Of a stretch of DNA of 64,000 bases, positions 1 to 64,000 are shown piece by piece. A program made the translations under genes and the position numbers. The notes under the pieces are model-generated. The model did no database searches. It had not been told where the DNA came from and saw only the letters and a list, made by a program, of their open reading frames with translations. Position 1 is the first letter of the stretch. Every line of letters begins with the position of its first letter. The stretch comes from Streptomyces sp. NBC_01237 (GTDB lineage Bacteria > Actinomycetota > Actinomycetes > Streptomycetales > Streptomycetaceae): the NCBI RefSeq assembly GCF_035917275.1, contig NZ_CP108508.1:4898001-4962000 (forward strand). Direction: 5' to 3'.

Positions 1-321
1 TGCGGCGGGGTTCAGTTCGCCGCCCGCCCAGAGCGTGTCCGCGACCGTGAGCTGTGGGTACAGCGGCTTCTCCTGGGCGACGTACGCGATCCGTTCGCGG
101 ACCTCGGCGGGGGACGAGCCCAGGACGCGCACGGTGCCCTCGCCCGGTGCGCGCAGTCCCGCCGCCAGTGCGAGCAGCGTGGACTTGCCGGCCCCGTTGG
201 GCCCGACGAGCGCGCAGACCCGTCCGGCGGGCAGCCGGAAGGTGCAGTCGCGCAGGGCCCATTGCTTTCTGCGCCCGTACGTCATTCCGAGGCCGTCCGC
301 CTCGATCGCAGCGCCAGTCAT
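1..321 (-). CDS. ABC transporter ATP-binding protein (5' part only)
   Basis: Only the first ~107 residues lie in the window; the gene runs off the left edge. The translated start reads MTGAAIEADGLGMTYGRR, and a Walker A motif GPNGAGKST follows about residues 40-48, then the Q-loop region AYVAQEKPLYP. It is the nucleotide-binding subunit of an ABC-2-type exporter and would hydrolyse ATP at the inner membrane face. Its ATG overlaps the TGA of the upstream GntR regulator by 4 bp, so the two are translationally coupled. This GntR(YtrA)-ABC arrangement is a common self-regulated exporter operon in Gram-positive bacteria; the permease presumably lies beyond the edge. The substrate cannot be told. 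Confidence 0.85.
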   Translation of the reverse strand, partial: MTGAAIEADGLGMTYGRRKQWALRDCTFRLPAGRVCALVGPNGAGKSTLLALAAGLRAPGEGTVRVLGSSPAEVRERIAYVAQEKPLYPQLTVADTLWAGGELNPAA

Positions 322-728
322 GCGTGCTGGTCCCCCTTGAATGTGCTGTCCAGTACGGCGGTGAAGAGGGCGCTCACGTCGTCCCTCTCCAGCCCGGCCT
401 TCCGGGCCCGGCGGGCCCAGTCGGTGAGTTCGGCGCGCAGCGGCGCGTCGGTGTCGGCCGCGGCGCCGCCGAGGGTCCGGCGCACGAAGGTGCCGAGCCC
501 GCGACGGGCTTCCACGAGCCCTTCGCGCTCCAGTTCGCGGTAGGCCTTGAGCACGGTGTTCGGGTTGATGGCCGTGGCTTCGACGACCTCCCGTGCGGTG
601 GGCAGCCGGTCGCCCGGCTCCAGCACGCCCAGCCGTAGGGCCTGCTTGGTCTGCTGGACGATCTGGAGGTAGGTGGCGACGCCGCTGCGCCGGTCGATGC
701 GGAACTCGACCGCTGCGGACTCTGCCAT
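318..728 (-). CDS. GntR-family transcriptional regulator (YtrA type)
   Basis: 136 residues, the short YtrA subfamily: an N-terminal winged helix (YLQIVQQTKQALRLG, then PTAREVVEATAINPNTVLKAYRELEREGLV) and only a short dimerisation tail, without a ligand-binding domain. I chose the ATG at 728 because a GGGTGG ribosome site lies just upstream; a GTG at 737 in the same frame is possible (139 aa). Both lie beside or inside a perfect 28-base dyad (734-767), so the regulator very likely represses its own operon. The next gene, an ABC ATPase, overlaps by 4 bp. By analogy with YtrA regulators it probably responds to cell-envelope or drug stress, but no ligand can be inferred. Confidence 0.9.
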   Translation of the reverse strand: MAESAAVEFRIDRRSGVATYLQIVQQTKQALRLGVLEPGDRLPTAREVVEATAINPNTVLKAYRELEREGLVEARRGLGTFVRRTLGGAAADTDAPLRAELTDWARRARKAGLERDDVSALFTAVLDSTFKGDQHA

Positions 729-733
729 GTTCA

Positions 734-767
734 CCACCCTTTCACTAATTGAGTAGTGAAAGGGTGG
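734..767. promoter_or_regulatory. Perfect 14-6-14 palindrome, probable GntR operator
   Basis: CCACCCTTTCACTA (734-747) is repeated exactly as its reverse complement at 754-767 with a 6-bp AT-rich spacer. It sits at the 5' end of the gntR/ABC operon and contains the alternative GTG start and the ribosome-binding site. A bound dimer would therefore block both transcription and ribosome loading. The match to the regulator is inference from position. Confidence 0.8.
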
Positions 768-821
768 CGCAAAGAAGGGGCGGCGTCAAGTGGCGCCGCC
801 CCTGCCGGAGATGAGGCCAGG

Positions 822-1745
822 TCAGGACTCCGTGCGGTACATCAGGTCCACCTCGTGGGTGGTGAAACCCATCCGCTCGTACACCGTCACGGCCGCCGTG
901 TTGTCGGCGTCGACGTAGAGCATCGCGGTGGGCAGCCCCTCGGCGGCCAGGTGGCGCAGCCCGATCGCGGTGAGCGCCTTGCCGAGGCCGCCGCCCTGCG
1001 CGTCGGGCCTGATGCCGACGACGTACACCTCGCCCAGCTGCTCCCGGGCGTGCACCTTGGTCCAGTGGAAGCCGACGATCTCGCCCCCGCGCTCGGCCAG
1101 GAAGAAGCCCTTCGGGTCGAACCAGGACTCCGCCTCGCGGTCGTCCAGGTCCTGCTGGGTCAGGGAGCCCTGCTCGGGGTGGTGGGCGAAGGCGGCGCTG
1201 TTCACGGCGAGCCAGGCGGTGTCGTCCTGTCCGGGCACGAAGGTGCGGACGGTGACGCCCTCGGGCAGGACCGGGGCGGCGAGGTCGAGGGGGATCAGCG
1301 TGCGCCGGAGCTGGCGCAGCTCGCGGAAGAGGGAGAGGCCGAGGACCTGGGCCAGATGCCGGGCGGCGGACCCACCGCCGTGCGCCCACACCCGCAGCCG
1401 CTTGCCGGTCGTGGCGAGGAGAGCGGCGCCCAGGGCCCGCCCGTGCCCGTGGCCCCGGTGGGCGGGATGCACGACGAGTTCGGCGGCGGGGGCTTCGACG
1501 GGGTCGGTGTCCTCCAGCTGGGCGTACCCGGCGAGGGTGCCGCCGGTGGTGAGCAGGAGGTGGCGCACGCCCACACGGTGTCCGCCCCGGAGTCGGAGCC
1601 GCCCCTGCTCGGAGACCGCTTGCCTGCCGTCGGAGCGGGCCGCCTCGCCGAGCAGGTCGAGGACGGCTTCGGCCTGCGCGGGGTCGAGCGCGTCGAGGGT
1701 CTGAATCTCGCGTCCGGGGGCGGGGAGGGGCACATCAGTCGTCAT
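822..1745 (-). CDS. mshD: Mycothiol synthase (acetyl-CoA:Cys-GlcN-Ins acetyltransferase)
   Basis: 307 residues with two tandem GNAT folds. It catalyses the last step of mycothiol synthesis, acetylating Cys-GlcN-Ins with acetyl-CoA. The C-terminal active domain shows the acetyl-CoA loop region VVGIRPDAQGGGLGKALT and the terminal MLYVDADNTAAVTVYERMGF; the degenerate N-terminal domain has VHPAHRGHGHGRALG. Length and architecture fit MshD. The open frame extends far upstream, but the start is set at the ATG giving MTTDVPLPAPG because a TACGCT box (1753-1758, minus strand) lies 7 nt before it, implying a leaderless mRNA. mshA, the first committed gene of the same pathway, is at 54.0 kb. Confidence 0.95.
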   Translation of the reverse strand: MTTDVPLPAPGREIQTLDALDPAQAEAVLDLLGEAARSDGRQAVSEQGRLRLRGGHRVGVRHLLLTTGGTLAGYAQLEDTDPVEAPAAELVVHPAHRGHGHGRALGAALLATTGKRLRVWAHGGGSAARHLAQVLGLSLFRELRQLRRTLIPLDLAAPVLPEGVTVRTFVPGQDDTAWLAVNSAAFAHHPEQGSLTQQDLDDREAESWFDPKGFFLAERGGEIVGFHWTKVHAREQLGEVYVVGIRPDAQGGGLGKALTAIGLRHLAAEGLPTAMLYVDADNTAAVTVYERMGFTTHEVDLMYRTES

Positions 1746-1780
1746 GCGTACGAGCGTACGGCGGACGGCTTCGAGGCGGG

Positions 1781-2501
1781 TCACACGGCTCCGGGCGGGG
1801 CGTGCAGCACCTGATCCGCGATCCGCGACAGATCCTCGGCACTGGGCAGCAGCCCGCGGACCCGCTCGGGCAGACCGGCATACGTACTGACGGCCAGTGG
1901 GTGGTTGGAACCGCGCAACGCGTACTCGACCATGGCCCGGTCGCGGCTCTCCGCGATGAGGATGCCGATGGTGGGCTCGTCGCGTTCCTTGTCCCGGACC
2001 AGGTCGTCCACCACCGCCACGTAGAACCCGAGCTGCCCGAAGTGCTCGGGCCGGGCCTTTTGCGTCTTGAGCTCCAGTAGAAGTCCAGCTCAAAGCGGGT
2101 TTTGCACTTGCTCATGAGGAGGGCGACGTGGCCCCACGGCAATTGCGCAACAGCTTGTTGCGCAATTGAGTCGGGCCAGGTCCGCGCCATCTGCTGCATG
2201 TACTGGAGATTGCGGGTGCTGAACCCCCGCTGGTTCGGGAACTCCGTCCGCAGCTCGGTGGCGATGCGGTCGATGACCTTCGTCCCCCACCGCTCCCCGC
2301 TCTGCCGCTCTGCCGCTCCAGGATCGTCCGCCCGATCTCCCAGTACATCAGCAGCATCTCGGTGTTGACCTTGAGCTGTGCGCGCACATGCGCGCCCCGC
2401 ACGATCGACTTCAGCTGGTCGACCATCTCGTTGAAGCCCGGCGGCAGGTCCGGCGTCCGTGCGCCCGGTACGACGGCCTTGGCCGTCAGTTCGCTGTCCA
2501 T
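1781..2501 (-). pseudogene. Broken DUF1016 (YhcG-type PDDEXK) nuclease gene
   Basis: Three pieces of one family occur in order but in different frames. The start (from 2501) reads MDSELTAKAV... then MLLMYWEIGRTILERQ, the typical DUF1016 N-terminus. Near 2310 the frame shifts to VIDRIATELRTEFPNQRGFS and LQYMQQMARTWPD, ending at FELDFYW near 2090. A third frame carries the C-terminal nuclease tail VAVVDDLVRDKERDEPTIGILI to 1781. The middle of the protein, roughly 100 residues, is missing between the last two pieces. So there is at least one frameshift plus an internal deletion. DUF1016 proteins are linked to restriction and phage-defence loci; this copy is dead unless a fragment has been reused. 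Confidence 0.8.
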
Positions 2502-2725
2502 GCCGTACAGGCTTGCGCCACACGTGAGTGCCGTGACGTTTCTGCCTGCATATGTAAGCCAAACGAGTTATATGCACCGTTAGGTCCTCCCTGTGACCTC
2601 AAGGGCAACCAGCTCGTAACCCGAAAGCCCCTGTTGCGCTACGCGCGTTGACTCTAGGCTGCGGCAGGCAGGATTCAGACTTTTGACCACTTCCCAACCC
2701 TCCCGCTGAACTCACAAGGGGACCG

Positions 2726-4549
2726 ATGTCAGCGACTCCGCAGAAGAACCGTGCGTCCCGGCGGGTGCTCGCCGCCGCAGCCGGGCTGGCCACCGTGGGC
2801 GCGCTCGTCGCCGCGCTGCCGGCCGGCGCCCAGGACCGGGGCAACGGCCACGGTCACGGCCACGGGCACGGGCACAAGCCCCGTACCGTCGACGTGCAAC
2901 TGCTGTCCTTCAACGACCTCCACGGCAACCTGGAGCCCCCGGCCGGTTCCGCGGGCACGGTCTCCGAGACGCAGGCCGACGGCACGGTGAAGTCGGTTCC
3001 GGCCGGTGGCGTCGAGTACCTGGCCACCTCGCTGCGCAAGGCGCGCGAGGGCAACCGCTACTCCGTCACGGCCGCGGGCGGTGACATGGTGGGCGCGAGC
3101 CCGCTGCTGTCGGGGCTCTTCCACGACGAGCCGACGATCGAGGCGCTGAACGGGCTCGACCTCGATGTCACGTCGGTCGGCAACCACGAGTTCGACGAGG
3201 GCGCCACCGAGCTGGCCCGTCTCCAGAACGGCGGCTGCCACCCGACGGAGGGCTGCTACGAGAAGGGCAAGAAGTTCAAGGGCGCGGACTTCCCCTACCT
3301 CGCGGCCAACGTGACGAAGGAGAAGACGGGCAAGCCGCTTCTCAAGCCGTACACGGTGTGGAAGAAGAACGGCGTCAAGATCGGCTTCATCGGAGTGACC
3401 CTGGAGGGCACCCCGAACATCGTCACGGCCAACGGCGTCAAGGGCCTGAAGTTCCACGACGAGGTCGAGACGATCAACAAGTACGCCAGGGAACTGGACC
3501 GCAAGGGCGTCAAGTCGATCGTCGCGCTGATCCACGAGGGCGGGGCCCCGGCCTCCACCTCGTACAACTACGACTGCGACAGCCCCGGCGCCGGTGACGG
3601 CATCTCCGGGCCGATCGTCGACATCGCCAAGGGCATCACGCCGAAGGTGGACGCGCTCGTCACGGGCCACACCCACCAGGCGTACGTGTGCACCGTCCCC
3701 GACCCGGCGGGCAAGCCCCGCATGGTCACCTCGGCGTCCTCGTTCGGCAAGGTCTACACCGACACGACGCTCACCTACGACCGCCGCACCAAGGACATCG
3801 TCCGTACGTCGGTGAAGTCCGCGAACCACGTCGTCAGCCGGGAGCAGTCCAAGGCCACCGACATGACGAAGCTGATCGCCCGCTGGAACGCCCTCGCGGC
3901 TCCCATAGCCAACAGGCCGCAGGGCTGGATCACCGCCGACATCAACGGCCGCGGCTCCACGGCCCCCGAGAAGCCGCTCGGCAACCTGATCGCCGACGCC
4001 CAGCTGGAGGGCCTGGCCCCGGCCGACAAGGGCGGCGCCCAGGTCGCGTTCATGAACCCGGGCGGCATCCGCTCGGACCTGGTGCACAAGGCGTCGGGCA
4101 GTGAGGGCGACGGGGTGGTGACGTACGGCGAGGCGTTCACCGTGCAGCCGTTCACCAACATGATGAACGTGGTCGACCTGACCGGCGCGCAGCTGGTCGA
4201 GGCCCTTCAGCAGCAGGTCAGCGGCTCCAACGAGGCCAGCCCGAAGATCCTCCAGGTCTCCAGGGGCCTCACCTACACGCTGGACATGACGAAGACGGGC
4301 GCGGCCCGCGTGGTCACCGACACCATCAAGCTCGACGGCGCGGCGATCGACCCGGCGAAGAGCTACCGCGTCGCGATGAACGAGTTCCTCGCGGGCGGCG
4401 GCGACGGCTTCGCGGCCCTCGGCCAGGGCACGAACAAGCTGGTCGGCGCGTCCGACCTGGACGTGTTCAACACCTACCTGGCGGCCCACTCCACGGCGAC
4501 GGCCCCGCTGGCCCCGCCGGCCACGGACCGGATCACGATCATCAAGTGA
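2726..4549 (+). CDS. Secreted 5'-nucleotidase / bifunctional metallophosphatase
   Basis: 607 residues. A signal peptide (SRRVLAAAAGLATVGALVA, cleavage near AGAQ, residue ~34) is followed by an unusual His-Gly run (NGHGHGHGHGHGHK). The metallophosphoesterase domain (about 50-340) has the metal motifs SFNDLHGN, GNHEFDEG, IHEG and TGHTH; the C-terminal 5'-nucleotidase domain (about 380-600) has MNPGGIRSDL, YGEAFTVQPF and the substrate loop AGGGDGFAAL. It hydrolyses extracellular nucleotides to nucleosides and phosphate. AGGGGACC precedes the ATG. Homologues are often in the PhoP regulon; I could not pick out a convincing PHO box. A strong terminator follows at 4590. Confidence 0.95.
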   Translation: MSATPQKNRASRRVLAAAAGLATVGALVAALPAGAQDRGNGHGHGHGHGHKPRTVDVQLLSFNDLHGNLEPPAGSAGTVSETQADGTVKSVPAGGVEYLATSLRKAREGNRYSVTAAGGDMVGASPLLSGLFHDEPTIEALNGLDLDVTSVGNHEFDEGATELARLQNGGCHPTEGCYEKGKKFKGADFPYLAANVTKEKTGKPLLKPYTVWKKNGVKIGFIGVTLEGTPNIVTANGVKGLKFHDEVETINKYARELDRKGVKSIVALIHEGGAPASTSYNYDCDSPGAGDGISGPIVDIAKGITPKVDALVTGHTHQAYVCTVPDPAGKPRMVTSASSFGKVYTDTTLTYDRRTKDIVRTSVKSANHVVSREQSKATDMTKLIARWNALAAPIANRPQGWITADINGRGSTAPEKPLGNLIADAQLEGLAPADKGGAQVAFMNPGGIRSDLVHKASGSEGDGVVTYGEAFTVQPFTNMMNVVDLTGAQLVEALQQQVSGSNEASPKILQVSRGLTYTLDMTKTGAARVVTDTIKLDGAAIDPAKSYRVAMNEFLAGGGDGFAALGQGTNKLVGASDLDVFNTYLAAHSTATAPLAPPATDRITIIK

Positions 4550-4589
4550 CCCCGTGACGCGGGTGACCGCATGAGTGCGTGAGTACATG

Positions 4590-4628
4590 GGTGGGGGCGG
4601 TGGGCCGGAAGGGCCCGCCGCCCCCACC
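4590..4628 (+). terminator. Rho-independent-type terminator hairpin
   Basis: A 17-bp stem with one G-T pair (4590-4606 against 4612-4628) and a 5-nt loop, GC-rich in the actinomycete style. It follows the nucleotidase gene and also precedes the convergent small gene ending at 4717, so it may work in both directions. Confidence 0.8.
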
Positions 4629-4716
4629 TTCTTGGTCTCCGTACGCCGCCGCTCTCGATGCGGCCCTGCTCGACCAGGTGCTCGGAGGCGTCGGGATCGC
4701 GTTGTTGCGACGGCCT

Positions 4717-4893
4717 TCAGCCGGAAGCGTCCCGCCCACGCGGTGGCCGTCGTCCGCGCCCTCCCGCCGCGTCTTCCGGTCGCGTACGCGGCACCGGCGC
4801 GAAGGTCAGCCCGGCGGCGAGCGCGCCGAGGACGACGGCGACGACCACGAAGTCCCAGTGCGGTACGTCGCCGCAGGGTACGGGAGGCGTCAC
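4717..4893 (-). CDS. Small single-pass membrane protein coupled to the ATPase gene
   Basis: A 58-residue frame beginning with GTG at 4893. Its start overlaps the stop of the anti-sigma-like ATPase (4890-5342) as GTGA, the usual sign of translational coupling. The protein has one hydrophobic helix (DFVVVAVVLGALAAGLTF, about residues 14-31) and a basic, Arg/Pro-rich tail. I do not recognise a family. Coupling suggests it may anchor or assist the ATPase at the membrane; that is inference. The frame has normal codon use, so it is more than a chance overlap, but no homology support is available. Confidence 0.55.
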   Translation of the reverse strand: MTPPVPCGDVPHWDFVVVAVVLGALAAGLTFAPVPRTRPEDAAGGRGRRPPRGRDASG

Positions 4894-5342
4894 GGCTGCG
4901 GATCGGGCCGGCCCAGCGTGAACCAGACGGCCTTGTGCCCCGGCAGGCAGCCGTCCAGCGTGTTGGTGCCCCATGCGAGTGCGAGGCTTTCCACCAGCAA
5001 CAGGCCCCTTCCACCGCCGTGTTCCGGCCCCGCCCGCAGAGCGGCGAGCGCGTTCCCGGCGCAGGCCTCCTCATCCGCGACGGAGACGGTGACCCGCTTC
5101 CGGTTGACCGCGACCTGGACGCGGATCAGCGACGTACGGGTGTGCCGGTGTGCGTTGGTGACCACCTCCGAGACGCAGAGGCGTGCGTCGTCCACGAGGC
5201 TGAGATGCCGGCTCACCCGCAGCAACGAACCGACGAAGTCCCGCGCGATCCTGGCGGCGTTGGCGGTGCTGGGAAGGGTGAGGCGGTATCGCTCGCTCCC
5301 AAAGGGTGCACGGAGGGGCGGGGTTGGGGCGGTGGTGAACAT
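4890..5342 (-). CDS. ATP-binding protein, RsbW-like serine kinase/anti-sigma type (HATPase_c)
   Basis: 150 residues forming a single GHKL ATPase domain: N-box SEVVTNAHRHTR (about 67-78), VADEEA in place of the usual G1 region, and GRGLLLVESLA as the G2 region. The start MFTTAPTPPLRAP at 5342 is preceded by GTGGGGAAA. Streptomyces carry dozens of such solitary kinases; most act on anti-sigma antagonists or on partner regulators. It is transcribed divergently from an HTH-DUF5753 and DUF397 pair (5589-6649), the three-gene arrangement typical of whiJ-type developmental loci. A 58-residue membrane protein is coupled downstream. Confidence 0.85.
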   Translation of the reverse strand: MFTTAPTPPLRAPFGSERYRLTLPSTANAARIARDFVGSLLRVSRHLSLVDDARLCVSEVVTNAHRHTRTSLIRVQVAVNRKRVTVSVADEEACAGNALAALRAGPEHGGGRGLLLVESLALAWGTNTLDGCLPGHKAVWFTLGRPDPQP

Positions 5343-5588
5343 GTTGGTTTCCCCACATTCTGCGTTCGGACGGGTGCTTCGCTCGTTGTCCGTGGCGATG
5401 GCCGTGTCGCGACGTGTCTCAACGTGCCGCGGATCGGCTGCACTTCGGACCAACCAGCGCGCCGGGTGGTCATGGTGAGGAACGTAGCGTCTGTGTATCA
5501 ATTGTTGTATGTGAATCGCTAAACGCTGATGGAAGTGGACCCGTTAGAGGGACGATGGACACACCGAGCCTGACAAGAGGAGAAGCCG

Positions 5589-6440
5589 ATGCCCCCGAGG
5601 AAGCCGCCGACTGCCCGCCAGTGCCGACTGGGTGCGGAACTGCGCAGGATGCGGGAGCGCGCGGGTCTCTCCCCCACCGAGGCCGCAGGGCTGCTCGGCA
5701 CGGACCGCACCACCATCAGCAACACCGAAGCCGGACGCTTCGGCGTCAGCAGTTCGCGCGTACGTATGTGGGCCAACCACTACGCGTGCCCCGACGAGGC
5801 GTACGTCGACGCGCTGGCAGGCATGGCTGAGGAGCGCGGCAAGGGCTGGTGGGAGGACTACCGTGGCGAACTTCCCAGCGGTGCGCTCGATCTGGCCGAG
5901 TTGGAGCATCACGCCATCGGGTTTCGAGCGGTGCAGATTATGCATATGCCCGGTCTGCTCCAGACCGAGGACTACGCGCGTGCGGTGTACGCCGAAGCCA
6001 TGCCCGTCCCCTCTCCGTCGAACCTTCGCCGCAGGTTGTCGCATCGCCTGAGGCGCCGTGACGTACTTGATCGGCCGAACCCACCCACCTGCACATTCCT
6101 GATCCATGAGGCTGCTCTGCGGATGCAGTACGGCGGTAGGAAGGTCGCGCTGAGTCAGCTCGATCACCTGTTGAAGGAGTCTCAACGCGACAACGTCACC
6201 GTGCGAGTGATCCCGTTCTCCGCAGGCGGCTTTCCGAACTCCGGCAGTTCGACGCACTATGTGTACGGGCCCGTGCCGCAGCTCGACACTGTGCAGACGG
6301 ACACTCCGACCGGGTCCGGATTCGTGGATGCCGAGGTGCGGCTTCAGAACTTTCGGGCTGTGCTCGACCGGACCGAAGGCCGATCCCTCGACCCGCTGAG
6401 TTCGAGGGACTTCATTGGTGAAATCGCACGACAAGTATGA
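5589..6440 (+). CDS. XRE-family HTH regulator with DUF5753 (WhiJ-like)
   Basis: 283 residues. The N-terminal helix-turn-helix (about 10-65: LRRMRERAGLSPTEAAGLLGTDRTTIS, then NTEAGRFGVSS) is followed by the DUF5753 domain (about 95-275) with typical strings QIMHMPGLLQTEDYARAVY and FLIHEAALRMQYGG. The family includes WhiJ of S. coelicolor, which acts with a small DUF397 partner and influences development and antibiotic production. AGAGGAGAAGCC precedes the ATG. The DUF397 partner follows 14 bp downstream and a GHKL ATPase is divergent, so the whole module is intact. Confidence 0.92.
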   Translation: MPPRKPPTARQCRLGAELRRMRERAGLSPTEAAGLLGTDRTTISNTEAGRFGVSSSRVRMWANHYACPDEAYVDALAGMAEERGKGWWEDYRGELPSGALDLAELEHHAIGFRAVQIMHMPGLLQTEDYARAVYAEAMPVPSPSNLRRRLSHRLRRRDVLDRPNPPTCTFLIHEAALRMQYGGRKVALSQLDHLLKESQRDNVTVRVIPFSAGGFPNSGSSTHYVYGPVPQLDTVQTDTPTGSGFVDAEVRLQNFRAVLDRTEGRSLDPLSSRDFIGEIARQV

Positions 6441-6454
6441 AGGCGTGAGAAGCA

Positions 6455-6649
6455 TTGGACATTCAGTGGCGAAAGTCGTCCAAGTCGGCGGATGCCGAGT
6501 CGGACAATTGCCTGGAACTCGCTGATTTCGGTGGCGAGATCCTGATGCGTGAGAGCGACAACCCCGACGTCGTCATCCGCACCACGCGTGCCAAGCTGCG
6601 CGCGTTCCTGGGTGGGGTGAAGGACGGGGAGTTCGACGATCTGGCCTAG
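6455..6649 (+). CDS. DUF397 small partner protein
   Basis: 64 residues starting from TTG (LDIQWRKSSKSADAESDNCL). DUF397 proteins keep the W-R/K-KSS-x(n)-CVE-like core; here the core reads WRKSSKS and NCLELAD, followed by VVIRTTRAKLRAFLGGVKDGEFDDL, the usual end. They pair with the preceding HTH-DUF5753 regulator, probably as an antagonist by direct binding. No other in-frame start is closer to the regulator stop, and GTGAGAAG lies just upstream. Confidence 0.88.
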   Translation: MDIQWRKSSKSADAESDNCLELADFGGEILMRESDNPDVVIRTTRAKLRAFLGGVKDGEFDDLA

Positions 6650-6658
6650 TCGGCCGGG

Positions 6659-7384
6659 TCACGTTCGCTTCGGGCGGTCCCCCCTGGCGCAGGGTGGGGC
6701 CGCCCGTCCGGCAAGCCCCAGCGCTTCCGTCAGGTGGTGACGGGTGTGGGCGAAGGACTTCTCGGCGTTGAGATCTCCCGCATCCACGGTCAGAAGCCGC
6801 CAGGGGGTCCGTGCGAGGAGGCGGCGGGTCAGGTCCGCCTCGTAGCGGAGGTGCGCGGCGGCCGAGGCGAGGTCATGAACAGCCCGGGTGCCGGGGGAAC
6901 CGGCGAGTCTGGCCACGTACCAGTCCTCCCAGGCGGCGCCTTCCCGGTCGACGGCGCGTCGCAGTGCCGTGTCCGGGTCGTCGTGGACGTACACCACCGT
7001 GACCTCGGCGGGTTCCACGGCCCGGGTCAGTTCGGCCATGACGTGGATGAGCGTGTTCTCGTCGTGGCCCCATGCCACGAGGGACGGGACGAACGGCAGG
7101 AGGGCGTCGGTCACCAGGTGGTCCTTGCCTGACCCGAGTGACTCCTCGACGTAGGCCCGGGTGCACGCGACGAGGGTCGCGGGCCGGACACCGGCGGCTC
7201 CGGCGGCTCCGCCGGCGAACTCCTCCGCGACGGGGCGGAAGGCCGGTCGCGTGAGAACGTCGGCCTCCTCGAAATGGTCGACCGATGCGCCGGCGCCGGT
7301 GAGCCAGTCGGCCACTGCCCGGCACAGGGTGGATTTGCCGACGCCGGGGCTGCTTCCGATCACGGAGATGAGATGCGCGGTCAT
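6659..7384 (-). CDS. P-loop kinase-like NTPase of unknown substrate
   Basis: 241 residues. A Walker A motif GSSPGVGKST lies at about residues 9-18, and a phosphate-side lid-like arginine region (ALRRAVDREGAAWEDWY) near residue 155. It resembles uridine/thymidylate-kinase-like proteins encoded singly in Streptomyces, but the acceptor is unknown. I set the start at the ATG giving MTAHLISVIG, directly before the P-loop, although the frame stays open much further upstream. It converges on the DUF397 gene, leaving 9 bp between the stops. Confidence 0.75.
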   Translation of the reverse strand: MTAHLISVIGSSPGVGKSTLCRAVADWLTGAGASVDHFEEADVLTRPAFRPVAEEFAGGAAGAAGVRPATLVACTRAYVEESLGSGKDHLVTDALLPFVPSLVAWGHDENTLIHVMAELTRAVEPAEVTVVYVHDDPDTALRRAVDREGAAWEDWYVARLAGSPGTRAVHDLASAAAHLRYEADLTRRLLARTPWRLLTVDAGDLNAEKSFAHTRHHLTEALGLAGRAAPPCARGDRPKRT

Positions 7385-7453
7385 GGCGACAGTCTCTCCA
7401 TTCTCGGCGCGGGCACGTGAGCCATCGGCATCCGAACCGGAAGAATGCGGTGA

Positions 7454-8560
7454 GTGAGCACGCGCAGAAGTTTTCTCGGCTCCGCCACCGCAGCCGGTGC
7501 CATGACATTCCTCGGCGCTCCTCAGGCCGCAGCCGCAGAGGGTGGGAGCACTTCTCCGGGGCCGGATCCAGTGGCCCGGAAGCTCCCGGCCCGCGAGGCG
7601 ATCCTCGCGGCCGAGAGCGGAACGCAGAAGCATTACGACGCGCTCCGGGCCGAGTTGATCGACCAACTGAGTCCGGTCATCGTCATTCAGAACGACGACC
7701 AGGGCGGCCTGTACACCCTGATCCACAACGGAGAACAGGAGTCGCTGCACCCTGTCTCCGAGATCTTCGAACTGGCCAAATCCATCGCCCACATTCCGCT
7801 GGGCATCTACTCGATCACCGCCCCGTACCTCGGCCGCCGGCTCCCGGACCTCCCCAGCTCCGACCGTCTCGACCGGCACGACGTGGACATGGTGGCGTTC
7901 AAGGGGGCGGCGGAGAAAGGCTGGATCGGTCCGCTCCGGGATTTCGGTACGACCCTGACGACAGCCAGGCAGCAGCTCGGCGACGCGGACCTGCCGCGGC
8001 GGCTGGAAGCGTCGAGCGCGCGGATCCTCGACGGGGCGCTCGACTTCGTCCAGGGGGCGGTGCGGCGCGGGCAGGTCGACATGGAGTCGTTCGAGGACTT
8101 CACCGGCCCGTTGAACGCGGCCATCCGCACCAATGTGCGGCACGCGTCCGAGGCGCAGATCGAAGGTGTGGAAGACCTCATGGGGCGGTGGCGGGAGACG
8201 ATCGGTGAGGAGGACTGGCCCGGCCTGTACGTCGTCGTCCTGTCGATCTGGACGACGTCCGCCCTGAACCAGAACTCGATCATCGTCAGACAGCTCATGG
8301 ACCCTGCGAAGGCGGACTCGCACCTGATCGACCTGCCGACGGCCCAACTGCCCGCCGACCCCGTCTTCGTCGCCCTCGACAACCTGGCCCGGATCGTGCA
8401 GGACAACATCGCGGCGGAGCTGGTGTTCCCCGTGGATCACGATCTGGCGGACGCGCTGAAGGGGCCCGAGGATCTGCTGGCGCAGGAGATCCTGCGCCAA
8501 CTCGCCTGCCCGTACCGGAGCGCGACCGCGGCGAGGAAGGCCGCACGAGCGGCGTCGTAG
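7454..8560 (+). CDS. Tat-exported protein of unknown function
   Basis: 368 residues from GTG. The N-terminus STRRSFLGSATAAGAMTFLG with a following AAAA-E site is a textbook twin-arginine signal (cleavage about residue 28). The mature part is acidic and helical with no motif I recognise; it has segments such as VIVIQNDDQGGLYTLIHNGE and IPLGIYSITAPYLG. Export by Tat suggests folding in the cytoplasm, often with a cofactor. GGAAGA upstream could serve as a ribosome site. The gene is divergent from the kinase-like gene with about 70 bp between the starts, so they may share a promoter region. Confidence 0.75.
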   Translation: MSTRRSFLGSATAAGAMTFLGAPQAAAAEGGSTSPGPDPVARKLPAREAILAAESGTQKHYDALRAELIDQLSPVIVIQNDDQGGLYTLIHNGEQESLHPVSEIFELAKSIAHIPLGIYSITAPYLGRRLPDLPSSDRLDRHDVDMVAFKGAAEKGWIGPLRDFGTTLTTARQQLGDADLPRRLEASSARILDGALDFVQGAVRRGQVDMESFEDFTGPLNAAIRTNVRHASEAQIEGVEDLMGRWRETIGEEDWPGLYVVVLSIWTTSALNQNSIIVRQLMDPAKADSHLIDLPTAQLPADPVFVALDNLARIVQDNIAAELVFPVDHDLADALKGPEDLLAQEILRQLACPYRSATAARKAARAAS

Positions 8561-8774
8561 CCGCGGTGTTCTCGCGGCCCGGTAGCCCGGTAGTACCCCA
8601 GCCCGGCCGTCCGTCGAGCGGCACCGTGCGCCCCTGCCTCGCCTTCCACCTCGGCGGCAGCACGCGCCTCTCTCCGTCCCGTCCGAGGGGAGGGCAGACG
8701 CGGCGCGGTCCGATGCGTGGCCGGTGGGAAAACGCGTGTGCGGTCCGTCCGCGGCGCGTGATAGGCACCGGGGC

Positions 8775-9335
8775 ATGGACGACCTTGAGACAGCGCGGCT
8801 CCTCCTCCATCCGCTGAGCGCCGATGAGGCCCATGAACTGGTGGCGTACGCCGAGAGCGGGCCGGACGGGCCGGGGCGGCGGGACTCCTGGGCGGTCGGC
8901 TATCCCCTGGACGGGGACGTGTCCGCCGCCCGGCGCCTGCTGAACTCCCTTACGGGCGAGGGCGCTACGCCGACCCCGCACCCCGGGGTGTTCGAGATCC
9001 GCCGTCGTGAGGACGGGCTGGCCATCGGGGGTGTGGACTTCCACGGTCCCGCCGACGACACCGGCAGCGTCACGATCGGGTACGGGCTCGTTCCGGTGGG
9101 GCGGGGCAGGGGGTACGCCTCCGAAGCGCTGCGCGCGCTGCTGGAGTTCGCGCGGGTGAGCGGTATCGCCCGCGTGAAGGGTGACGCCGACCACGACAAC
9201 ATCGCTTCCCGGCACGTCATGGCGGCCGCCGGCATGCGGCAGGTCGGGGAGGACGAGCGCGTGACGTACTACGAGGTCTCGTGGGACGACGCGGGCCTCC
9301 GCGCCGGGGCCAGGACGGGCGCGGTCCGCCTCTGA
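8775..9335 (+). CDS. GNAT-family N-acetyltransferase (RimJ/RimL-like)
   Basis: 186 residues. Starts MDDLETARLLLHPLS, typical of the RimJ/RimL group; the acetyl-CoA loop is VPVGRGRGYASEALRALL (about 113-130), then DADHDNIASRHVMAAAGM, the conserved N-x-x-S motif of the family. It would transfer acetyl from acetyl-CoA to an unknown amine. An upstream in-frame ATG (8724) exists but adds a non-conserved, Arg-rich stretch, so the later start was preferred. Confidence 0.85.
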   Translation: MDDLETARLLLHPLSADEAHELVAYAESGPDGPGRRDSWAVGYPLDGDVSAARRLLNSLTGEGATPTPHPGVFEIRRREDGLAIGGVDFHGPADDTGSVTIGYGLVPVGRGRGYASEALRALLEFARVSGIARVKGDADHDNIASRHVMAAAGMRQVGEDERVTYYEVSWDDAGLRAGARTGAVRL

Positions 9336-9519
9336 CCGGTCGCCCATTCCGGCCGGAAGCGGTGCACCGGGATGCGGGCCCTGGCCAGGCGCGCGTGGAC
9401 CTCCCGCCTTCAGCCGAGTAATCACCCTGCGACTCCAGGGGTACGGCCTTGTTCCTCTGGTGACGTGCACCCGTCATAATTCGTGGGCTGACCCCCACGG
9501 CATACGGAGGCACTCCCGC

Positions 9520-10422
9520 ATGAGCCCGTACACCGCTACCCGCAGGAACGTCCTGGCGGGCGCGCTCGCCGTCTCCGCCACCGCGCTGGTCGGCGTCGCC
9601 CCCGCCGTCGCCGGGGCGCGTACGTCCCGTACGGTCCGCACCCCGCAGGACTGGATGGGCGCCATCCCCGACGCGACCGCCCTGCAGCGCCTCACGATCC
9701 CGGGCTCGCACGATTCGGGTGCGCGGTACGGCGGCCCCTGGTCCGAGTGCCAGAACACGACGATCGCCGAGCAGCTGAACAGCGGCATACGCTTCCTCGA
9801 CGTGCGGTGCCGGATCACCGGGGACTCGTTCGCCATCCACCACGGGGCCTCGTTCCAGAACCTGATGTTCGGCGATGTCCTCGGCGCCTGCTGGGACTTC
9901 CTGGCCGCGCGGCCGAGCGAGACCGTGCTGATGCGGGTCAAGCAGGAGTACTCGGAGGAGAGCGACGCCGCGTTCCGGCGGATCTTCGACCTCTACCTCG
10001 ACACCAAGGGCTGGCGGCCGCTGTTCCGCCTCGACTCCACGCTGCCCACGCTGGGTCAGGCGCGCGGCAAGGTGGTGCTGCTCGCCGACAACGGAGGACT
10101 GCCCGGGGTCCGGTACGCCGATCCGGGGGTCTTCGACATCCAGGACGACTACATGGCCGAGCCGTTCGGGAAGTACCCGAAGATCGAGGCCCAGTTCCGC
10201 AGGGCCGCCGAGCAGCCGGGCAAGCTGTTCATGAACTACGTGAGCACCGCCGCCCTGATGCCGCCCCGCTGGAACGCCGACCGGCTCAACCCGCAGGTGC
10301 ACTCCTTCCTCGACGGCTCGGGAACCGCGGGCTGGACGGGCCTGGGCATCGTCCCCCTGGACTTCCCCGCGACCCGGTCCGGGCTGGTGGAATCCCTGAT
10401 CCGGCACAACCCGGGGGCCTGA
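9520..10422 (+). CDS. Secreted phosphatidylinositol-specific phospholipase C
   Basis: 300 residues. A Tat-like signal (ATRRNVLAGALAVSATALVG) precedes a PI-PLC X domain: LTIPGSHDSGAR holds the first catalytic His, and FAIHHGAS the second; RFLDVRCR and VLMRVKQEYSEE are the Ca-free bacterial-type core. It cleaves phosphatidylinositol to diacylglycerol and inositol phosphate outside the cell. ACGGAGG lies 9 nt before the ATG. A CATAAT box at about 9475 could be part of the promoter. The protein ends shortly after IVPLDFPATRSGLVESLIR, which is the normal family end. Confidence 0.92.
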   Translation: MSPYTATRRNVLAGALAVSATALVGVAPAVAGARTSRTVRTPQDWMGAIPDATALQRLTIPGSHDSGARYGGPWSECQNTTIAEQLNSGIRFLDVRCRITGDSFAIHHGASFQNLMFGDVLGACWDFLAARPSETVLMRVKQEYSEESDAAFRRIFDLYLDTKGWRPLFRLDSTLPTLGQARGKVVLLADNGGLPGVRYADPGVFDIQDDYMAEPFGKYPKIEAQFRRAAEQPGKLFMNYVSTAALMPPRWNADRLNPQVHSFLDGSGTAGWTGLGIVPLDFPATRSGLVESLIRHNPGA

Positions 10423-10609
10423 GGCGCGGGACGCGGACCGCTTGCGTTTCTTTCGAATTGCGCGATGCTGATGAACTCCGTCCTGCGCGCCCAGGTGGGC
10501 TCCTACCGGCGGGAGCCCCGCGATCTGCACGGTCTGCTGGACAGGCTGGACTCGGGCGGCGTACCGCAGTTCGCCGCCGAGTTCCGCCGTCGGCTCCGAC
10601 TCCGCCCGG

Positions 10610-12025
10610 TCACAGCTCCGGCGGCGGTTGCGGCGCACCCGGCAGCCGGATCGACGCGACCGTGCCGGGGCCGTCGTCCGCGGCCGGGGTCAGGGTGATG
10701 GTGCCGCCCGCCTGCTGGACCGTGCGGGCCACGATGGACAGGCCCAGGCCGGAGCCGGGGAGCTGGCGGGCCGACGGGGAGCGCCAGAAGCGTTCGAAGA
10801 CGTGGGGGAGTTCATCGGCGGGGATGCCGGGGCCCCGGTCCCGTACCGTCAGCTCGCCCCGGTGCAGGATCACGTCGATCGTCGCGCCGGGCGGGCTGAA
10901 CTTCACCGCGTTGTCCAGGACGTTGACGACCGCCCGTTCCAGTGCGGCCGGTTCCGCCCTTACGTACCAGGGGGCCAGCTCCGCCGTGATCGTCAGCTCG
11001 GGGCCGCGCAGCCTGGCCCGTTGCAGGGCGGTGCGGGTGATGTCGTGGAGGGCGACCACCTGGAGCGGGCCGGGCTGGGCGGCGTCCGGGCGGGCCAGTT
11101 CCTGGAGGTCGCCGATGAGCGAGGCCAGCTCCGTCATCTGGGCCTTGACCGACGTCATCAGGGCCTTGCGGTCGTCCGGCGGGATCGCCCGGCCGGTCTC
11201 CTCGCTGCGGGCGAGCAGTTCGACGTTCGTGCGCAGCGAGGTGAGCGGGGTCCTCAGTTCGTGGCCCGCGTCCGCGATCAGCTGGGCCTGGAGGTCGCGG
11301 GAGGTGGCGAGCGAGGCGGTCATGGAGTTGAAGGAGCGCGAGAGCCGGGCGATCTCGTCCTCGCCCTCGACCGGGATACGGACGGTGAGGTCCTCGGTAC
11401 GGGCCACGTGTTCCACGGCCTCGGTGAGCTCGTCCACCGGGCGCAGCCCGGACCTGGCCACCCACAGCCCGGCGGCGCCCGCGCCGACGACGCCGATGCC
11501 GGAGACGATGAGCAGGACCAGGGCCAGCTGGTTCAGCGGGTCGGTGACCTGGTCCATGGGGATGGCCACCGAGACCGCGACGCCGCGCCGCTCCTGGTTG
11601 GGGATCGTCGTCGTGTAGACGCGCATGGCCGTGCCGTCGGCGGCGTCCGTGGTGTGCGTGGCGCTCTTGCGCACACCCGCGGCGACCACCCGGTCGGAGG
11701 GCTGCACGGGGATCGCGGACTTGTCCGGCTGTGTGCAGGGCTCCGCACCGACCGCCGTCACCAGCTGGATCGTGTAGGGGCCGGTCACGATCTGGACGTC
11801 ACCCGGCAACTGGTTCGTGCAGGACGCCGTGAGCAGCCTGATCGCGTCGTCGTTCGGCTTGACCTGGCTCAGGGTCGTGTCGAGCTGCTCGGTGAGCCGT
11901 TCGCGCGTCGTCACCCAGCAGGCCAGGGCGACCGCCGCCACCGCCACCGCCACCGCCGTCGCCACCAGCATCGCCAGCCTCGACCGCAGGGGCAGCGCCC
12001 GAAGCCGCCGCAGCGGGCCGCTCAC
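10610..12025 (-). CDS. Sensor histidine kinase (MprB-like)
   Basis: 471 residues. First membrane helix about 17-36, an extracytoplasmic loop of about 130 residues containing Cys69 and Cys97 (possible disulfide), second helix about 166-188, HAMP, then the phosphoacceptor [14 protein letters not shown] (His255) and catalytic boxes [17 protein letters not shown] and GSGLGLSI. It phosphorylates the response regulator whose gene overlaps its start by 4 bp. The HtrA-like protease immediately upstream gives the order protease - regulator - kinase, comparable to the MprAB/PepD envelope-stress set of mycobacteria. The signal is probably surface stress, by analogy only. Confidence 0.93.
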
Positions 12026-12753
12026 CCCTCACCGCCGCCGGACCGCAGCGCGTATCCCACGCCGCGCACCGTGTGGACCAGACGCGGTTCGCCGCCCGCC
12101 TCCGTCTTGCGGCGCAGGTACATCACGTACACGTCCAGGGAGTTCGAGCTCGGTTCGAAGTCGAATCCCCAGACCGCCTTGAGGATCTGTTCCCGGGTGA
12201 GGACCTGGCGCGGGTGCGCCAGGAACATCTCCAGGAGGGTGAACTCGGTACGGGTCAGCTCGACCCGGCGCTCTCCCCGGGTGACCTCGCGGGTGGTGAG
12301 GTCCATCCGCAGGTCGGCGAAGGACAGGACGTCGTCGTCGGTGATGTCCGCGCCCGCCGCGGCCGCGTAGGAGCTGCGGCGCAGCAGGGCCCGGATGCGG
12401 GCGAAGAGCTCGTCCAGCTCGAAGGGCTTGACCAGGTAGTCGTCGGCGCCCGCGTCGAGGCCGGTGACCCGGTCGCCGACGGTGTCGCGGGCGGTGAGCA
12501 TGAGGATGGGGGTGGTGGTGCCGGTGGACCTGATGCGGCGGGCGGCGGTGAGGCCGTCCATGCGCGGCATCTGGATGTCCAGGACGATCAGGTCGGGGGC
12601 GTACGCCTCCGCCTTGGTGAGGGCGTCGTAGCCGTCCACGGCGACCTCGGTCCCGTACCCCTCGAAGGCGAGGCTGCGCTGCAGCGCCTCGCGCACGGCG
12701 GGCTCGTCGTCGACGATCAGGATGCGCTGCGGATCGTCTTCGGCGGGGCTCAT
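12022..12753 (-). CDS. OmpR-family response regulator (MprA-like)
   Basis: 243 residues: receiver domain 10-125 (acidic pair VDDEP, phospho-Asp in [13 protein letters not shown], Lys in [12 protein letters not shown]) and a winged helix about 145-235 ([28 protein letters not shown]). It is activated by the downstream kinase (4-bp overlap, ATGA). A likely target is the HtrA-like gene 75 bp upstream, by analogy with MprA control of pepD. Confidence 0.95.
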
Positions 12754-12828
12754 CGCTGCTCGTCCTCTTCTCGTTCCGGCCTGATAAGGATGCTCTCAGC
12801 CTCGCACGGTCGGCACCCGGACCGGTGC

Positions 12829-13869
12829 TCAGGAGCCGGCGCCGGACCGCAGGGTGTCCAGGTCGGCCTTGACCGTGTCGACGGGGATGGCGAAGCCGAG
12901 GCCCACGCTGCCCGCGGCGGAGCCGCCCGTGCCGCTCGCGGAGCTGGGCGAGTACATCGCGGAGTTGATGCCGATGATCTCGCCGTTCATGTTGATCAGC
13001 GCGCCGCCGGAGTTGCCCGGGTTGAGCGAGGCATCGGTCTGGAGGGCCTTGTACGTGGTCTTCGACGTACCCGTGTCGCCGTTGAACTGCTGCCCGCCGA
13101 ACTCGAACGGCCACTGCCCGCCGCCCTGTTGACGCGGGTCCTGCCCCTGGCCGCTGCCGGAGTCGTCGTCCTTGGCCACCGTGACATCGCGGTCGAGCGC
13201 GGAGACGATGCCACTGGTGACCGTGCCGGTCAGACCCTCGGGGGAGCCGATCGCCACGACCTGGTCGCCGACCTTCACCGCGGAGGAGTCGCCGAGCGAA
13301 GCCGTCTTCAGCCCGCTCGCGCCCTGGAGCTTGATCAGCGCGAGGTCCTTGTCGGCGTCGGTGCCGACGACATCGGCGGTGTACGTCTTACCGGTGGAGA
13401 GCGTCACCTCGATCTCGGAGGCGCCGGAGATGACGTGGTTGTTGGTGATGATCTCGCCGTCGGCCGTGATGACCACGCCGGAGCCGGTGGACTGGCCCGC
13501 CGTCGAGGTGGCGCCGATCTCGACGATCGCCGGGGACACGGCCGCCGCGACCCCGGAGACGGTGCCCGCGCTGCTCTGCGAGACGGTGGTGCCGTTGACG
13601 ACGCCGGGGGAGCCGGAGGCGGTCGTACCGCCGTCGGTCAGCTGTCCGACCAGGGCCGCGCTGCCGCCGCCGACCACCGCCGCGACGATCGCCACCGCCG
13701 CCAGGAGCGCGACGGGCCGCCTCGCCCGGCGACGGGGCTTCGGCTGCTCGGGCTCGTACGCGGGCGGCGGCGGGTAGGACGAGGCTCCGCCGGCGTACAC
13801 GTGCGAGGGGTCCGTCGGGTACGAGGGGTACGTCGGGTATTCGCCGCTCGGGCGGTGGCTCTCAGTCAT
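12829..13869 (-). CDS. HtrA/DegP-type trypsin-like serine protease, membrane-anchored, no PDZ
   Basis: 346 residues. A Pro/Tyr-rich cytoplasmic N-terminus (1-45), one membrane helix (PVALLAAVAIVAAVVGGG, about 52-69) and an extracellular S1C protease domain with His145 (ITNNHVISG), Asp175 (DKDLALIK) and Ser287 (NPGNSGGAL). Unlike most HtrA proteins it stops directly after the protease domain (AIPVDTVKADLDTLRSG), so the PDZ domain is absent. It probably degrades or refolds damaged exported proteins. It heads a same-strand group with the two-component genes downstream. Confidence 0.92.
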   Translation of the reverse strand: MTESHRPSGEYPTYPSYPTDPSHVYAGGASSYPPPPAYEPEQPKPRRRARRPVALLAAVAIVAAVVGGGSAALVGQLTDGGTTASGSPGVVNGTTVSQSSAGTVSGVAAAVSPAIVEIGATSTAGQSTGSGVVITADGEIITNNHVISGASEIEVTLSTGKTYTADVVGTDADKDLALIKLQGASGLKTASLGDSSAVKVGDQVVAIGSPEGLTGTVTSGIVSALDRDVTVAKDDDSGSGQGQDPRQQGGGQWPFEFGGQQFNGDTGTSKTTYKALQTDASLNPGNSGGALINMNGEIIGINSAMYSPSSASGTGGSAAGSVGLGFAIPVDTVKADLDTLRSGAGS

Positions 13870-14064
13870 GTCTACGAGAGTGGCCAGCGAACATGAGAGG
13901 AGCCTGAATACGTCCTGAGAAGCCCGGCAGAACCGTGTATGTCCGAAATAAAGTCCCGCCCCCGCCCGCCCCGGGCCGCCCCGGCTCCCGGACCGCCCGC
14001 CGTGAGCGGCCGGCCTCCAGGACCACCCGCCCCGGACCGCCCGCCTCCCGGTGGGTCTACCGCT

Positions 14065-15105
14065 CTACCGCTCGGGCGTCGGCTCCCCGCACCCGCACGA
14101 GCGGCGCACCACCAGCGCCGACGGGAACTGCTTCAGCCGCTCCCGGCGCGAGCCGGAGACCCGCAGCGCGTCGTCCAGGACCAGGTCCACGGCCGCCCGC
14201 GCCATCGCCGGGCGGTCCGAGAAGACCGTCGTCAGCGGCGGGTCGGTGAGACCGGCTTCCTTCACGTCGTCGAAGCCCGCCACCGCGAGCTCCCCGGGCA
14301 CATCGATCCGCAGCTCGCGGGCGGCCCGCAGCACCCCGATGGCCTGGTCGTCCGTCGCACAGAAGATCGCCGGGGGCCGGTCCGGGCCGGACAGCAGCCC
14401 GAGCGCCACCTGGTAGGCGTCGTAACGGTTGTACGGGGCCTGGAACAGCCGGCCCTCCGTCGAACGCCCCGACTCGTGCATCGCCCGGCGCCAGCCCTCG
14501 ATGTGGTCGGCGACCGGGTCACCGACCGCCGGGGTCGACTCCACGCCGCCGAGGCAGGCCACGTACGCGTTGCCGTGCTCCAGCAGGTGGCGGGTGGCCA
14601 GCTGCGCGCCGCCGACGTCGTCCGTGACCACCGCGACGTCATCGATCGCCTCGGGCCGCTCGTGGAGCAGCACGACACGGGCGTCCCATGCCTCGATCTC
14701 GGCCGCGGCCCGCTCGCTGGGTCCCTGGCTGACCAGGATCAGGCCGGAGACGCGCATACCGAGGAAGGCACGCAGATAGTGGACCTCGCGCTCGTCGCGG
14801 TAGTCGGAGTTGCCGACGAGGACCATCTTTCCGCGTTCGGCGGCGGCCTGTTCGACCGCGTGCGCCATCTCCGCGAAGAACGGCTGGCGCGCGTCCGGAA
14901 CGATCATGCCTATGAGGTCGGTGCGCCGCGAGGCCATGGCCTGGGCAACCCGGTCGGGCCGGTATCCCAACTGCTTGATCGCGGCGAGCACCCGCTCGCG
15001 CGTGGCCGGGGCGACCGGCCTGGGTCCGTTGTTGATGACATAACTGACGACCGCGGTCGACGTACCCGCCAGTCTCGCCACATCGTCCCGCGTCACCTTG
15101 GCCAC
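14065..15105 (-). CDS. LacI-family transcriptional repressor
   Basis: 346 residues. HTH at residues 4-25 ([20 protein letters not shown]), hinge helix about 46-58, and a periplasmic-binding-like sugar domain ([39 protein letters not shown]). It probably binds a sugar or sugar phosphate; no sugar operon is adjacent, so the target is unknown. The GTG start is leaderless-type: TAGACT (15113-15118, minus strand) lies 7 nt upstream. It follows glnR on the same strand 24 bp away but has its own promoter. Confidence 0.92.
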
Positions 15106-15129
15106 GCGCGGCAGTCTACGCGGATGGAC

Positions 15130-15966
15130 CTACCTCTTGGCAGGTCGGACCGGGGCTTCTTCCGGGAGCTCCGCTTTGGGCGGCTGCGCCGAACGGGTCA
15201 CGGCTTCGGTGGCCGTCACCACTGCCGCCCGGACCTTCGCCGCCCGGTCCTTGGCCTCCTGCGCCTTCGCCTCCTCGGCGGCGGCGCGCTCCACCTTCTC
15301 CGGGGCGACGAAGCGGTAACCGACGTTGCGTACGGTGCCGATCAGCGACTCGTGCTCGGGACCCAGCTTGGCGCGCAGCCGCCGGACGTGGACGTCGACC
15401 GTCCGCGTACCGCCGAAGTAGTCGTATCCCCACACCTCCTGGAGCAGCTGGGCGCGGGTGAAGACGCGGCCCGGGTGCTGGGCGAGGTACTTGAGCAGCT
15501 CGAACTCCTTGAAGGTCAGGTCCAGGACCCGGCCCTTCAACTTGGCGCTGTACGTCGCCTCGTCGACCGAGAGGTCGCCGTTGCGGATCTCCATCGGGGA
15601 GTCGTCCGAGGTGATCTGCCGGCGGCCGGTGGCCAGCCGCAGCCGGGCCTCGACCTCCGCGGGGCCCGCCGTGTCCAGCAGGACGTCGTCGATGCCCCAG
15701 TCGGCGGTGACGGCGGCGAGCCCGCCCTCCGTGACCACGAGGATCAGCGGACAGCCGGGTCCGGTGGACCGCAGCAGCTGACAGAGCGAACGCACCTGTG
15801 GGAGGTCGCGGCGCCCGTCGATGAGGATCACGTCGGCACCCGGGGTGTCGACGAGAGCGGGGCCTTCGGCGGGGGCGACCCGCACGCTGTGCAGCAGGAG
15901 GCCGAGGGCGGGGAGCACCTCCGTCGACGGCTGAAGTGCGTTGGTCAGAAGCAGCAGTGAACTCAT
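15130..15966 (-). CDS. glnR: Nitrogen-metabolism global regulator GlnR
   Basis: 278 residues, orphan OmpR-type regulator. The atypical receiver (1-115) keeps Asp50 ([10 protein letters not shown]) but has Thr8-Asn9 where phosphorylated receivers have an acidic pair, as known for GlnR, whose homodimer forms without Asp phosphorylation. The winged helix (about 130-222) reads [20 protein letters not shown] and [18 protein letters not shown] charged Ala/Glu/Lys tail (about 225-278) follows. GlnR controls glnA, amtB, nitrate/nitrite and urease genes in Streptomyces. No kinase gene is adjacent. The position near mshD and nur fits the conserved core gene order. Confidence 0.95.
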
Positions 15967-16240
15967 CGCCGCCCACCTGCCCGGTTCGTCGGTCGATCGT
16001 CTTGCACGGTTCGCTCGCCCATTACGTCGGTCCTCCTCGTTCCCTGCGAGAGGGGCACTCCCGGGTCGGACCCGGGGGAGTATGCGGCACTGCTTCGTAC
16101 GGTCATGCGGGTTCTACGGGTGCGGTCCCGCGCCCTGGGACCGCTGAGCTTGTTGAAACGTCTCCGTAACAACGTGTGGAAAGCACAAAAGGACCCGGGG
16201 GCTGCATTGCCCGGATCCTCTTCGCAGCAGAATAACCCAC

Positions 16241-17200
16241 ATGAGTTCTGTGTCCGAGGGTCGATTCCTGAGTTCTTCTGTTTCCCTCCTCACGCCGAAC
16301 CCCCGCCGCACCACATTGCTGACCGATGACGGGGTCGCGGTCGAGGCGGTGTACGAACCGTGTACGGCGGGTTTCGCGGCTGTGGGGGAGGGGGCGGCGG
16401 ACAGTGCGGGGGAGCGGGTTCGGGCCACTACGGCGATCGTCGTCGCGCACGGCTTCACCGGCCATCTGGACCGGCCCGCCGTGCGGCGGGCGGCTCAGGT
16501 GTTCTCCCAGCGTGCGGCCGTGATCACGTTCTCCTTTCGGGGGCACGGACGGTCCGGAGGGCGCTCGACCGTGGGCGACCGGGAAGTACGGGATCTGGCC
16601 GCCGCGGTGGCCTGGGCGCGCTCGCTGGGGCACCGGCGGATCGTTATGGTCGGCTTCTCGATGGGCGGCTCCGTGGCGCTCCGGCACGGGGCGCTGTATA
16701 CGGATGACGCGACCCCGATTCCGGCCCGGAACGCGGGACCGGATTCCGTCCACGATGTGATACGGGGCGATTCGGCCGTTCGAGTAACGGCGTGCGAGGG
16801 GCGCATGGAGGCGCACGCCGACGCGGTGGTTGCGGTGAGTGCTCCCGCGCGCTGGTTCTACCGCGGTACGGCCCCGATGCGGCGCCTGCACTGGGTGGTC
16901 ACCCGTCCCACGGGCCGGCTCGTCGGCCGCTACGGCTTCGGCACCCGGATCGACCGCGCGGCCTGGGACCCCGTACCGCTCTCCCCGGTCGGCGCGGTCC
17001 CGCTGATCGCCCCCGCCCCGCTGCTCGTCGTGCACGGCGACCAGGACCCGTACTTCCCGCTCGACCACCCGAGGGCGCTCGCCGCGGCGGCCGGTGAGGG
17101 CGGCGCGGACCTGTGGCTGGAGCGGGGGATGGGGCACGCGGAGAACGCGTCCGACGACGCCCTGCTCGCCCGCATCGCCGACTGGGCGGTCGCGGCGTGA
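16241..17200 (+). CDS. Alpha/beta hydrolase
   Basis: 319 residues. Nucleophile elbow GFSMGGS (about residue 142), acid in VHGDQDPYFPL, and the catalytic His in RGMGHAEN near the C-terminus; an oxyanion region VVAHGFTGHLDRP is present. The central part contains an unusual insert of about 45 residues between the elbow strand and the sheet (ARNAGPDSVHDVIRGDS). Substrate unknown. It heads a plus-strand run with a MoaD-like gene 41 bp downstream. The intergenic stretch 15967-16240 between glnR and this gene holds both promoters. Confidence 0.85.
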   Translation: MSSVSEGRFLSSSVSLLTPNPRRTTLLTDDGVAVEAVYEPCTAGFAAVGEGAADSAGERVRATTAIVVAHGFTGHLDRPAVRRAAQVFSQRAAVITFSFRGHGRSGGRSTVGDREVRDLAAAVAWARSLGHRRIVMVGFSMGGSVALRHGALYTDDATPIPARNAGPDSVHDVIRGDSAVRVTACEGRMEAHADAVVAVSAPARWFYRGTAPMRRLHWVVTRPTGRLVGRYGFGTRIDRAAWDPVPLSPVGAVPLIAPAPLLVVHGDQDPYFPLDHPRALAAAAGEGGADLWLERGMGHAENASDDALLARIADWAVAA

Positions 17201-17241
17201 CCCATCATGGACAGCTGACGCACGAGGAAAGGGGTGGCGCC

Positions 17242-17496
17242 ATGGCGACGGGAACGATCCGTTACTGGGCTGCGGCCAAGGCCGCTGCGGGGGCCGCGGA
17301 GGAACCGTACACGGCGGCGACACTCGCCGAGGCGCTCGACGCGGTGCGCGAACGGCACCCCGGTGAGCTGGCCCACGTACTGCGAAGGTGTTCGTTCCTG
17401 ATCGACGGTGATCCCGTCGGGACCCGTGGCCATGAGACCGTACGGCTTGCCGAGGGCGGCACGGTCGAGGTGCTCCCGCCGTTCGCAGGAGGGTGA
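17242..17496 (+). CDS. MoaD/ThiS-family sulfur-carrier protein
   Basis: 84 residues with the beta-grasp fold signature and the C-terminal Gly-Gly (VLPPFAGG) that is adenylated and thiocarboxylated by an E1-like enzyme. Sequence such as TIRYWAAAKAAAGAAEEPY is typical of MoaD-like proteins for molybdopterin synthesis. No moaE or moeB is adjacent, so it may serve another sulfur transfer pathway. GAGGAAAGGGG precedes the ATG. Confidence 0.88.
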   Translation: MATGTIRYWAAAKAAAGAAEEPYTAATLAEALDAVRERHPGELAHVLRRCSFLIDGDPVGTRGHETVRLAEGGTVEVLPPFAGG

Positions 17497-17506
17497 ACCG
17501 CAGACC

Positions 17507-18976
17507 ATGAGCAGCAACGACCAGCAGTATCCGTATCCGTACGGTGAGCAGCCGCACGACGGACAGCAGGCCCCGCCGTACGAAGGACAGCAGCCGTACG
17601 GACAGCAGCCGTACGACGGACAGTCCTACGGCGATCCGGCCCAGGGCGCCCCCGTGTACGGGCAGCAGCCGCAGCAGCCTCAGCACCCCCAGCCGCAGCA
17701 GTCGTACGGTGGCCAGGCCCCGTACGGCGCGTACGAGCCCCACGCGGGCGCCACGGGCGCCACAGGGGCCGCGGCGGGCCAGTGGCCCACCGGGCAGTCG
17801 GAGCCGGGGGCCTTCGATCAGGGCGCGACGCAGACCTGGCAGGCGCAGACCTGGGACACCCAGTACCAGCCGACGATCCAGCCCCAGCAGCCTCAGCAGC
17901 CTCAGCAGCCTCAGCAGCCGCTTCAGCACCAGGCTCATCAGGAGTACCCGGAGCAGCGCCCCCAGCCCCAGCAGCCCCAGCAGCAGTACCAGGGGCAGCA
18001 GGGGCAGCAGGGACACCCGCAGAACCCGCAGCACCAGCACCCGGCCGCCGCCACCGATGCCGCGTATCTGCCGCCGCAGGGTGACTCGGGCTCGTACCCG
18101 CTGCCGCCCGAGGTGCCGGACGCATCGGCCCCCGCCCCCGCACCCGCGTCGCCCGCCGGGGCCTCCGCGCTGCGGGACGCCTCCGGGTTCAGCGCGCCCA
18201 CCACCCTCGGCAACAGCCGGGTCACCGACGCACAGCGGGCCCGCGCCGAGGGCCGTTCGCCGATCATCGCGCCGGGCATGCAGCCCGCCGCGATCACCGC
18301 GGGGCTCGGCCTGCTCCTCGCCCTCGGTGCCGCGATCGGGCAGTACGCCCTGGTCGTCCCCCTGGTCCTGCTCCAGGCCGTGACGGCCGCCGGGTGGTTC
18401 CGGCTCAACGGCATGTGGCCGGCCCGCCAGGGCATCGCGCTCGCCTTCGCGGGCGGGTTCGTCGCGGACGTGGCGCTGCTCGCGGCCGGCCGGGAGAACG
18501 GTCCCGCCGCCCTCCTGGGCACCCTGGGTGTCTGGGTGCTGCTGACGGTCGTCCTGCAACTGCGCAGCCACGCGGGCGCCGACGAGCGGATGTACGGGCT
18601 GATGGCCACCGTCGTGTCCGCCGCCCTCGCCGTGCTCGCCGCCGGGCATCTGGCGGCCGTCCCGGACGCCGTGACGGTGGGCGGGGTCGCGGTCGCGGCC
18701 GCCGTGCTCGTCAGGGCGCTGCCCCTGCCGGGAGCCGCTTCGGTCGTGGTGGCGCTGCTCGTCGCCACGGGCGCCGGTCTCGCGATGGGCGGATTCACGG
18801 ACTTCGGCACGAAGGCCGCGTTCCTCGGGCTGGCCGCCGGTGGCTGCGCGCTGATCGGGCTGCGGGTGGCGAGCTACGACTACCCGTCCCGCTTCGTGCA
18901 CATGACGGCCGGAGTGGCGCTGCCGCTGACCGCCGCGGCTCCCGCCGTGTACCTGATCGGCCGCGTGATCGCCTGA
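17507..18976 (+). CDS. Membrane protein with Gln/Pro/Tyr-rich cytoplasmic N-terminus
   Basis: 489 residues. The first ~230 residues are low complexity: repeated PYG, QQPYG and long QQPQ runs (about 125-170). The C-terminal half (about 260-489) has roughly seven to eight hydrophobic helices, for example ITAGLGLLLALGAAIGQYAL and VTVGGVAVAAAVLVRALPL. Starts 10 bp after the MoaD-like stop, with GCAGGAGG upstream. I do not recognise the membrane domain. Q/P/Y-rich tails in actinomycete membrane proteins are often intrinsically disordered scaffolds; that is inference. Confidence 0.75.
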   Translation: MSSNDQQYPYPYGEQPHDGQQAPPYEGQQPYGQQPYDGQSYGDPAQGAPVYGQQPQQPQHPQPQQSYGGQAPYGAYEPHAGATGATGAAAGQWPTGQSEPGAFDQGATQTWQAQTWDTQYQPTIQPQQPQQPQQPQQPLQHQAHQEYPEQRPQPQQPQQQYQGQQGQQGHPQNPQHQHPAAATDAAYLPPQGDSGSYPLPPEVPDASAPAPAPASPAGASALRDASGFSAPTTLGNSRVTDAQRARAEGRSPIIAPGMQPAAITAGLGLLLALGAAIGQYALVVPLVLLQAVTAAGWFRLNGMWPARQGIALAFAGGFVADVALLAAGRENGPAALLGTLGVWVLLTVVLQLRSHAGADERMYGLMATVVSAALAVLAAGHLAAVPDAVTVGGVAVAAAVLVRALPLPGAASVVVALLVATGAGLAMGGFTDFGTKAAFLGLAAGGCALIGLRVASYDYPSRFVHMTAGVALPLTAAAPAVYLIGRVIA

Positions 18977-19120
18977 CGGTGATGCCGCGGGAACCGATCG
19001 GGGGTCTTTGGACGTCGATCACCCCGGGTGTCCCGTGCGGCCGCGAGTAGGCTCACGGGCGCCAGGGGTCCGATCGGGTCCCACGGGGGTCCGGTCGGGT
19101 CAGGGTGGGGAGCAACGGGC

Positions 19121-19810
19121 ATGCGTGCACTGCGAATACTGCTGATCGTCCTGGTGGTGCTGGGCGGTGCCTTCGTCGCCGTCGACCGTGCCGCCGTGTA
19201 CTTCGCGGAGTCCGAGGCCGAGGGCCGGGTCCGGATCACCGGGGGCAGCGCCGGGTCGACGGACGTCTCGATCAAGGGCTTCCCGTTCCTGACGCAGGTC
19301 GCCGGTTCACGGTTCGACCAGGTGGACGTCAAGCTCACCGGGATCAGGGCCAGCGCCGGTGGCCGCGCGATCCGGATCAGTGAGATGCGGGCCCAGCTGC
19401 ACGACGTGACCCTGGGGTCCGGCTACTCCAGTGCCACGGCCGCCCGTGCCACCGGTACGGCCGTCGTCAACTACGAGGACCTGACCTCGGCGGCCAACGA
19501 CGGCGTCGCCGTCGAGTACGGCGGCGACGGCAAGGTGAAGGTCACCGGCACGGTCGACATCCTCGGCCGCCCCGTCTCGCGCAGCGTCCTCTCCACCGTC
19601 ACCCTCGTCGACGGCAGGACCATCCGGGTGCACGCGGACAAGGTCCCGGGCGAGGGCATTCCCGGCCTGGAGGATCTGGTCCGCGGGCAGACCGACTTCG
19701 AGCGGGAGATCGGCGGGCTGCCGGACGGTCTGAAGCTGGAGAAGGTCGAGGTGACCCGGGACGGCCTGGAGATCTCGGTCACGGGCTCGGACGTCGCGCT
19801 CACGGGGTGA
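19121..19810 (+). CDS. LmeA-like phospholipid-binding protein (DUF2993)
   Basis: 229 residues. One N-terminal membrane helix (IILLIVLVVLGGAFVAV-like, residues 5-22), then the DUF2993 domain: SIKGFPFLTQVAGSRFDQVD is the family hallmark, followed by repeating beta-strand pairs. Mycobacterial LmeA binds phospholipids in the periplasm and affects lipomannan elongation; the role in Streptomyces is not established. GTGGGGAG precedes the ATG. Confidence 0.88.
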   Translation: MRALRILLIVLVVLGGAFVAVDRAAVYFAESEAEGRVRITGGSAGSTDVSIKGFPFLTQVAGSRFDQVDVKLTGIRASAGGRAIRISEMRAQLHDVTLGSGYSSATAARATGTAVVNYEDLTSAANDGVAVEYGGDGKVKVTGTVDILGRPVSRSVLSTVTLVDGRTIRVHADKVPGEGIPGLEDLVRGQTDFEREIGGLPDGLKLEKVEVTRDGLEISVTGSDVALTG

Positions 19811-20023
19811 CGGACCGGCGACTGCGGCCCCGGCCGCCCCGGGCGTGCGGTCCGTGGCGGTCCCGGCCGTCCCGGATCCGCAGCCGATCCAGATATTGAG
19901 ACGTTCCTGTCCGGTCCTCAGATGGACGCCGGGCGCACACCGCCGGAGCACGGCTCCGAGCCCCTGGTCGCGCTGCTCCCGTCTCGGATGGCGGACGATC
20001 CCGTCTCATCATCCGACACGACG

Positions 20024-20053
20024 GTGACATCTCCGCCCGTACCTCCCTACGAT
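20024..20053 (+). promoter_or_regulatory. Promoter of the leader peptide / sulfurtransferase operon
   Basis: GTGACA (20024-20029), 18 bp, TACGAT (20048-20053). The -10 ends 7 nt before the ATG of the 26-residue leader peptide, so the transcript should begin at that ATG. This is a vegetative (HrdB-type) promoter by sequence. Confidence 0.65.
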
Positions 20054-20060
20054 CGGACAC

Positions 20061-20141
20061 ATGAAGCGACAGGCGGATCTCACGAAGCGGCGGGCAGTGG
20101 ACCTCTGCCGCGTCGCCGCCATGCTCTGTCGCACCTTCTGA
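20061..20141 (+). CDS. Cys-containing leader peptide upstream of the sulfurtransferase gene
   Basis: 26 residues with two Cys codons in the string VDLCRVAAMLCRTF at the C-terminal end. Short peptides with R-R-x-V-D-L-C-R-V followed by a second CR are known upstream of sulfur and cysteine genes in actinobacteria and are annotated as putative leader peptides; cysteine-responsive attenuation by such peptides is described in mycobacteria. Leaderless start (TACGAT 7 nt before). A GC hairpin with T residues begins 2 nt after its stop. The rhodanese gene follows at 20299. Ribosome pausing at the Cys codons would couple cysteine supply to downstream expression; this is inference. Confidence 0.8.
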   Translation: MKRQADLTKRRAVDLCRVAAMLCRTF

Positions 20142-20142
20142 G

Positions 20143-20163
20143 CGGGACGTTCCCGGCGTCCCG
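20143..20163 (+). terminator. Hairpin after the leader peptide, possible attenuator
   Basis: CGGGACG and CGTCCCG pair across a 7-nt loop, followed by TTTCCCC. It starts directly after the leader stop codon. A second possible stem (CGGCCC / GGGCCG, about 20175-20200) lies downstream. Mutually exclusive folding is not proven here. Confidence 0.5.
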
Positions 20164-20298
20164 TTTCCCCCCGGCCCTTCGACCACGGTCAGGGCCGAGC
20201 CCGCGTCCCGTACGTGCCGCGCTCCGTGCATGTCGCGCGTACATCCCGCACCCGCACTCCGCACCACCCCGCCGCAGACTGCCCCGGAGGAGAACCAC

Positions 20299-21138
20299 AT
20301 GAGCCGCAGTGACGTCCTGGTAGACGCCGACTGGGTCGAGGCCCACATCGACGACCCGAAGGTCGCCATCGTCGAGGTCGACGAGGACACCTCCGCGTAC
20401 GAGAAGAACCACATCAAGAACGCGATCCGGATCGACTGGACCAAGGACCTCCAGGACCCGGTCCGCCGTGACTTCATCGACCAGGCCGGCTTCGAGAAGC
20501 TCCTGTCCGAGAAGGGCATCGCGAACGACACGCTCGTCGTCCTGTACGGCGGCAACAACAACTGGTTCGCCTCGTACGCGTACTGGTACTTCAAGCTGTA
20601 CGGCCACGAGGGCGTCAAGCTCCTCGACGGCGGCCGCAAGAAGTGGGAGCTCGACTCCCGCGACCTGGTCGACGCCGTTCCGTCCCGCCCGGCCACCTCG
20701 TACAAGGCCAAGCCCCAGGACGAGTCGATCCGCGCCTACCGCGACGACGTCGTGAAGGCCATCGGCAGCCTGAACCTGGTCGACGTGCGGTCGCCCGACG
20801 AGTTCAGCGGCAAGCTGCTCGCGCCGGCGCACCTCCCGCAGGAGCAGTCGCAGCGCCCCGGCCACGTGCCCAGCGCCCGCAACATCCCGTGGTCGAAGAA
20901 CGCCAACGACGACGGCACCTTCAAGTCGGACGACGAGCTCAAGGCCCTCTACGAGGCCGAGCAGGTCGACCTGGCGAAGGACACCATCGCCTACTGCCGC
21001 ATCGGTGAGCGCTCCGCGCTCACCTGGTTCGTGCTGCACGAGCTGCTCGGCCAGGCGAACGTCAAGAACTACGACGGTTCGTGGACCGAGTACGGCTCCC
21101 TCGTGGGCGTGCCGATCGAGCTCGGCGCCGCCAAGTAG
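20299..21138 (+). CDS. Thiosulfate sulfurtransferase (rhodanese, CysA type)
   Basis: 279 residues, tandem rhodanese domains: an inactive N-terminal one (about 1-125) and the active C-terminal one with Cys233 in YCRIGERSALTW. It moves sulfane sulfur from thiosulfate or similar donors to acceptors such as cyanide or thiols. Internal hallmarks include HIKNAIRIDW and RPGHVPSARNIPW. GGAGGAG precedes the ATG. A Cys leader peptide and hairpin lie upstream, and a DUF1416 gene follows 55 bp downstream, the usual pair in actinomycetes. Confidence 0.95.
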   Translation: MSRSDVLVDADWVEAHIDDPKVAIVEVDEDTSAYEKNHIKNAIRIDWTKDLQDPVRRDFIDQAGFEKLLSEKGIANDTLVVLYGGNNNWFASYAYWYFKLYGHEGVKLLDGGRKKWELDSRDLVDAVPSRPATSYKAKPQDESIRAYRDDVVKAIGSLNLVDVRSPDEFSGKLLAPAHLPQEQSQRPGHVPSARNIPWSKNANDDGTFKSDDELKALYEAEQVDLAKDTIAYCRIGERSALTWFVLHELLGQANVKNYDGSWTEYGSLVGVPIELGAAK

Positions 21139-21193
21139 TTCCGCAGGACCGCTCAACCGTTCAGCAGGACCCCGACCAGAAGGACAGAACACC

Positions 21194-21481
21194 ATGTGTG
21201 GAGCACAGGCCGGCGGCCCCGACGCTTCGACGATCAAGCCCGGCGAGACCACCATCCAGGGCAGCGTGACCCGTGACGGCGAGCCCGTCACCGGCTATGT
21301 GCGCCTGCTGGACTCGACCGGCGAGTTCACCGCCGAGGTCCCGACCTCGGCGACCGGGCAGTTCCGCTTCTACGCGGCCGAGGGCACCTGGACGCTCCGC
21401 GCCCTGGTTCCGGGCGGCAGCGCCGACCGTACGGTCGTGGCGCAGACCGGTGGCCTCTCCGAGGTCGCGATCGCCGTCTAG
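21194..21481 (+). CDS. DUF1416 protein (SseC-like)
   Basis: 95 residues beginning MCGAQAGG, the conserved start of DUF1416. The remainder is a carboxypeptidase-regulatory-like beta-sandwich (PVTGYVRLLDSTGEFTAEV, GTWTLRALVPGG). It is nearly always linked to a CysA-type sulfurtransferase, in mycobacteria as sseC next to cysA. Function is unknown; Cys2 could carry sulfur. A terminator follows at 21572. Confidence 0.93.
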   Translation: MCGAQAGGPDASTIKPGETTIQGSVTRDGEPVTGYVRLLDSTGEFTAEVPTSATGQFRFYAAEGTWTLRALVPGGSADRTVVAQTGGLSEVAIAV

Positions 21482-21571
21482 CTCCGGCCGACGCGACGCA
21501 CGACGCGGTAGTACGACGCAGAAGTACGCGGTGGTACGACGCGGCGGTACGACGCACGACGCATGACCGGC

Positions 21572-21627
21572 CGAAGGGCCGCACCCCAGGGGGTTGGACG
21601 CCACCTGAGCAGGGGTGCGGCCCTTCG
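21572..21627 (+). terminator. Perfect 16-bp stem terminator after the sulfurtransferase operon
   Basis: CGAAGGGCCGCACCCC (21572-21587) pairs exactly with 21612-21627 over a 24-nt loop. It ends the sulfur operon and lies just before the promoter of the DUF3099 gene. Confidence 0.82.
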
Positions 21628-21673
21628 TGCCGTTCGCCTGGGCCGCACGCCGGATCGGGCCTACGCTGGAGAC

Positions 21674-21934
21674 ATGTACGCCCGGCGCCGTCGCGGCTAT
21701 TTCCTGATGATGGGCGGATGCATCGTCCTCTTCGTCTCCGCCTGGGCCGTCGTACGCCTCTGGTCGATGCCGGTGGCCATCGGGATGTGCGTGGTCGCCA
21801 TGGTCATCCCGCCGATCGCGGCGATAGTCGCCAACCGGCGCGGCCCGGAGGACCGTTGGTGGGACGACCCGTCCGGCGATTCGAAGTCCGACGAGTGGTG
21901 GGACGAACTCGACGGCAAGAAGCGCCGCCGGTAG
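21674..21934 (+). CDS. DUF3099-type small membrane protein
   Basis: 86 residues with two hydrophobic helices (YFLMMGGCIVLFVSAWAVV and AIGMCVVAMVIPPIAAIVA) and an acidic/tryptophan tail (DRWWDDPSGD, DEWWDEL). This matches the DUF3099 family of actinomycete membrane proteins of unknown function. TACGCT lies 6 nt before the ATG with no ribosome site, so the mRNA is probably leaderless. Confidence 0.85.
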   Translation: MYARRRRGYFLMMGGCIVLFVSAWAVVRLWSMPVAIGMCVVAMVIPPIAAIVANRRGPEDRWWDDPSGDSKSDEWWDELDGKKRRR

Positions 21935-21960
21935 GAGCCCCCCCCGGCGGCCGTGGGACC

Positions 21961-22323
21961 TCAGTAGACGAGGGCCTGGGTGCCGTCCGCCATGGCTTCC
22001 TGCACGAAGACCTGGGCGCCGGCGATCCGTACGCCCTCCAGTACGTCCTTCTCACCGATGTCGCGCCGGGCCGCGCACTGCGTGCAGAGCGTGACGCGAC
22101 CGCCCGCCAGGATCGACTCGATCAGGTCGGGCAGCGGCGCGGCGTGCGGCAGCTCGAACTCGGCGGCGCGCCCCGGCAGGGCGAACCAGGAGGACTCTCC
22201 GGTCAGCCAGAGCGAGACCTCCACACCGCTGGCGACGGCCACGGCCGCCACGGTGAAGGCCTGGGAGCAGCGCTCGGCGGAATCGGCCCCGGCAGTCACC
22301 TTGATCACAAGCTTCTTTGGCAT
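21961..22323 (-). CDS. DsrE-family protein
   Basis: 120 residues with the DsrE/F fold: KLVIKVTAGADSAERCSQAFTV at the start and the conserved CTQCAARR motif (about 82-89) with candidate active Cys residues. DsrE-like proteins handle sulfur or act as small-molecule thiol carriers. It converges on the DUF3099 gene and ends 27 bp from it. TACAGT (22331-22336, minus strand) is 7 nt before the ATG, implying a leaderless transcript. Proximity to the rhodanese block suggests a sulfur role. Confidence 0.87.
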   Translation of the reverse strand: MPKKLVIKVTAGADSAERCSQAFTVAAVAVASGVEVSLWLTGESSWFALPGRAAEFELPHAAPLPDLIESILAGGRVTLCTQCAARRDIGEKDVLEGVRIAGAQVFVQEAMADGTQALVY

Positions 22324-22428
22324 ATGCCGAACTGTAATCGTCGGGTGGGCAACCTCTTTCGGTACCTGTGGGTCAGTTGTGTGCGCAGGTAACGGAATCT
22401 GCGCCTCAGGTCTCGTGGGGGGACCCTT

Positions 22429-23256
22429 TTGGAACTGAACGACACCATTCCTGACGTACCGACCGAGCCACCTTCCGCTCCCGTCGCTCCTGTCACTCCC
22501 GTTGTTGCTGACATTCCCGTACGCCCACGTCCGCGTGGACGTACGACCTTGCTCATCGCCGCCGCCGCGCTGCTCGGCATCACCGGTGGCGCCGCCGTCG
22601 GTTACGGCATCCAGGCCGAGCGCGCACCGACCCCGCTGGCCGCGCTGTCGCAGCCGGGCCTCGGCTACCCGGCGAAGCCGCTGCCCGCGGACAAGGTCCC
22701 GGCCCCGCTGCCCGTCGCGCAGGACCGGCAGGTCAAGACGGACGGTGACCTGCGCAAGCTGCTGGTGGACCGGCCCAAGGGCGCCAAGAGGTCGGTCCTG
22801 GAGCTGGGCATCGACGACGGCTGGACGCCGCTCGACACCTATGCCCGGGACTTCGACAGCGAGGACTACATGTTCGAGACGATGGCCGAGGGCGACTTCC
22901 GCCGGGTCGCGTCGGCCGCGTGGCGCCAGGGGCAGTACCGGGACACCGCCGTCAACCTCGTCCAGTTCCGCTCCGGATCGCAGCTGGGCGCGAGCGATCA
23001 CTTCGACGGCCAGATGGACTACATGCCGTTCGACAAGGACGGCGCGGGCAACGAGGGCGACCCGATCAAGGGCAGCGGCAAGGGCCGTTACTTCCTGTTC
23101 GAGGTCGAGCGGAAGGCGGGCTACATGCCCTCCTACCGCGCCAGGGCCCTGGCGCTGCGCGGCGACATCATGCTCGACATCAACATCTTCGACACCACGC
23201 CGATCAGCAAGAAGGACATCCGCAAGCTGGCCGAGCGACAGCTGGAGCGGCTGTGA
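22429..23256 (+). CDS. Membrane-anchored extracellular protein, first of three paralogues
   Basis: 275 residues from TTG with GGGGGGA 8 nt upstream. A Pro-rich cytoplasmic tail (1-35), one membrane helix (TTLLIAAAALLGITGGAAVGYG, about 39-60) and an extracellular domain (about 70-275). That domain shares with the next two products the order (DL)RKLLL..P.GA then a central Q/R-x-Y-x-D strand pair and a final beta-rich half. The stop overlaps the next start as GTGA. I do not recognise a named family. Three coupled paralogues suggest a heteromeric complex at the cell surface. Confidence 0.8.
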   Translation: MELNDTIPDVPTEPPSAPVAPVTPVVADIPVRPRPRGRTTLLIAAAALLGITGGAAVGYGIQAERAPTPLAALSQPGLGYPAKPLPADKVPAPLPVAQDRQVKTDGDLRKLLVDRPKGAKRSVLELGIDDGWTPLDTYARDFDSEDYMFETMAEGDFRRVASAAWRQGQYRDTAVNLVQFRSGSQLGASDHFDGQMDYMPFDKDGAGNEGDPIKGSGKGRYFLFEVERKAGYMPSYRARALALRGDIMLDINIFDTTPISKKDIRKLAERQLERL

Positions 23257-24140
23257 ACGACGAGATGAGCCCCGGCACGAGTCCGGACAACGACCCGACG
23301 GCTTCCGGCACGAGCCCGGAGAGCGATGCCGCACAGAGCGGCCCCGAGCAGAACGGCGCCGCACAGAGCGGCCCCGAGCAGAACGGCCTTCCGGCCCGGC
23401 CCGGCAGGGCGCGGCGGCTGGTCCTCACCGCGCTGCCCTTCGTCCTGGTCCTCGGCGCGGTCGGTGGCGCCGCCGCGTACACCAAGAGCACCGTGGACGG
23501 CGCCGACCGCACCGTCACCACGTCCGTCTGGGCGAAGACCGGGGACAAGCCCGCCGAGGACCCGGCCGGTGGCCCCGACCGCGGCCGGGCCACCACCGCA
23601 CTGAGCAAGCTGCTGCTGCCGGTCCCCAAGGGGTACCGGCTCGGCCCGGACATCGGTGAGTTCGGCAACGACAGCGAGACGAGCGGCAAGAAGGCCACGG
23701 CGGCCATGAAGGAAATGGGCCGCGGCCTGGCGGGCAAGCAGCGCCGGGAGCTGGACAAGCGCATCGACCGCCTCCGTATCCAGGGCATCGCACAGCGCTC
23801 GTACACCTCGGACGCCAATGACCTGACCGTCGAGATCCACATCTCGAAGATGCGGGACAGGAAGGCCGTCCACGACACGTACGCGGGTCAGAAGGAACTG
23901 ATGGACTCCTTCGGGGGCTTCCGGAAGGGGCCGAGGATCGAGGGCCACAAGAAGGCCACCTGCTACCGGATGCCGAAGGACGGCAAGGACAAGCTCGACG
24001 GGGTGTTCTGCCTCGCCTACGACGGGGAGGCGTACGTCTCCGTCACGGCGAGCGGCAGCGAGCCGTTCAGCACGTCCGACGTCGCCGATCTGGTGAAGGA
24101 CCAGCTCGACCACATCAAGTCTCCGGGGGAGTACGTATGA
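23253..24140 (+). CDS. Membrane-anchored extracellular protein, second of three paralogues
   Basis: 295 residues from GTG, overlapping the previous stop by 4 bp. The cytoplasmic part contains a repeated AAQSGPEQNG string (about 22-45, two copies), then a helix (LVLTALPFVLVLGAVGGAAAY, about 55-75). The outer domain reads ALSKLLLPVPKGYRLGPDIG and later VEIHISKMRDRKAVHDTY; two cysteines (TCYRMPKD and GVFCLAY) may form a disulfide. The last codons overlap the third gene as ATGA. Function unknown. Confidence 0.8.
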   Translation: MNDEMSPGTSPDNDPTASGTSPESDAAQSGPEQNGAAQSGPEQNGLPARPGRARRLVLTALPFVLVLGAVGGAAAYTKSTVDGADRTVTTSVWAKTGDKPAEDPAGGPDRGRATTALSKLLLPVPKGYRLGPDIGEFGNDSETSGKKATAAMKEMGRGLAGKQRRELDKRIDRLRIQGIAQRSYTSDANDLTVEIHISKMRDRKAVHDTYAGQKELMDSFGGFRKGPRIEGHKKATCYRMPKDGKDKLDGVFCLAYDGEAYVSVTASGSEPFSTSDVADLVKDQLDHIKSPGEYV

Positions 24141-25063
24141 CCGAGCAGACGGTGACGGCGGCACCGGAGCCCGAGGTGCCCGCGTCCGCGCCGGAGGCAC
24201 CCGTGTCCGTGCCGGAGACCGCCGCAGGGATACCCGCGGGGATACCCGCGACGGCACCTCCCGTACCCGGGACCCCTCCCGCCGCCCCGCCGCAGGGGCC
24301 GAAGCCGCCGCGGCGCGTGCTGCGGGCCGTGGCGCGCTGGACCGCCGCCGTGCTGGTGCTCGGCTCGGTCGGCACCGGTACGGCCCTCGGTCTCGCGTCG
24401 ATGGAGCGCACCGACGTGCCGGGGCTCGCCACCGAGGGCGACGGGCGCTGGGAGTACCCGACGCTGTCCCTGCCCGCGCTCCCGGCCGGTTCGCCGCGAC
24501 CGTTCAGCGACGGCAATCCCGCCGAGGTGCACCACGCCGACCTGCGGAAGCTGCTGCTGCCCGCCCCGGCCGGAGCGACGGCGGACAAGAAGCTGACCGG
24601 GGGCTGGGTCCCCACCGGGCAGTTCCTCGCGGAGTTCCGGAAGGACAAGCGGGACGCGCTGTCCCAGCTCCTCAAGGACTCGGCCCTGCGGCACATCGCG
24701 GCCCGGGGCTGGACCATGCCGGACGGCACCGTGTCCCGCACCTATCTGCTCCAGTTCAACTCCGCGGGCTTCGCGGGGGCGCTCCGCGACGACCTGTACG
24801 TCGGGGTCTCGTCCGGCATCCCGATCGTCGGCACCGACGTGATGGAGCTGGACGAGTCCTGGAACGCCGCGGACAAGGTCCCGGGCGTCACGCCGTACGT
24901 GTTCAGCGAGAAGGCCCCGTTCGGCGGCGAGCACGTCCGCCAGGCGTACTCCGTCGCGGGCGACACCCTCGCGCTGGTCATCCACACCCGTAAGGGCAAG
25001 GAGGAGACGGCGCGCATCCCGTTCCAGCAGTCGCTGATCCTCCAGAACCAGCTGCTCGGCTGA
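24137..25063 (+). CDS. Membrane-anchored extracellular protein, third of three paralogues
   Basis: 308 residues; ATG overlaps the stop of the second gene by 4 bp. A Pro/Ala/Glu-rich tail (1-60), a helix (WTAAVLVLGSVGTGTALGLA, about 70-89) and an outer domain beginning at DLRKLLLPAPAGATADKKL, clearly related to the two preceding products. It ends RIPFQQSLILQNQLLG. A terminator (25080-25112) follows 16 bp later, closing a three-gene operon. No recognisable catalytic motif. Confidence 0.8.
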   Translation: MTEQTVTAAPEPEVPASAPEAPVSVPETAAGIPAGIPATAPPVPGTPPAAPPQGPKPPRRVLRAVARWTAAVLVLGSVGTGTALGLASMERTDVPGLATEGDGRWEYPTLSLPALPAGSPRPFSDGNPAEVHHADLRKLLLPAPAGATADKKLTGGWVPTGQFLAEFRKDKRDALSQLLKDSALRHIAARGWTMPDGTVSRTYLLQFNSAGFAGALRDDLYVGVSSGIPIVGTDVMELDESWNAADKVPGVTPYVFSEKAPFGGEHVRQAYSVAGDTLALVIHTRKGKEETARIPFQQSLILQNQLLG

Positions 25064-25079
25064 GGACCTGAACGAGAGA

Positions 25080-25112
25080 GCCGGGCCCCTACCCATTAGG
25101 CTGGGGCCCGGC
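25080..25112 (+). terminator. Terminator of the three-paralogue operon
   Basis: GCCGGGCCCC (25080-25089) pairs exactly with GGGGCCCGGC (25103-25112) over a 13-nt loop. It lies 16 bp after the third paralogue. Confidence 0.85.
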
Positions 25113-25150
25113 CCTGTACTGCCGCCATTCGCTCGTTCCGAGGAGCCCCC

Positions 25151-25252
25151 GTGCTTGAGGCATTCTTCTCCGCCCTGCTGATCCTGGTCTGCGTCGGCGT
25201 GCTCGCGTTCGCCGGTGTGACCGTGAAGAAGCTGTACCAGGGCCAGCGCTGA
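25151..25252 (+). CDS. 33-residue single-helix membrane peptide
   Basis: GTG start with GAGGAG 5 nt upstream. The product is almost entirely one membrane helix (FFSALLILVCVGVLAFAGV) with a basic end VKKLYQGQR. The start context, hydrophobic helix and positive-inside tail all support a genuine gene. It sits between a terminator and the nitrobindin-like gene, 46 bp upstream of the latter, and may be in its operon. No function is known to me. Confidence 0.7.
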   Translation: MLEAFFSALLILVCVGVLAFAGVTVKKLYQGQR

Positions 25253-25298
25253 CCCTCGTAGAACTCCTCCGCTCCCTCACAGATCGTCTGAGACGCCC

Positions 25299-25871
25299 AT
25301 GATCTCGATTCCGTCCGACCTCCACCCGGACCTCGTCCCGCTGGCCTTCCTCCTGGGCAACTGGGCGGGCGCGGGTGTGTCCGACTTCCCCGGTGCCGAG
25401 AAGTGCAACTTCGGCCAGGAAGTCACCTTCAGCCACGACGGCCGGGACTTCCTGGAGTACGTGTCGCACACCTGGGTGCTGGACGAGGAGGGCAATCAGG
25501 TCCGGCCGCTGGAGTCCGAGTCCGGCTACTGGCGCATCGACAAGGACCGCAAGGTCGAGGTCGTCATGGTCCGTGACCAGGGCATCGTCGAGATCTGGTA
25601 CGGCGAGCTGGCGGACCAGAAGCCGCAGATCGACCTGGTCACCGACGCGGTGGCCCGTACGGCGGCCTCCGGCCCGTACAGCGGCGGAAAGCGCCTCTAC
25701 GGGTATGTGAAGAGCGACCTGATGTGGGTCGGCGAGAAGTCCACCCCCGAGGTCGAGCTGCGCCCCTACATGTCGGCGCACCTGAAGAAGGTCGTCACTC
25801 CGGAAGAGGTCGCCGAGATGGCGCGGAACCTCGAGGACATGCCCGACGACGGCATCGCGTTCTTCAAGTAG
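25299..25871 (+). CDS. FABP/nitrobindin-like heme-binding beta-barrel protein (DUF1794)
   Basis: 190 residues. The nitrobindin signature LLGNWAGAGVSDFPG occurs at about 18-32 and a C-terminal beta-barrel end LRPYMSAHLKKVV precedes a helical tail. The family binds ferric heme with a His and handles nitric oxide or peroxynitrite. It lies 46 bp upstream of nur. In several actinomycetes this gene neighbours a Fur-family regulator, so a metal or oxidative-stress link is plausible but unproven. Confidence 0.88.
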   Translation: MISIPSDLHPDLVPLAFLLGNWAGAGVSDFPGAEKCNFGQEVTFSHDGRDFLEYVSHTWVLDEEGNQVRPLESESGYWRIDKDRKVEVVMVRDQGIVEIWYGELADQKPQIDLVTDAVARTAASGPYSGGKRLYGYVKSDLMWVGEKSTPEVELRPYMSAHLKKVVTPEEVAEMARNLEDMPDDGIAFFK

Positions 25872-25905
25872 TCCGCGAGGCTGCGGCAAGGTGCTCACCC
25901 GGACC

Positions 25906-25911
25906 TACACT
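25906..25911 (+). promoter_or_regulatory. -10 box of nur (leaderless)
   Basis: TACACT, 6 nt before the GTG at 25918. No ribosome-binding site precedes the start, so transcription probably begins at the start codon. A weak TGCGGC lies 18 bp upstream as a possible -35. Confidence 0.6.
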
Positions 25912-25917
25912 GGCCCT

Positions 25918-26358
25918 GTGGTGAGCACCGACTGGAAGACCGATCTTCGGCAGCGTGGCTACCGGCTGACGCCTCAGCGTCAGCTCGTCCTGGAGGCCGT
26001 CGACGCACTGGAACACGCGACGCCCGACGACATCCTCTGCGAGGTGCGCCGGACCGCGTCCGGCGTGAACATCTCCACCGTGTACCGGACCCTGGAGCTC
26101 CTGGAGGAGCTCGGGCTGGTCAGCCACGCCCATCTCGGGCACGGCGCTCCGACGTACCACCTGGCCGACCGCCATCACCACATCCATCTGGTCTGCCGGG
26201 ACTGCGCGGACGTCATCGAGGCCGATGTCGACGTGGTCGCCGACTTCACCGCCAAGCTCCGCGACAGCTTCGGCTTCGAGACCGACATGAAGCACTTCGC
26301 GATCTTCGGCCGCTGTGCCGACTGCACCGCGAAGGCGAAGTCCCCCGCGGCCGAATAG
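25918..26358 (+). CDS. nur: Nickel-responsive Fur-family regulator Nur
   Basis: 146 residues. Winged helix 1-80 (GYRLTPQRQLVLEAVD, SGVNISTVYRTLELLEELGLV) and dimer domain with metal ligands: His33, His70, His72, His86-88, His90, His126 and the paired cysteines C93xxC96 and C133xxC136. The sequence agrees closely with S. coelicolor Nur, which represses nickel uptake and sodF and thereby allows sodN expression. The second codon is also GTG; 25918 is preferred because the -10 box is 6 nt away. A copy of its 3' end is repeated just downstream. Confidence 0.95.
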   Translation: MVSTDWKTDLRQRGYRLTPQRQLVLEAVDALEHATPDDILCEVRRTASGVNISTVYRTLELLEELGLVSHAHLGHGAPTYHLADRHHHIHLVCRDCADVIEADVDVVADFTAKLRDSFGFETDMKHFAIFGRCADCTAKAKSPAAE

Positions 26359-26419
26359 ATCCCGGCCGGGTCCCAGGGGCTGTCCCGTGGGCGCAGCCGA
26401 ATAGATCCCGGCAGGGTCC
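26347..26419 (+). repeat. Direct repeat of the nur 3' end
   Basis: A stretch of about 27 bp spanning the nur stop codon (GCCGAATAGATCCCGG core, 26347-26373) recurs 46 bp downstream (26393-26419) with two differences. This looks like a small tandem duplication. Confidence 0.75.
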
Positions 26420-26482
26420 TAGGTACAAAGGCCCGGTGCCCGGCCGGGGCGGCCGTCCGCCGCCGGGTCGTAGGCTGGGCGC

Positions 26483-27448
26483 ATGAAGAGCCCCCTGCTG
26501 TCCCTGCCCGGCGCAGTCCCCGCCGAGGGCCGCGACGAAGGTGTTGCCGCGCACTACGGCGACCTGTTCCGCGAGCAACGCGCCCTCGCCGACGGCAACG
26601 GTTTCGTCGACCTCTCCCACCGGGGCGTCGTCACCGTCAGCGGCGACGACCGGCTGAGCTGGCTCCATCTGCTGCTCACCCAGCACGTCAGCGACCTCGC
26701 CCCCGGTCAGGCCACCGAGGCGCTGATCCTGAGTTCGAACGGGCACATCGAGCACGCCATGTACCTCGTCGACGACGGCGAGCGGGTGTGGATGCATGTC
26801 GAACCGGAGACACAGGGCGAGCTCATCGCCTACCTGGAGTCGATGAAGTTCTACTACCGGGTCGAGGTCGCCGACCGTACCGAGGACATCGCCGTCGTCC
26901 ATCTGCCGGCCGGTTCCATCGCCGAGGTGCCCGAAGGCGTCGCCGTACGGGAGACGCCGCACGGCCGGGACCTGTTCCTGCCCCGCGCGGACCTGGAGAC
27001 GTACGCCGCCGGGCACGGTCCGGCGGCGGGCATCCTGGCGTACGAGGCGCTGCGCGTCGAGGCGCACCGCCCGCGCATCGGCTTCGAGACCGACCACCGC
27101 ACCATTCCGCACGAGCTGGGCTGGATCGGTACCGCCGTCCACCTCCAGAAGGGCTGCTACCGGGGGCAGGAGACCGTCGCCCGCGTCCACAACCTGGGGA
27201 AGCCGCCGCGCCGGCTGGTCTTCCTGCACCTGGACGGCAGCGAGGTGCACCTGCCCGGACACGGCACGCCGGTACGGCTGGCGGCCGACGGGGCGGAGGG
27301 GCGGCAGCTCGGCTTCATCACCACCTCGGCCCGCCACCACGAGCTGGGCCCGATCGCCCTGGCACTGGTGAAGCGGAACGTGGCCGTGGACGCGGAACTG
27401 ATCGCGGGGGACACGGCCGCCGCCCAGGAGACGGTCGTCGAGCCGTAG
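26483..27448 (+). CDS. ygfZ: YgfZ/GcvT-like folate-binding protein
   Basis: 321 residues. GcvT-type folate fold with the YgfZ signature KGCYRGQETVARVHNLGK (about 221-238), whose Cys is needed in the family. YgfZ supports repair and assembly of iron-sulfur enzymes with tetrahydrofolate. TAGGCT lies 6 nt before the ATG, so the mRNA is likely leaderless. It converges on dtd, with a terminator between. Confidence 0.93.
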   Translation: MKSPLLSLPGAVPAEGRDEGVAAHYGDLFREQRALADGNGFVDLSHRGVVTVSGDDRLSWLHLLLTQHVSDLAPGQATEALILSSNGHIEHAMYLVDDGERVWMHVEPETQGELIAYLESMKFYYRVEVADRTEDIAVVHLPAGSIAEVPEGVAVRETPHGRDLFLPRADLETYAAGHGPAAGILAYEALRVEAHRPRIGFETDHRTIPHELGWIGTAVHLQKGCYRGQETVARVHNLGKPPRRLVFLHLDGSEVHLPGHGTPVRLAADGAEGRQLGFITTSARHHELGPIALALVKRNVAVDAELIAGDTAAAQETVVEP

Positions 27449-27478
27449 TTCCCCTACGCACCCGCGTCCACCGCCGCC

Positions 27479-27508
27479 GGTGCGGGGGCGCCTTCGCACC
27501 CCCGCACC
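27479..27508. terminator. Terminator between convergent ygfZ and dtd
   Basis: GGTGCGGGGG (27479-27488) pairs with CCCCCGCACC (27499-27508) over a 10-nt loop, between the two stop codons. It can serve either gene. Confidence 0.75.
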
Positions 27509-27509
27509 G

Positions 27510-27959
27510 CTACACCTCGATCAGTACGGTGAACGGGCCGTGATTCGTGAGCGAGACGCGCATGTCCGCACCGAACCGGCCCGTCTCCACATGTGCGCCG
27601 AGCGCCCGCAGCTGCGCCACCACCTCGTCGACCAGCGGTTCGGCGATCTCGCCGGGCGCGGCTGCGTTCCACGTGGGCCTGCGGCCCTTCCGGGCGTCCC
27701 CGTAGAGAGTGAACTGGGAAATCACCAGGAGGGGGGCATTCGTATCCGAACAGGACTTCTCGCCCTCCAGGACACGCACCGACCAGAGCTTGCGGGCGAG
27801 CTGCGCGGCCTTCTCCGGGGTGTCCCCATGGGTGACCCCCACCAGCACACACAGTCCCTCGCCGACGATCTCGCCGACGGTTCGGGTCCCCGACGGGTCG
27901 TCCGCGGTGCCTGCCACGGTGACGCTCGCGCCGTCCACTCTCTGTATCACTGCACGCAT
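27510..27959 (-). CDS. dtd: D-aminoacyl-tRNA deacylase
   Basis: 149 residues. Both family motifs are present: [19 protein letters not shown] (SQFTL) and [13 protein letters not shown] (N-x-GP-x-T). The enzyme removes D-amino acids and glycine wrongly attached to tRNAs. The frame runs further upstream, but the start is set at [13 protein letters not shown], with TAGGTT (27967-27972, minus strand) 7 nt before it. Length is normal for DTD1. Confidence 0.96.
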
Positions 27960-28074
27960 ACAGACCAACCTATCTTGGGCTGAACGGGTACAGATCAACA
28001 GCGTGGGCCCCCCGGCAGGTGGCACGATGCACGATGGCGGTGTGCCGACGCACCGGTTGAGGGGACGGAACAGC

Positions 28075-28755
28075 ATGAGTACATATGGAGCCGGACAATC
28101 TCCCGGTGCCGTACCGGTGCCACGCGCCAGCACCATGCGGCCACCCGTGCAGCGGAGCGTACCGGGCCAGGGACCCGTGCCCCCGCCCCCGGCCGGTCCG
28201 GGGGCCGTGCCCGCCGGGTCCGTACCCGAACAGGGGGTGTCGCCGGTGGCGACGGCCGCGGCGGGGGAGGACGGCCCGCCCGCCGGGTTCGCCGGGCTGC
28301 GGCTGCCGGAACTGCGGGCGCTGCGCCGCGACGCGCAGCGCGACGAGGCCGACCTCAGCTACGTACGCCGGCTGGTGCAGGGCCGCATCGACATCCTGCG
28401 GGCCGAGCTGGCCCGCCGCAGGGACCCCGAGACGCCGGTGGTGGACCGGCTCTCCGAGATCCTGGCCGACGCCCCGTCCCGGCACCGCACCTCCGCCCGG
28501 CACGTCACGCTGACCACGCCGCGCAGCGACGAGTACCGCCGGCTGGCCGCGGAGACGCTCGCCGAGGTCGAGCTCTCCGACCTGGACGCCCGGACGGACG
28601 AGGAACTGCACACGGCGATGGGGCGGCTCATCCGCTATGAGCAGCAGGTTTCCCGGCGCCGTCACCAGCTCCAGCGCACCGCGGACGATTGCGGCGCGGA
28701 GATCGCCCGCAGGTACCGTGACGGGGAAGCACAAGTAGACGACCTGCTCGCCTGA
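28075..28755 (+). CDS. rsiG: RsiG, cyclic di-GMP-dependent anti-sigma factor for WhiG
   Basis: 226 residues. A Pro-rich N-terminus (1-70) precedes two long helices of an antiparallel coiled coil. Each carries the c-di-GMP motif E-x3-S-x2-R-x3-Q-x3-D: first at E91, S95, R98, Q102, D106; second at E189, S193, R196, Q200, D204. These two repeats are the defining ligand site of RsiG described in S. venezuelae, where a c-di-GMP dimer lets it sequester the sporulation sigma factor WhiG. The ATG at 28075 has GAGGGGACGG upstream. Such genes are frequently misannotated as transporter components. Confidence 0.93.
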
Positions 28756-28804
28756 AGCGATCCTTCCGGGCGCGGGTCCCGCACCCCGTCCCCGGAAGGC
28801 CACC

Positions 28805-29791
28805 ATGACGTCGATCGGCGCCACCTCCGACATAGCCCCCGCCATAGCCCCCGCCCCGCCCGTACTGGCCGAGGTCGTACGGTCCGGGTTCACCGAGGGC
28901 CATCACCGGGGCTCGCTGGTCGTGCTGGCCGCCGACGGCAGCGTGGAGTGGACGCTCGGCGATCCGGCGGCGCCGGTCTTCCCGCGCTCGTCCAACAAGC
29001 CGATGCAGGCCGCCGCGATCCTGCGGGCCGGGCTCGAACTGTCCGGGGAGCGGCTGGCACTGGCCGCCGCGAGCCACTCGGGGGAGCGGTTCCACCTCGA
29101 TCTCGCCCGGACGATGCTGGCCGAGCACGGGCTGAGCACCGATGACCTCCGGACCCCGCCCGATCTTCCGCTGGACCCGGTGGAGGCGGAGGCGTATCTC
29201 GCCGCCGGGCACGTCCGGGAGCGGATCACGATGAACTGCTCCGGCAAGCACGCGGCGATGCTGGCGGTCTGCGTACGCAACGGCTGGGACACCGCGACCT
29301 ACCTCGATCCCGCGCACCCGCTCCAGCGTCTGGTGCACCAGGTGGTCGAGGAGGCGGCGGGCGAGCCGGTCGCGGCGGTCGGCACGGACGGCTGCGGGGC
29401 CCCTCTGATGGCGATCGGCCTGGTCGGGCTGGCGAGGGCGTTCCGGTCGTTCGTGCTGGCGGAGCCGGGGACGGCGGAGCGCCGGGTCGCGGACGCGATG
29501 CGCGCGCACCCCGAGTACGTCGCCGGTACCCGGCGTCCCGACACCTGGCTGATGCGGGAGGTGCCGGGGACGCTCTCGAAGATGGGGGCGGAGGCGGTGC
29601 AGGCGGTGGCGCTGGCGGACGGCCGGGCGCTGGCCTTCAAGATCGACGACGGCTCGGGGCGGGCACTCGGCCCGGTGCTGGCCCGCACGCTCGAACTGCT
29701 CGGCGTGGACGCCCCGGTGGTGTCCCGGATCGGCCGGGCGCCGCTGCTGGGCGGGGCGGCGGAGGTCGGCGAAATCCGCACGACATTCTGA
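28805..29791 (+). CDS. L-asparaginase (Rhizobium etli II type)
   Basis: 328 residues of the asparaginase-II fold distinct from E. coli types: FPRSSNKPMQ (about 58-67), AAASHSGE, ITMNCSGKHAAML (about 141-153) and VGTDGCGAPL. It hydrolyses asparagine to aspartate and ammonia. It follows rsiG by about 50 bp on the same strand, with GGAAGG upstream of the ATG. Confidence 0.93.
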   Translation: MTSIGATSDIAPAIAPAPPVLAEVVRSGFTEGHHRGSLVVLAADGSVEWTLGDPAAPVFPRSSNKPMQAAAILRAGLELSGERLALAAASHSGERFHLDLARTMLAEHGLSTDDLRTPPDLPLDPVEAEAYLAAGHVRERITMNCSGKHAAMLAVCVRNGWDTATYLDPAHPLQRLVHQVVEEAAGEPVAAVGTDGCGAPLMAIGLVGLARAFRSFVLAEPGTAERRVADAMRAHPEYVAGTRRPDTWLMREVPGTLSKMGAEAVQAVALADGRALAFKIDDGSGRALGPVLARTLELLGVDAPVVSRIGRAPLLGGAAEVGEIRTTF

Positions 29792-29815
29792 CGGCCGTAT
29801 GCCTAGCGTGGGGGC

Positions 29816-31069
29816 ATGAGCCCTGAGGTCCGTACCGTTACCGCCACCGAATATCCCGACTGGATGCGTGCCGTGGGCACCGGCTTCCTCCGCGCCGCGA
29901 AGCCGTCGGAGGAGGAGATCGCGGGGCGGCTGGCCCACACCGACCTCTCGCGCGTGCGGGGGGCGTTCGATGGCGGGCGGTGCGTGGCGACGTTCCGCTC
30001 GTTCGCCCAGGAACTGACCGTCGTCGGCGGTGCGACGGTGCGGGCCGACGCGATCAGCGGGGTGACGGTGACGCCCACCCATCGCCGCCGCGGACTGCTG
30101 AGCCGGATGATGGCGGCGGACCTGGCGGCGGCGAAGGAACGCGGCGAGGCCGTCGCCACGCTGATCGCCGCCGAGTACCCGATCTACGGCCGGTACGGGT
30201 TCGGCCCGGCCACCTGGACCGCGGAGTGGGATATCGACGTCCCGAGGGCCGGTCTCGACCCCCGTTGGGCGGGCCCGTCCGCGGCGGACGGCGGCGGCAG
30301 GATCGAGATGGCCGACGGGGCGGAGATACGGAAGCTGGGCCCCGGACTCCACGCCCGCCTCGCCGCCCGACGGCCCGGTGTCATCAGCCGGGACGAGCGC
30401 TGGTGGGAGCGCGGCACCGGCGTGGACGTCCCCGCGCACGAGGGCTGGACCGAGCCGTTCTACGCGGTCCACCGTGCCGCCGACGGTGAGGTCGACGGCC
30501 TCGTCGTCTACTCCACCGACGACAACTGGGGCGACGGCAAGCAGCCGTTGAACAAGGCGACCGTGCGGCAGTTGATCGGGGTGACCCCGGCGGCGGAACG
30601 GGCGCTGTGGCACTTCGTCTGCTCGATCGACTGGATCACCACGGTCCGTTCCGGCTACCGGGCCCCCGACGATCTGCTGCCCCTGCTCCTCCCGGACCCC
30701 CGCGCCGCCCGCATCGTCACCCTGGCGGACTGGCTGTGGGTGCGTGTCCTGGACGTCACCCGGGCGATGGAGGCCCGTACGTACGCCGCCGAGGCCGATC
30801 TGGTGCTGGAGATCCACGACTCCGCGGGCCTGGCGGGCGGCCGTTTCCGGCTGGACGTCTCACCGTCCGGGGCGAGCTGTGCCCCGACCACGAGGAGCGC
30901 CGATCTGACCCTGGACGTGCGGGAGCTGGGTGCGCTGTACCTGGGTGACGAGTCGGTGCGGCGGCTGGTGGACCTGGGCCGGGTCGAGGAGAACCGGCCG
31001 GGCGCCGCGGACTCGGCGGAACTGGCACTGCGGACGGGGCGGCGCCCCTGGTGCCCGGACGTGTTCTGA
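29816..31069 (+). CDS. Eis-like GNAT acetyltransferase with SCP2-type C-terminus
   Basis: 417 residues: two GNAT domains (first with [19 protein letters not shown] at about 85-103) and a C-terminal sterol-carrier-like domain (about 305-417). This is the Eis architecture; mycobacterial Eis acetylates aminoglycosides and host or capreomycin amines at several positions. The chain ends in the conserved C-terminal carboxylate (CPDVF). TAGCGT sits 6 nt before the ATG, so it is likely leaderless. Substrate here is unknown. Confidence 0.9.
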
Positions 31070-31100
31070 GACGCGGTGCGGGCACGCGGCGGTGAGCGTG

Positions 31101-31196
31101 CGGTGCCGGTGTCCTGTCGGGGTCCGTGCGTGCGGTGCCGGTGTCCTGCCCGGGGCCGTGCGTACGGTGCCGGTGTCCTGTCGGGGTCCGGTACCG
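31101..31196 (+). repeat. 32-bp tandem repeat, three copies plus a partial one
   Basis: Units begin CGGTGCCGGTGTCCTG at 31101, 31133 and 31165, with a degenerate fourth start near 31195. It fills most of the space between the Eis-like gene and the convergent ABC permease. Confidence 0.85.
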
Positions 31197-31206
31197 TGCC
31201 GGTGCC

Positions 31207-31980
31207 CTACCGGGTCCGGGCCCTGAACAGCACCCCCGAGAGCGCCACCGCCACCAGCAGGATGCCCGCCGCCCAGGTCAGCGCGATCCAGGGGGTGTTG
31301 CCCACCGGCTGGTTCAGCAGGAGCCCGCGCAGGGACTCGATGGCCGGGGTGATCGGCTGGTGGTCGGCGAAGCCGTGCAGCCAGCCGGGCATCGAGTCGA
31401 TCGGGACGAACGCGCTGCTCGGGTACGGCAGGAACGACATGAAGAACGTGAATCCGCCCGCCGCCTCCGGGGTCCGGGCGAGCAGGCCGATCGCCGCCGA
31501 GATCCAGGACAGCGCCACGATGTAGGCCAGGAGCACGGCGGCCACGGCGAGCCAGCCGCCGACGGTGGCCGCCGGGCGGAAGCCGATCAGCACGGCCACG
31601 CCGAAGACCAGTGTCGTGGAGACGAGGTTGCGTACGGTGCTCGCCACCACATGGCCGGCCAGCACCGACGTACCGCCCACGTCCAGCGAGCGGAAGCGGT
31701 CGATGATGCCGCCCTTCATGTCCTCGCTGACGGCCACGGCGGTCGTGGCGGAGCCGAATCCGGCGCACAGGAGCAGCACTCCGGGGACGACGTACATGAC
31801 GTACGAGTCGTACCGCGTGCCGGTGTCGATCGCGCCGCCGAAGAAGTAGACGAAGATCAGCATCAGCATGATCGGGAGCATCATCGAGGTGATGACCGCG
31901 TCGATGTTGCGGCGGCTGATGCGCAGGCTGCGGCCGGTCATGACCGCCGCGTGGCCGAGGGCTCCGGATGCGTCAGACAT
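31207..31980 (-). CDS. ABC-2 type drug exporter permease
   Basis: 257 residues with six hydrophobic helices; the DrrB-like ABC-2 signature runs from FGVAVLIGFRP through AIGLLARTPEAAGGFTFFMSF to PITPAIESLRGLL. It forms the membrane channel for the ATPase encoded immediately upstream, whose stop overlaps this start by 8 bp. The pair resembles daunorubicin-type DrrAB exporters. Confidence 0.92.
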   Translation of the reverse strand: MSDASGALGHAAVMTGRSLRISRRNIDAVITSMMLPIMLMLIFVYFFGGAIDTGTRYDSYVMYVVPGVLLLCAGFGSATTAVAVSEDMKGGIIDRFRSLDVGGTSVLAGHVVASTVRNLVSTTLVFGVAVLIGFRPAATVGGWLAVAAVLLAYIVALSWISAAIGLLARTPEAAGGFTFFMSFLPYPSSAFVPIDSMPGWLHGFADHQPITPAIESLRGLLLNQPVGNTPWIALTWAAGILLVAVALSGVLFRARTR

Positions 31981-32959
31981 GGGCCGGTACCTCCGTGGTG
32001 AGGGCCAGGAAGACATCGTCGAGGGTGGCGGTGTGCACGGTGAGGCGGGCCACTTCGGTGCGGGCGGGGTCGATCTCGTCCAGCAGGGCGCGGACATGGG
32101 CCGCCGTGCCGTCCGTGGGCAGGCCGAGGGTGAGCGTCTCGGGGGAGTGGTGGACGGCGCGTCCGGCCAGCCGGAGATACGCCTCCCGGCTGGTGAGGAC
32201 GAGATCGAGGCGGTGCCCGGCGATGCGTGTCTTGAGGCTGTCGGCGGTGCCCTCGGCGACGATCCGGCCCTTGTTCAGGACGGCGATCCGGTCCGCGAGC
32301 TGGTCGGCCTCCTCCAGGTACTGGGTGGTGAGCAGGACCGTCGCGCCGCGTTCGGCGAGCCCGCGGACGACCTGCCAGAGCTGCTGGCGGCTGCGCGGGT
32401 CCAGGCCGGTCGTCGGCTCGTCGAGGAAGAAGACGCCGGGCTCGGGCGATCCGACGAGGCCGGCCGCCAGGTCGAGCCGGCGGCGCATGCCCCCGGAGTA
32501 CGTACGCGCCTGACGGCGGGCCGCGTCGGTCAGGTCGAAGCGGATGAGGAGTTCCTCGGCCCGGCGCCGGGCGGCGCTGCGGGAGAGGCCGGTCAGCCGG
32601 GCCATCATGCGCAGGTTCTCCTCGCCGGTCTGTGTCTCGTCGACGGCGGCGAACTGCCCGGTCAGGCTGATGGAGCGGCGTACCCGGTCGCGCTCGGCGA
32701 CGATGTCGTACCCGGCCACGCGTGCGGTGCCGGAGTCCGCCGCGGTGAGCGTGGCGAGGATGCGTACGGCGGTGGTCTTGCCCGCGCCGTTGGGGCCGAG
32801 CAGGGCGAACACGGTGGAACGCTCGACGCCGAGGTCGATGCCGTCCAGCACCCGTACCGCCGGTTTTCCGTAGGACTTGGTGAGGCCGTGGGCCTCGATG
32901 GCGTACCGGCCCGTGGCCCGTGCGTCGCTCCGTCGGCTTCTGTCGCTCTCGATGATCAC
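31973..32959 (-). CDS. ABC drug exporter ATPase (DrrA-like)
   Basis: 328 residues. Walker A GPNGAGKTT, signature YSGGMRRRLDLAAGL, Walker B FFLDEPTTGLD and the C-terminal DrrA-type domain (HVRALLDEIDPARTEVARL). The start is the GTG at 32959 (VIIESDRSRR), which has AAGGGGGA 7 nt upstream; the frame stays open to 33031 but that region is operator DNA. Divergent from a TetR regulator that probably controls it. Confidence 0.92.
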   Translation of the reverse strand: MIIESDRSRRSDARATGRYAIEAHGLTKSYGKPAVRVLDGIDLGVERSTVFALLGPNGAGKTTAVRILATLTAADSGTARVAGYDIVAERDRVRRSISLTGQFAAVDETQTGEENLRMMARLTGLSRSAARRRAEELLIRFDLTDAARRQARTYSGGMRRRLDLAAGLVGSPEPGVFFLDEPTTGLDPRSRQQLWQVVRGLAERGATVLLTTQYLEEADQLADRIAVLNKGRIVAEGTADSLKTRIAGHRLDLVLTSREAYLRLAGRAVHHSPETLTLGLPTDGTAAHVRALLDEIDPARTEVARLTVHTATLDDVFLALTTEVPAHV

Positions 32960-32975
32960 GATCGATCCCCCTTCT

Positions 32976-33002
32976 GCGTATGCCATACGCGTTACTGTGT
33001 AA
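32976..33002. promoter_or_regulatory. Palindromic operators between the ABC exporter and tetR
   Basis: GCGTATG-C-CATACGC (32976-32990) is a perfect 7-1-7 dyad, directly followed by TTAC-TGT-GTAA (32992-33002). Both lie in the 125-bp divergent region just upstream of the exporter ribosome-binding site. They are the natural candidates for the TetR binding site. Confidence 0.7.
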
Positions 33003-33084
33003 GCATTACGCAAAACTAGGATGGTGGTCAAGCGGGGGATCGGGGCCGGGGCCGGGAATCGGGAAAACGGGAAAAGGGGATTCG

Positions 33085-33855
33085 GTGGCGGAGAAGAGTG
33101 ACGCGCCCGGAGCGGGCGACCTGCCGGCCAGCATCGAGGCCGCGTGGGGACTGCGCGAGCGCCCGGTCAAGGGCCCGAAACCGGGCCTGAGCCTGGAGCG
33201 GATCGTGGCGGCGGCGGTCGCGGTGGCGGCGTCCGAGGGGATCGCCGCCGTGTCGATGGGGCGCGTGGCCAAGGATCTCGGCGCGTCGACGATGTCGCTC
33301 TACCGGTACGTCTCCGCCAAGGACGAGCTGTTCCTCCTCATGCAGGAGGCGGCCATGGGCCCGCCCTCGCCGCTGCCCGCCCTGGAGGCCGGGGCGGGCT
33401 GGCGCGAGGCGATCTCCGAGTGGGCCTGGGCGCAGCGCGCGATGTTCCACCGGAACCTGTGGATGCTGCGCATCCCGATCGCGGGCCCGCCCGCGAGCCC
33501 GCACTCGGTCGCCTGGTGGGAGCAGGGGCTCCAGGCGCTGGAGAGCAGCGGCCTGCCCGAGGGCGACAAGATCTCGGTGATCCTCCTCATCGCCGGATTC
33601 GTGCGGAACGAGGCGCTGTTGATGAGCGAGATCGCCGCCGCCGTCGAGGCGCGCGGCGTGCCGCCCGAGGAGGTCATGGCCGGGTACGAGCGCACCGTGA
33701 AGCGGCTCGTCGATCCCGTACGGCATCCGGCGCTCTCCCGGCTGCTGAAAACCGGCGTGATGAGCGAGCCGGACGAACCCGACTACGAGTTCACCTTCGG
33801 CCTCGCCAGGCTGCTGGACGGGATCGAGGCGCTCGTCCGGGAGCGGGGGCGGTAG
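33085..33855 (+). CDS. TetR-family repressor with TetR_C tetracycline-type domain
   Basis: 256 residues from GTG, with AAAAGGGGA just upstream. HTH in AVAVAASEGIAAVSMGRVAKDLGASTMSLYRYV (about 40-72), then a mainly helical ligand domain ending in a DPVRHPALSRLL segment. The domain type resembles regulators of DrrAB-like exporters. It is divergent from the ABC operon with two dyads between, so autoregulation and repression of the exporter are likely. Confidence 0.9.
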   Translation: MAEKSDAPGAGDLPASIEAAWGLRERPVKGPKPGLSLERIVAAAVAVAASEGIAAVSMGRVAKDLGASTMSLYRYVSAKDELFLLMQEAAMGPPSPLPALEAGAGWREAISEWAWAQRAMFHRNLWMLRIPIAGPPASPHSVAWWEQGLQALESSGLPEGDKISVILLIAGFVRNEALLMSEIAAAVEARGVPPEEVMAGYERTVKRLVDPVRHPALSRLLKTGVMSEPDEPDYEFTFGLARLLDGIEALVRERGR

Positions 33856-33962
33856 GGGCGGGTGCGAGGGGGGAGGGCGCGGTGGACAGGTGGGGCGGGG
33901 GCCGCAGGCAGTCGTCCGCTACATCAAGTCCGCTTGAGGTAAAGGGCGTAGGCTTTGCCGTC

Positions 33963-34616
33963 ATGAGTGGAGAGAAGGCCGGAACCGGGGCGTCGGCGCA
34001 TGTGCCGGTCGGTCTGCGGGAGCGCAAGAAGCAGCTGACCTATCAGGCGGTCTCCGACGCCGCGATCGCGATGTTCCTGGAGCGGGGCTTCGACAAGGTC
34101 TCGGTGGCGGAAGTGGCGGCGGCGGCCGACATCTCCAAGCCGACGCTCTTCCGGTACTTCCCCACCAAGGAGGACCTGGCGCTGCACCGGTTCGCCGACC
34201 ACGAGGACGAGGCGGCCAGGGTGGTCGCGGGGCGGGCGCCCGAGGAGACACCGCTGATCGCGCTGCGCCGCCACTTCCTGGCCGGGCTGGAGGAGCGGGA
34301 CCCGGTGACGGGGCTCTGCGACGCCCCGGAAGTGCTCGCCTTCCACCGGCTGCTGTACGGGACGCCGGCACTGGTGGCCCGCCTGTACGCGTACCAGGGC
34401 CGCTCCGAGGCGGCGCTCGCCCATGCCCTGGGCGGGGACGGGGTCGCCGAGCGGCTCGCCGCCGGGCAGATCATCGCCGTACTGCGCATCCTGGCCGAGG
34501 CGAACTGGCGGCGGATCGACGCGGGGGAGAGCGCGGGGCAGGTGTACGCGGGGGCGGTACGGGCGGCCGATCTGGCGTTCGCACAGCTGCGGGCGGGGCT
34601 GGAGCAGGGGCGGTAG
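33963..34616 (+). CDS. TetR-family regulator
   Basis: 217 residues. HTH at about 20-65 (AIAMFLERGFDKVSVAEVAA, then DISKPTLFRYFPTKEDL). The C-terminal part is not a family I can name. TAGGCT lies 8 nt before the ATG; CAAGTCCGCTTGA just upstream (33924-33936) is a 5-3-5 dyad that could be its own operator. No obvious target gene is adjacent: the HAD gene downstream is convergent. Confidence 0.88.
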   Translation: MSGEKAGTGASAHVPVGLRERKKQLTYQAVSDAAIAMFLERGFDKVSVAEVAAAADISKPTLFRYFPTKEDLALHRFADHEDEAARVVAGRAPEETPLIALRRHFLAGLEERDPVTGLCDAPEVLAFHRLLYGTPALVARLYAYQGRSEAALAHALGGDGVAERLAAGQIIAVLRILAEANWRRIDAGESAGQVYAGAVRAADLAFAQLRAGLEQGR

Positions 34617-34660
34617 GGGCGGGGCGGACCTGTTCGCCGGGCGGGTGGTCAACCCTGTCG

Positions 34661-34724
34661 GTCAGCGGGTCAGCGGGTCAGCGGGTCAGCGGGTCAGCGG
34701 GTCGGCGGGTCAGCGGGTCAGCAG
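34661..34724 (+). repeat. Octamer tandem repeat GTCAGCGG, eight copies
   Basis: Eight consecutive 8-bp units, two with a single change, then degenerate copies to about 34760. It lies between the convergent TetR and HAD genes. Confidence 0.9.
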
Positions 34725-34777
34725 GTCGGGTCAGCGGGTCGGCACCTCGGTAGGTCAGCCGGACAGCACCTCGGGGC

Positions 34778-36100
34778 TCATGCTTCCCGCCCTGCCCCGC
34801 CCCGCCCCGCCCCGCCCGTCAGGACGGGCCTCAGCGCACGTTCCAGATCGGCCGGTTCGTGAAAGAGCGCGCCGGTCATGCCCAGGGCGACGGCCGCCTC
34901 GACGTTCTCGCGCCGGTCGTCCACGAACAGGCAGCGCTCCTTCGGTACGCCAGCCCGCGCGGCGGCGATCTCGTAGATCGCCCGGTCCGGCTTGGCCACG
35001 CCCTCCACGGCGCTGCTCACCACCTGGTCCGCCAGATCTGACAACCCCAACGAGGCGAGGTCCTGGTCCAGTTGGGACGAGGCGTTGGTGACGAGCACCA
35101 GTGGGACGTGGGCCCTGGCCCGCCTCAGCAGCGCCACCACCTCGGTGTCCGCCCGGAACGGGGCCCGTGCGAGCGCCCGGCCCAGCTCGCGGGCCCGCTC
35201 GCCCGTCACCCGGCCGTCCGCCGGACCCTCTGCCGCGCCCGTCCCCCGATCCGTTCCCCGGTCCGTCAGTCCGTGGGCGATGGCTTCCACCCACTCGTCC
35301 GTGGTGATCCGGCCGAGGAGGAGGGGGAGATCGACCTCGGGGGCGAAGGCCACCTCCATGGTCGTGCCCTCCGGAAGGCCCGATGCCCGCTCCAGCTCCG
35401 CCAGCCGCGCCGTGTCGTAGAACCGGATCACGTTGTCAAGATCGCAGAGCACCGCGTCGAAGGGGCGTCGGCCGGACCGGAAGGCGCGGATGTCGCCGAC
35501 CGCGTCGCGCAGCGTGGTGAAGTGGCGGTGCGCTCCGGTCGAAGTGCCTTGGGTGACAGGCGAGTTCACCGACCATACGGTCATCCCGGCCGCCAGCCCC
35601 GCCCGCACCCCGGACGGGGCGTCCTCGATCACCAGACAGTCCGCCGGGTCGGCGCCCAGCCGCTTCGCCGCCAGCAGGTACGGCACGGGGGACGGCTTGC
35701 CCTCCTCGACCGAGGCCGCGTCCACGATCACCTCGGGCAGCGGCAGCCCCGTACGGGTGAACCGGCCGCGCACCCGGTGCTCGTAGTTGGAGGTCACCAG
35801 GGCCCAGGACCCGGCAGGCAGGGCGGCCAGGAGGTCCGCGGCGCCGTCGAAGGCGCTGTACGCACCGTCGCGTACGTCGTCGTCCTCCAGGGAGTGCAGC
35901 AGGTCCAGGCAGGCGTGCGGGTCCCGGTCCGGCGCGACCTCGGCGAAGGTCTCCATGGGCCGGGTACGCAGGGCCGTGCGGTACACCGTGTCGGGGTCGA
36001 GCCCGTACCGCCGGGCCCAGGTGCCCCAGATCCGGCGCTGGTTGTCGAGGGCGTCGATCAGGGTGCCGTCGACATCGAGGAGGACGTACTTCGCGCTCAC
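34778..36100 (-). CDS. Double HAD-family hydrolase (two tandem HAD domains)
   Basis: 440 residues. Domain 1 (1-205): DVDGTLID (Asp9/Asp11), EEGKPSPVPYLL (Lys135) and IEDAPSGVRAG (Asp160), the beta-phosphoglucomutase/sugar-phosphatase type. Domain 2 (about 213-430): CDLDNVIRFYD (Asp220/Asp222), VTNASS, VAKPDRAIYEIA and FVDDRREN, the epoxide-hydrolase-N/REG-2-like type. All catalytic residues are kept in both, so this may be a bifunctional phosphatase. Start GTG at 36100 with CGGAGA upstream. Between the domains there is a Gly/Thr-rich region (TDRGTDRGTG) within domain 2. Confidence 0.88.
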   Translation of the reverse strand: MSAKYVLLDVDGTLIDALDNQRRIWGTWARRYGLDPDTVYRTALRTRPMETFAEVAPDRDPHACLDLLHSLEDDDVRDGAYSAFDGAADLLAALPAGSWALVTSNYEHRVRGRFTRTGLPLPEVIVDAASVEEGKPSPVPYLLAAKRLGADPADCLVIEDAPSGVRAGLAAGMTVWSVNSPVTQGTSTGAHRHFTTLRDAVGDIRAFRSGRRPFDAVLCDLDNVIRFYDTARLAELERASGLPEGTTMEVAFAPEVDLPLLLGRITTDEWVEAIAHGLTDRGTDRGTGAAEGPADGRVTGERARELGRALARAPFRADTEVVALLRRARAHVPLVLVTNASSQLDQDLASLGLSDLADQVVSSAVEGVAKPDRAIYEIAAARAGVPKERCLFVDDRRENVEAAVALGMTGALFHEPADLERALRPVLTGGAGRGGAGREA

Positions 36101-36215
36101 TTCAGATCTCCGTCCGGCGCTTCGGGTCCGCGTCCAGGGTTCCAGCAGGTCCGTCGGGTCCGGCAGGTCCGGCGGCCACGTCGCTCCGGTCCGGTCCGTC
36201 CGGCAGGTCAGATTT

Positions 36216-38390
36216 TCATCCGGGGACGATTCCGTCGAGCTGCCGGCCAGGTTCCGGGCCGAGGTCCGGGTCAGGCCCCGGCCCATGACGCCGGTCCGGT
36301 TCTCCGTCCTGGGCCGGAATGTCCAGGGCCGTCCCGTACAGCCGGGAGACCTTGATCCGGATCACCACGCGACGCTCCTCCACCACCTGTTCGAGGAAGG
36401 CCGCCTCCTCCGCCCGGTCCTCGAAACCCGGGGTCAGGGAGAGCAGTTCGCGGCCGACCGCGTCACCGGGCATCGTGGTCGCTCCCGACACCTCCGCCTC
36501 TCCTTCGGCCACGGCGAAGGACCAGACGTCGGGACCCTGGACATGGAGCGCGGCGCGTGGATTCCGGCGCAGCCGGCGTGCCTTGAGGCGGTCGGCGGTC
36601 GTGGAGACGCGCAGGACGCGTTCGCCGGCGTCCCAGCGGTAGAGGACGGTGGACAGGTGCGGGTGTCCGGTGGACCGGACGCCCGCGAGGACTCCGAACT
36701 GCTGCTCGCCCAACAGCCGGGAGAGTTCGCTGTCGGTGAGGACGCGCGGGGCGGGCCTGCCCTGCGGTGCCGCCTCGTCCTGGGCCGGAGCCTGTGCCCC
36801 GGTCGTGGTCGCGTTCCCGGTCGCGGGCGCGGCCCCGGCGGCTGCCTTCGCTTTCGTGTCCGCTTCCGTGTCCGCCTTCGCGGCAACCGCCTTCGGGGTG
36901 TGCCGCAGCATGACGAACGCGACCGCGAACGCCGTGACCAGGAGCCCCGTACCGACCGTGAACGCCAGGTGGTAGCCGCCGGTCAGCGCCTCGGCCGGGC
37001 GGTGGCCTTCGCCGAGAAGGCTGTCGGTCCGGCCCGCCGCGAGCGTGGACAGGACCGCGACACCGAGCGCCATGCCGATCTGCTGGGTGGTGTTGAAGAG
37101 CCCCGAGGCGAGGCCCGCGTCGTCGTCCCGCGCCCCTGACATGCCGAGCGCGGTCAGTGCCGGGAGGGCGAGCCCGAAGCCCGCCGCCAGCAGCATCACG
37201 GGGAGCAGATCGGTGACGTAGTCCGCTCGCACCGGCACCCGCGCGAGGAGACCGAGGGCACCGATCAGCAGGGCAATACCGGCCAGCAGTACGGTGCGTT
37301 CACCGAACCGGGCGTTGAGCCGGGCCGAGGCGCCCAGCGATACGGCTCCGATCGCGACGGCGGCAGGGAGCATCGCGAGCCCGGTCTCGGCGGCCCCGTA
37401 TCCCAGCACCTTCTGGAGGTGGAGGGCGACGAGGATCTGGAACGCGAACAGGGCCGCCACCATGAGCACTTGGACCAGGTTGGCACCGGAGACGCTGCGC
37501 GACCGGAGGATGCGCAGCGGCATGAGCGGCGTCCGGGCGGTGGCCTGGCGGACGACGAACCCCGCGAGCAGGGCCAGGGCGAGCGCGCCCTCGCCGAGCG
37601 TGGGCGCCGAGGTCCACCCGTACTCCCCGGCCCTGACGACGGCGTGGATGCCCAGCATCAGTCCGGCGGTGACGAGCAGGGCGCCGATCAGGTCCACCCC
37701 GGCGGCGAGCCCGGAGCCGCGGTCGGCGGGCAGGACGCGGAGCGCGATCACGAGGGCGGCCGGCCCGATCGGCAGGTTGATGAAGAAGATCCAGTGCCAG
37801 TCGAGGGCATCGGTGAGGACGCCGCCGAGCACCTGCCCGATCGAAGCCCCGGCCGCACCGGTGAACGAGAACACGGCGATGGCCCTGGCCCGTTCCCGGG
37901 GTTCGGTGAACAGTGTGATGAGGATGCCCAGGCCGACCGCGGAGGCCATCGCGCTGCCGATGCCCTGGAGGAACCGGGCGGCTATCAGTACCGCCGGGCT
38001 CGCGGCCGCGCCGGCCAGCAGCGAGGACGCGGTGAACACGGCTGTCCCGGCCACGAACACGCGCTTGCGCCCGATCAGGTCGCCGAGCCGCCCGGCGAGC
38101 AGCAACAGGCTGCCGAACGCGATTAGATACGCGTTGACCACCCAGCTCAGTCCGGCGGGGGTGAACCCCAGGTCGCTCTGGATGGCCGGCATCGCCACGG
38201 TCACGATCGAACCGTCGAGGACGATCATCAGCATCCCCGTGGCGATCACCCCGAGGGCGAGCTTGCGGACGCGTGGCGTGGGCGGGGCGGAGGGTGCGGG
38301 GGGTTCAGGCGGGGCGTCGGTGGCGGCGGCGGCGGAGGGCGGTGCGGGGAGGGGAGGAGCGGAGGCGGGGCGCGTGACGACGGCGGACAT
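36216..38390 (-). CDS. MFS (DHA2) drug exporter fused to a PPOX-type flavin/F420 domain
   Basis: 724 residues in one uninterrupted frame. Residues ~40-500 form a 14-helix DHA2 exporter (motif GRLGDLIGRKRVF, motif C-like GAAGASIGQVLGGVL, ANLVQVLMVAALFAFQ). After an Ala/Lys/Thr-rich linker (~505-545) comes a PPOX-class domain of about 140 residues (LLGEQQFGVLAGVRSTGHPH, RVSTTADRLKARRLRRNPR), the split-barrel fold that binds FMN or F420. The fusion suggests export tied to a reductive modification of the substrate or to a redox sensor role. It follows marR on the same strand by 107 bp. Confidence 0.9.
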   Translation of the reverse strand: MSAVVTRPASAPPLPAPPSAAAATDAPPEPPAPSAPPTPRVRKLALGVIATGMLMIVLDGSIVTVAMPAIQSDLGFTPAGLSWVVNAYLIAFGSLLLLAGRLGDLIGRKRVFVAGTAVFTASSLLAGAAASPAVLIAARFLQGIGSAMASAVGLGILITLFTEPRERARAIAVFSFTGAAGASIGQVLGGVLTDALDWHWIFFINLPIGPAALVIALRVLPADRGSGLAAGVDLIGALLVTAGLMLGIHAVVRAGEYGWTSAPTLGEGALALALLAGFVVRQATARTPLMPLRILRSRSVSGANLVQVLMVAALFAFQILVALHLQKVLGYGAAETGLAMLPAAVAIGAVSLGASARLNARFGERTVLLAGIALLIGALGLLARVPVRADYVTDLLPVMLLAAGFGLALPALTALGMSGARDDDAGLASGLFNTTQQIGMALGVAVLSTLAAGRTDSLLGEGHRPAEALTGGYHLAFTVGTGLLVTAFAVAFVMLRHTPKAVAAKADTEADTKAKAAAGAAPATGNATTTGAQAPAQDEAAPQGRPAPRVLTDSELSRLLGEQQFGVLAGVRSTGHPHLSTVLYRWDAGERVLRVSTTADRLKARRLRRNPRAALHVQGPDVWSFAVAEGEAEVSGATTMPGDAVGRELLSLTPGFEDRAEEAAFLEQVVEERRVVIRIKVSRLYGTALDIPAQDGEPDRRHGPGPDPDLGPEPGRQLDGIVPG

Positions 38391-38497
38391 CGGTCTTCTC
38401 CTGTCGGTTGAGGCGACAGGTTTGACCGTAGCAGATGGTTTTGTTGCGGACTATTTCTTTCGGTTCTTCTTTCGGGTGTTCCCCCGGAGGCCGCTCC

Positions 38498-38986
38498 CTA
38501 CTTCTTGTTCTGGCGTGCCCTTCGTACCGGCCGGGGGTTCTCCGCGGGCGTGGCCAAGTGGTCGTCGGCCAGTGCGTTCAGGGCCCGGAGCAGGACCTCG
38601 CGATCGGTGGCGGCGAGCGCGGCCAGCGCTTCCCGGTGAACCCGGTCGACGATCGCCTGACTCTTCTCGGCGAGCCGGGCGCCCTCCTCGGTGACCGCGA
38701 TGATCCTGGCCCTCCGGTCCCGGCTGGAGGGACGCCGTTCGGCGAGACCGGCGCTCTCCAGGGCGTCCACCGTCACCACCATCGTGGTCTTGTCCATGTC
38801 GCCGATCTCGGCGAGCTGGATCTGGGTGCGCTCCTCCTCCAGGGCGTGGACCAGTACGCAGTGCATACGGGCCGTGAGGCCGATCTCGCCGAGCGCCGCC
38901 GACATCTGGGTCCGCAGTACGTGGCTGGTGTGGTCCAGGAGGAAGGAAAGGTCGGGTGCGGTGCGTGCGGGTGTCATGGCGGTCAT
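38498..38986 (-). CDS. MarR-family transcriptional regulator
   Basis: 162 residues: winged helix with ALEEERTQIQLAEIGDMDKTTM and the MarR wing ERRPSSRDRRARIIAVTEEG. It lies directly upstream of the MFS-PPOX exporter on the same strand and very likely represses it. TACGCT (38994-38999, minus strand) is 7 nt before the ATG, a leaderless arrangement. The Lys/Arg-rich tail ends RRARQNKK. Confidence 0.92.
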   Translation of the reverse strand: MTAMTPARTAPDLSFLLDHTSHVLRTQMSAALGEIGLTARMHCVLVHALEEERTQIQLAEIGDMDKTTMVVTVDALESAGLAERRPSSRDRRARIIAVTEEGARLAEKSQAIVDRVHREALAALAATDREVLLRALNALADDHLATPAENPRPVRRARQNKK

Positions 38987-39111
38987 GCCTGCCAGCGTAA
39001 CAATTCGGTCCGTGGCGGATCGTCCAGAAGGGGATGTTCCCTTGGTCGGGGACGGCGCCGGGGTCGGGTGTCGGGGGTCGAGGCCCGAGACGGCGCCGGG
39101 GAGCGCTCATC

Positions 39112-39162
39112 CGGCCTCGGGGAACATCGGTACAGCGGTTGGCGCTGAGATTGATCATGGTC
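39112..39162 (+). repeat. Left terminal inverted repeat, 51 bp
   Basis: Starts CGGCCTCGGGGAACATCGG; two mismatches against the right copy. Read outward it encodes a short frame with LSANRCTDVPRG, also present at the other end, so the sequence is well preserved. Confidence 0.85.
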
Positions 39163-39234
39163 GGCTAGCACACCGGCCGGTGGCTCCGCTGAGGTTCGCG
39201 GAGAGATCGCCGGGCGGGTGCCAGGGCTGGCTAC

Positions 39235-39490
39235 GGTCCGCTCGTGCCGGTGGAGTGGACGTGGCCGCGCTGTGGGCAGCCGTGGGGGAAGTGGCCCCGC
39301 GCGCCGCCGTGATGAGCGCGGCGGCCACCGTGGTGACCCTGGTGCCCGAGGACGAGAACTCGGCCGAGGTCGCCATGCGGGCCGTGCTCGCGAACCGGTA
39401 CGCCACGGTGCGCCCGTTCCTCGCGCTGCTGGGCGAGTCGAAGGCCCTGGACGCGGCGAGCGCCGGGAAGAGAGTCCTGGCCGGTGCGGG
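39235..39490 (+). pseudogene. Tn3-family transposase fragment
   Basis: About 80 residues in one frame: VDVAALWAAVGEVAPRAAV, then TLVPEDENSAEVAMRAVLAN and TVRPFLALLGESKALDAA ending at GKRVLAG. This pattern (LW-x-A-V-x-E-V-AP-R, then TVRPFL) is the internal region of Tn3-type transposases of Streptomyces. Upstream and downstream no related sequence remains; the frame dissolves into Pro/Arg/Ala repeats after 39490. So perhaps a tenth of the gene survives. Confidence rests on recall of the motif, not on a search. Confidence 0.6.
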
Positions 39491-39678
39491 CCGCCCGCCC
39501 GGCGGCCCTCCGCTTCGCCGGGCCCCGCCCGCACCCCGGGCGGCAGCGGCGCGAGGTCCTGGGACATCCTTCCGCGGCTGTGATTCACGTCACTGCCGGC
39601 GGCTCGGTGCAGCACCCGGCCCCGTTCCGCCGTCATGGGGGCAGTGATCGGGACGGGACGAGGAGAGGAGGTCGGCGG

Positions 39679-40227
39679 GTGAGGTTTCGCAGGAGCGGTC
39701 CGGGCATCGGATTCACGGAGTTCGTCGCACAGCGGTCGGGAGCGTTGTTCCGCACCGCGTATGCGCTGACCGGTGACGTGCACGTGGCCGAGGATCTGGT
39801 GCAGGAGGCGCTGGAGCGGGCGTGCCGACACTGGCGGAAGGTCGCGGTGGCGGACTCGCCGGAGGCGTACGTGCGCAAAGTGCTGGTCAACCTGGCCAAC
39901 GACCGCTGGCGGCGGCTGTCGCGCCTGGGCGAGCGCCCCGGGCTGTCGGGGGTGCCCGAGACGGCCGACCCCCGGGACCGGTTCGGGCAGGTGGATCTGC
40001 GCGCGGAACTGATCGAGGCACTGCTCGGGCTGCCGATGGGCATGCGCAGCGTGGTGGTCCTGTACTACCTGCACGATCTGGACGCCCGGCAGGTCGCCGG
40101 CATCCTGGACATCTCTTCGAGTGCGGTGAGGTCCCAGCTCGCCCGCGGCCTGGCCAAGCTGCGCGATTCCGTATCGGGCGCCCAGGCGCCGCACACCCCG
40201 TCGGCCGCTTTCGGAGGTACGAAGTGA
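39679..40227 (+). CDS. SigE-family ECF RNA polymerase sigma factor
   Basis: 182 residues from GTG, with AGGAGAGGAGG upstream. Region 2 (FRTAYALTGDVHVAEDLVQE, about 23-42) and region 4 HTH (LDARQVAGILDISSSAVRSQ, about 137-156). It has the Streptomyces SigE-family pattern (TIGR02983 type). Its stop overlaps the start of a single-pass PASTA protein gene by 4 bp, the position normally held by an anti-sigma factor. It lies within the inverted-repeat element. Confidence 0.9.
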   Translation: MRFRRSGPGIGFTEFVAQRSGALFRTAYALTGDVHVAEDLVQEALERACRHWRKVAVADSPEAYVRKVLVNLANDRWRRLSRLGERPGLSGVPETADPRDRFGQVDLRAELIEALLGLPMGMRSVVVLYYLHDLDARQVAGILDISSSAVRSQLARGLAKLRDSVSGAQAPHTPSAAFGGTK

Positions 40228-40802
40228 GGAACACGTCGTCAGGACCCGCCCCGTTCGAGCCGGGCCTCGAAGCCGAGCTGCGTGCCGCGGTGGCCTCCTT
40301 CGCCGACGGGCCGACGGCGCCGGTCGTCGATGCGGCCGCGATCGAGCGAGTCGTCAGCCGCAGCCGCACCCGCCGGGCGCTCCTCGGCACCGCTGCGGCG
40401 TGCTGCGTGCTGGCGTGCGCCACGGTGGGGTTCTTCGCGCTGAAGCCCGTGCCGCCCGCGCCCGGCGCCTCCCCGTCCCTGTCTTCACCGGCGAACGGGG
40501 CGTGCACCCCGCTCGCCACCGGCACCCCCAAGAGCGGAAGCGCCGATGCGACTCCGACACAGGAGCGGGAGCAGACCGCGGGAGGGGGCATCGCGCTGCC
40601 GGACCTGGCCGGCATGCCGGTCGAACAGGCCGGAAGCCTGCTGCGCGGACTCGGACTGAGCTGCACGATCATGCGGCACACGGACTGGAACGCTCCCGCC
40701 GGGCAGGTGATCAGCAGTGACCCCCGGGGCGGCGCAGAACCGGTGGCACCGGGCTCGTCCGTCCTCCTGCTGGTCTCGACGGGCAAACCCGGCAGAACCT
40801 GA
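40224..40802 (+). CDS. Single-pass membrane protein with extracellular PASTA domain, possible anti-sigma
   Basis: 192 residues from GTG overlapping the sigma gene stop. A cytoplasmic part (1-52) with ELRAAVASFADG and RVVSRSRTRRALLG, a helix (GTAAACCVLACATVGFFAL, about 56-74), a Ser/Pro linker and one PASTA domain (about 123-187: LPDLAGMPVEQAGSLLRGLG, VISSDPRGGAEPVAPGSSV). PASTA domains bind muropeptides or lipid II. The cytoplasmic segment is in the place where anti-sigma domains of this sigma family lie, so signal-dependent control of the sigma factor is likely; it lacks a zinc HxxxCxxC motif. Confidence 0.85.
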   Translation: MRNTSSGPAPFEPGLEAELRAAVASFADGPTAPVVDAAAIERVVSRSRTRRALLGTAAACCVLACATVGFFALKPVPPAPGASPSLSSPANGACTPLATGTPKSGSADATPTQEREQTAGGGIALPDLAGMPVEQAGSLLRGLGLSCTIMRHTDWNAPAGQVISSDPRGGAEPVAPGSSVLLLVSTGKPGRT

Positions 40803-41107
40803 GCGACCGGGCCCTTCGGCCCGCGCACCGGCCGAGTGACCCAGGGGCCGGTGCCGGGCAGTCCGTCGACCGCGGCGCACCGGCTGGACGCCCGCCCCTC
40901 CGGGCCGCTGCTGGGCTTTTCCGAGGGGCGCGTGCGGGGAGGGGAGTGGGGGGAGGGCTCCTGCCGGTGGGGCGCAGGGCCGTGGCGTCGGCGGAGCATG
41001 CGCGCACAGACGCTCCGCCCGTGCGCGCGCCGACCGCCGACTCCCCGTCCCGGCCCAGCGCAAGGCCCGCCGCGAGTGCGAGAACCGGGTCAGCGCGCTC
41101 ACACCCT

Positions 41108-41158
41108 GACCATGATCGTTCTCAGCGCCAACCGCTGTACCGATGTTCCCCGAGGCCG
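41108..41158 (-). repeat. Right terminal inverted repeat, 51 bp
   Basis: Reverse complement of the left copy with two differences (AC for TT near the inner end). Its outer end touches TCATC, which also supplies the stop codon of the flanking MFS gene. Confidence 0.85.
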
Positions 41159-42463
41159 TCATCCGCGCGGTGCGTGGCCGCGTACGGCGGGAAAGCCGTG
41201 GATGCGAGCGGCGATCACCACGATCAGCACCGGAAGCATGAGGGCGAGAGCGCTCCAGGCCAGCGAGGCCGGCCCGAGGAGCCCGAGCAGGAGGCCGCCG
41301 GCGACCCCGCCGCCCGCCATCGCCACGTTCCACAGGGTGACGAGCATGGCCTGTGCGGCGTCCGCCGCGTCGCCTCCCGCGTCACCCGCGGCGGTCTGGA
41401 GAAGGGTGGGGGCGCCGCCCCAGCCGAGTCCCCACAGGGTTACGGCGGCATAGACCAGCGCCGGACTGCCGGCCGGCAGGGCCAGGGCGGCGGCCGCCAC
41501 GGCGACCAGGAGGGCCCCCGCGACGGTGAGTGCCCGCAGCCGTCGGCCGATCGTGGCCCCCACGACCCAGATGCTCACCAGCGAGGCGGCGCCGAAGACC
41601 AGGAGGACGAGATCGGTGGAGCCGCCCATGCCGAGGCGGTCGAGGTACGAGGCGATGTACGTGTAGAGGACGGTGTGGGCGAGGACGAACATCAAGGTGA
41701 CGAACAGGACCGGTGTCACGCCCGGAACGCGGAGCGCGTGCAGGACCGGCGCCCGTCCGTTGCCGGGCCTGCCGGGCAGATCCGGGGCGGACACGGCGAT
41801 CCAGGCGAGCAGCACCACGGTCAGCACGCTCATGGCGAGGAAGGCCACCCGCCAGCTGAGTACGGTGCCGAGGAAGGTCCCGGCGGGTACGCCCAGCGAC
41901 AGGGCGACCGGAATCCCGGCCATGGCGATCGCGACGGCCCTGCCGCGCAGACGCGCGGGCACCATACGGCGGGCGTACCCGGCCAGCAGTGCCCAGGCGA
42001 GGCCCGCGGCCACCCCGGCGGCGAACCGGGCCGCCATGGTGAGGGGGTAACTGCCGGAGAGCGCGGTGACCGTGTTGGCGACGGCGAACCCCGCCATCGC
42101 GGCGAGCAGCAGCCGCTTGCGCCGCCATCCCGCCGTGGCGGCGGTCAGCGGGATCGCCGTGAGCGCGGTCCCGATCGCGTAGACGGTCACGGTCTGGCCC
42201 ATCGTGGACTCGCCGACGCCGAGGTCGGCGCTCATGGCGGGCAGCAGCCCCGCGGGCAGGGTCTCGGTCAGGCTGGTGATGAACACGGCCGTGGCCAGCG
42301 CCAGTAGTGCGGACAGGGGGAGGGCGCGCTTCCCGGCGGTACCGGCCTCGGCGGCCTCACCGGCCTCACCGGTCTCGCCGCCGTGAACGGCGTCACGGGC
42401 GGCATCGGCAGCGGGACCGGCGGCTGTACCGGCAGGGATTCGGGTGGTGTTCCGGCTCGTCAT
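41159..42463 (-). CDS. MFS exporter (Cml/sugar-efflux DHA1 type)
   Basis: 434 residues, 12 helices from about residue 45. Typical DHA1 strings: ESTMGQTVTVYAIGTALTAI and SWRVAFLAMSVLTVVLLAWI; similar to chloramphenicol or arabinose efflux proteins of Streptomyces. The stop codon overlaps the 5-bp repeat at the right end of the Tn3-like element, so the insertion lies right at its 3' end; the stop would be kept without it. It is divergent from a MerR regulator over a classic MerR dyad (42479-42500), and presumably controlled by it. Confidence 0.92.
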   Translation of the reverse strand: MTSRNTTRIPAGTAAGPAADAARDAVHGGETGEAGEAAEAGTAGKRALPLSALLALATAVFITSLTETLPAGLLPAMSADLGVGESTMGQTVTVYAIGTALTAIPLTAATAGWRRKRLLLAAMAGFAVANTVTALSGSYPLTMAARFAAGVAAGLAWALLAGYARRMVPARLRGRAVAIAMAGIPVALSLGVPAGTFLGTVLSWRVAFLAMSVLTVVLLAWIAVSAPDLPGRPGNGRAPVLHALRVPGVTPVLFVTLMFVLAHTVLYTYIASYLDRLGMGGSTDLVLLVFGAASLVSIWVVGATIGRRLRALTVAGALLVAVAAAALALPAGSPALVYAAVTLWGLGWGGAPTLLQTAAGDAGGDAADAAQAMLVTLWNVAMAGGGVAGGLLLGLLGPASLAWSALALMLPVLIVVIAARIHGFPAVRGHAPRG

Positions 42464-42478
42464 GCTGCGTATGCTCGA

Positions 42479-42500
42479 ACCTTCACACTGATGTGAAGGT
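42479..42500. promoter_or_regulatory. MerR-type operator/promoter (9-4-9 dyad)
   Basis: ACCTTCACA (42479-42487) and TGTGAAGGT (42492-42500) form a perfect dyad. On the minus strand a TTGACC -35 sits at its edge and the dyad fills a 19-bp spacer toward the MFS start, the elongated-spacer layout typical of MerR-activated promoters. The MerR ATG is 28 bp to the right. Confidence 0.8.
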
Positions 42501-42528
42501 CAATGTGACGCGATGTGAGGTGGGACAC

Positions 42529-42996
42529 ATGCGTATCGGAGAGCTGGCGGAGCGCACCGGCACGTCCAGGCGGCTGCTGCGTTACTACGAGGAGCAGGGC
42601 CTGATCGTCTCCGACCGTTCCCCGAACGGCTACCGCGACTACGACGAGTTCTTCGTGGACCGGGTGCAGCAGATCAGGGGACTGCTCGACGCGGGGCTGC
42701 CCACCCGGATCATCAAACAGATCCTGCCGTGCCTGAACAAGCCCCGGATCATCCACTTCCCCGACGCGACGCCGGAGATGCTGGCCACGCTGGAGCATGA
42801 GCTCGACCGCATGACCGAACGCATCGCGTGTCTCGCCCGCAACAGGGACGCCGTGGCCGAATACCTGGACGAGGTACGCCGCGACGAGGCAGGCCGCGAC
42901 GACCGTGCGGACGGACGGCCGGGCGCCCGCACGGCCGGGCGCCCGGACCGGGAGGGTGCCGCCGTCGCCGACCACGTACCGGAGAAGGCGACCTGA
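42529..42996 (+). CDS. MerR-family regulator of the adjacent MFS exporter
   Basis: 155 residues. MerR winged helix: MRIGELAERTGTSRRLLRYY and EEQGLIVSDRSPNGYRDYDE, then a long dimerisation helix (LATLEHELDRMTERIACLARN). No metal cysteine pattern is present, so it is an organic-compound sensor or TipA-like. C-terminal tail (about 120-155) is Arg/Asp-rich and variable. A start at ATG 42529 fits GAGGTGGG upstream. Confidence 0.9.
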   Translation: MRIGELAERTGTSRRLLRYYEEQGLIVSDRSPNGYRDYDEFFVDRVQQIRGLLDAGLPTRIIKQILPCLNKPRIIHFPDATPEMLATLEHELDRMTERIACLARNRDAVAEYLDEVRRDEAGRDDRADGRPGARTAGRPDREGAAVADHVPEKAT

Positions 42997-43085
42997 CCGG
43001 AAGCCAGCCGACGACGGCCGACGCCGTCCGACCTGACCGACGTCACCCGGCTCGACCCGATGTCAGCCAAAGGCCCGACCCGATG

Positions 43086-43682
43086 TCACCCGGCGTCGCG
43101 CTCCGGCAGCGGGAACATGCTGCTCAGGCGGGGCAGCCGACGGGCCGCTTCCGCCGGGTCCCGTACGTCCCACTCCTCGCCGCTCGGCTCGGGGTTGCAG
43201 GGGAGTGCGATGCCCTCGGCGTCCAGCGCCTCCTCAAGACCTTCCTCCTCGCCCGTCAACTTCTCGAACGCCTCGGCCGCGACGTAGTCCAGGCTCTCCC
43301 AGTCGGGCCACTCGTCGTCCTCCCAGTCGCTCATGGGCCGGCCGGTCAGCCGCTTCAGTTCCGGTTCGTCCGCCAGCGCGTCCGGATCGGCCAGCACCCT
43401 CTCGTAGCCCTCGCGGCCGAGCCCCACCACCCAGAACTGGAAGTACCAGAAGCTGTCGTCGGAGCACCAGCCGCCGTGTATCTGCTCGGCGACCGCCCAC
43501 ATGTTCCAGGTGTCGACCCGTTGCCGCACGCGGTGCAGGTCGATCTGGAACCGCACGACGTCCTGCGCCGACCGCTGCGCGAGCCGCTCGCGCAGCAGGT
43601 CCGTGCGTGCGTCACGGGTGTCGGCCCGCTGCCGGGAATCCTCGATCAGCGACCAGAAGTCCTCGAAGCTCTCCTCGTTCAT
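43086..43682 (-). CDS. DUF4240 protein
   Basis: 198 residues beginning MNEESFEDFWSLIEDSRQ, with the DUF4240 core WNMWAVAEQIHGGWCSDDSF followed by WYFQFWVVGLGREGYERVL. The C-terminal region is acidic (SDWEDDEWPDWESLDYV). Function unknown; members are found singly across actinobacteria. The region 43683-43923 upstream contains a hexanucleotide repeat. Confidence 0.85.
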   Translation of the reverse strand: MNEESFEDFWSLIEDSRQRADTRDARTDLLRERLAQRSAQDVVRFQIDLHRVRQRVDTWNMWAVAEQIHGGWCSDDSFWYFQFWVVGLGREGYERVLADPDALADEPELKRLTGRPMSDWEDDEWPDWESLDYVAAEAFEKLTGEEEGLEEALDAEGIALPCNPEPSGEEWDVRDPAEAARRLPRLSSMFPLPERDAG

Positions 43683-43820
43683 GGCAGCACTCTGACAGCC
43701 GGGTACGACAGTGACCGGTGTCCTGTTCCTGTTCCCGTTCCTGGTGGGGCTCGTGGCGACCCCGCCGATCCTCGGCATGGGCGCGATCTCCGGTTCACCG
43801 CCGACTCCGGCAGCCTCCTC

Positions 43821-43860
43821 ACCGCCACCGCCACCGCCACCGCCACCGCCACCGCCACCG
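43821..43860 (+). repeat. Hexanucleotide microsatellite ACCGCC, 6.7 copies
   Basis: Perfect tandem ACCGCC from 43821 to 43860 in the gap between two genes. It is phase-variation-like in form, but no gene reads through it convincingly. Confidence 0.95.
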
Positions 43861-43923
43861 TCCTGCTCGATCGAGCCGCGACCGCCGCACGCCGGGAGAG
43901 GGCGCACGCGTAGCTTGAGGGCC

Positions 43924-44379
43924 ATGACTGTCGAGCGCGCTGCCACCCGGATGTCCGCCACGACGCTGACCGCTCTCGCCTGTCTGCACGTCGCCTGGGG
44001 TGTGGGTTCGTCGTGGCCGCTGCCCGACCGTGAGGCGTTCGCGGACGCGGTGGTCGGCCGTCCGAACCCGCCCGGCCCGGGGGCGTGTTTCGCGGTCGCG
44101 GGTGCGCTGGGGGCCGCCGCGCTCCTGGTCGCGGGCCGGCCCCGGAGCCGCCCGGCACTGTCCCGCCTCGGCGCGGCCGGGGTCGCGGGCGTACTCGGTC
44201 TGCGTGGCGCGGCAGGGCTCTCGGGCCGGACCGACCTGCTGTCCCCGGGATCGTCCTCGGCCCGCTTCCGCCGCTTGGACCGGCTCGCCTACTCGCCGCT
44301 GTGCCTGGCGCTGGCGGCCGTGACGGCGGTCGCCGCCGGCTCGCACGGGCGCCCGGAGGCCGGGGCGACCCGCCCCTGA
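43924..44379 (+). CDS. DUF3995 membrane protein
   Basis: 151 residues, about four hydrophobic helices. LTALACLHVAWGVGSSWPLPDREAF is the DUF3995 hallmark, and the following helices include GACFAVAGALGAAALLVAG and YSPLCLALAAVTAVAAGS. TAGCTT lies 7 nt before the ATG (leaderless). A longer frame from 43711 runs through the microsatellite but is not supported by a start signal. Confidence 0.82.
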   Translation: MTVERAATRMSATTLTALACLHVAWGVGSSWPLPDREAFADAVVGRPNPPGPGACFAVAGALGAAALLVAGRPRSRPALSRLGAAGVAGVLGLRGAAGLSGRTDLLSPGSSSARFRRLDRLAYSPLCLALAAVTAVAAGSHGRPEAGATRP

Positions 44380-44390
44380 CGCCCGGCCGG

Positions 44391-45422
44391 TCAGTGCGGA
44401 AGCCCGACCGACAGATGCGGGGCCAGCGCCCGGAGGAAGTCCGGCGCGTCGAACATCGCACCGGCCGAGGCCACGCCCGTCGTCCGCGTGCGCCCGGCCA
44501 GGATGCGCCGGACGGCCTCCACCACGAGTGGGGCGGTGACCGCGTAGATGTCCTGGCCACGGGCCGTGGCGCGTCGCTCGACACCACCCGCGCGGACCAG
44601 GACGTCGACGACGAAGGTCTGGTCGGACCGCCCCAGGGCGTCGACTGCCTCCGGTGCCGGTGTGTCCTCCCCGGCCAGGTCCCGCGCGGCTTCGACGGCC
44701 ATGTGGGTGCGGACCTCCGGCACGGCCAGGTGGCTGGGGACGGTGACGACATCGGCCATGGTGAACTCCGAGATCACCGTGCGTCGGCCGAGCGGCTCCG
44801 GGAAGAGCCAGTCCTGTTCCGAAGCCTTGTCGTCGTGGTACCGCAGCGCGCCGTCCGTGAACCGCACCCGACGGCCCGCCCGGCGCTCGTGGGACACCTG
44901 CCCGGCCGTCCGGGTGCCCGCGGTGGGGTGCCAGCCGCTCAGTCCGTACGCGATCTGCACCTCGTCCGCCGCGGTCCACCCGCCCATCGCCGCGGTCACC
45001 AACAGGTCGCCCAGCCCGCCGTAGAAGGCCATGGCCGGCACCACGGGTACGCCCGCCCTACGGGCCGCTTCCGCGTAGTCGGCGAACATCGCCGCGTTGG
45101 CCTCGATCTCCGCCGCGACATCGACGTACGGGATTCCCGCGCGCAGGGCCGCCTCGACGACCGGGCCGCCCGTCACCGCGAACGGTCCGGCGCAGTTGAC
45201 GACGGCCGCCGCACCCGCGAGGGCCCGGTCCAGGGAGCTCGCGTCGTCCACGGTCGCGGGCCGCACGTCCACGCCCGGCCACTCGGCCGCCCGCGCCTCC
45301 AACTGGGCAGCGTCACGGCCGGAGATGATGACGGCGAAGCCACGCCTTCGCAGTTCGGCGACGATGAACCGCCCCGTGTGCCCCGTCGCCCCGTAGACCA
45401 CCACTGCCGCTGTCGTACGCAT
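44391..45422 (-). CDS. Saccharopine dehydrogenase-like NADP-binding reductase
   Basis: 343 residues. Rossmann motif VVYGATGHTGRFIVAELRRRG (about 8-28), and the family core GPFAVTGGPVVEAALRAGIPYVD. Resembles trans-acting enoyl reductase/saccharopine reductase-like proteins. Substrate unknown. GGGGGAAC precedes the ATG. It is divergent from a GlxA-type regulator with 96 bp between starts, so that regulator probably controls it. Confidence 0.87.
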   Translation of the reverse strand: MRTTAAVVVYGATGHTGRFIVAELRRRGFAVIISGRDAAQLEARAAEWPGVDVRPATVDDASSLDRALAGAAAVVNCAGPFAVTGGPVVEAALRAGIPYVDVAAEIEANAAMFADYAEAARRAGVPVVPAMAFYGGLGDLLVTAAMGGWTAADEVQIAYGLSGWHPTAGTRTAGQVSHERRAGRRVRFTDGALRYHDDKASEQDWLFPEPLGRRTVISEFTMADVVTVPSHLAVPEVRTHMAVEAARDLAGEDTPAPEAVDALGRSDQTFVVDVLVRAGGVERRATARGQDIYAVTAPLVVEAVRRILAGRTRTTGVASAGAMFDAPDFLRALAPHLSVGLPH

Positions 45423-45518
45423 CGTTCCCCCGTCTCGATGTGCTGATGGGGTCAGTCTTGTCGTAGGCGGTACCCAGCGGTGATGGTCAGGAACGACATC
45501 ATGCGTACACTTTCGGAC

Positions 45519-46466
45519 ATGCCAACTGTCGCGCTGCTGACCGCCGGTCATCTGCTGCACTTCGAACTGGCAGTGGCCTACGAGATCTTCGGCAATCCCC
45601 CGCGTGAAGCCACGGACGGCTGGTACGACGTACTGCTCTGCGGGCCCGGACCGGTGCGGGTCGGCCCGTTCATGGTCGAGCCCGACGACGGGCTGGAACG
45701 TCTGGCAGTTGCCGACACCGTGATCGTGCCCGCGTGCGCCGACATCGACGAGCCGCCGCCGGCGGAGCTGATCGAGGCCGTGCGGGCGGCCCACGACAGG
45801 GGTGCCAGGGTCGCCTCGCTCTGCACCGGGGCGTTCGTGCTCGGCGCCGCGGGTCTGCTGGACGGCCGACGGGCCACCACCCACTGGGCCCATGCCGCGG
45901 AGCTGAGCGCACGTCATCCGCGGGCGGAGGTCGACCCGGACGTGCTGTACACCGACAACGGCAGCGTGCTCACGGCCGCGGGCAAGGCCGCCGCCGTGGA
46001 CCTCTGCCTCCACCTGATCCACCTCGACCACGGCGCCGCCATCGCCAACTCCGTGGCCCGCCGTCTGGTGATGCCGCCGCATCGGCCCGGCGGCCAGGCC
46101 CAGTTCGTGTCCACGCCCGTGCAGGTGACGGGCGACCACGTACTCGCCCAGCTGCTCGCCTGGGTCCAGCAGCGGCTGGACCAGCCGCTGACGGTGACCG
46201 ACCTGGCGCGGCGGGCGAACACGAGCCCGCGCCATCTCGGCCGGCAGTTCCGGTCGGTGACCGGGCAGACGCCGCTCCAGTGGCTCCTGACCCAGCGTGT
46301 ACGCCGCGCCCAGGAACTGCTGGAGGCCACCGACGAGAGCGTCGAGGCGGTTGCCCTCGCCACCGGTATGGGCACGGCCACGACACTCCGGCGCCAGTTC
46401 AAACGGATCGTCGGGGTGCCGCCCGACAGCTACCGGCGCGCGTTCCGCAGCGCGAACCCTGCCTGA
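45519..46466 (+). CDS. GlxA-family regulator (DJ-1/PfpI domain plus AraC HTH)
   Basis: 315 residues. N-terminal DJ-1/PfpI domain (1-190) with nucleophile-elbow-like SLCTGAFVLGAAGLLDGRRA, and a C-terminal AraC domain with two HTHs (LTVTDLARRANTSPRHLGRQ and GMGTATTLRRQFKRIVG). These regulators respond to small amines, amides or other metabolites. TACACT (45506-45511) lies 7 nt before ATG 45519, so this start was chosen over the ATG at 45480. Confidence 0.92.
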   Translation: MPTVALLTAGHLLHFELAVAYEIFGNPPREATDGWYDVLLCGPGPVRVGPFMVEPDDGLERLAVADTVIVPACADIDEPPPAELIEAVRAAHDRGARVASLCTGAFVLGAAGLLDGRRATTHWAHAAELSARHPRAEVDPDVLYTDNGSVLTAAGKAAAVDLCLHLIHLDHGAAIANSVARRLVMPPHRPGGQAQFVSTPVQVTGDHVLAQLLAWVQQRLDQPLTVTDLARRANTSPRHLGRQFRSVTGQTPLQWLLTQRVRRAQELLEATDESVEAVALATGMGTATTLRRQFKRIVGVPPDSYRRAFRSANPA

Positions 46467-46615
46467 CCGTCACGGGTGTCCGCTCCCTCGGGAGGTGAAC
46501 CGGCTTCGGCGACCGGGCCTCCGCAGCAGTCCGGGACCACTGCCGGGAGGACACGGCGGGGTCCGGGACGAGCGTGGAGCCGAGTGGGCGGGCCGAGCCG
46601 CGTGGCGGGGAGGCG

Positions 46616-47329
46616 TCAGACGTTGTACGGGACGGCCTCGTTGCGCTTGGTGGACCAGTTGGTGACGATGGGCTTGTCCACGGTGGCCATGTCGGGGAGT
46701 TCGAGCTCGGCGGGGTTGGGGTCTTCCTCGGTGGTGGAGACGATGACGAAGTCGAACTCCGTGCCGCCCTCGCCGTCCGTGGTCTTGGGGTTGATGCCGG
46801 CGTACGCGACGGCGGAGCCGGAGAGCTTGATGGGGTCTTCGCCGCCCTGTCCGACGGGGGAGGCGACGCCGTCGGCCCCGGAGCCGAAGGAGACGCTGGG
46901 GGTGTTGACGTCCAGGTAGCAGGTGATGCCGGACTTGGCCTTGGCGGTGACGAGGTAGTGGCTGATCGGCTGGGCTTCCCAAGTGACCGTGAGGTCCAGG
47001 TCGTTGGTGCCGCAGGACTGCCCGTAACCGCTCTTCTCGCCGCTGTCGGACGCGCTGACCTGCTCGGTGGAACCGCCGGTGGCGGAACCGCTGTTACCGG
47101 AGCCGCCGGACCCGGAGACCTTGGAACCGGAGCCGCCGGTGGTGGAGGGGCTGTCGCCGGAGGAGCCGTTGTTCCCGCCGGTGCCGGCGGACGCGGCGGC
47201 GGGGGCCGCGGAGCTACCGGCGTTCGTGATGTCCTCGGGGTTGCAGGCGGTGGTGGTGGCAGCGAGGGCTGTCACGGCCGCGGCGGCGAGGACGAGACGG
47301 GCGGAACGGGCGGCGAGACGCGAGCGCAT
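46616..47329 (-). CDS. Secreted DUF4232 protein, possibly a lipoprotein
   Basis: 237 residues from the ATG at 47329 (GGAG 6 nt upstream; an adjacent ATG at 47332 is too close to it). A signal (ARLVLAAAAVTALAATTTAC) ends in Cys; position -3 is Thr, so lipidation is uncertain. A Gly/Ser-rich linker (about 35-90) precedes the DUF4232 domain (CGTNDLDLTVTWEAQ onward, with paired cysteines). It is a surface protein of unknown function; no catalytic motif. Confidence 0.82.
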   Translation of the reverse strand: MRSRLAARSARLVLAAAAVTALAATTTACNPEDITNAGSSAAPAAASAGTGGNNGSSGDSPSTTGGSGSKVSGSGGSGNSGSATGGSTEQVSASDSGEKSGYGQSCGTNDLDLTVTWEAQPISHYLVTAKAKSGITCYLDVNTPSVSFGSGADGVASPVGQGGEDPIKLSGSAVAYAGINPKTTDGEGGTEFDFVIVSTTEEDPNPAELELPDMATVDKPIVTNWSTKRNEAVPYNV

Positions 47330-47572
47330 CATGATCTCCAGCGGCTGTCGTGTGCGGTGTTTCCTGCTGACACCGATGACATTAGGGCCGGGCCGATCCT
47401 CAAATGATCCTGTGCATGTCCGGGTTCTGTCTCAGCGATTCGGTTCCGGAAAATGGCGTGGGATCGCACCGACCCCAGCTCAAGTGCCCTGCTTGAGGCC
47501 GAGGGACAAGCGCCTGCTTCCGACCCCGGGCACCGTGGCCCGAGGTCTCCGGACGTCGATAGGCTCGGTCAT

Positions 47573-48070
47573 ATGATCGAGACCGAACGGCTCTTGCTGC
47601 GCCCCCTGCGGGTCGAGGACGTCCACGCGTTCGTCGCGCTCCACGCGGACGCGCGTGTGAACCGGTTCGTCGGCGCCTACTCCCATGAGCAGGCGTCGGA
47701 ACGGCTGGTGTCCATCGAGCGCCAATGGGCCGAGCGTGGTCATGGGCTGTGCGCTGTCGAGTTGAAGTCCAGCGGTGAGTTCATCGGGCGCTGTGGGCTG
47801 AACTACTGGGAAGCCTTCGACGAGGTCGAACTCGGCTGGACGCTGAGGGCCGAATCATGGGGCCACGGCTATGCGACCGAGGCCGCTCGGGCCTGCCTGG
47901 AATGGGGGTTCGCGACCTTGGACGTGGACCGCTTCACCGCCATGATCCGCCCCGGCAACACGCCTTCGGTGCGGGTCGCCGACAGGCTCGGGTTCTCCCC
48001 CCTCCGCGAGGACATCCTGAAGGGCAACCCGGTCACGGTGTACTCGCTGGACCGGCCGGCCCGCTCCTAG
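47573..48070 (+). CDS. GNAT-family N-acetyltransferase (RimJ/RimL-like)
   Basis: 165 residues starting MIETERLLLRPLR. The acetyl-CoA loop region is LRAESWGHGYATEAARACLEWGF and the terminal motif IRPGNTPSVRVADRLGF. TAGGCT lies 7 nt before the ATG (leaderless). It probably acetylates a protein N-terminus or small molecule; substrate unknown. Confidence 0.9.
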   Translation: MIETERLLLRPLRVEDVHAFVALHADARVNRFVGAYSHEQASERLVSIERQWAERGHGLCAVELKSSGEFIGRCGLNYWEAFDEVELGWTLRAESWGHGYATEAARACLEWGFATLDVDRFTAMIRPGNTPSVRVADRLGFSPLREDILKGNPVTVYSLDRPARS

Positions 48071-48185
48071 CGGACCGAGGCCCGCGCCGCGAACGGCACC
48101 TCGCTCCGCCGGGGCGGGCGACCGTGCCCACCGGTGGCCGGGGCGGTCCTGGCGCCTTCTGCCGTACGAGTGGCGAGCAACACTT

Positions 48186-48224
48186 TTGCAAGCGCCTGCT
48201 TGCAATAGTTAGCAAAGGTGTTGC
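48186..48224. promoter_or_regulatory. Array of TTGC/GCAA half-sites upstream of the XRE gene
   Basis: TTGCAAGC-GCCT-GCTTGCAA (48186-48205) is a perfect 8-4-8 dyad. It overlaps a further TTGCAATA-GTTAGCAA pair (48200-48215), and GCAA/TTGC again at 48212-48224. A CACTAT box is 6 nt before the ATG. Probable cooperative autoregulatory operator. Confidence 0.75.
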
Positions 48225-48235
48225 ACTATCGGGTC

Positions 48236-48631
48236 ATGGCATCACTCAACGTCGGCAATCTCGGTGAGTACCTGCGCGAGCAGCGACGCGCGGCGCAGCT
48301 CTCGCTGCGGCAGCTCGCCGATGCCGCCGGGGTGTCCAATCCCTACCTCAGCCAGATCGAGCGCGGCCTGCGCAAGCCCAGTGCGGAGGTTCTGCAGCAG
48401 GTCGCCAAGGCATTGAGGATCTCGGCCGAGACGCTGTACGTGCGGGCCGGGATTCTCGACGAGCGGGAGCGGGAGGAGCTGGAGACGCGGGCGGTCATCC
48501 TGGCCGATCCGTCGATCAACGAGCGGCAGAAGAACGTGCTGCTCCAGATCTACGACTCCTTCCGCAAGGAGAACGGGTTCGAGCCCGAGCCCGATGCCGG
48601 TTCCGACACAGTCACACACCCTCACAGCTAG
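48236..48631 (+). CDS. XRE-family HTH regulator (Rv0474-like)
   Basis: 131 residues. HTH at about 10-60: YLREQRRAAQLSLRQLADAA and SNPYLSQIERGLRKPSAEVL, followed by a helical tail with INERQKNVLLQIYDSF. It precedes an HbhA-like gene and a DUF2516 gene, the same trio as Rv0474-Rv0476 of M. tuberculosis. Start at the ATG 48236; the mRNA appears leaderless (CACTAT at -12). Several dyads upstream suggest autoregulation. Confidence 0.92.
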   Translation: MASLNVGNLGEYLREQRRAAQLSLRQLADAAGVSNPYLSQIERGLRKPSAEVLQQVAKALRISAETLYVRAGILDEREREELETRAVILADPSINERQKNVLLQIYDSFRKENGFEPEPDAGSDTVTHPHS

Positions 48632-48659
48632 TTCTGATGATCCGGGAGGACCACAAGTC

Positions 48660-49346
48660 ATGGCCATCACCGATGACCTGCGCAAGACCCTCACCGACCC
48701 CACCCCCCTCTACTTCGCCGCGGGTACGGCCGATCTGGCCGTGCAGCAGGCGCGCAAGGTCCCGGCGCTGATCGAGCAGCTGCGGGCCGAGGCGCCCGAG
48801 CGCATCGAGGCCGTACGCAACACCGACCCCAAGGCCGTGCAGGAGAAGGTGACCACGCAGGCCAAGGAGGCCCAGGCCACCGTGCAGGCGAAGGTCACCG
48901 AGGTGTTCGGGTCGTTCGACACCGATCTGAAGAAGCTGGGCGAGAACGCTCAGGACCTGGCTCTGCGCAGCCTGGGCGTGGCCGCCGAGTACGCGGTCAG
49001 GGCCCGTGAGACGTACGAGAAGGTCGCCGAGCGCGGCGAGCAGAGCGTGCGGACCTGGCGTGGCGGGACGGCCGACGAGATCGTCGAGATCGCCGCCGTG
49101 GTGGAGGCCGAGCCCAAGGCGAAGCCCGCGCCCGCCGCGAAGAGCGAGCCGAAGGCCGCCCGTGCCGGGACCGCCGCTCCGGCGAAGCCCGCCGCCGAGC
49201 CCGCTCCCGCGAAGCCCGTAGCCGCTCAGCCCAAGCCCGCTCCCGCCAAGCCCGCAGCGGCTCAGGCCAAGGCCGCGCCCGTCAAGAAGGCGCCCGCCCC
49301 GCGCAAGCCCGCGGCGAAGAAGACCACCCCGCCCGCCGGAAAGTGA
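48660..49346 (+). CDS. HbhA-like coiled-coil protein with Lys/Pro/Ala tail
   Basis: 228 residues. Residues 1-150 are a long helical coiled coil without a signal peptide (LYFAAGTADLAVQQARKVPA, ETYEKVAERGEQSVRTW). The tail (about 155-228) is made of AKP/APAKP repeats ending in KKAPAPRKPAAKK, like the heparin-binding end of mycobacterial heparin-binding hemagglutinin. In M. tuberculosis this protein binds sulfated glycans and associates with lipid inclusions. In a soil Streptomyces the tail more likely binds anionic polymers or lipid bodies. GGAGGA precedes the ATG. Confidence 0.88.
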   Translation: MAITDDLRKTLTDPTPLYFAAGTADLAVQQARKVPALIEQLRAEAPERIEAVRNTDPKAVQEKVTTQAKEAQATVQAKVTEVFGSFDTDLKKLGENAQDLALRSLGVAAEYAVRARETYEKVAERGEQSVRTWRGGTADEIVEIAAVVEAEPKAKPAPAAKSEPKAARAGTAAPAKPAAEPAPAKPVAAQPKPAPAKPAAAQAKAAPVKKAPAPRKPAAKKTTPPAGK

Positions 49347-49474
49347 ACCCGGGCGGTTCCGGCGCTGTCGGCCGAGTGGCCGGGGCGCGGGCCGGGCACC
49401 TTTACCGGTGGCCGGTTCGTTCTCCCGGTAGCTTGGCCGCAGGGCGCCCCTCCACTCACTAGGCGGTAGACACC

Positions 49475-49816
49475 ATGTTGCTCACAGGTTTCGGCACACT
49501 CGTCGGGCTGCTCTATCTGGCCATGCTGGTGCTGGCCGTGATCGCCCTGTTCTTCGCGGCGACGGCCCGCGAGGACGCCTACCGTGCGGCGGACAAGCAG
49601 AAGAAGTCGTTCTGGCTGATTATTCTCGGCATCGCCGTGGTCGTGAACCTCTTCGTGCCGATGCTGTTCCTCCAGCTCGCGGGCGTGGTCGCGTCGATCG
49701 TCTTCATGGTGGACGTACGGCCCGCGATCAAGGCGGTCTCGGGCGGTGGCAGTGGCCGTCGCGGCGGCGGGTCCAGCAGTGACGGGCCGTACGGGCCCTA
49801 CAACGGCGGGCGCTGA
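49475..49816 (+). CDS. DUF2516 membrane protein (Rv0476-like)
   Basis: 113 residues, about three hydrophobic helices: LVGLLYLAMLVLAVIALFFA, IILGIAVVVNLFVPMLFL and AGVVASIVFMVDVRPAIK, then a Gly/Ser tail. It completes the conserved XRE-HbhA-DUF2516 group. Its last 19 bp overlap the 3' end of the convergent phosphatase gene. An ATG at 49475 follows a GCGGTAG context without a strong ribosome site. Confidence 0.85.
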   Translation: MLLTGFGTLVGLLYLAMLVLAVIALFFAATAREDAYRAADKQKKSFWLIILGIAVVVNLFVPMLFLQLAGVVASIVFMVDVRPAIKAVSGGGSGRRGGGSSSDGPYGPYNGGR

Positions 49817-51156
49817 GCGTTCGCCGTCCGGGCCGGCGCCGGTACGGGGCGGGAGCGCGGTGCGCTCCCGCCCCGTCGGCGTATCCGCTCCTGGTCGCGG
49901 TCGAGCAGCAGGACCGCCACGTCGTCGGTCAGCTCGCCGCCGTTCAGCTCCCGCACGTGGGTGACCGCCGTCTCCAGCAGCTCCTCGCCGGCGAGTCCCC
50001 GGTCCAGCTGGGCGTTGATCATCGCGACCATGCCGTCCTGGCCGAGGCGCTGGGTGCCCGTCGGTCCGATCCGGCCCTCGATCAGCCCGTCCGTGTACAT
50101 CATCAGGCTCCAGGAGCCGCCCAGTTCGACCTGGCGCCGCGGCCACCGGGCCCGCGGCAGCAGGCCCAGGGCCGGTCCGCCGTCCTCGTACGGGAGCAGC
50201 TGCGCCGACTGTCCTCGGCGGGCGATCAGCGGTGCGGGGTGGCCCGCCAGGCAGAGTCCGGCGCGGCGGCCGTCGGGGGCGATGTCGACGGTGCAGAGCG
50301 TCGCGAAGATCTCCTCGCTCTCCCGTTCGTGCTCCAGGACCTGCTGGAGCGTGGAGAGCAGTTGGTCCCCGCAGAGTCCGGCCAGTGTCAACGCCCGCCA
50401 GGCGATGCGCAGTTCGACGCCGAGCGCCGCCTCGTCCGGGCCGTGACCGCAGACGTCGCCGATCATCGCGTGGACCGTGCCGTCGGGGGTACGGACCGTG
50501 TCGTAGAAGTCCCCGCCGAGCAGGGCGCGGCTGCGGCCGGGGCGGTAACGGGCGGCGAAGCTCAGGTCGGAGCCGTCCAGGAGGGGGGTGGGCAGCAGCC
50601 CGCGTTCCAGCCGGGCGTTCTCCTGGGCGCGGAGCCGGGACTCGGTCAGCTGGTGCTGGGCGATGTCCGCGCGCTTGCGCTCCACGGCGTACCGGATGGC
50701 GCGGCTCAGCAGCCGTGCGTCGAGCTCGCCCCGGAAGAGGTAGTCCTGGGCCCCGACCCGTACTGCCTCCGCTGCCAGCTCCGCGTCGTCCTCCGCCGTG
50801 AGCACGAGGACGGCGTGCCGGGGCGCGATCCGCAGGACATGGGTGAGGGCGGCCAGCTCGTCCGCCCGCCCGGAGAGGGTTTCCGGCGCCGTCCCGGTGG
50901 TCGTGGGCCGCGGTTCGGCGCCCGGCGGCAGGGCCAGGTCCAGCAGGATGCAGTCGACGTCGTCGGTGAGGAGCCGGCCCGCCTCGGTGAGATTGCGGGC
51001 GGTACGGATACGGACCCGGGTCCCGGCGGCGGCCGACAGTTCGGGTACGGCGATGGTGCCCGTCGGGTCGTCCTCGATCACCAGGAGGGTGAGGTCGGCG
51101 CCGTGGGTGGTCTCCGCAGCGGGAACGGCACGTTGCTGCGGTACGGGTACGGGCAT
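49798..51156 (-). CDS. Receiver domain-PP2C (RsbU/SpoIIE-type) serine phosphatase
   Basis: 452 residues. Receiver about 20-170 (VIEDDPTG acidic pair; CILLDLALP phospho-Asp; YLFRGEL has Arg where Lys is usual). A helical linker is followed by the PPM phosphatase (about 215-430): GGDFYDTV, IGDVCGHGPDEAA, LAGHPAPLI, YTDGLIEGR and LTDDVAVLLL. It would dephosphorylate an anti-sigma antagonist under two-component control. The 3' end overlaps the DUF2516 gene by 19 bp on the other strand. Confidence 0.92.
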   Translation of the reverse strand: MPVPVPQQRAVPAAETTHGADLTLLVIEDDPTGTIAVPELSAAAGTRVRIRTARNLTEAGRLLTDDVDCILLDLALPPGAEPRPTTTGTAPETLSGRADELAALTHVLRIAPRHAVLVLTAEDDAELAAEAVRVGAQDYLFRGELDARLLSRAIRYAVERKRADIAQHQLTESRLRAQENARLERGLLPTPLLDGSDLSFAARYRPGRSRALLGGDFYDTVRTPDGTVHAMIGDVCGHGPDEAALGVELRIAWRALTLAGLCGDQLLSTLQQVLEHERESEEIFATLCTVDIAPDGRRAGLCLAGHPAPLIARRGQSAQLLPYEDGGPALGLLPRARWPRRQVELGGSWSLMMYTDGLIEGRIGPTGTQRLGQDGMVAMINAQLDRGLAGEELLETAVTHVRELNGGELTDDVAVLLLDRDQERIRRRGGSAPRSRPVPAPARTANAQRPPL

Positions 51157-51582
51157 CGGTTCGGGTTTCCTTCCCTCCCCCCGAGGGCACGGCGGGACGA
51201 CGATCGACGACCCGCCAGACGGGGACCATAGCGGTCCGTGGCAGGGGAACGGAATGGCGTACAGGGATCGGCCGCTGTCGTATGCGCAGCCATAAGCCGC
51301 GTCCCGTCACGGATCCGGCGAGATGTACCGCCCGGCGCCGGGGCGGAGGCCATGACAAACATCACGCGCCGCCGTGACAGCGGCGTGGCCCCGCTCACGT
51401 GACCCGGTTCACGCGGTCCCGCCCGGCAGGTCCGCCGGGGGTTACCGTCCCGGCCGGTGCGGAGCGGGGGTGGCGGCCGGGACCTGCCGACCGGCGGTGT
51501 CCGCCTGCCGGCCGGCGAGTGGTGCCGACGGGCGCGGTGCCCCGGCTCCCGCTCTCCTTTTTGCTGTTGCTCGCCTGCCCGC
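51157..51582. other. Intergenic 426 bp between NlpC/P60 and phosphatase genes
   Basis: No frame of coding character. Contains the phosphatase promoter region and a hairpin CGCCGC/GCGGCG (51367-51385). Nothing else recognisable. Confidence 0.6.
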
Positions 51583-52647
51583 CTACTTGTCCGGGCGGAC
51601 CACTCCGAGGATCTGCATCGATCCCGCGCCGGCCAGTGTCACGTTCCGGCCGGGGCGCGGCGCGTGCACGATGGCGCCGTCGCCGACGTACATCCCGACG
51701 TGGCTCGCGTCGCTGTGGTAGATGATCAGGTCGCCGGGGCGCATGTCCTTGATGTCGATGCGCGGCAGTTGGCGCCACTGCTCCTGCGAGGTGCGCGGGA
51801 TCGGACGCTTCGCCGCCGCCCACGCCTGTGAGGTCAGCCCCGAGCAGTCGTACGCATCAGGGCCCTCGGCGCCCCAGACGTACGGCTTGCCGATCTTCCC
51901 CGTGGCGAAGGCCACCGCCTTCTTGCCGCTCGCGGTCGCCTCGCGGTTGATGTCCTTGAGCGCACCGGAGGAGAGCCACGCGGTCTGTGCCGTGTACGCG
52001 GCGTCCTGCTCCAGCTTGAGGAGCCGGGCCCGTTCCTTCTTCTCCAGCTGCGATTCGAGCTTCTTCGCCGCCGCGATCCGGGAGTTGATCGTCTTCTTGG
52101 CCTTGGCCTGCTTGAGGCGGTTGGATTCGAGCTTCTGCCAGTTGAGGCTCGCGTCCTGGGTGTACGTCTCCAGGTCCTCCTGGGTCCTGTTCAGTTCCGC
52201 CAGGACCGCCTTGGACGCCTGCTGGCCCTGACGGACCTGGTTCACCCCGTCCAGGAAGAGCTGGGGGTCGTCGCTGAGGACCAGCTGCGCGCCCGGCGGC
52301 AGCCCGCCGTTGCGGTACTGCTCGCGGGCCTGGGCGCCCGCCTGGTTCTTCAGCTCGGCGATCCTCGCCTGGCCGTCGACGATCGCCTTGGCCAGTTTCA
52401 CGATCTCGCCGGACTGCTTCTCGGTCTGTTCCTCGGCGAGGTTGTACGCGTCCGTCGCCGCCCCGGCCTTGCGGTAGAGGCTGTCGATCTCCTGGCGCAC
52501 CTCTTCGAGGCTCTTCTTCCCCGGAGCCTGGGGAGCGGTGGGGGAGGGCTCCGGTATCGGTGCGGCCATGGCCTGGACCGGCGCGGCCAGCACGGCCAGC
52601 GCGCAGACCAGAGTGATCGCCGCAGCGGCACAGTGGCGTCGGTTCAC
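51583..52647 (-). CDS. Secreted NlpC/P60 peptidoglycan endopeptidase with coiled coil
   Basis: 354 residues from GTG. Signal peptide (AAAAITLVCALAVLAAPVQA), a long coiled coil (about 45-225: LEEVRQEIDSLYRKAG, KLESQLEKKERARLLKLEQD) and an NlpC/P60 domain (about 240-354) with Cys in DAYDCSGLTSQ, His in SDASHVGMYVG and the third residue in IVHAPRPG. It cleaves peptide crosslinks in the cell wall, as RipC-like proteins do. AGCTCGTG context upstream; GGGGGAG may serve as ribosome site. Confidence 0.93.
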   Translation of the reverse strand: MNRRHCAAAAITLVCALAVLAAPVQAMAAPIPEPSPTAPQAPGKKSLEEVRQEIDSLYRKAGAATDAYNLAEEQTEKQSGEIVKLAKAIVDGQARIAELKNQAGAQAREQYRNGGLPPGAQLVLSDDPQLFLDGVNQVRQGQQASKAVLAELNRTQEDLETYTQDASLNWQKLESNRLKQAKAKKTINSRIAAAKKLESQLEKKERARLLKLEQDAAYTAQTAWLSSGALKDINREATASGKKAVAFATGKIGKPYVWGAEGPDAYDCSGLTSQAWAAAKRPIPRTSQEQWRQLPRIDIKDMRPGDLIIYHSDASHVGMYVGDGAIVHAPRPGRNVTLAGAGSMQILGVVRPDK

Positions 52648-52983
52648 GAGCTCCCCCTCCGGGCAAATGCAACAAAAGCCAGATATCGCGTATATGACTT
52701 ACCGTCAGTAACTTTTCGGCAACGTCGCGATCGTGCCATGCCGTCCCGTAAAGCAACAGAGGCCAACCGCACCTGCCGTGTCACACACGAGGCGCGACGG
52801 GCCACCGTCTTCCCCCTGGTACGACGCGGACCGCCGCCCCCGTACGACGCGGACCACCGTCCCCGTACGACGCGGACCACCGTCCCGCCCGTACGGCAGA
52901 GCGCGATCCCCTTTACGTACGGGACGAATGATGCCCGTACGGCGTTCCCCGGGGCGGCGACTTCCGGGCGCGCAGCGCGTTGT
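52648..52983. other. Intergenic 336 bp upstream of the NlpC/P60 gene
   Basis: Holds the NlpC/P60 promoter region with AT-rich TATACGCGATATCT near 52690 and a TTAC-GTAA dyad (52698-52710), then three 23-bp repeats (52819-52887). I see no c-di-AMP riboswitch. Confidence 0.55.
52819..52887 (+). repeat. 23-bp tandem repeat, three copies
   Basis: Units start GTACGACGCGGACC at 52819, 52842 and 52865. Related GTACGACGC runs occur at 21500-21560 and near 55500. Confidence 0.88.
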
Positions 52984-53769
52984 TCAGCCGCTGTTGGGCC
53001 GCAGGGCGGACCACGGCACGGTGACTTCGCCCTGCCGCCACCGCCGTACCCCGTCCGCCGTCGGCCAGTCGGCGGACAGCGCGCGCACGGCGGCGATCCA
53101 GCGCTGCCGTGCGCCCAGCGAGGCGTACGGGGCGGCAGCAGCCCAGGCGCGGTCGAAGTCGCGGAGGAAGGCATGGACCGGTTCGCCGGGCACATTGCGG
53201 TGGATCAGCGCCTTGGGCAGGCGTTCCGCGAGATCGGAGGGGCGCTCCAGCGATCCGAGCCGGGTCGCGAACGTGACCGTGCGCGGACCCTCCGGACCCA
53301 GGGCCACCCACACATGCCGGCGCCCGATCTCGTCGCAGGTGCCCTCGACGAGCAGTCCGTCGGGGGCGAGCCGCGCGCACAGCCGTTCCCAGACCTCGGC
53401 GACCCGGTCCTCGTCGTACTGGCGCAGCACGTTCGCCGCCCGGATCAGGTGCGGCCGCCGCGCGAGCGGGATCTCGAAGCCGCCGTGGAGAAAGGTGAGC
53501 CCCTCCCGCTCGTACGGCTTCGCCGCGGCGACCCGGTCCGGGTCGATCTCGATCCCGACCACCGCGGTGCGCGGCTCGACGGTGCGCAGGCGCGTCAGCA
53601 GCTCCACGGCGGTCCAGGGGGCGGCCCCGTACCCGAGGTCGACGGCGACGGGGGCGTCGGCGCGGCGCAGGACCGGGCCGTGCACTGCGGCGATCCAGCG
53701 GTCCATGCGGCGCAGCCGGTTGGGGTTGGTGGTCCCGCGGGTCGCGGTGCCGATGGGGCGCTGGCGCAT
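52984..53769 (-). CDS. SAM-dependent class I methyltransferase
   Basis: 261 residues. Motif I VAVDLGYGAAPWTAVELL (about 42-59), acidic loop VVGIEIDPDRVAAAKPY, and motif post-II HLIRAANVLRQYDEDRVAE. The target is unknown; a C-terminal WRQGEVTVPWSALRP is characteristic of this actinomycete group. TACGCT (53776-53781, minus strand) lies 6 nt before the ATG. It is divergent from mshA. Confidence 0.87.
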   Translation of the reverse strand: MRQRPIGTATRGTTNPNRLRRMDRWIAAVHGPVLRRADAPVAVDLGYGAAPWTAVELLTRLRTVEPRTAVVGIEIDPDRVAAAKPYEREGLTFLHGGFEIPLARRPHLIRAANVLRQYDEDRVAEVWERLCARLAPDGLLVEGTCDEIGRRHVWVALGPEGPRTVTFATRLGSLERPSDLAERLPKALIHRNVPGEPVHAFLRDFDRAWAAAAPYASLGARQRWIAAVRALSADWPTADGVRRWRQGEVTVPWSALRPNSG

Positions 53770-53934
53770 GCGGCGAGCGTATGCGACGGACGGAGCGCGG
53801 GCTGAAGGGGTGAAGGGGAGGGGTGAGGCAGGGAGGGGTCCGGCGTGAAGGGGAGGGAGCCTCCGCGGCTGTGGGCTCCGGCCGTGACACCCCCGATCGC
53901 TTCCGGCCATACATACGTAATGATTTGGCAAAGC

Positions 53935-53961
53935 GGAAATGAAAGGCGAGATTCCGCTGTT
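53935..53961 (+). promoter_or_regulatory. Probable SigR promoter of mshA
   Basis: GGAAAT (53935-53940), 18 bp, GTT (53959-53961), close to the SigR consensus GGAAT-N18-GTT. mshA is a known SigR target in S. coelicolor, which supports the reading. Confidence 0.65.
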
Positions 53962-53966
53962 CTCGC

Positions 53967-53997
53967 CCTTCGGAGGGACCCTGTGTCCCTTCGAAGG
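53967..53997 (+). other. Stable hairpin in the mshA leader
   Basis: CCTTCGGAGGGAC (53967-53979) pairs with 53985-53997, one G-U pair, loop of 5. It lies 29 nt before the start codon and about 12 nt before the AGGAGGA ribosome site. Could be a terminator-like or leader-stabilising element. Confidence 0.7.
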
Positions 53998-54026
53998 CAT
54001 GCCCTGATCGAGGAGGACCGGACGAC

Positions 54027-55379
54027 GTGAGTCAGTACGTCTCTCGGCTCGGCTCCGCACGTGTGGCGCCGCGCATCAGGTTTCCCGGCGGCTTCAGCGG
54101 ATCACCTCGCAAGCCGCGCCGTATCGCGATGCTCTCCGTGCACACCTCCCCCCTCCACCAGCCCGGCACCGGCGACGCGGGCGGAATGAACGTCTACATC
54201 GTGGAGCTGGCCAAACGCCTCGCCGCGATCGACATCGACGTCGAGATCTTCACCCGGGCCACCACCGGCTCGCTGCCTCCCGAGGTCGAGCTGGCGCCCG
54301 GCGTCCTGGTCCGGCATGTCGACGCGGGGCCGTACGAGGGTCTGGCCAAGGAGGACCTGCCCGCCCAGCTCTGCGCCTTCACACACGGGGTGATGCAGGC
54401 GTGGGCCGGTCAGCGTCCCGGCTACTACGACCTCGTCCACTCCCACTACTGGCTCTCGGGCCAGGTCGGCTGGCTCGCGGCGCAGCGCTGGGGCGTCCCG
54501 CTCGTCCACGCCATGCACACCATGGCGAAGGTCAAGAACGCCGCGCTCGCCGAGGGCGACACCCCCGAGCCCCCCGCCCGGGTCATCGGCGAGACCCAGA
54601 TCGTCCGCGCCTCGGACCGGCTGATCGCGAACACCGCGGAGGAGGCCGACGAACTCGTCCGTTTCTACGAGGCCGATCGGGCGGCCGTCGCCGTCGTGCA
54701 CCCCGGGGTCAACCTGGAGCGCTTCCGCCCCGCGGACGGCCGCGCCGCCGCCCGCGCCCGCCTCGGACTGCCGCAGGACGCCCTGATCCCGCTCTTCGCG
54801 GGCCGCATCCAGCCGCTCAAGGCCCCCGATGTGCTGCTGCGCGCGGTGGCCGAGCTCCTGGACCGCGAGCCCTCGCTGCGCACCCGGATGGTGGTGCCCG
54901 TCGTCGGCGGCCCCAGCGGCAGCGGGCTCGCCAAGCCGGAGGGCCTGCAGAAGCTGGCCGCGCGCCTGGGCATCGCGGATGTCGTACGGTTCCACCCGCC
55001 GGTCGGGCAGGACCAGCTCGCCGACTGGTTCCGGGCCGCGTCCGTACTGGTCATGCCCTCGTACAGCGAGTCCTTCGGCCTGGTCGCCATAGAGGCCCAG
55101 GCGGCCGGTACGCCGGTCGTCGCGGCGGCCGTGGGCGGCCTCCCGGTGGCGGTGCGGGACGAGGTCAGCGGCTTCCTGATCGCGGGGCACGACCCGAAGG
55201 CGTACGCGCGGGCGATCGGCCGGTTCGCGGAGGCGCCGGAACTCGTGGAGCGGATGGGCGCGGCGGCCGCCACGCACGCGCAGTCGTTCGGCTGGGACAC
55301 GGCGGCGGCGGCGACCGCGGATGTGTACACGGCGGCGATGTGCGATCACCGGCGCCGCGCCCGCACCCACCACGGCTGA
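54027..55379 (+). CDS. mshA: D-inositol-3-phosphate glycosyltransferase (mycothiol pathway)
   Basis: 450 residues from GTG, with AGGAGGA 10 nt upstream. GT-B fold, family GT4: donor and acceptor loops [19 protein letters not shown] (near residue 50), [18 protein letters not shown] and the EX7E motif [18 protein letters not shown]. It joins UDP-GlcNAc to inositol-3-phosphate, the first step of mycothiol synthesis. The last residues RRRARTHHG and the stop lie in a 25-bp unit repeated three more times downstream. The mshD gene of the same pathway is at 0.8 kb. Confidence 0.96.
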
Positions 55380-55455
55380 CGTCGGCCGCACCCACCACGG
55401 CTGACGTCGCCCGCACCCACCACGGCTGACGTCGCCCGCACCCACCACGGCTGAC
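55363..55455 (+). repeat. 25-bp tandem repeat spanning the mshA stop codon, four copies
   Basis: Units begin GCACCCACCACGGCTGAC at 55363, 55388, 55413 and 55438. The first contains the C-terminal THHG codons and the TGA of mshA, so the end of the gene is copied three times. Confidence 0.92.
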
Positions 55456-55625
55456 CGCGCCCGCGTGGCGCCCCGCGCCGGATGGGGGAGCCCGGCGTCG
55501 CTGTCGTACGACGGGGCGACGTGGGGCCCGGCGCGGCTGTCGTACGGCGCCCCGCGTGGACGCGGCGCCGCTGTCCGTCCGGCGGCCGATGCGTGGGCGC
55601 GGCGCCCCTGTCGTACGCTCGCCCC

Positions 55626-56138
55626 ATGGCTGACGTACCCGACGAAACCGCAGCGGCGCAGGTCATCGAGGCGACCCTGGGCGAGGCCGGGCTCGAATGG
55701 GAGAGCCCGGAGCCCGGCGCCTACGTGGTGAAACTGCCCGGCACCCGCAAGCTGTCCACCACCTGTTCACTGATCGTCGGGAAGCACTCCCTCTCCCTCA
55801 ACGCGTTCGTCGTCCGGCACCCGGACGAGAACGACGCCGCGGTCCACCGCTGGCTGCTGGAGCGCAATCTGCGTCTCTTCGGGGTGAGTTACGCGATCGA
55901 CTCGCTGGGCGACATCTATCTGGTCGGCAAGCTTCCGCTCTCCGTGATCACGCCGGACGAGCTGGACCGGCTGCTGGGCACCGTCCTCGAAGCGGCGGAC
56001 GGTTCGTTCAACACGCTGCTGGAACTGGGCTTCGCCCGTGCGATCCGCAAGGAGCACGCGTGGCGGGTGTCGCGCGGCGAGTCCACGCGGAACCTCGACG
56101 CGTTCACTCATCTGATTCAACGCCCGGCGGACAGCTGA
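55626..56138 (+). CDS. YbjN-domain protein (chaperone-like fold)
   Basis: 170 residues. The YbjN core (LSTTCSLIVGKHSLSLNAFV, RNLRLFGVSYAIDSLGDIYL) resembles type III secretion chaperone folds; the function in Streptomyces is unknown. TACGCT (55614-55619) lies 6 nt before the ATG, so the start MADVPDETAAAQV is favoured over upstream starts. It lies directly after mshA, as in related genomes. Confidence 0.87.
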   Translation: MADVPDETAAAQVIEATLGEAGLEWESPEPGAYVVKLPGTRKLSTTCSLIVGKHSLSLNAFVVRHPDENDAAVHRWLLERNLRLFGVSYAIDSLGDIYLVGKLPLSVITPDELDRLLGTVLEAADGSFNTLLELGFARAIRKEHAWRVSRGESTRNLDAFTHLIQRPADS

Positions 56139-56276
56139 CACTTCCGGCGCTCCGGCCCGGGGGATTCCCCGAATCTGGGCGGTGCGGCGGTCTTTCGCCG
56201 TGCCGTCGCGCCGTGGCATGCTCGCCGCCGACGCAGACATGAACGTCATTCACATGTATGAAAGGCGGTCGGGATC

Positions 56277-58070
56277 GTGGCGAGCATGGGGAACATCGGC
56301 AGACGCGGACTGCTGGGCAGCGCGGTGGCGGTCGTGGCCGCCGCGGCAACCGGCGCGCTCGGCACCGGAAGGGCGCGGGCGGCGACCACCACAGCCCGCG
56401 CGGCGACCACCACCGCACCGGCAACGACCACCACAGCCCGCGCGACGACCGCCACCGCACCGGCGGGAAGCGCCCCCGTCCCCGCGGCGGCGGCCGGGCG
56501 TCACGGAGGCTCGGTCCTCTGGCGGGAGTTCACCGCGGCCCCCTTCACCCACCCCCAGATCCCGTTCATCGGCCGGGCCGGCTACCGCGCCGGCTCGGAC
56601 CTCCCCCGCCGCACCGCCCACGGCTTCGTCGCCGATGTCCGCCGCTACGGAGCCCGGCCGGACGGCTCGGCCGACGCCGCACCCGCGATCAACCGTGCCA
56701 TCGCCGCTGCCGGAGAGCGTGGCGGTGGCACGGTGCTCATCCCCGCCGGGACGTACCGCATCGACGACCTCATCCGTATCGGCCACAGCGATGTGGTGGT
56801 GCGGGGCGCGGGCAGTGGCCGCACCACCCTGCACGCCACCAGGAACCTCACCGAACTGATCGGCCCCTACGGCAGCCGCTACGGCGGCGACAAGTCCAGC
56901 TGGTCCTGGGCGGGCGGCCTCATCTGGCTCTGCCCCGAGGGCCGTTGGACCGCGCTCACCGACGCGATCAGGGCCGCGGACTGGCCGTTCGAGGGCTGGA
57001 CCGGCAATCGGCGGGACGAGTGGCGCACCCTGGCCACCGTCGCCCCCGCCCGCCGCGGCGACCGGACGATCACCGTCCACGATGCCCGTGGGCTCAGGAG
57101 CGGCGCGCTGGTCCTGCTGCGCCTCGCCGACGACCCCGCGCACACCCTGCTGGAACACATGGCGGGCGACGGCGCGGGCCCGGCTGCGTACCACTGGGAC
57201 GACAAGACCAAGCTGACGTCGTACGTCCCCTACGAGTGGCCGGTCCGCATCACCGCCGTACGAGGCCGCGAGGTCACGCTGGAGCGCCCGCTCCCGCTCG
57301 ATGTGCGCCCCGAGTGGGACCCCCGGCTGACCACTCTCGTCACCCCGCTCACCGGCTCGGGCGTCGAGGGGCTCACGCTCGAAGCGGTGGAGACCCCACA
57401 GTCGCCGCACCTGCTCGACAAGGGGTACAACGGAGTCGCCTTCCAGTGCGCGTACGACTGCTGGGCCGACGACATCACCGTCCGCCACGTCGACAACGGC
57501 TTCGGACTGATCGGCGCGTCCGCCTGCACCCTGCGCCGTACGAAGGTGGAGGGCCGCGGTGCCCACCACCCGTACTACTGCCGCGAGGGCTCGCACGACA
57601 ACCTGATCGAGGACTTCGCCATCGAGCGGCGCACGGTCCCCGCGCCCGCGGGCACCCAACTGCACGGCATCAACGTCGAGGGCCTGTCCAGCTACAACGT
57701 CTGGTCCCGCGGACGGATGGCGATGGGCACGTTCGACTCCCACCGGGGGATGCCGTTCGCCAACGTCCGTACGGACATCACGGTGAACAACAACGGGCGG
57801 CACGGCGGCGACGCCAGTGCCGGACCGCTGTTCGGCGCCAGGTTCACCCACTGGAACATCCGGGTGACCAACGGCAGGGCCGGTCTGATGCGGATCGACG
57901 GCCTCGCCCCGTACAGCGCGACGGCCGGCATCAGCGAGGTGTCGGAGTTCGACCAGATCGACGTCCCCGACTTCACGGGCGACCTGCACACGCGGCTGGA
58001 GGGCTACGGGCGGCCGGAGTCGGTACGCCCGCGCAATCTGTACGAGGCGCAGCGGCACCTGGCGGGCTGA
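56277..58070 (+). CDS. Secreted pectate-lyase-like beta-helix protein
   Basis: 597 residues from GTG (an ATG nine bases later is also possible). A twin-arginine-like signal (GRRGLLGSAVAVVAAAATGA) is followed by a repetitive ATTTARA/ATTTAPA linker (about 38-65). The mature part is a right-handed beta-helix of the pectate lyase/GH28-like superfamily: FVADVRRYGARPDGSADAAP and GGTVLIPAGTYRIDDLIRIG are its usual N-cap. It probably cleaves or binds an extracellular polysaccharide. No catalytic residues can be assigned by eye. GAAAGGCGG precedes. Confidence 0.87.
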   Translation: MASMGNIGRRGLLGSAVAVVAAAATGALGTGRARAATTTARAATTTAPATTTTARATTATAPAGSAPVPAAAAGRHGGSVLWREFTAAPFTHPQIPFIGRAGYRAGSDLPRRTAHGFVADVRRYGARPDGSADAAPAINRAIAAAGERGGGTVLIPAGTYRIDDLIRIGHSDVVVRGAGSGRTTLHATRNLTELIGPYGSRYGGDKSSWSWAGGLIWLCPEGRWTALTDAIRAADWPFEGWTGNRRDEWRTLATVAPARRGDRTITVHDARGLRSGALVLLRLADDPAHTLLEHMAGDGAGPAAYHWDDKTKLTSYVPYEWPVRITAVRGREVTLERPLPLDVRPEWDPRLTTLVTPLTGSGVEGLTLEAVETPQSPHLLDKGYNGVAFQCAYDCWADDITVRHVDNGFGLIGASACTLRRTKVEGRGAHHPYYCREGSHDNLIEDFAIERRTVPAPAGTQLHGINVEGLSSYNVWSRGRMAMGTFDSHRGMPFANVRTDITVNNNGRHGGDASAGPLFGARFTHWNIRVTNGRAGLMRIDGLAPYSATAGISEVSEFDQIDVPDFTGDLHTRLEGYGRPESVRPRNLYEAQRHLAG

Positions 58071-58277
58071 ACCCGGAACGTACCGTGGTGCGTCCCTCAC
58101 AGCGTCTGCACACGTTGATCACAGCAAAATTACGATCATGGCCGGTGGGCGGCCGATCCGCGATTCGGACAGGTGTCCGATCGTAGGCTGTGGCGTACTG
58201 CGGCGGTCTGTCCCGGTGCGCGTCGAACTGCCGCATCGGACAGGGTCCGTTGCTCCATGAGACGGAGAGATGAACCC

Positions 58278-59117
58278 ATGCGCGCCACTGCCGTACGCCG
58301 TACCGCCCTTGCCGCTTCCGTGGCGGCCCTGACCCTGCTGGCCACCGCGTGCGGCGGCTCGTCCGACTCCGACGGCAAGGGCGGCGCGAGCGGGGCCGGA
58401 GCCGGAGCCGGGTCCGGGTCCGGGGACAAGGGCGGTGCCGTGCCGAAGGCCGCCGTGAAGACGCTGACCGCCGCCGAGCTGGAGAAGGCATCGCTGGTCC
58501 AGGGCGATGTCAAGGGCAACAAGATCGCCAAGGCCGGCCCGGACGACCAGGTGAAGGCGGAAGGCGTCAAGGTCGACAAGAAGGAGTGCGAGCCCTTCGC
58601 CCACGCCTACCTCGGCGTGGAGCAGGGCAAGCCGGTCGCGCGCACCCAGCGCACCGCCGTCAGCGAGCCCAAGAAGACCGACAAGGGCACGTCGCTCGAA
58701 GACCTCGCGGAGATGCCGGAGGGCGATGCCGAGGACGCGTTCGCCGCGGCCTTCGACCTGACGTCCACGCTGGTCTCGCTCTCCTCCTACGAGGCTCAGG
58801 GCGCGCCCGAAACCCTGGCGGTCGTACGGGAGTCCGCGGCCGCGTGCGCCGGTGGATTCACCATCACGATGGACGGGGACACGCAGAAGATCGCCAAGCT
58901 GGTCGAGGAGAAGGTGACCGGCGGCGACGAGGCCATCGGCTGGACGGTGGTGAGCGAGAGCGACGGCAAGCAGGTCCCGTTCAAGCTGGTGGCGCTGCGG
59001 CAGTCGGGAACCTTCGCGACGTTCGTCTCCTTCAACCTCGCCGCGACCGGCGGCAGGGCCGAGGGCTTCGGGCTGCCGACCGCGATCGTGGCCGCGCAGG
59101 CGACGAAGCTCTCCTGA
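58278..59117 (+). CDS. Secreted lipoprotein of unknown function
   Basis: 279 residues. Lipobox LLATAC with Cys at about residue 25, then a Gly/Ser/Ala linker (26-55) and a mostly beta domain with two cysteines (KKECEPFAHAYLG, AAACAGGFTITMDG). Similar lipoproteins are common in Streptomyces without a known role. GGAGAG precedes the ATG. Confidence 0.85.
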   Translation: MRATAVRRTALAASVAALTLLATACGGSSDSDGKGGASGAGAGAGSGSGDKGGAVPKAAVKTLTAAELEKASLVQGDVKGNKIAKAGPDDQVKAEGVKVDKKECEPFAHAYLGVEQGKPVARTQRTAVSEPKKTDKGTSLEDLAEMPEGDAEDAFAAAFDLTSTLVSLSSYEAQGAPETLAVVRESAAACAGGFTITMDGDTQKIAKLVEEKVTGGDEAIGWTVVSESDGKQVPFKLVALRQSGTFATFVSFNLAATGGRAEGFGLPTAIVAAQATKLS

Positions 59118-59148
59118 TCCGTGGGGCGTTCCCCTGCCCGGCTCCGGT

Positions 59149-59391
59149 TCAGGGCAGGGGGACGAGGCGGACGACGGTGACGGTCAGGACGGAACCGGAG
59201 ACGTAGTAGAGGACGATGGCGCCGAAGACCGTGGCCTCGCGACGGTCGTGCTCGCGCTTGACGGCGGACGACCCGTGTCCGTACGGATCACTTCCCAGGG
59301 TGCGGGCCATCTCGTCCCGGAAGGACTCGCCGTCCCGCATCTTGGCCAGGGAGTCGTCGGCGGGCGGTGCGTAGGAGATGCGGAAGCTCAA
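59149..59391 (-). CDS. RelE/ParE-like toxin
   Basis: 80 residues: MSFRISYAPPADDSLAKM, DPYGHGSSAVKREHDRREAT and a C-terminal strand VSGSVLTVTVVRLVPLP. This matches actinomycete RelE-type small proteins, which cleave mRNA on ribosomes. Its ATG overlaps the stop of the upstream gene by 4 bp (59388-59391). Classed as toxin by fold and position; no activity can be claimed. Confidence 0.65.
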   Translation of the reverse strand: MSFRISYAPPADDSLAKMRDGESFRDEMARTLGSDPYGHGSSAVKREHDRREATVFGAIVLYYVSGSVLTVTVVRLVPLP

Positions 59392-59636
59392 GCGACGCTC
59401 CGCCTCTCGGCCTCGTCCTGCGCCAGCCGGTCCAGGATCTGTTCGGCCTCGGGATCGGGGACGGCCTCCAGCATCCAGTGCCGCATCACGGCCTGGATCT
59501 CGTGCACACCCGCCTCGTTGATGGCGCGGTCGAACTCCTCGCGTCTCTCCTCGGGCAGCGTGGCCCGGATGGCCGGAATGCTGTTGGGCACCTCGACTTC
59601 GGTGCCACCGACGAAGGTCTTCAGAGACTCGCCCAT
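59388..59636 (-). CDS. Probable antitoxin (DUF6247-like) of the RelE-type pair
   Basis: 82 residues with IPAIRATLPEERREEFDRAI and VHEIQAVMRHWMLEAV, features of the DUF6247 group that usually precedes RelE-like genes in Streptomyces. Antitoxin-first order and a 4-bp overlap with the toxin gene fit a type II module. DNA-binding region is not obvious. Confidence 0.6.
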   Translation of the reverse strand: MGESLKTFVGGTEVEVPNSIPAIRATLPEERREEFDRAINEAGVHEIQAVMRHWMLEAVPDPEAEQILDRLAQDEAERRSVA

Positions 59637-59826
59637 GATCGCTCTCCCCGATCTCCTTGCCCTTGACGCCTGGTTGGCCGCTCCCGCGCTGCGCGAACGT
59701 GAGGTGGGGACACGCTATCGGTTGGGTGCGACATCCGGCCGAACGGCGGGGGAGCGCGTACGGCCGAGTGCTGCCTGTTGTTCACCGACGGGCCCGACTG
59801 TCAGTGCCGGCCCGTAGTTTCGCCCC

Positions 59827-60228
59827 ATGGCTGAGAAACCTAGTGACCTCTGGCGCCGACGTCTGGCCGAGGAGGCGACCGGCATCGCGACCGGCACCCT
59901 GGCTCCGGAACACGCGTACACGACACAGCTCTTCCCCGAATCCCTCGTGACCGCCACGGGCACGACGCTGGACTCCTTCGAGACCGGCATACGCGCCCTC
60001 GGCGCCCCATCGGACGACGAGATCCTCGTAGCGGTCCAACGTGTGGTGCTCGCGCTGAACGCGGTCAACGAGGCCCACGGCGGAGTGGGTTACGAGACGG
60101 TGGAGCGCGAAATGCTCTGCGAATACATCGACCAGACCCTCACCGAGAACGGCGTGGACGTCGCGGCCCTGGCCGAACGGAACGGTCTGGAACGGTACGA
60201 GATCACGGACGAGTGGCGGGAGTGGTAG
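59827..60228 (+). CDS. Hypothetical protein, acidic and helical
   Basis: 133 residues with no motif I recognise: an N-terminal LWRRRLAEEATGIATGTLAP and an acidic C-terminus YEITDEWREW. The composition is that of immunity-like or effector-partner proteins, but this is only an impression. TAGTTT (59815-59820) lies 6 nt before the ATG, implying leaderless transcription. Confidence 0.7.
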   Translation: MAEKPSDLWRRRLAEEATGIATGTLAPEHAYTTQLFPESLVTATGTTLDSFETGIRALGAPSDDEILVAVQRVVLALNAVNEAHGGVGYETVEREMLCEYIDQTLTENGVDVAALAERNGLERYEITDEWREW

Positions 60229-60263
60229 GCGACGCCTGACACCTCACCCGCGTGGTCGCACCG

Positions 60264-60479
60264 CTACGGCGACACGGTGGTCCTGGCGCGCCGGTGGGGC
60301 AACCCGCGCCGGACCACCCAGAGGCTGACCAGTACCAGGACGGCTCCGCCCATGGGCCGTCCCACGGAAGCGCCGTCGCGGTAGTCCCTGATGCCGATCG
60401 CGAGAAGACCGAGAGGCAGGGGCAGCCCCGCCCAGTCGAGGGCTCTGCTCAATCCCGCAGAAATCGAAGGCTTGTTCAT
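60264..60479 (-). CDS. Small two-helix membrane protein
   Basis: 71 residues from ATG 60479, with CAGGATC 8 nt upstream. Two hydrophobic stretches (ALDWAGLPLPLGLLAIGI and MGGAVLVLVSLWVV) and an Arg-rich end. No family recognised. Confidence 0.6.
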   Translation of the reverse strand: MNKPSISAGLSRALDWAGLPLPLGLLAIGIRDYRDGASVGRPMGGAVLVLVSLWVVRRGLPHRRARTTVSP

Positions 60480-60853
60480 GGCTTGATCCTGGCGGGTACT
60501 CACGTTCTCCACCACGGCCGGAGCAGTGTGTCCGGTCCGGCCGTCAGCCGAACCGGACGATCGGCCGCACCGGTCGAGGGCGCCAGGGAGGGATACCGCC
60601 CATCCCCATGTGTCCACGTACGAAACGGTGTCCGGCAAAAGCGACGAGCCCCCACTCGCGGATTCACGCGGGCGGGGGCTCGTGAGCTGAAGGACCAGCT
60701 GCAGGCTTCTTCTTGCCCTGGGTCTTGCGGGGAATCTCGGCGACCAGGGATTTCGCTGGTGGGGATGTTGATCGACTTGAGGTGAGCGGTGCCATTGGTC
60801 GTCATCGGGTGCCATTGAGCAACCTCGGTCGGCCCAGACAGATAGCCATCGGC
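60480..60853. other. Non-coding 374 bp at the left edge of a scar
   Basis: No convincing gene. One stretch (60663-60730) resembles the 3' end of gpmA (GGGGGCTCGT, then CTTCTTCTTGCCCTGG), suggesting a small duplication or shared end. Confidence 0.4.
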
Positions 60854-61296
60854 CTAGCAGGTAATGGGCAACTCGCCAGCTCGCTGGCGTGCTTGGACCC
60901 GTAGCTTCTTTAGGCAGCTGTGGAACGTGTTGTGGCGGTGCTGGTCGAGGTTCAGCGGGAGGTCGAGCTGGCAGATGGGTTTTGACTCCAGCTCCCACAG
61001 CTGCTCCTGCTCCATCCAGCACACTAGTGCGTTGTCCGCCATCTACTGGCTCAGGATGGCTTCGCCTGCCCTGCCGAAGGTCATACGCTCAGCGCTTTCC
61101 ACGCGGCGCAGATCACGCGTAGGCATCCCAAAGGGAGCCGTGGCGTCGAGCTAGCCGCGCTGCCCCTGTAGTGATGGCGTACCCGCGCGCACAGGTTCTG
61201 GGCACTGGTCCGGTTCGCCACGTGCTGCGGGGCAATCCCGACGTACAGCAAGCGGCCGGCCAGCAGATCCCTATGGGGTGTCTGTTTGGGCGCCAC
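60854..61296 (-). pseudogene. Decayed GIY-YIG nuclease-family gene
   Basis: In one frame from 61296: GRLLYVGIAPQHVANRTSAQ and RVRHHYRGSAASSTPRLPLG, the core of the GIY-YIG family of actinobacteria. Near 61090 the frame changes to MTFGRAGEAILSQ, an in-frame TAG stands where the family has Trp, and it continues MADNALVCWMEQEQLWELE, LPLNLDQHRHNTFHS to 60854. The N-terminus is missing. So truncation, frameshift and nonsense mutation all occurred. The surrounding DNA has lower GC than the rest of the window. Confidence 0.78.
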
Positions 61297-61300
61297 CCGC

Positions 61301-61787
61301 GACGCTTGCGTGTTGAGGTCGGCCCCTGAGCACCTCAGCTACTCGGAGCCAGGTCTGAGGCAGCGGGTGTGCGCGCACCTGATGGTGTCGATTCAAGAGC
61401 ACATGCGTAAGGCTGCTGCATAGATCTTTAACAAGGATAGGCGAGGGGATATGTAAAGCGGCGGATACTGGAGGAGTCGAAAGAGTTGATAAGAGGAGTC
61501 GATTGGCTGTCACGATAAGAGTTAATAGGGAGTCGCGACTAGTGAGTAACGGGCTAATCGCTAACTGTTCGCTGCGCTGGTATCGGTGACGCTGGCTGCC
61601 CTGCCGTCGTCAACTTCCTGCTGAGCGTGCGTGCAAGCATGCACGGTCGGCATGGTCTGGCGGATGGGCACCGGATCCGCGAAGGGGGCCTGCAAACTAC
61701 GTTCAAAACGCCTTGCATTCAATTCTCACGCCCCTCACCTGGCAACTTGCTGGAGCGCTTCCACCTGAATAGGGTTCAAGCGAAATT
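61301..61787. other. Lower-GC non-coding stretch with short repeats
   Basis: No gene seen. Around 61420-61560 it is clearly AT-richer than the window, with GGAGTCG repeated at 61473, 61495 and 61529 and two ATAAGAGTT-like strings. Probably remains of a lost element. Confidence 0.5.
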
Positions 61788-61820
61788 CAGGGCCGTTCCC
61801 CGTGTCCGGGAACGGCCCTG
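61788..61820 (+). terminator. Perfect 13-bp stem hairpin upstream of the 59-aa gene
   Basis: CAGGGCCGTTCCC (61788-61800) pairs exactly with 61808-61820 over a 7-nt loop. It lies 40 bp before the small gene, either terminating the preceding region or acting in its leader. Confidence 0.75.
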
Positions 61821-61859
61821 TCTCCATCGATGTAGCAACGCATCCTCAGGAGGAGGCCC

Positions 61860-62039
61860 ATGCTCCCACGCACAGGTGTCACCGTCGACATCTGTCCTCG
61901 TGACTTGCCGCTCGCGCTCATCGGCACTGCCGGGGGCGCGCTCGCGTTGTGGGCCGACGCCCTCGCGGAGATCGTCGTCCCCGTGGCACTACTGATCGTC
62001 CTCGACATCCGCATCCGCCGCTGGAGCCAACGCGCCTGA
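61860..62039 (+). CDS. 59-residue membrane peptide
   Basis: ATG with an excellent AGGAGGA site. The peptide has one or two hydrophobic stretches (LPLALIGTAGGALALWADAL and IVVPVALLIVLDI) and a basic end RIRRWSQRA. Small hydrophobic proteins of this kind are often found in Streptomyces mobile elements (Spd-like), which would fit the scar upstream. Function unknown. Confidence 0.6.
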   Translation: MLPRTGVTVDICPRDLPLALIGTAGGALALWADALAEIVVPVALLIVLDIRIRRWSQRA

Positions 62040-62087
62040 CGGCCTGTTGAGCATGTGACGGCCAGCAAACGGCCCAGCGCACCAAGA

Positions 62088-62125
62088 AGCCCCCCACCAC
62101 GCGGAAAACCCGCAGGTGGGGGGCT
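62088..62125 (-). terminator. Terminator of gpmA
   Basis: AGCCCCCCACC (62088-62098) pairs exactly with GGTGGGGGGCT (62115-62125) 13 bp downstream of the gpmA stop on the minus strand. Confidence 0.85.
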
Positions 62126-62138
62126 CGTTCAGCTCTGC

Positions 62139-62900
62139 TTACTTCTTCTTGCCCTGGTTCTTCACGGCCTCGATGGCGGCCTTCGCCGCGTCCGGGTCGA
62201 GGTACGTGCCACCCGGGTTCAGCGGGCGGAAGTCGGCGTCGAGCTCGTAGGAGAGCGGGATGCCGGTCGGGATGTTGAGGCCCGAGATATCCGCGTCGGA
62301 GATGCCGTCCAGGTGCTTGACCAGAGCGCGGAGGCTGTTGCCGTGCGCGGCGACCAGGACGGTCTTGCCGTCGAGGAGGTCCGGGACGATGCCGTCGTAC
62401 CAGTACGGCAGCATGCGGACGACGACGTCCTTGAGGCACTCGGTGCGCGGGCGCAGCTCCGGCGGGATCGTCGCGTAGCGCGGGTCGTCGCTCTGCGAGA
62501 ACTCGGTGCCGTCCTCAAGGGCGGGCGGCGGGGTGTCGTAGGAGCGGCGCCAGAGCATGAACTGCTCCTCGCCGAACTCGGCGAGCGTCTGCGCCTTGTC
62601 CTTGCCCTGGAGGGCGCCGTAGTGGCGCTCGTTCAGCCGCCAGGAGCGGTGGACCGGGATCCAGAGGCGGTCCGCGGAGTCCAGGGCGAGCTGGGCGGTG
62701 CGGATCGCGCGGCGCTGGAGGGAGGTGTGCAGGACATCGGGGAGCAGACCGGCGTCCTTGAGCAGCTCACCGCCGCGGACTGCCTCCTTCTCGCCCTTCT
62801 CGGTGAGGTTGACGTCCACCCAACCGGTGAACAGGTTCTTCGCGTTCCATTCGCTCTCGCCATGGCGGAGGAGGATCAGCTTGTACGGTGCGTCGGCCAT
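62139..62900 (-). CDS. gpmA: 2,3-bisphosphoglycerate-dependent phosphoglycerate mutase
   Basis: 253 residues. [10 protein letters not shown] holds the phospho-His13; other signatures are [36 protein letters not shown] and [18 protein letters not shown]. It interconverts 3- and 2-phosphoglycerate in glycolysis. TACGCT (62908-62913, minus strand) lies 7 nt before the ATG, a leaderless start. Length is standard. Neighbourhood with mshA fits the conserved core order. Confidence 0.97.
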
Positions 62901-63059
62901 GAGTCCGAGCGTAATCGAACCCTCCCGGCCTCCGCGCGCCCGGCCACAGGACGGACACGGGGGCGGAAGCGGGGGCCGGTCGCGGGGCGGATCCGGGGCG
63001 GCGGCAGGGTGGCCGCGACGGTCGGCCGAGGTGGCCTGAGCGGCCGGGCGCTGCGACGT

Positions 63060-63076
63060 TTGACGGTCGGCGTCAA
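63060..63076. promoter_or_regulatory. TTGAC-N7-GTCAA dyad upstream of the MFS gene
   Basis: A 5-7-5 dyad about 100 bp before the MFS start. Possible operator or promoter part; no regulator gene is adjacent, so support is weak. Confidence 0.35.
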
Positions 63077-63174
63077 TCGAGTGGCGGCCCGGAACCCGCT
63101 CTTCGTAATGTTCGGATCGCCGCCGGGACTCTTACCGGTGACGCCCGTTCCGTACGTCCCCGGGGGGAACCCGC

Positions 63175-64000
63175 ATGTCTGTCGCCGGTCTCAGAAGAGC
63201 CGTACACGAGAGCGTGTCCGGGCTGCCCAGGGAGTTCTGGTGGCTGTGGGTCAGCACGCTGGTCAACCGGCTCGGGGCGTTCGTCGCCACGTTCATGGCG
63301 CTGTACCTGACGCTGGACCGGGGCTACTCGGCCTCGTACGCCGGGCTCGTCGCCGCGCTGCACGGGCTCGGCGGGGTCGTCTCCTCGCTCGGGGCCGGGG
63401 TGATGACGGACCGGCTCGGGCGGCGGCCCACGATGCTGATCGCGCAGACCTCGACCGCCGTGTCCGTGGCGGTGCTCGGGTTCATGGAGCACCCGTTCGC
63501 CATCGCCGGTGTCGCCTTCCTGGTCGGTATGGCGAGCAACGCCTCGCGCCCGGCCGTTCAGGCGATGATGGCCGACATCGTCCGGCCCGAGGACCGGGTG
63601 AGGGCCTTCTCGCTCAACTACTGGGCCATCAACCTGGGCTTCGCGGTCTCCTCCGCCGGGGCCGGGTTCATCGCCGAGTACAGCTATCTGGCGGGCTTCG
63701 TCGGCGAGGCCGCGATGACTCTGTTCTGCGCCGTCGTGGTGTTCCTGAAGGTGCCGGAATCCCGGCCGGAGCGGGCACCGGCGTCGAGCGGGGCAAAGCC
63801 GGGGTCGGACGACGGCGTGCGGCTGGGGACCGTCCTGCGCGACGGGCGGTTCATGGGCGTCGTCGGGCTGTCGTTCCTGGTGTCACTGATCTTCCAGCAG
63901 GGGTACGTGGGCCTGCCGGTGGCGATGGGCACGGACGGGCTCTCCAGCTCCGACTTCGGCACGGCCATCGCCGTCAACGGTGTGCTGATCGTGGCGCTCC
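63175..64000 (+). CDS. MFS transporter (5' part only)
   Basis: About 275 residues are visible and the frame is open at the window end. MFS motif A GAGVMTDRLGRRPTML (about 80-95) follows two helices (STLVNRLGAFVATFMALYL); the loop SRPERAPASSGAKPG precedes the second half. It resembles YdeQ/MdtH-type multidrug exporters of actinomycetes. GGGGGGAAC precedes the ATG. Confidence 0.87.
   Translation, partial: MSVAGLRRAVHESVSGLPREFWWLWVSTLVNRLGAFVATFMALYLTLDRGYSASYAGLVAALHGLGGVVSSLGAGVMTDRLGRRPTMLIAQTSTAVSVAVLGFMEHPFAIAGVAFLVGMASNASRPAVQAMMADIVRPEDRVRAFSLNYWAINLGFAVSSAGAGFIAEYSYLAGFVGEAAMTLFCAVVVFLKVPESRPERAPASSGAKPGSDDGVRLGTVLRDGRFMGVVGLSFLVSLIFQQGYVGLPVAMGTDGLSSSDFGTAIAVNGVLIVAL

What the first reader, a model, noticed from the sequence alone, without database searches (positions are those of the whole stretch)
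39107..41163. Tn3-like element: 51-bp inverted repeats and 5-bp target repeats around a sigma/PASTA cassette
The sequence shows two 51-bp inverted repeats (49/51 identical) 1.95 kb apart, each bordered by TCATC, with a Tn3-type transposase fragment just inside the left one. Tn3 elements make 5-bp duplications. The only complete genes inside are an ECF sigma factor and a PASTA membrane protein, overlapping by 4 bp. A signalling module as cargo of a non-autonomous Tn3 derivative is unusual: it could wire cell-wall sensing into a new genome position.
Basis: partly seen in the sequence, partly recalled or inferred. Interest (0 to 1): 0.75.

Follow-up and report, generated by a model that had tools for sequence, protein, structure and literature searches.

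The report
Mini-transposon carrying a roaming sensor operon
A small transposon that has lost its own enzymes carried a two-gene switch (a sigma factor and a likely cell-wall sensor) into a Streptomyces-type chromosome, and the same switch turns up almost unchanged at unrelated places in related bacteria, much as resistance genes do.

Summary
Window 39112-41158 (2047 bp) is a non-autonomous Tn3-family insertion: Tn3-type terminal repeats (49/51), an exact TCATC duplication, an internal tnpA piece 96% identical to a transposase gene open elsewhere in the genome, and a resolvase-gene tail. The nearest relative has the empty site with one TCATC. The repeat is widespread (61 of 150 genus genomes, own included), and derivatives with assorted cargo exist, so the vehicle is a new member of a known kind.

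The cargo is the surprise. I found the sigma/PASTA operon in 20 strains of at least three genera, 96.6-99.3% identical to the window and closer than rpoB in 11 of 11 comparisons. It sits in unrelated contexts with ragged flanks; left flanks are trimmed to about 4 bp from a conserved operator, never inside. Three copies lie in Tn3-type elements with exact 5-bp duplications and three different terminal repeats. Tn3-type ends lie within 4 kb of 10 of 20 copies and in 0 of 15 control loci.

Inferred, untested: the pair is a portable, self-activating envelope-stress switch retained by selection.

The parts
39107..39111 (.). left copy of 5-bp target duplication TCATC
   Evidence: single copy at the empty site of G019
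39112..39162 (+). left terminal inverted repeat (38-bp Tn3-type core plus 13 bp)
   Evidence: related ends in 61 of 150 genus genomes
39112..39256 (+). 145-bp left end of the parental Tn3 element, up to the start of tnpA
   Evidence: blastn to several loci, many ending at about 39254-39256
39256..39490 (+). tnpA fragment (TnpA residues 366-440, 96% identical to the own-genome copy); about 1.06 kb lies between left end and this piece in L038
39485..41055 (+). captured sigma/PASTA cassette, long form shared with L059, L120 (=L137) and L122 (=L139)
39579..39594 (+). palindrome TGTGATTCACGTCACT, fits the Crp consensus GTG(N)6GNCAC
   Evidence: identical in 18 of 20 copies (L140, L142 differ at one base each); similar sequence upstream of 9 of 9 distant sigma/PASTA pairs examined; consensus from passages of PMC10033298
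39607..39636 (+). putative ECF promoter GTGCAGCA (39607-39614), 16 bp, CGTCAT (39631-39636)
   Evidence: unchanged in 20 of 20 copies and recognisable, with some mismatches, in 9 of 9 distant pairs examined; function inferred
39679..40227 (+). ECF sigma factor, SigE-fam_strep (TIGR02983), 182 aa
40224..40802 (+). membrane protein, 192 aa: cytosolic N-terminus, TM about 51-73, outer PASTA domain 124-186 (topology inferred)
40811..40824 (+). hairpin-forming GGGCCCTTCGGCCC downstream of the operon, possible terminator
   Evidence: one variable position of 14 in 20 copies; not shown to terminate: the minimum-energy fold of 40800-40860 pairs other bases and is not significant (z -1.10)
41045..41158 (-). 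114-bp right end of the parental Tn3 element with the 3' tail of the resolvase gene (residues 289-319, 77%)
41108..41158 (-). right terminal inverted repeat
41159..41163 (.). right copy of TCATC; contains the stop codon of the neighbouring MFS gene (41159-42463, -), so the duplication preserves that gene

Best explanation
39112-41158 is a non-autonomous Tn3-family transposon. An element with tnpA and tnpR lost most of both genes and acquired a sigma/PASTA operon between its ends. It inserted into the marR-MFS intergenic region by Tn3-type transposition, duplicating TCATC, most likely mobilised in trans by a related transposase. (Shown: ends, duplication, empty site, tnpA/tnpR remnants, related open TnpA ORF. 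Inferred: action in trans.) The operon is a compact unit that has spread recently among Streptomycetaceae, partly inside Tn3-type elements with different terminal repeats, partly at sites where no transposon end is detected. Its flanks erode while the operator-promoter-sigma-PASTA unit is kept. (Spread shown by comparison; selection inferred.) Most likely the PASTA protein holds the sigma factor with its cytosolic N-terminus and senses envelope ligands with its outer PASTA domain; the released sigma factor would activate its own promoter, with Crp-type input from the palindrome. (Inferred from domains and motifs.) The confidence is for the transposon and for the spread of the operon; I put the sensor/anti-sigma model itself at about 0.6.
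For: Ends and duplication. Empty site with a single TCATC, flanks 94%. TnpA fragment 96%, resolvase tail, related ends widespread. Four of ten other inward pairs of this repeat have exact 5-bp duplications. Twenty copies of the operon, 96.6-99.3% to the window, from plasmids, genome contigs and whole genomes. Cassette closer than rpoB in 11 of 11 comparisons. Tn3-type inward pairs with exact duplications around three copies: TCATC, GTCCT, GCACC. Tn3-type ends near 10 of 20 copies versus 0 of 15 controls. All 19 other copies were found by the PASTA protein, yet none is truncated within the operator or the sigma gene. Both ORFs intact in 18 of 20. Operator and promoter motifs recognisable in 9 of 9 distant pairs examined.
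Against: Nine of 20 copies show no Tn3-type end in the flanks held, so Tn3 is not shown to move all of them; four of the 20 loci supplied the terminal-repeat queries. One control locus (L152) does carry a Tn3 transposase piece. The PASTA gene shows a near-neutral substitution pattern (74 nonsynonymous versus 75.0 expected), and pN/pS was about 1 for both genes in the first 11 copies. Two copies are damaged (L139 both genes, L142 PASTA). No regulon was found: exact promoter matches outside sigma/PASTA loci equal the reversed-pattern control, 21 versus 21. No anti-sigma domain model was hit. Every functional step of the operon is inference.
Confidence: 0.9

Rival explanations
1. Two separate Tn3 remnants happen to flank a resident sigma/PASTA locus; it was never inserted as a unit.
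For: Related Tn3 ends are common in the genus, and the interior is a mosaic.
Against: The empty site in G019 joins the flanks at one TCATC. 389 of 392 genus genomes lack a close copy of the cassette. The ends are inverted and bordered by an identical 5-mer.
Confidence: 0.02
2. The sigma/PASTA cassette has a transfer mechanism of its own; the Tn3 elements are only frequent landing or carrying sites.
For: Nine of 20 copies have no detectable Tn3-type end in the flanks held. Flanks are ragged on both sides with many different breakpoints. Tn3-type ends of three kinds are involved.
Against: No recombinase gene in the unit; no fixed ends seen; the two window junctions look like illegitimate joins (about 6 bp shared by both partners). 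Tn3-type ends near 10 of 20 copies but 0 of 15 controls.
Confidence: 0.2
3. The operon is a neutral passenger with no effect on the host; it is seen often only because its carriers are mobile.
For: Near-neutral substitution pattern in the PASTA gene, pN/pS about 1 in the first 11 copies, two damaged copies.
Against: No left-side truncation enters the operator or sigma gene in 20 copies although 19 were found by the PASTA protein. In 18 of 20 both frames are kept. Distinct sigma nonsynonymous variants are below the neutral expectation (35 versus 43.9, P 0.0095 in 2000 simulations), and variant density is lower in sigma (0.112) and PASTA (0.191) than in the non-coding parts (0.307).
Confidence: 0.2

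Closest known systems
Tn4556 (Streptomyces Tn3-family transposon; abstract and passages of PMC6403206 seen)
   Same: 38-bp inverted repeats, 5-bp target duplications, tnpA beginning close to one end (nt 200), cargo genes
   Different: Tn4556 is autonomous with a 994-aa TnpA; this element keeps only fragments of tnpA and of a serine resolvase gene, and carries a sigma/PASTA operon
TIMEs and TIME-derived elements (PMC4133298, abstract and passages seen)
   Same: Tn3-type 38-bp repeats, 5- or 6-bp duplications, no transposase gene, trans-mobilisation proposed, some carry other functional modules
   Different: most TIMEs are 262 bp; TIME-COMP elements have a whole TIME at each end; this one is an internally deleted element with a captured operon, in Streptomycetaceae
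Mobile insertion cassettes (definition recalled; the term was seen only as counts in the listings)
   Same: passenger gene(s) between transposon ends, no transposase
   Different: examples I recall are from Bacillus cereus and Xanthomonas with other cargo
SigE-family (TIGR02983) ECF sigma factors with a membrane partner
   Same: sigma family model passed; overlapping downstream membrane gene
   Different: partner carries a PASTA domain and no recognised anti-sigma domain; the pair is horizontally mobile
PASTA domains of PknB-type kinases (best PDB match 2kui)
   Same: PASTA homology by sequence (E 1.4e-5)
   Different: one PASTA repeat, no kinase domain, gene paired with a sigma factor

Membership tests
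Tn3 family, non-autonomous derivative | 38-40 bp or longer terminal inverted repeats of Tn3 type | tested here: met
   the length rule is from a passage of PMC7157771
Tn3 family, non-autonomous derivative | 5-bp target duplication and empty site | tested here: met
   TCATC twice; single in G019
Tn3 family, non-autonomous derivative | homology of the interior/ends to an element with Tn3 transposase and resolvase | tested here: met
Tn3 family, autonomous | own tnpA and tnpR | tested here: not met
   only TnpA residues 366-440 and TnpR residues 289-319 remain
Tn3 family, non-autonomous derivative | mobility in trans | not testable with these tools
   a related TnpA ORF of 1015 aa is open in the genome
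TIME (262-bp Pseudomonas type) | miniature size | tested here: not met
   2047 bp with an operon
ECF sigma factor, SigE-fam_strep | TIGR02983 score above 141.55 | tested here: met
   153.1 bits
anti-sigma factor | binding and inhibition of the cognate sigma factor | not testable with these tools
   no anti-sigma domain model hit; only topology and gene pairing support it
PASTA domain protein | PF03793 above gathering score | tested here: met
   42.2 versus 23.2 bits, residues 124-186

The most novel reading that the evidence does not exclude
A sigma/PASTA operon behaves as a portable fitness trait: a self-contained, autoregulated, Crp-gated envelope-stress circuit that spreads through Streptomycetaceae by repeated capture into different Tn3-type elements and plasmids, under selection to keep the operator-to-operon-end unit. 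This would be a signalling circuit spreading the way resistance genes do. (Probability lowered from a first 0.40 to 0.35 on re-checking: the right-hand trimming is less tight than I first wrote.)
Probability: 0.35. Interest if true: 0.75.

Novelty: new variant of a known kind. Interest (0 to 1): 0.55.

Why it matters
Sigma factors are usually thought of as resident regulators. A two-gene circuit that moves as a unit across genera, 96.6-98.3% identical to the window in 11 hosts whose rpoB segment is only 88.5-95.5% identical, suggests that a complete regulatory switch can be a selectable mobile trait. The 20 natural copies, their trimmed edges and the shared promoter define a minimal unit that can be tested directly in laboratory Streptomyces. 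The Tn3-type terminal repeat described here also marks a widespread and diverse set of elements in the genus.

Tried and rejected
Rejected: chance inverted repeat; flanking remnants around a resident locus; phage carriage of the cassette (no match in 50,697 phage records; no relative found in viral contigs); a defence-system identity (the two PADLOC PD-T4-6 hits cover only the PASTA part of a kinase model); strong positive selection suggested by a first pN/pS near 1 in 11 copies, which a mutation-spectrum null over 20 copies did not support (the one 'stop' counted there is two neighbouring changes of one codon in L061 counted apart, as the translation shows).

Led nowhere: exact-consensus regulon search in nine genomes (31 matches, 10 of them at sigma/PASTA loci, 21 other; 21 in the reversed control). 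Search for the empty site of the L139 element among 61 genomes: 8 matched, one of them G461 itself; the other 7 matched the right half only, so it stays open. The empty-site search planned for L061 was not accepted; those for L140 and L141 were prepared and not run. Pfam scans of 30 flanking ORFs showed no neighbour shared by most copies. A sequence-family comparison of distant PASTA partners gave usable alignments for only 2 of 9. Literature searches for ECF/PASTA pairs or sigma factors as transposon cargo gave no such report in the listings (open-licence PMC only).
Full report
OBSERVATION. The element is 2047 bp long. Genes inside: an ECF sigma factor (39679-40227; Sigma70_r2 and r4_2; SigE-fam_strep) and a PASTA membrane protein (40224-40802; PASTA 42.2 bits; hydrophobic segment about 51-73), overlapping by 4 bp.

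INSERTION. Flanks joined at one TCATC (38600-39111 plus 41164-41700) align end to end at 94% with locus L092 of G019, a genome the tool calls same species; the join there reads AGCGCTCATCCGCGC with a single TCATC. Three gaps (6, 6 and 18 nt) in this alignment lie in the left intergenic stretch, the nearest ending 8 bp before the TCATC; the join itself is ungapped. This is the empty site asked for. Of the 150 genomes only G019 gave a match across the join; other genomes matched the two flanks apart. The duplication contains the stop codon of the MFS gene 41159-42463, so that protein is unchanged. G019 does not hold the cassette: its best core match is a 70% sigma paralogue.

TN3 IDENTITY. The same genome has a third related end at C1:8049469 (83%) beside an open 1015-aa TnpA (PF01526 and DUF4158) and a 323-aa protein with a Resolvase domain. 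Window 39256-39490 is 96% identical to the middle of that tnpA; 41045-41158 matches the other end, including the resolvase tail. In L038 the left end and this tnpA piece are about 1.06 kb apart, so the window element has an internal deletion at about 39255. The cassette joins the tnpA piece at 39485-39495 and the right end at 41045-41055, each with about 6 bp shared by both partners; in DNA this rich in G+C that is only suggestive of microhomology joining.

HOW COMMON IS THE VEHICLE. 61 of 150 genus genomes, own included, have a match to the end (at most six candidates per genome were scored, so this is a lower bound). From that list I took ten inward pairs under 15 kb. Four of ten have exact 5-bp duplications (GTGTG, GGTAC, GAAGC, GTGGT); six do not. 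By tblastn with the own-genome TnpA, the transposase gene is absent, partial or split in all ten, and cargo varies. Tn4556 has the same terminal and target rules (PMC6403206, passages), and TIMEs are Tn3-type elements without transposase that transpose (PMC4133298, passages).

THE CARGO MOVES. tblastn found the PASTA protein on two plasmids, Streptomyces sp. NBC_00376 (97.4%) and Kitasatospora purpeofusca (90.6%). The core DNA is at 97% or more in 3 of 392 genus genomes, own included. The protein is at 91% or more in 12 of 297 family genomes, own included, under three genus labels (g1, g5, g14); after that identity drops to 53% and below. In 11 of 11 genomes compared, the cassette (96.6-98.3%) is closer to the window than a 1.25-kb rpoB segment (88.5-95.5%). 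The tree has 3 well-supported inner branches of 17, and 285 of 903 pairs of informative sites fail the four-gamete test, so copies have probably recombined. The window copy itself pairs a core nearest to L054 with the flank type of L059.

RAGGED EDGES, KEPT UNIT. Pairwise shared flanks show two flank backgrounds and many breakpoints on both sides. On the left the shortest copies end about 4 bp (L134) and 6 bp (L053) before the palindrome 39579-39594; none of 20 is truncated in the palindrome, the putative promoter or the sigma gene. On the right the two backgrounds part at about 40832-40835, 8-11 bp after the GGGCCCTTCGGCCC hairpin (40811-40824), and within its background the shortest copy (L056) stops at about 40842; so trimming is close on the left and looser on the right. 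All 19 other copies were first found by the PASTA protein, so keeping PASTA is ascertained but keeping operator and sigma is not. The palindrome is identical in 18 of 20 copies and the promoter motif in 20 of 20; both are recognisable upstream of 9 of 9 distant pairs examined (sigma 63-76% identical), out of 22 further places listed, some of which are long kinase-like frames. The palindrome fits the Streptomyces Crp consensus GTG(N)6GNCAC (PMC10033298, passages); one exact match to TGTGA-N6-TCACT in the window is near chance expectation, so its support is conservation, not rarity. Both ORFs are intact in 18 of 20; L139 has frameshifts in both genes and L142 one in PASTA. Distinct variants: sigma 35 nonsynonymous against 43.9 expected (P 0.0095), PASTA 74 against 75.0; density sigma 0.112, PASTA 0.191, non-coding 0.307 per site.

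TN3 ASSOCIATION OF THE COPIES. Inward Tn3-type pairs around the cassette with exact 5-bp duplications: window (TCATC), L054 (38 bp, GTCCT), L139 (about 40 bp, GCACC, 4.8 kb). L052 has the L054-type pair without a duplication. The three kinds of end differ but share the 38-bp layout. At 27 or more of 38 identities, ends lie within 4 kb of 10 of 20 copies and in 0 of 15 control loci (18 kb each, 40-200 kb from the cassette, in the nine genomes of L134-L142) (by hand, hypergeometric P about 0.001). Four of the ten loci supplied query ends; without them 6 of 16 against 0 of 15 (P about 0.01), and some of these share ancestry. In the nine matched genomes alone it is 5 of 9 against 0 of 15. With a limit of 26 and whole flanks, 11 of 20. 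tnpA pieces: window, L054, L058, L139 clearly, L056 and L057 about 30 residues, and one of 15 controls, L152.

MECHANISM. Shown: a Tn3-type insertion of a non-autonomous element with a captured operon, and wide horizontal spread of that operon. Inferred: mobilisation in trans by a related TnpA; anti-sigma action of the PASTA protein; sensing of muropeptides, lipid II or beta-lactams, as for other PASTA domains (recalled); autoregulation and Crp input. No regulon was found: exact promoter matches outside sigma/PASTA loci equal the control. In the window the element lies at 4.94 of 8.23 Mb; the five copies on contigs over 7 Mb (L134, L136, L139, L140, L141) lie within about 1.5 Mb of a contig end, so here the transposon may have carried the switch from plasmid or arm into the central chromosome (inference).

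VERDICT. The vehicle is a new member of a known kind; the cargo and its family-wide mobility make it a new variant. Of papers, only listings, abstracts or passages were seen, as stated.

Noticed in passing
L054:8920-9616: A pair of the window's own type of terminal repeat (31-32 of 38) lies nested inside the second type of Tn3 element that carries the cassette in Streptomyces sp. DvalAA-43; L142 has a like end at the same distance from its cassette.
   Followed up: partly
L011 (G000:C1:8046000-8060000): Tn3 element of the same genome with open TnpA (1015 aa) and resolvase (323 aa) but only one terminal repeat detected; possible trans source of transposase.
   Followed up: partly
G000:C2 (443, 657, 696 and 729 kb): Several Tn3 transposase pieces on the 1.6-Mb contig of the same genome.
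   Followed up: no
L183, L187, L192: Other elements with the same terminal repeat and only tnpA remnants carry ORFs that look, by eye from the translation, like hydrolases and short-chain dehydrogenases.
   Followed up: partly
window:40719-40741 and 39829-40089: Multi-allelic codons among the 20 copies: PASTA residues 166 and 172, sigma residues 51, 83 and 137; possible ligand or partner tuning.
   Followed up: partly
L056:4026 and L137:5870: Two copies from different genus labels share 2.1 kb of left flank that ends at a third type of Tn3 end (36 and 28 of 38; in L056 next to an assembly gap), so a larger ancestral carrier may have existed.
   Followed up: partly
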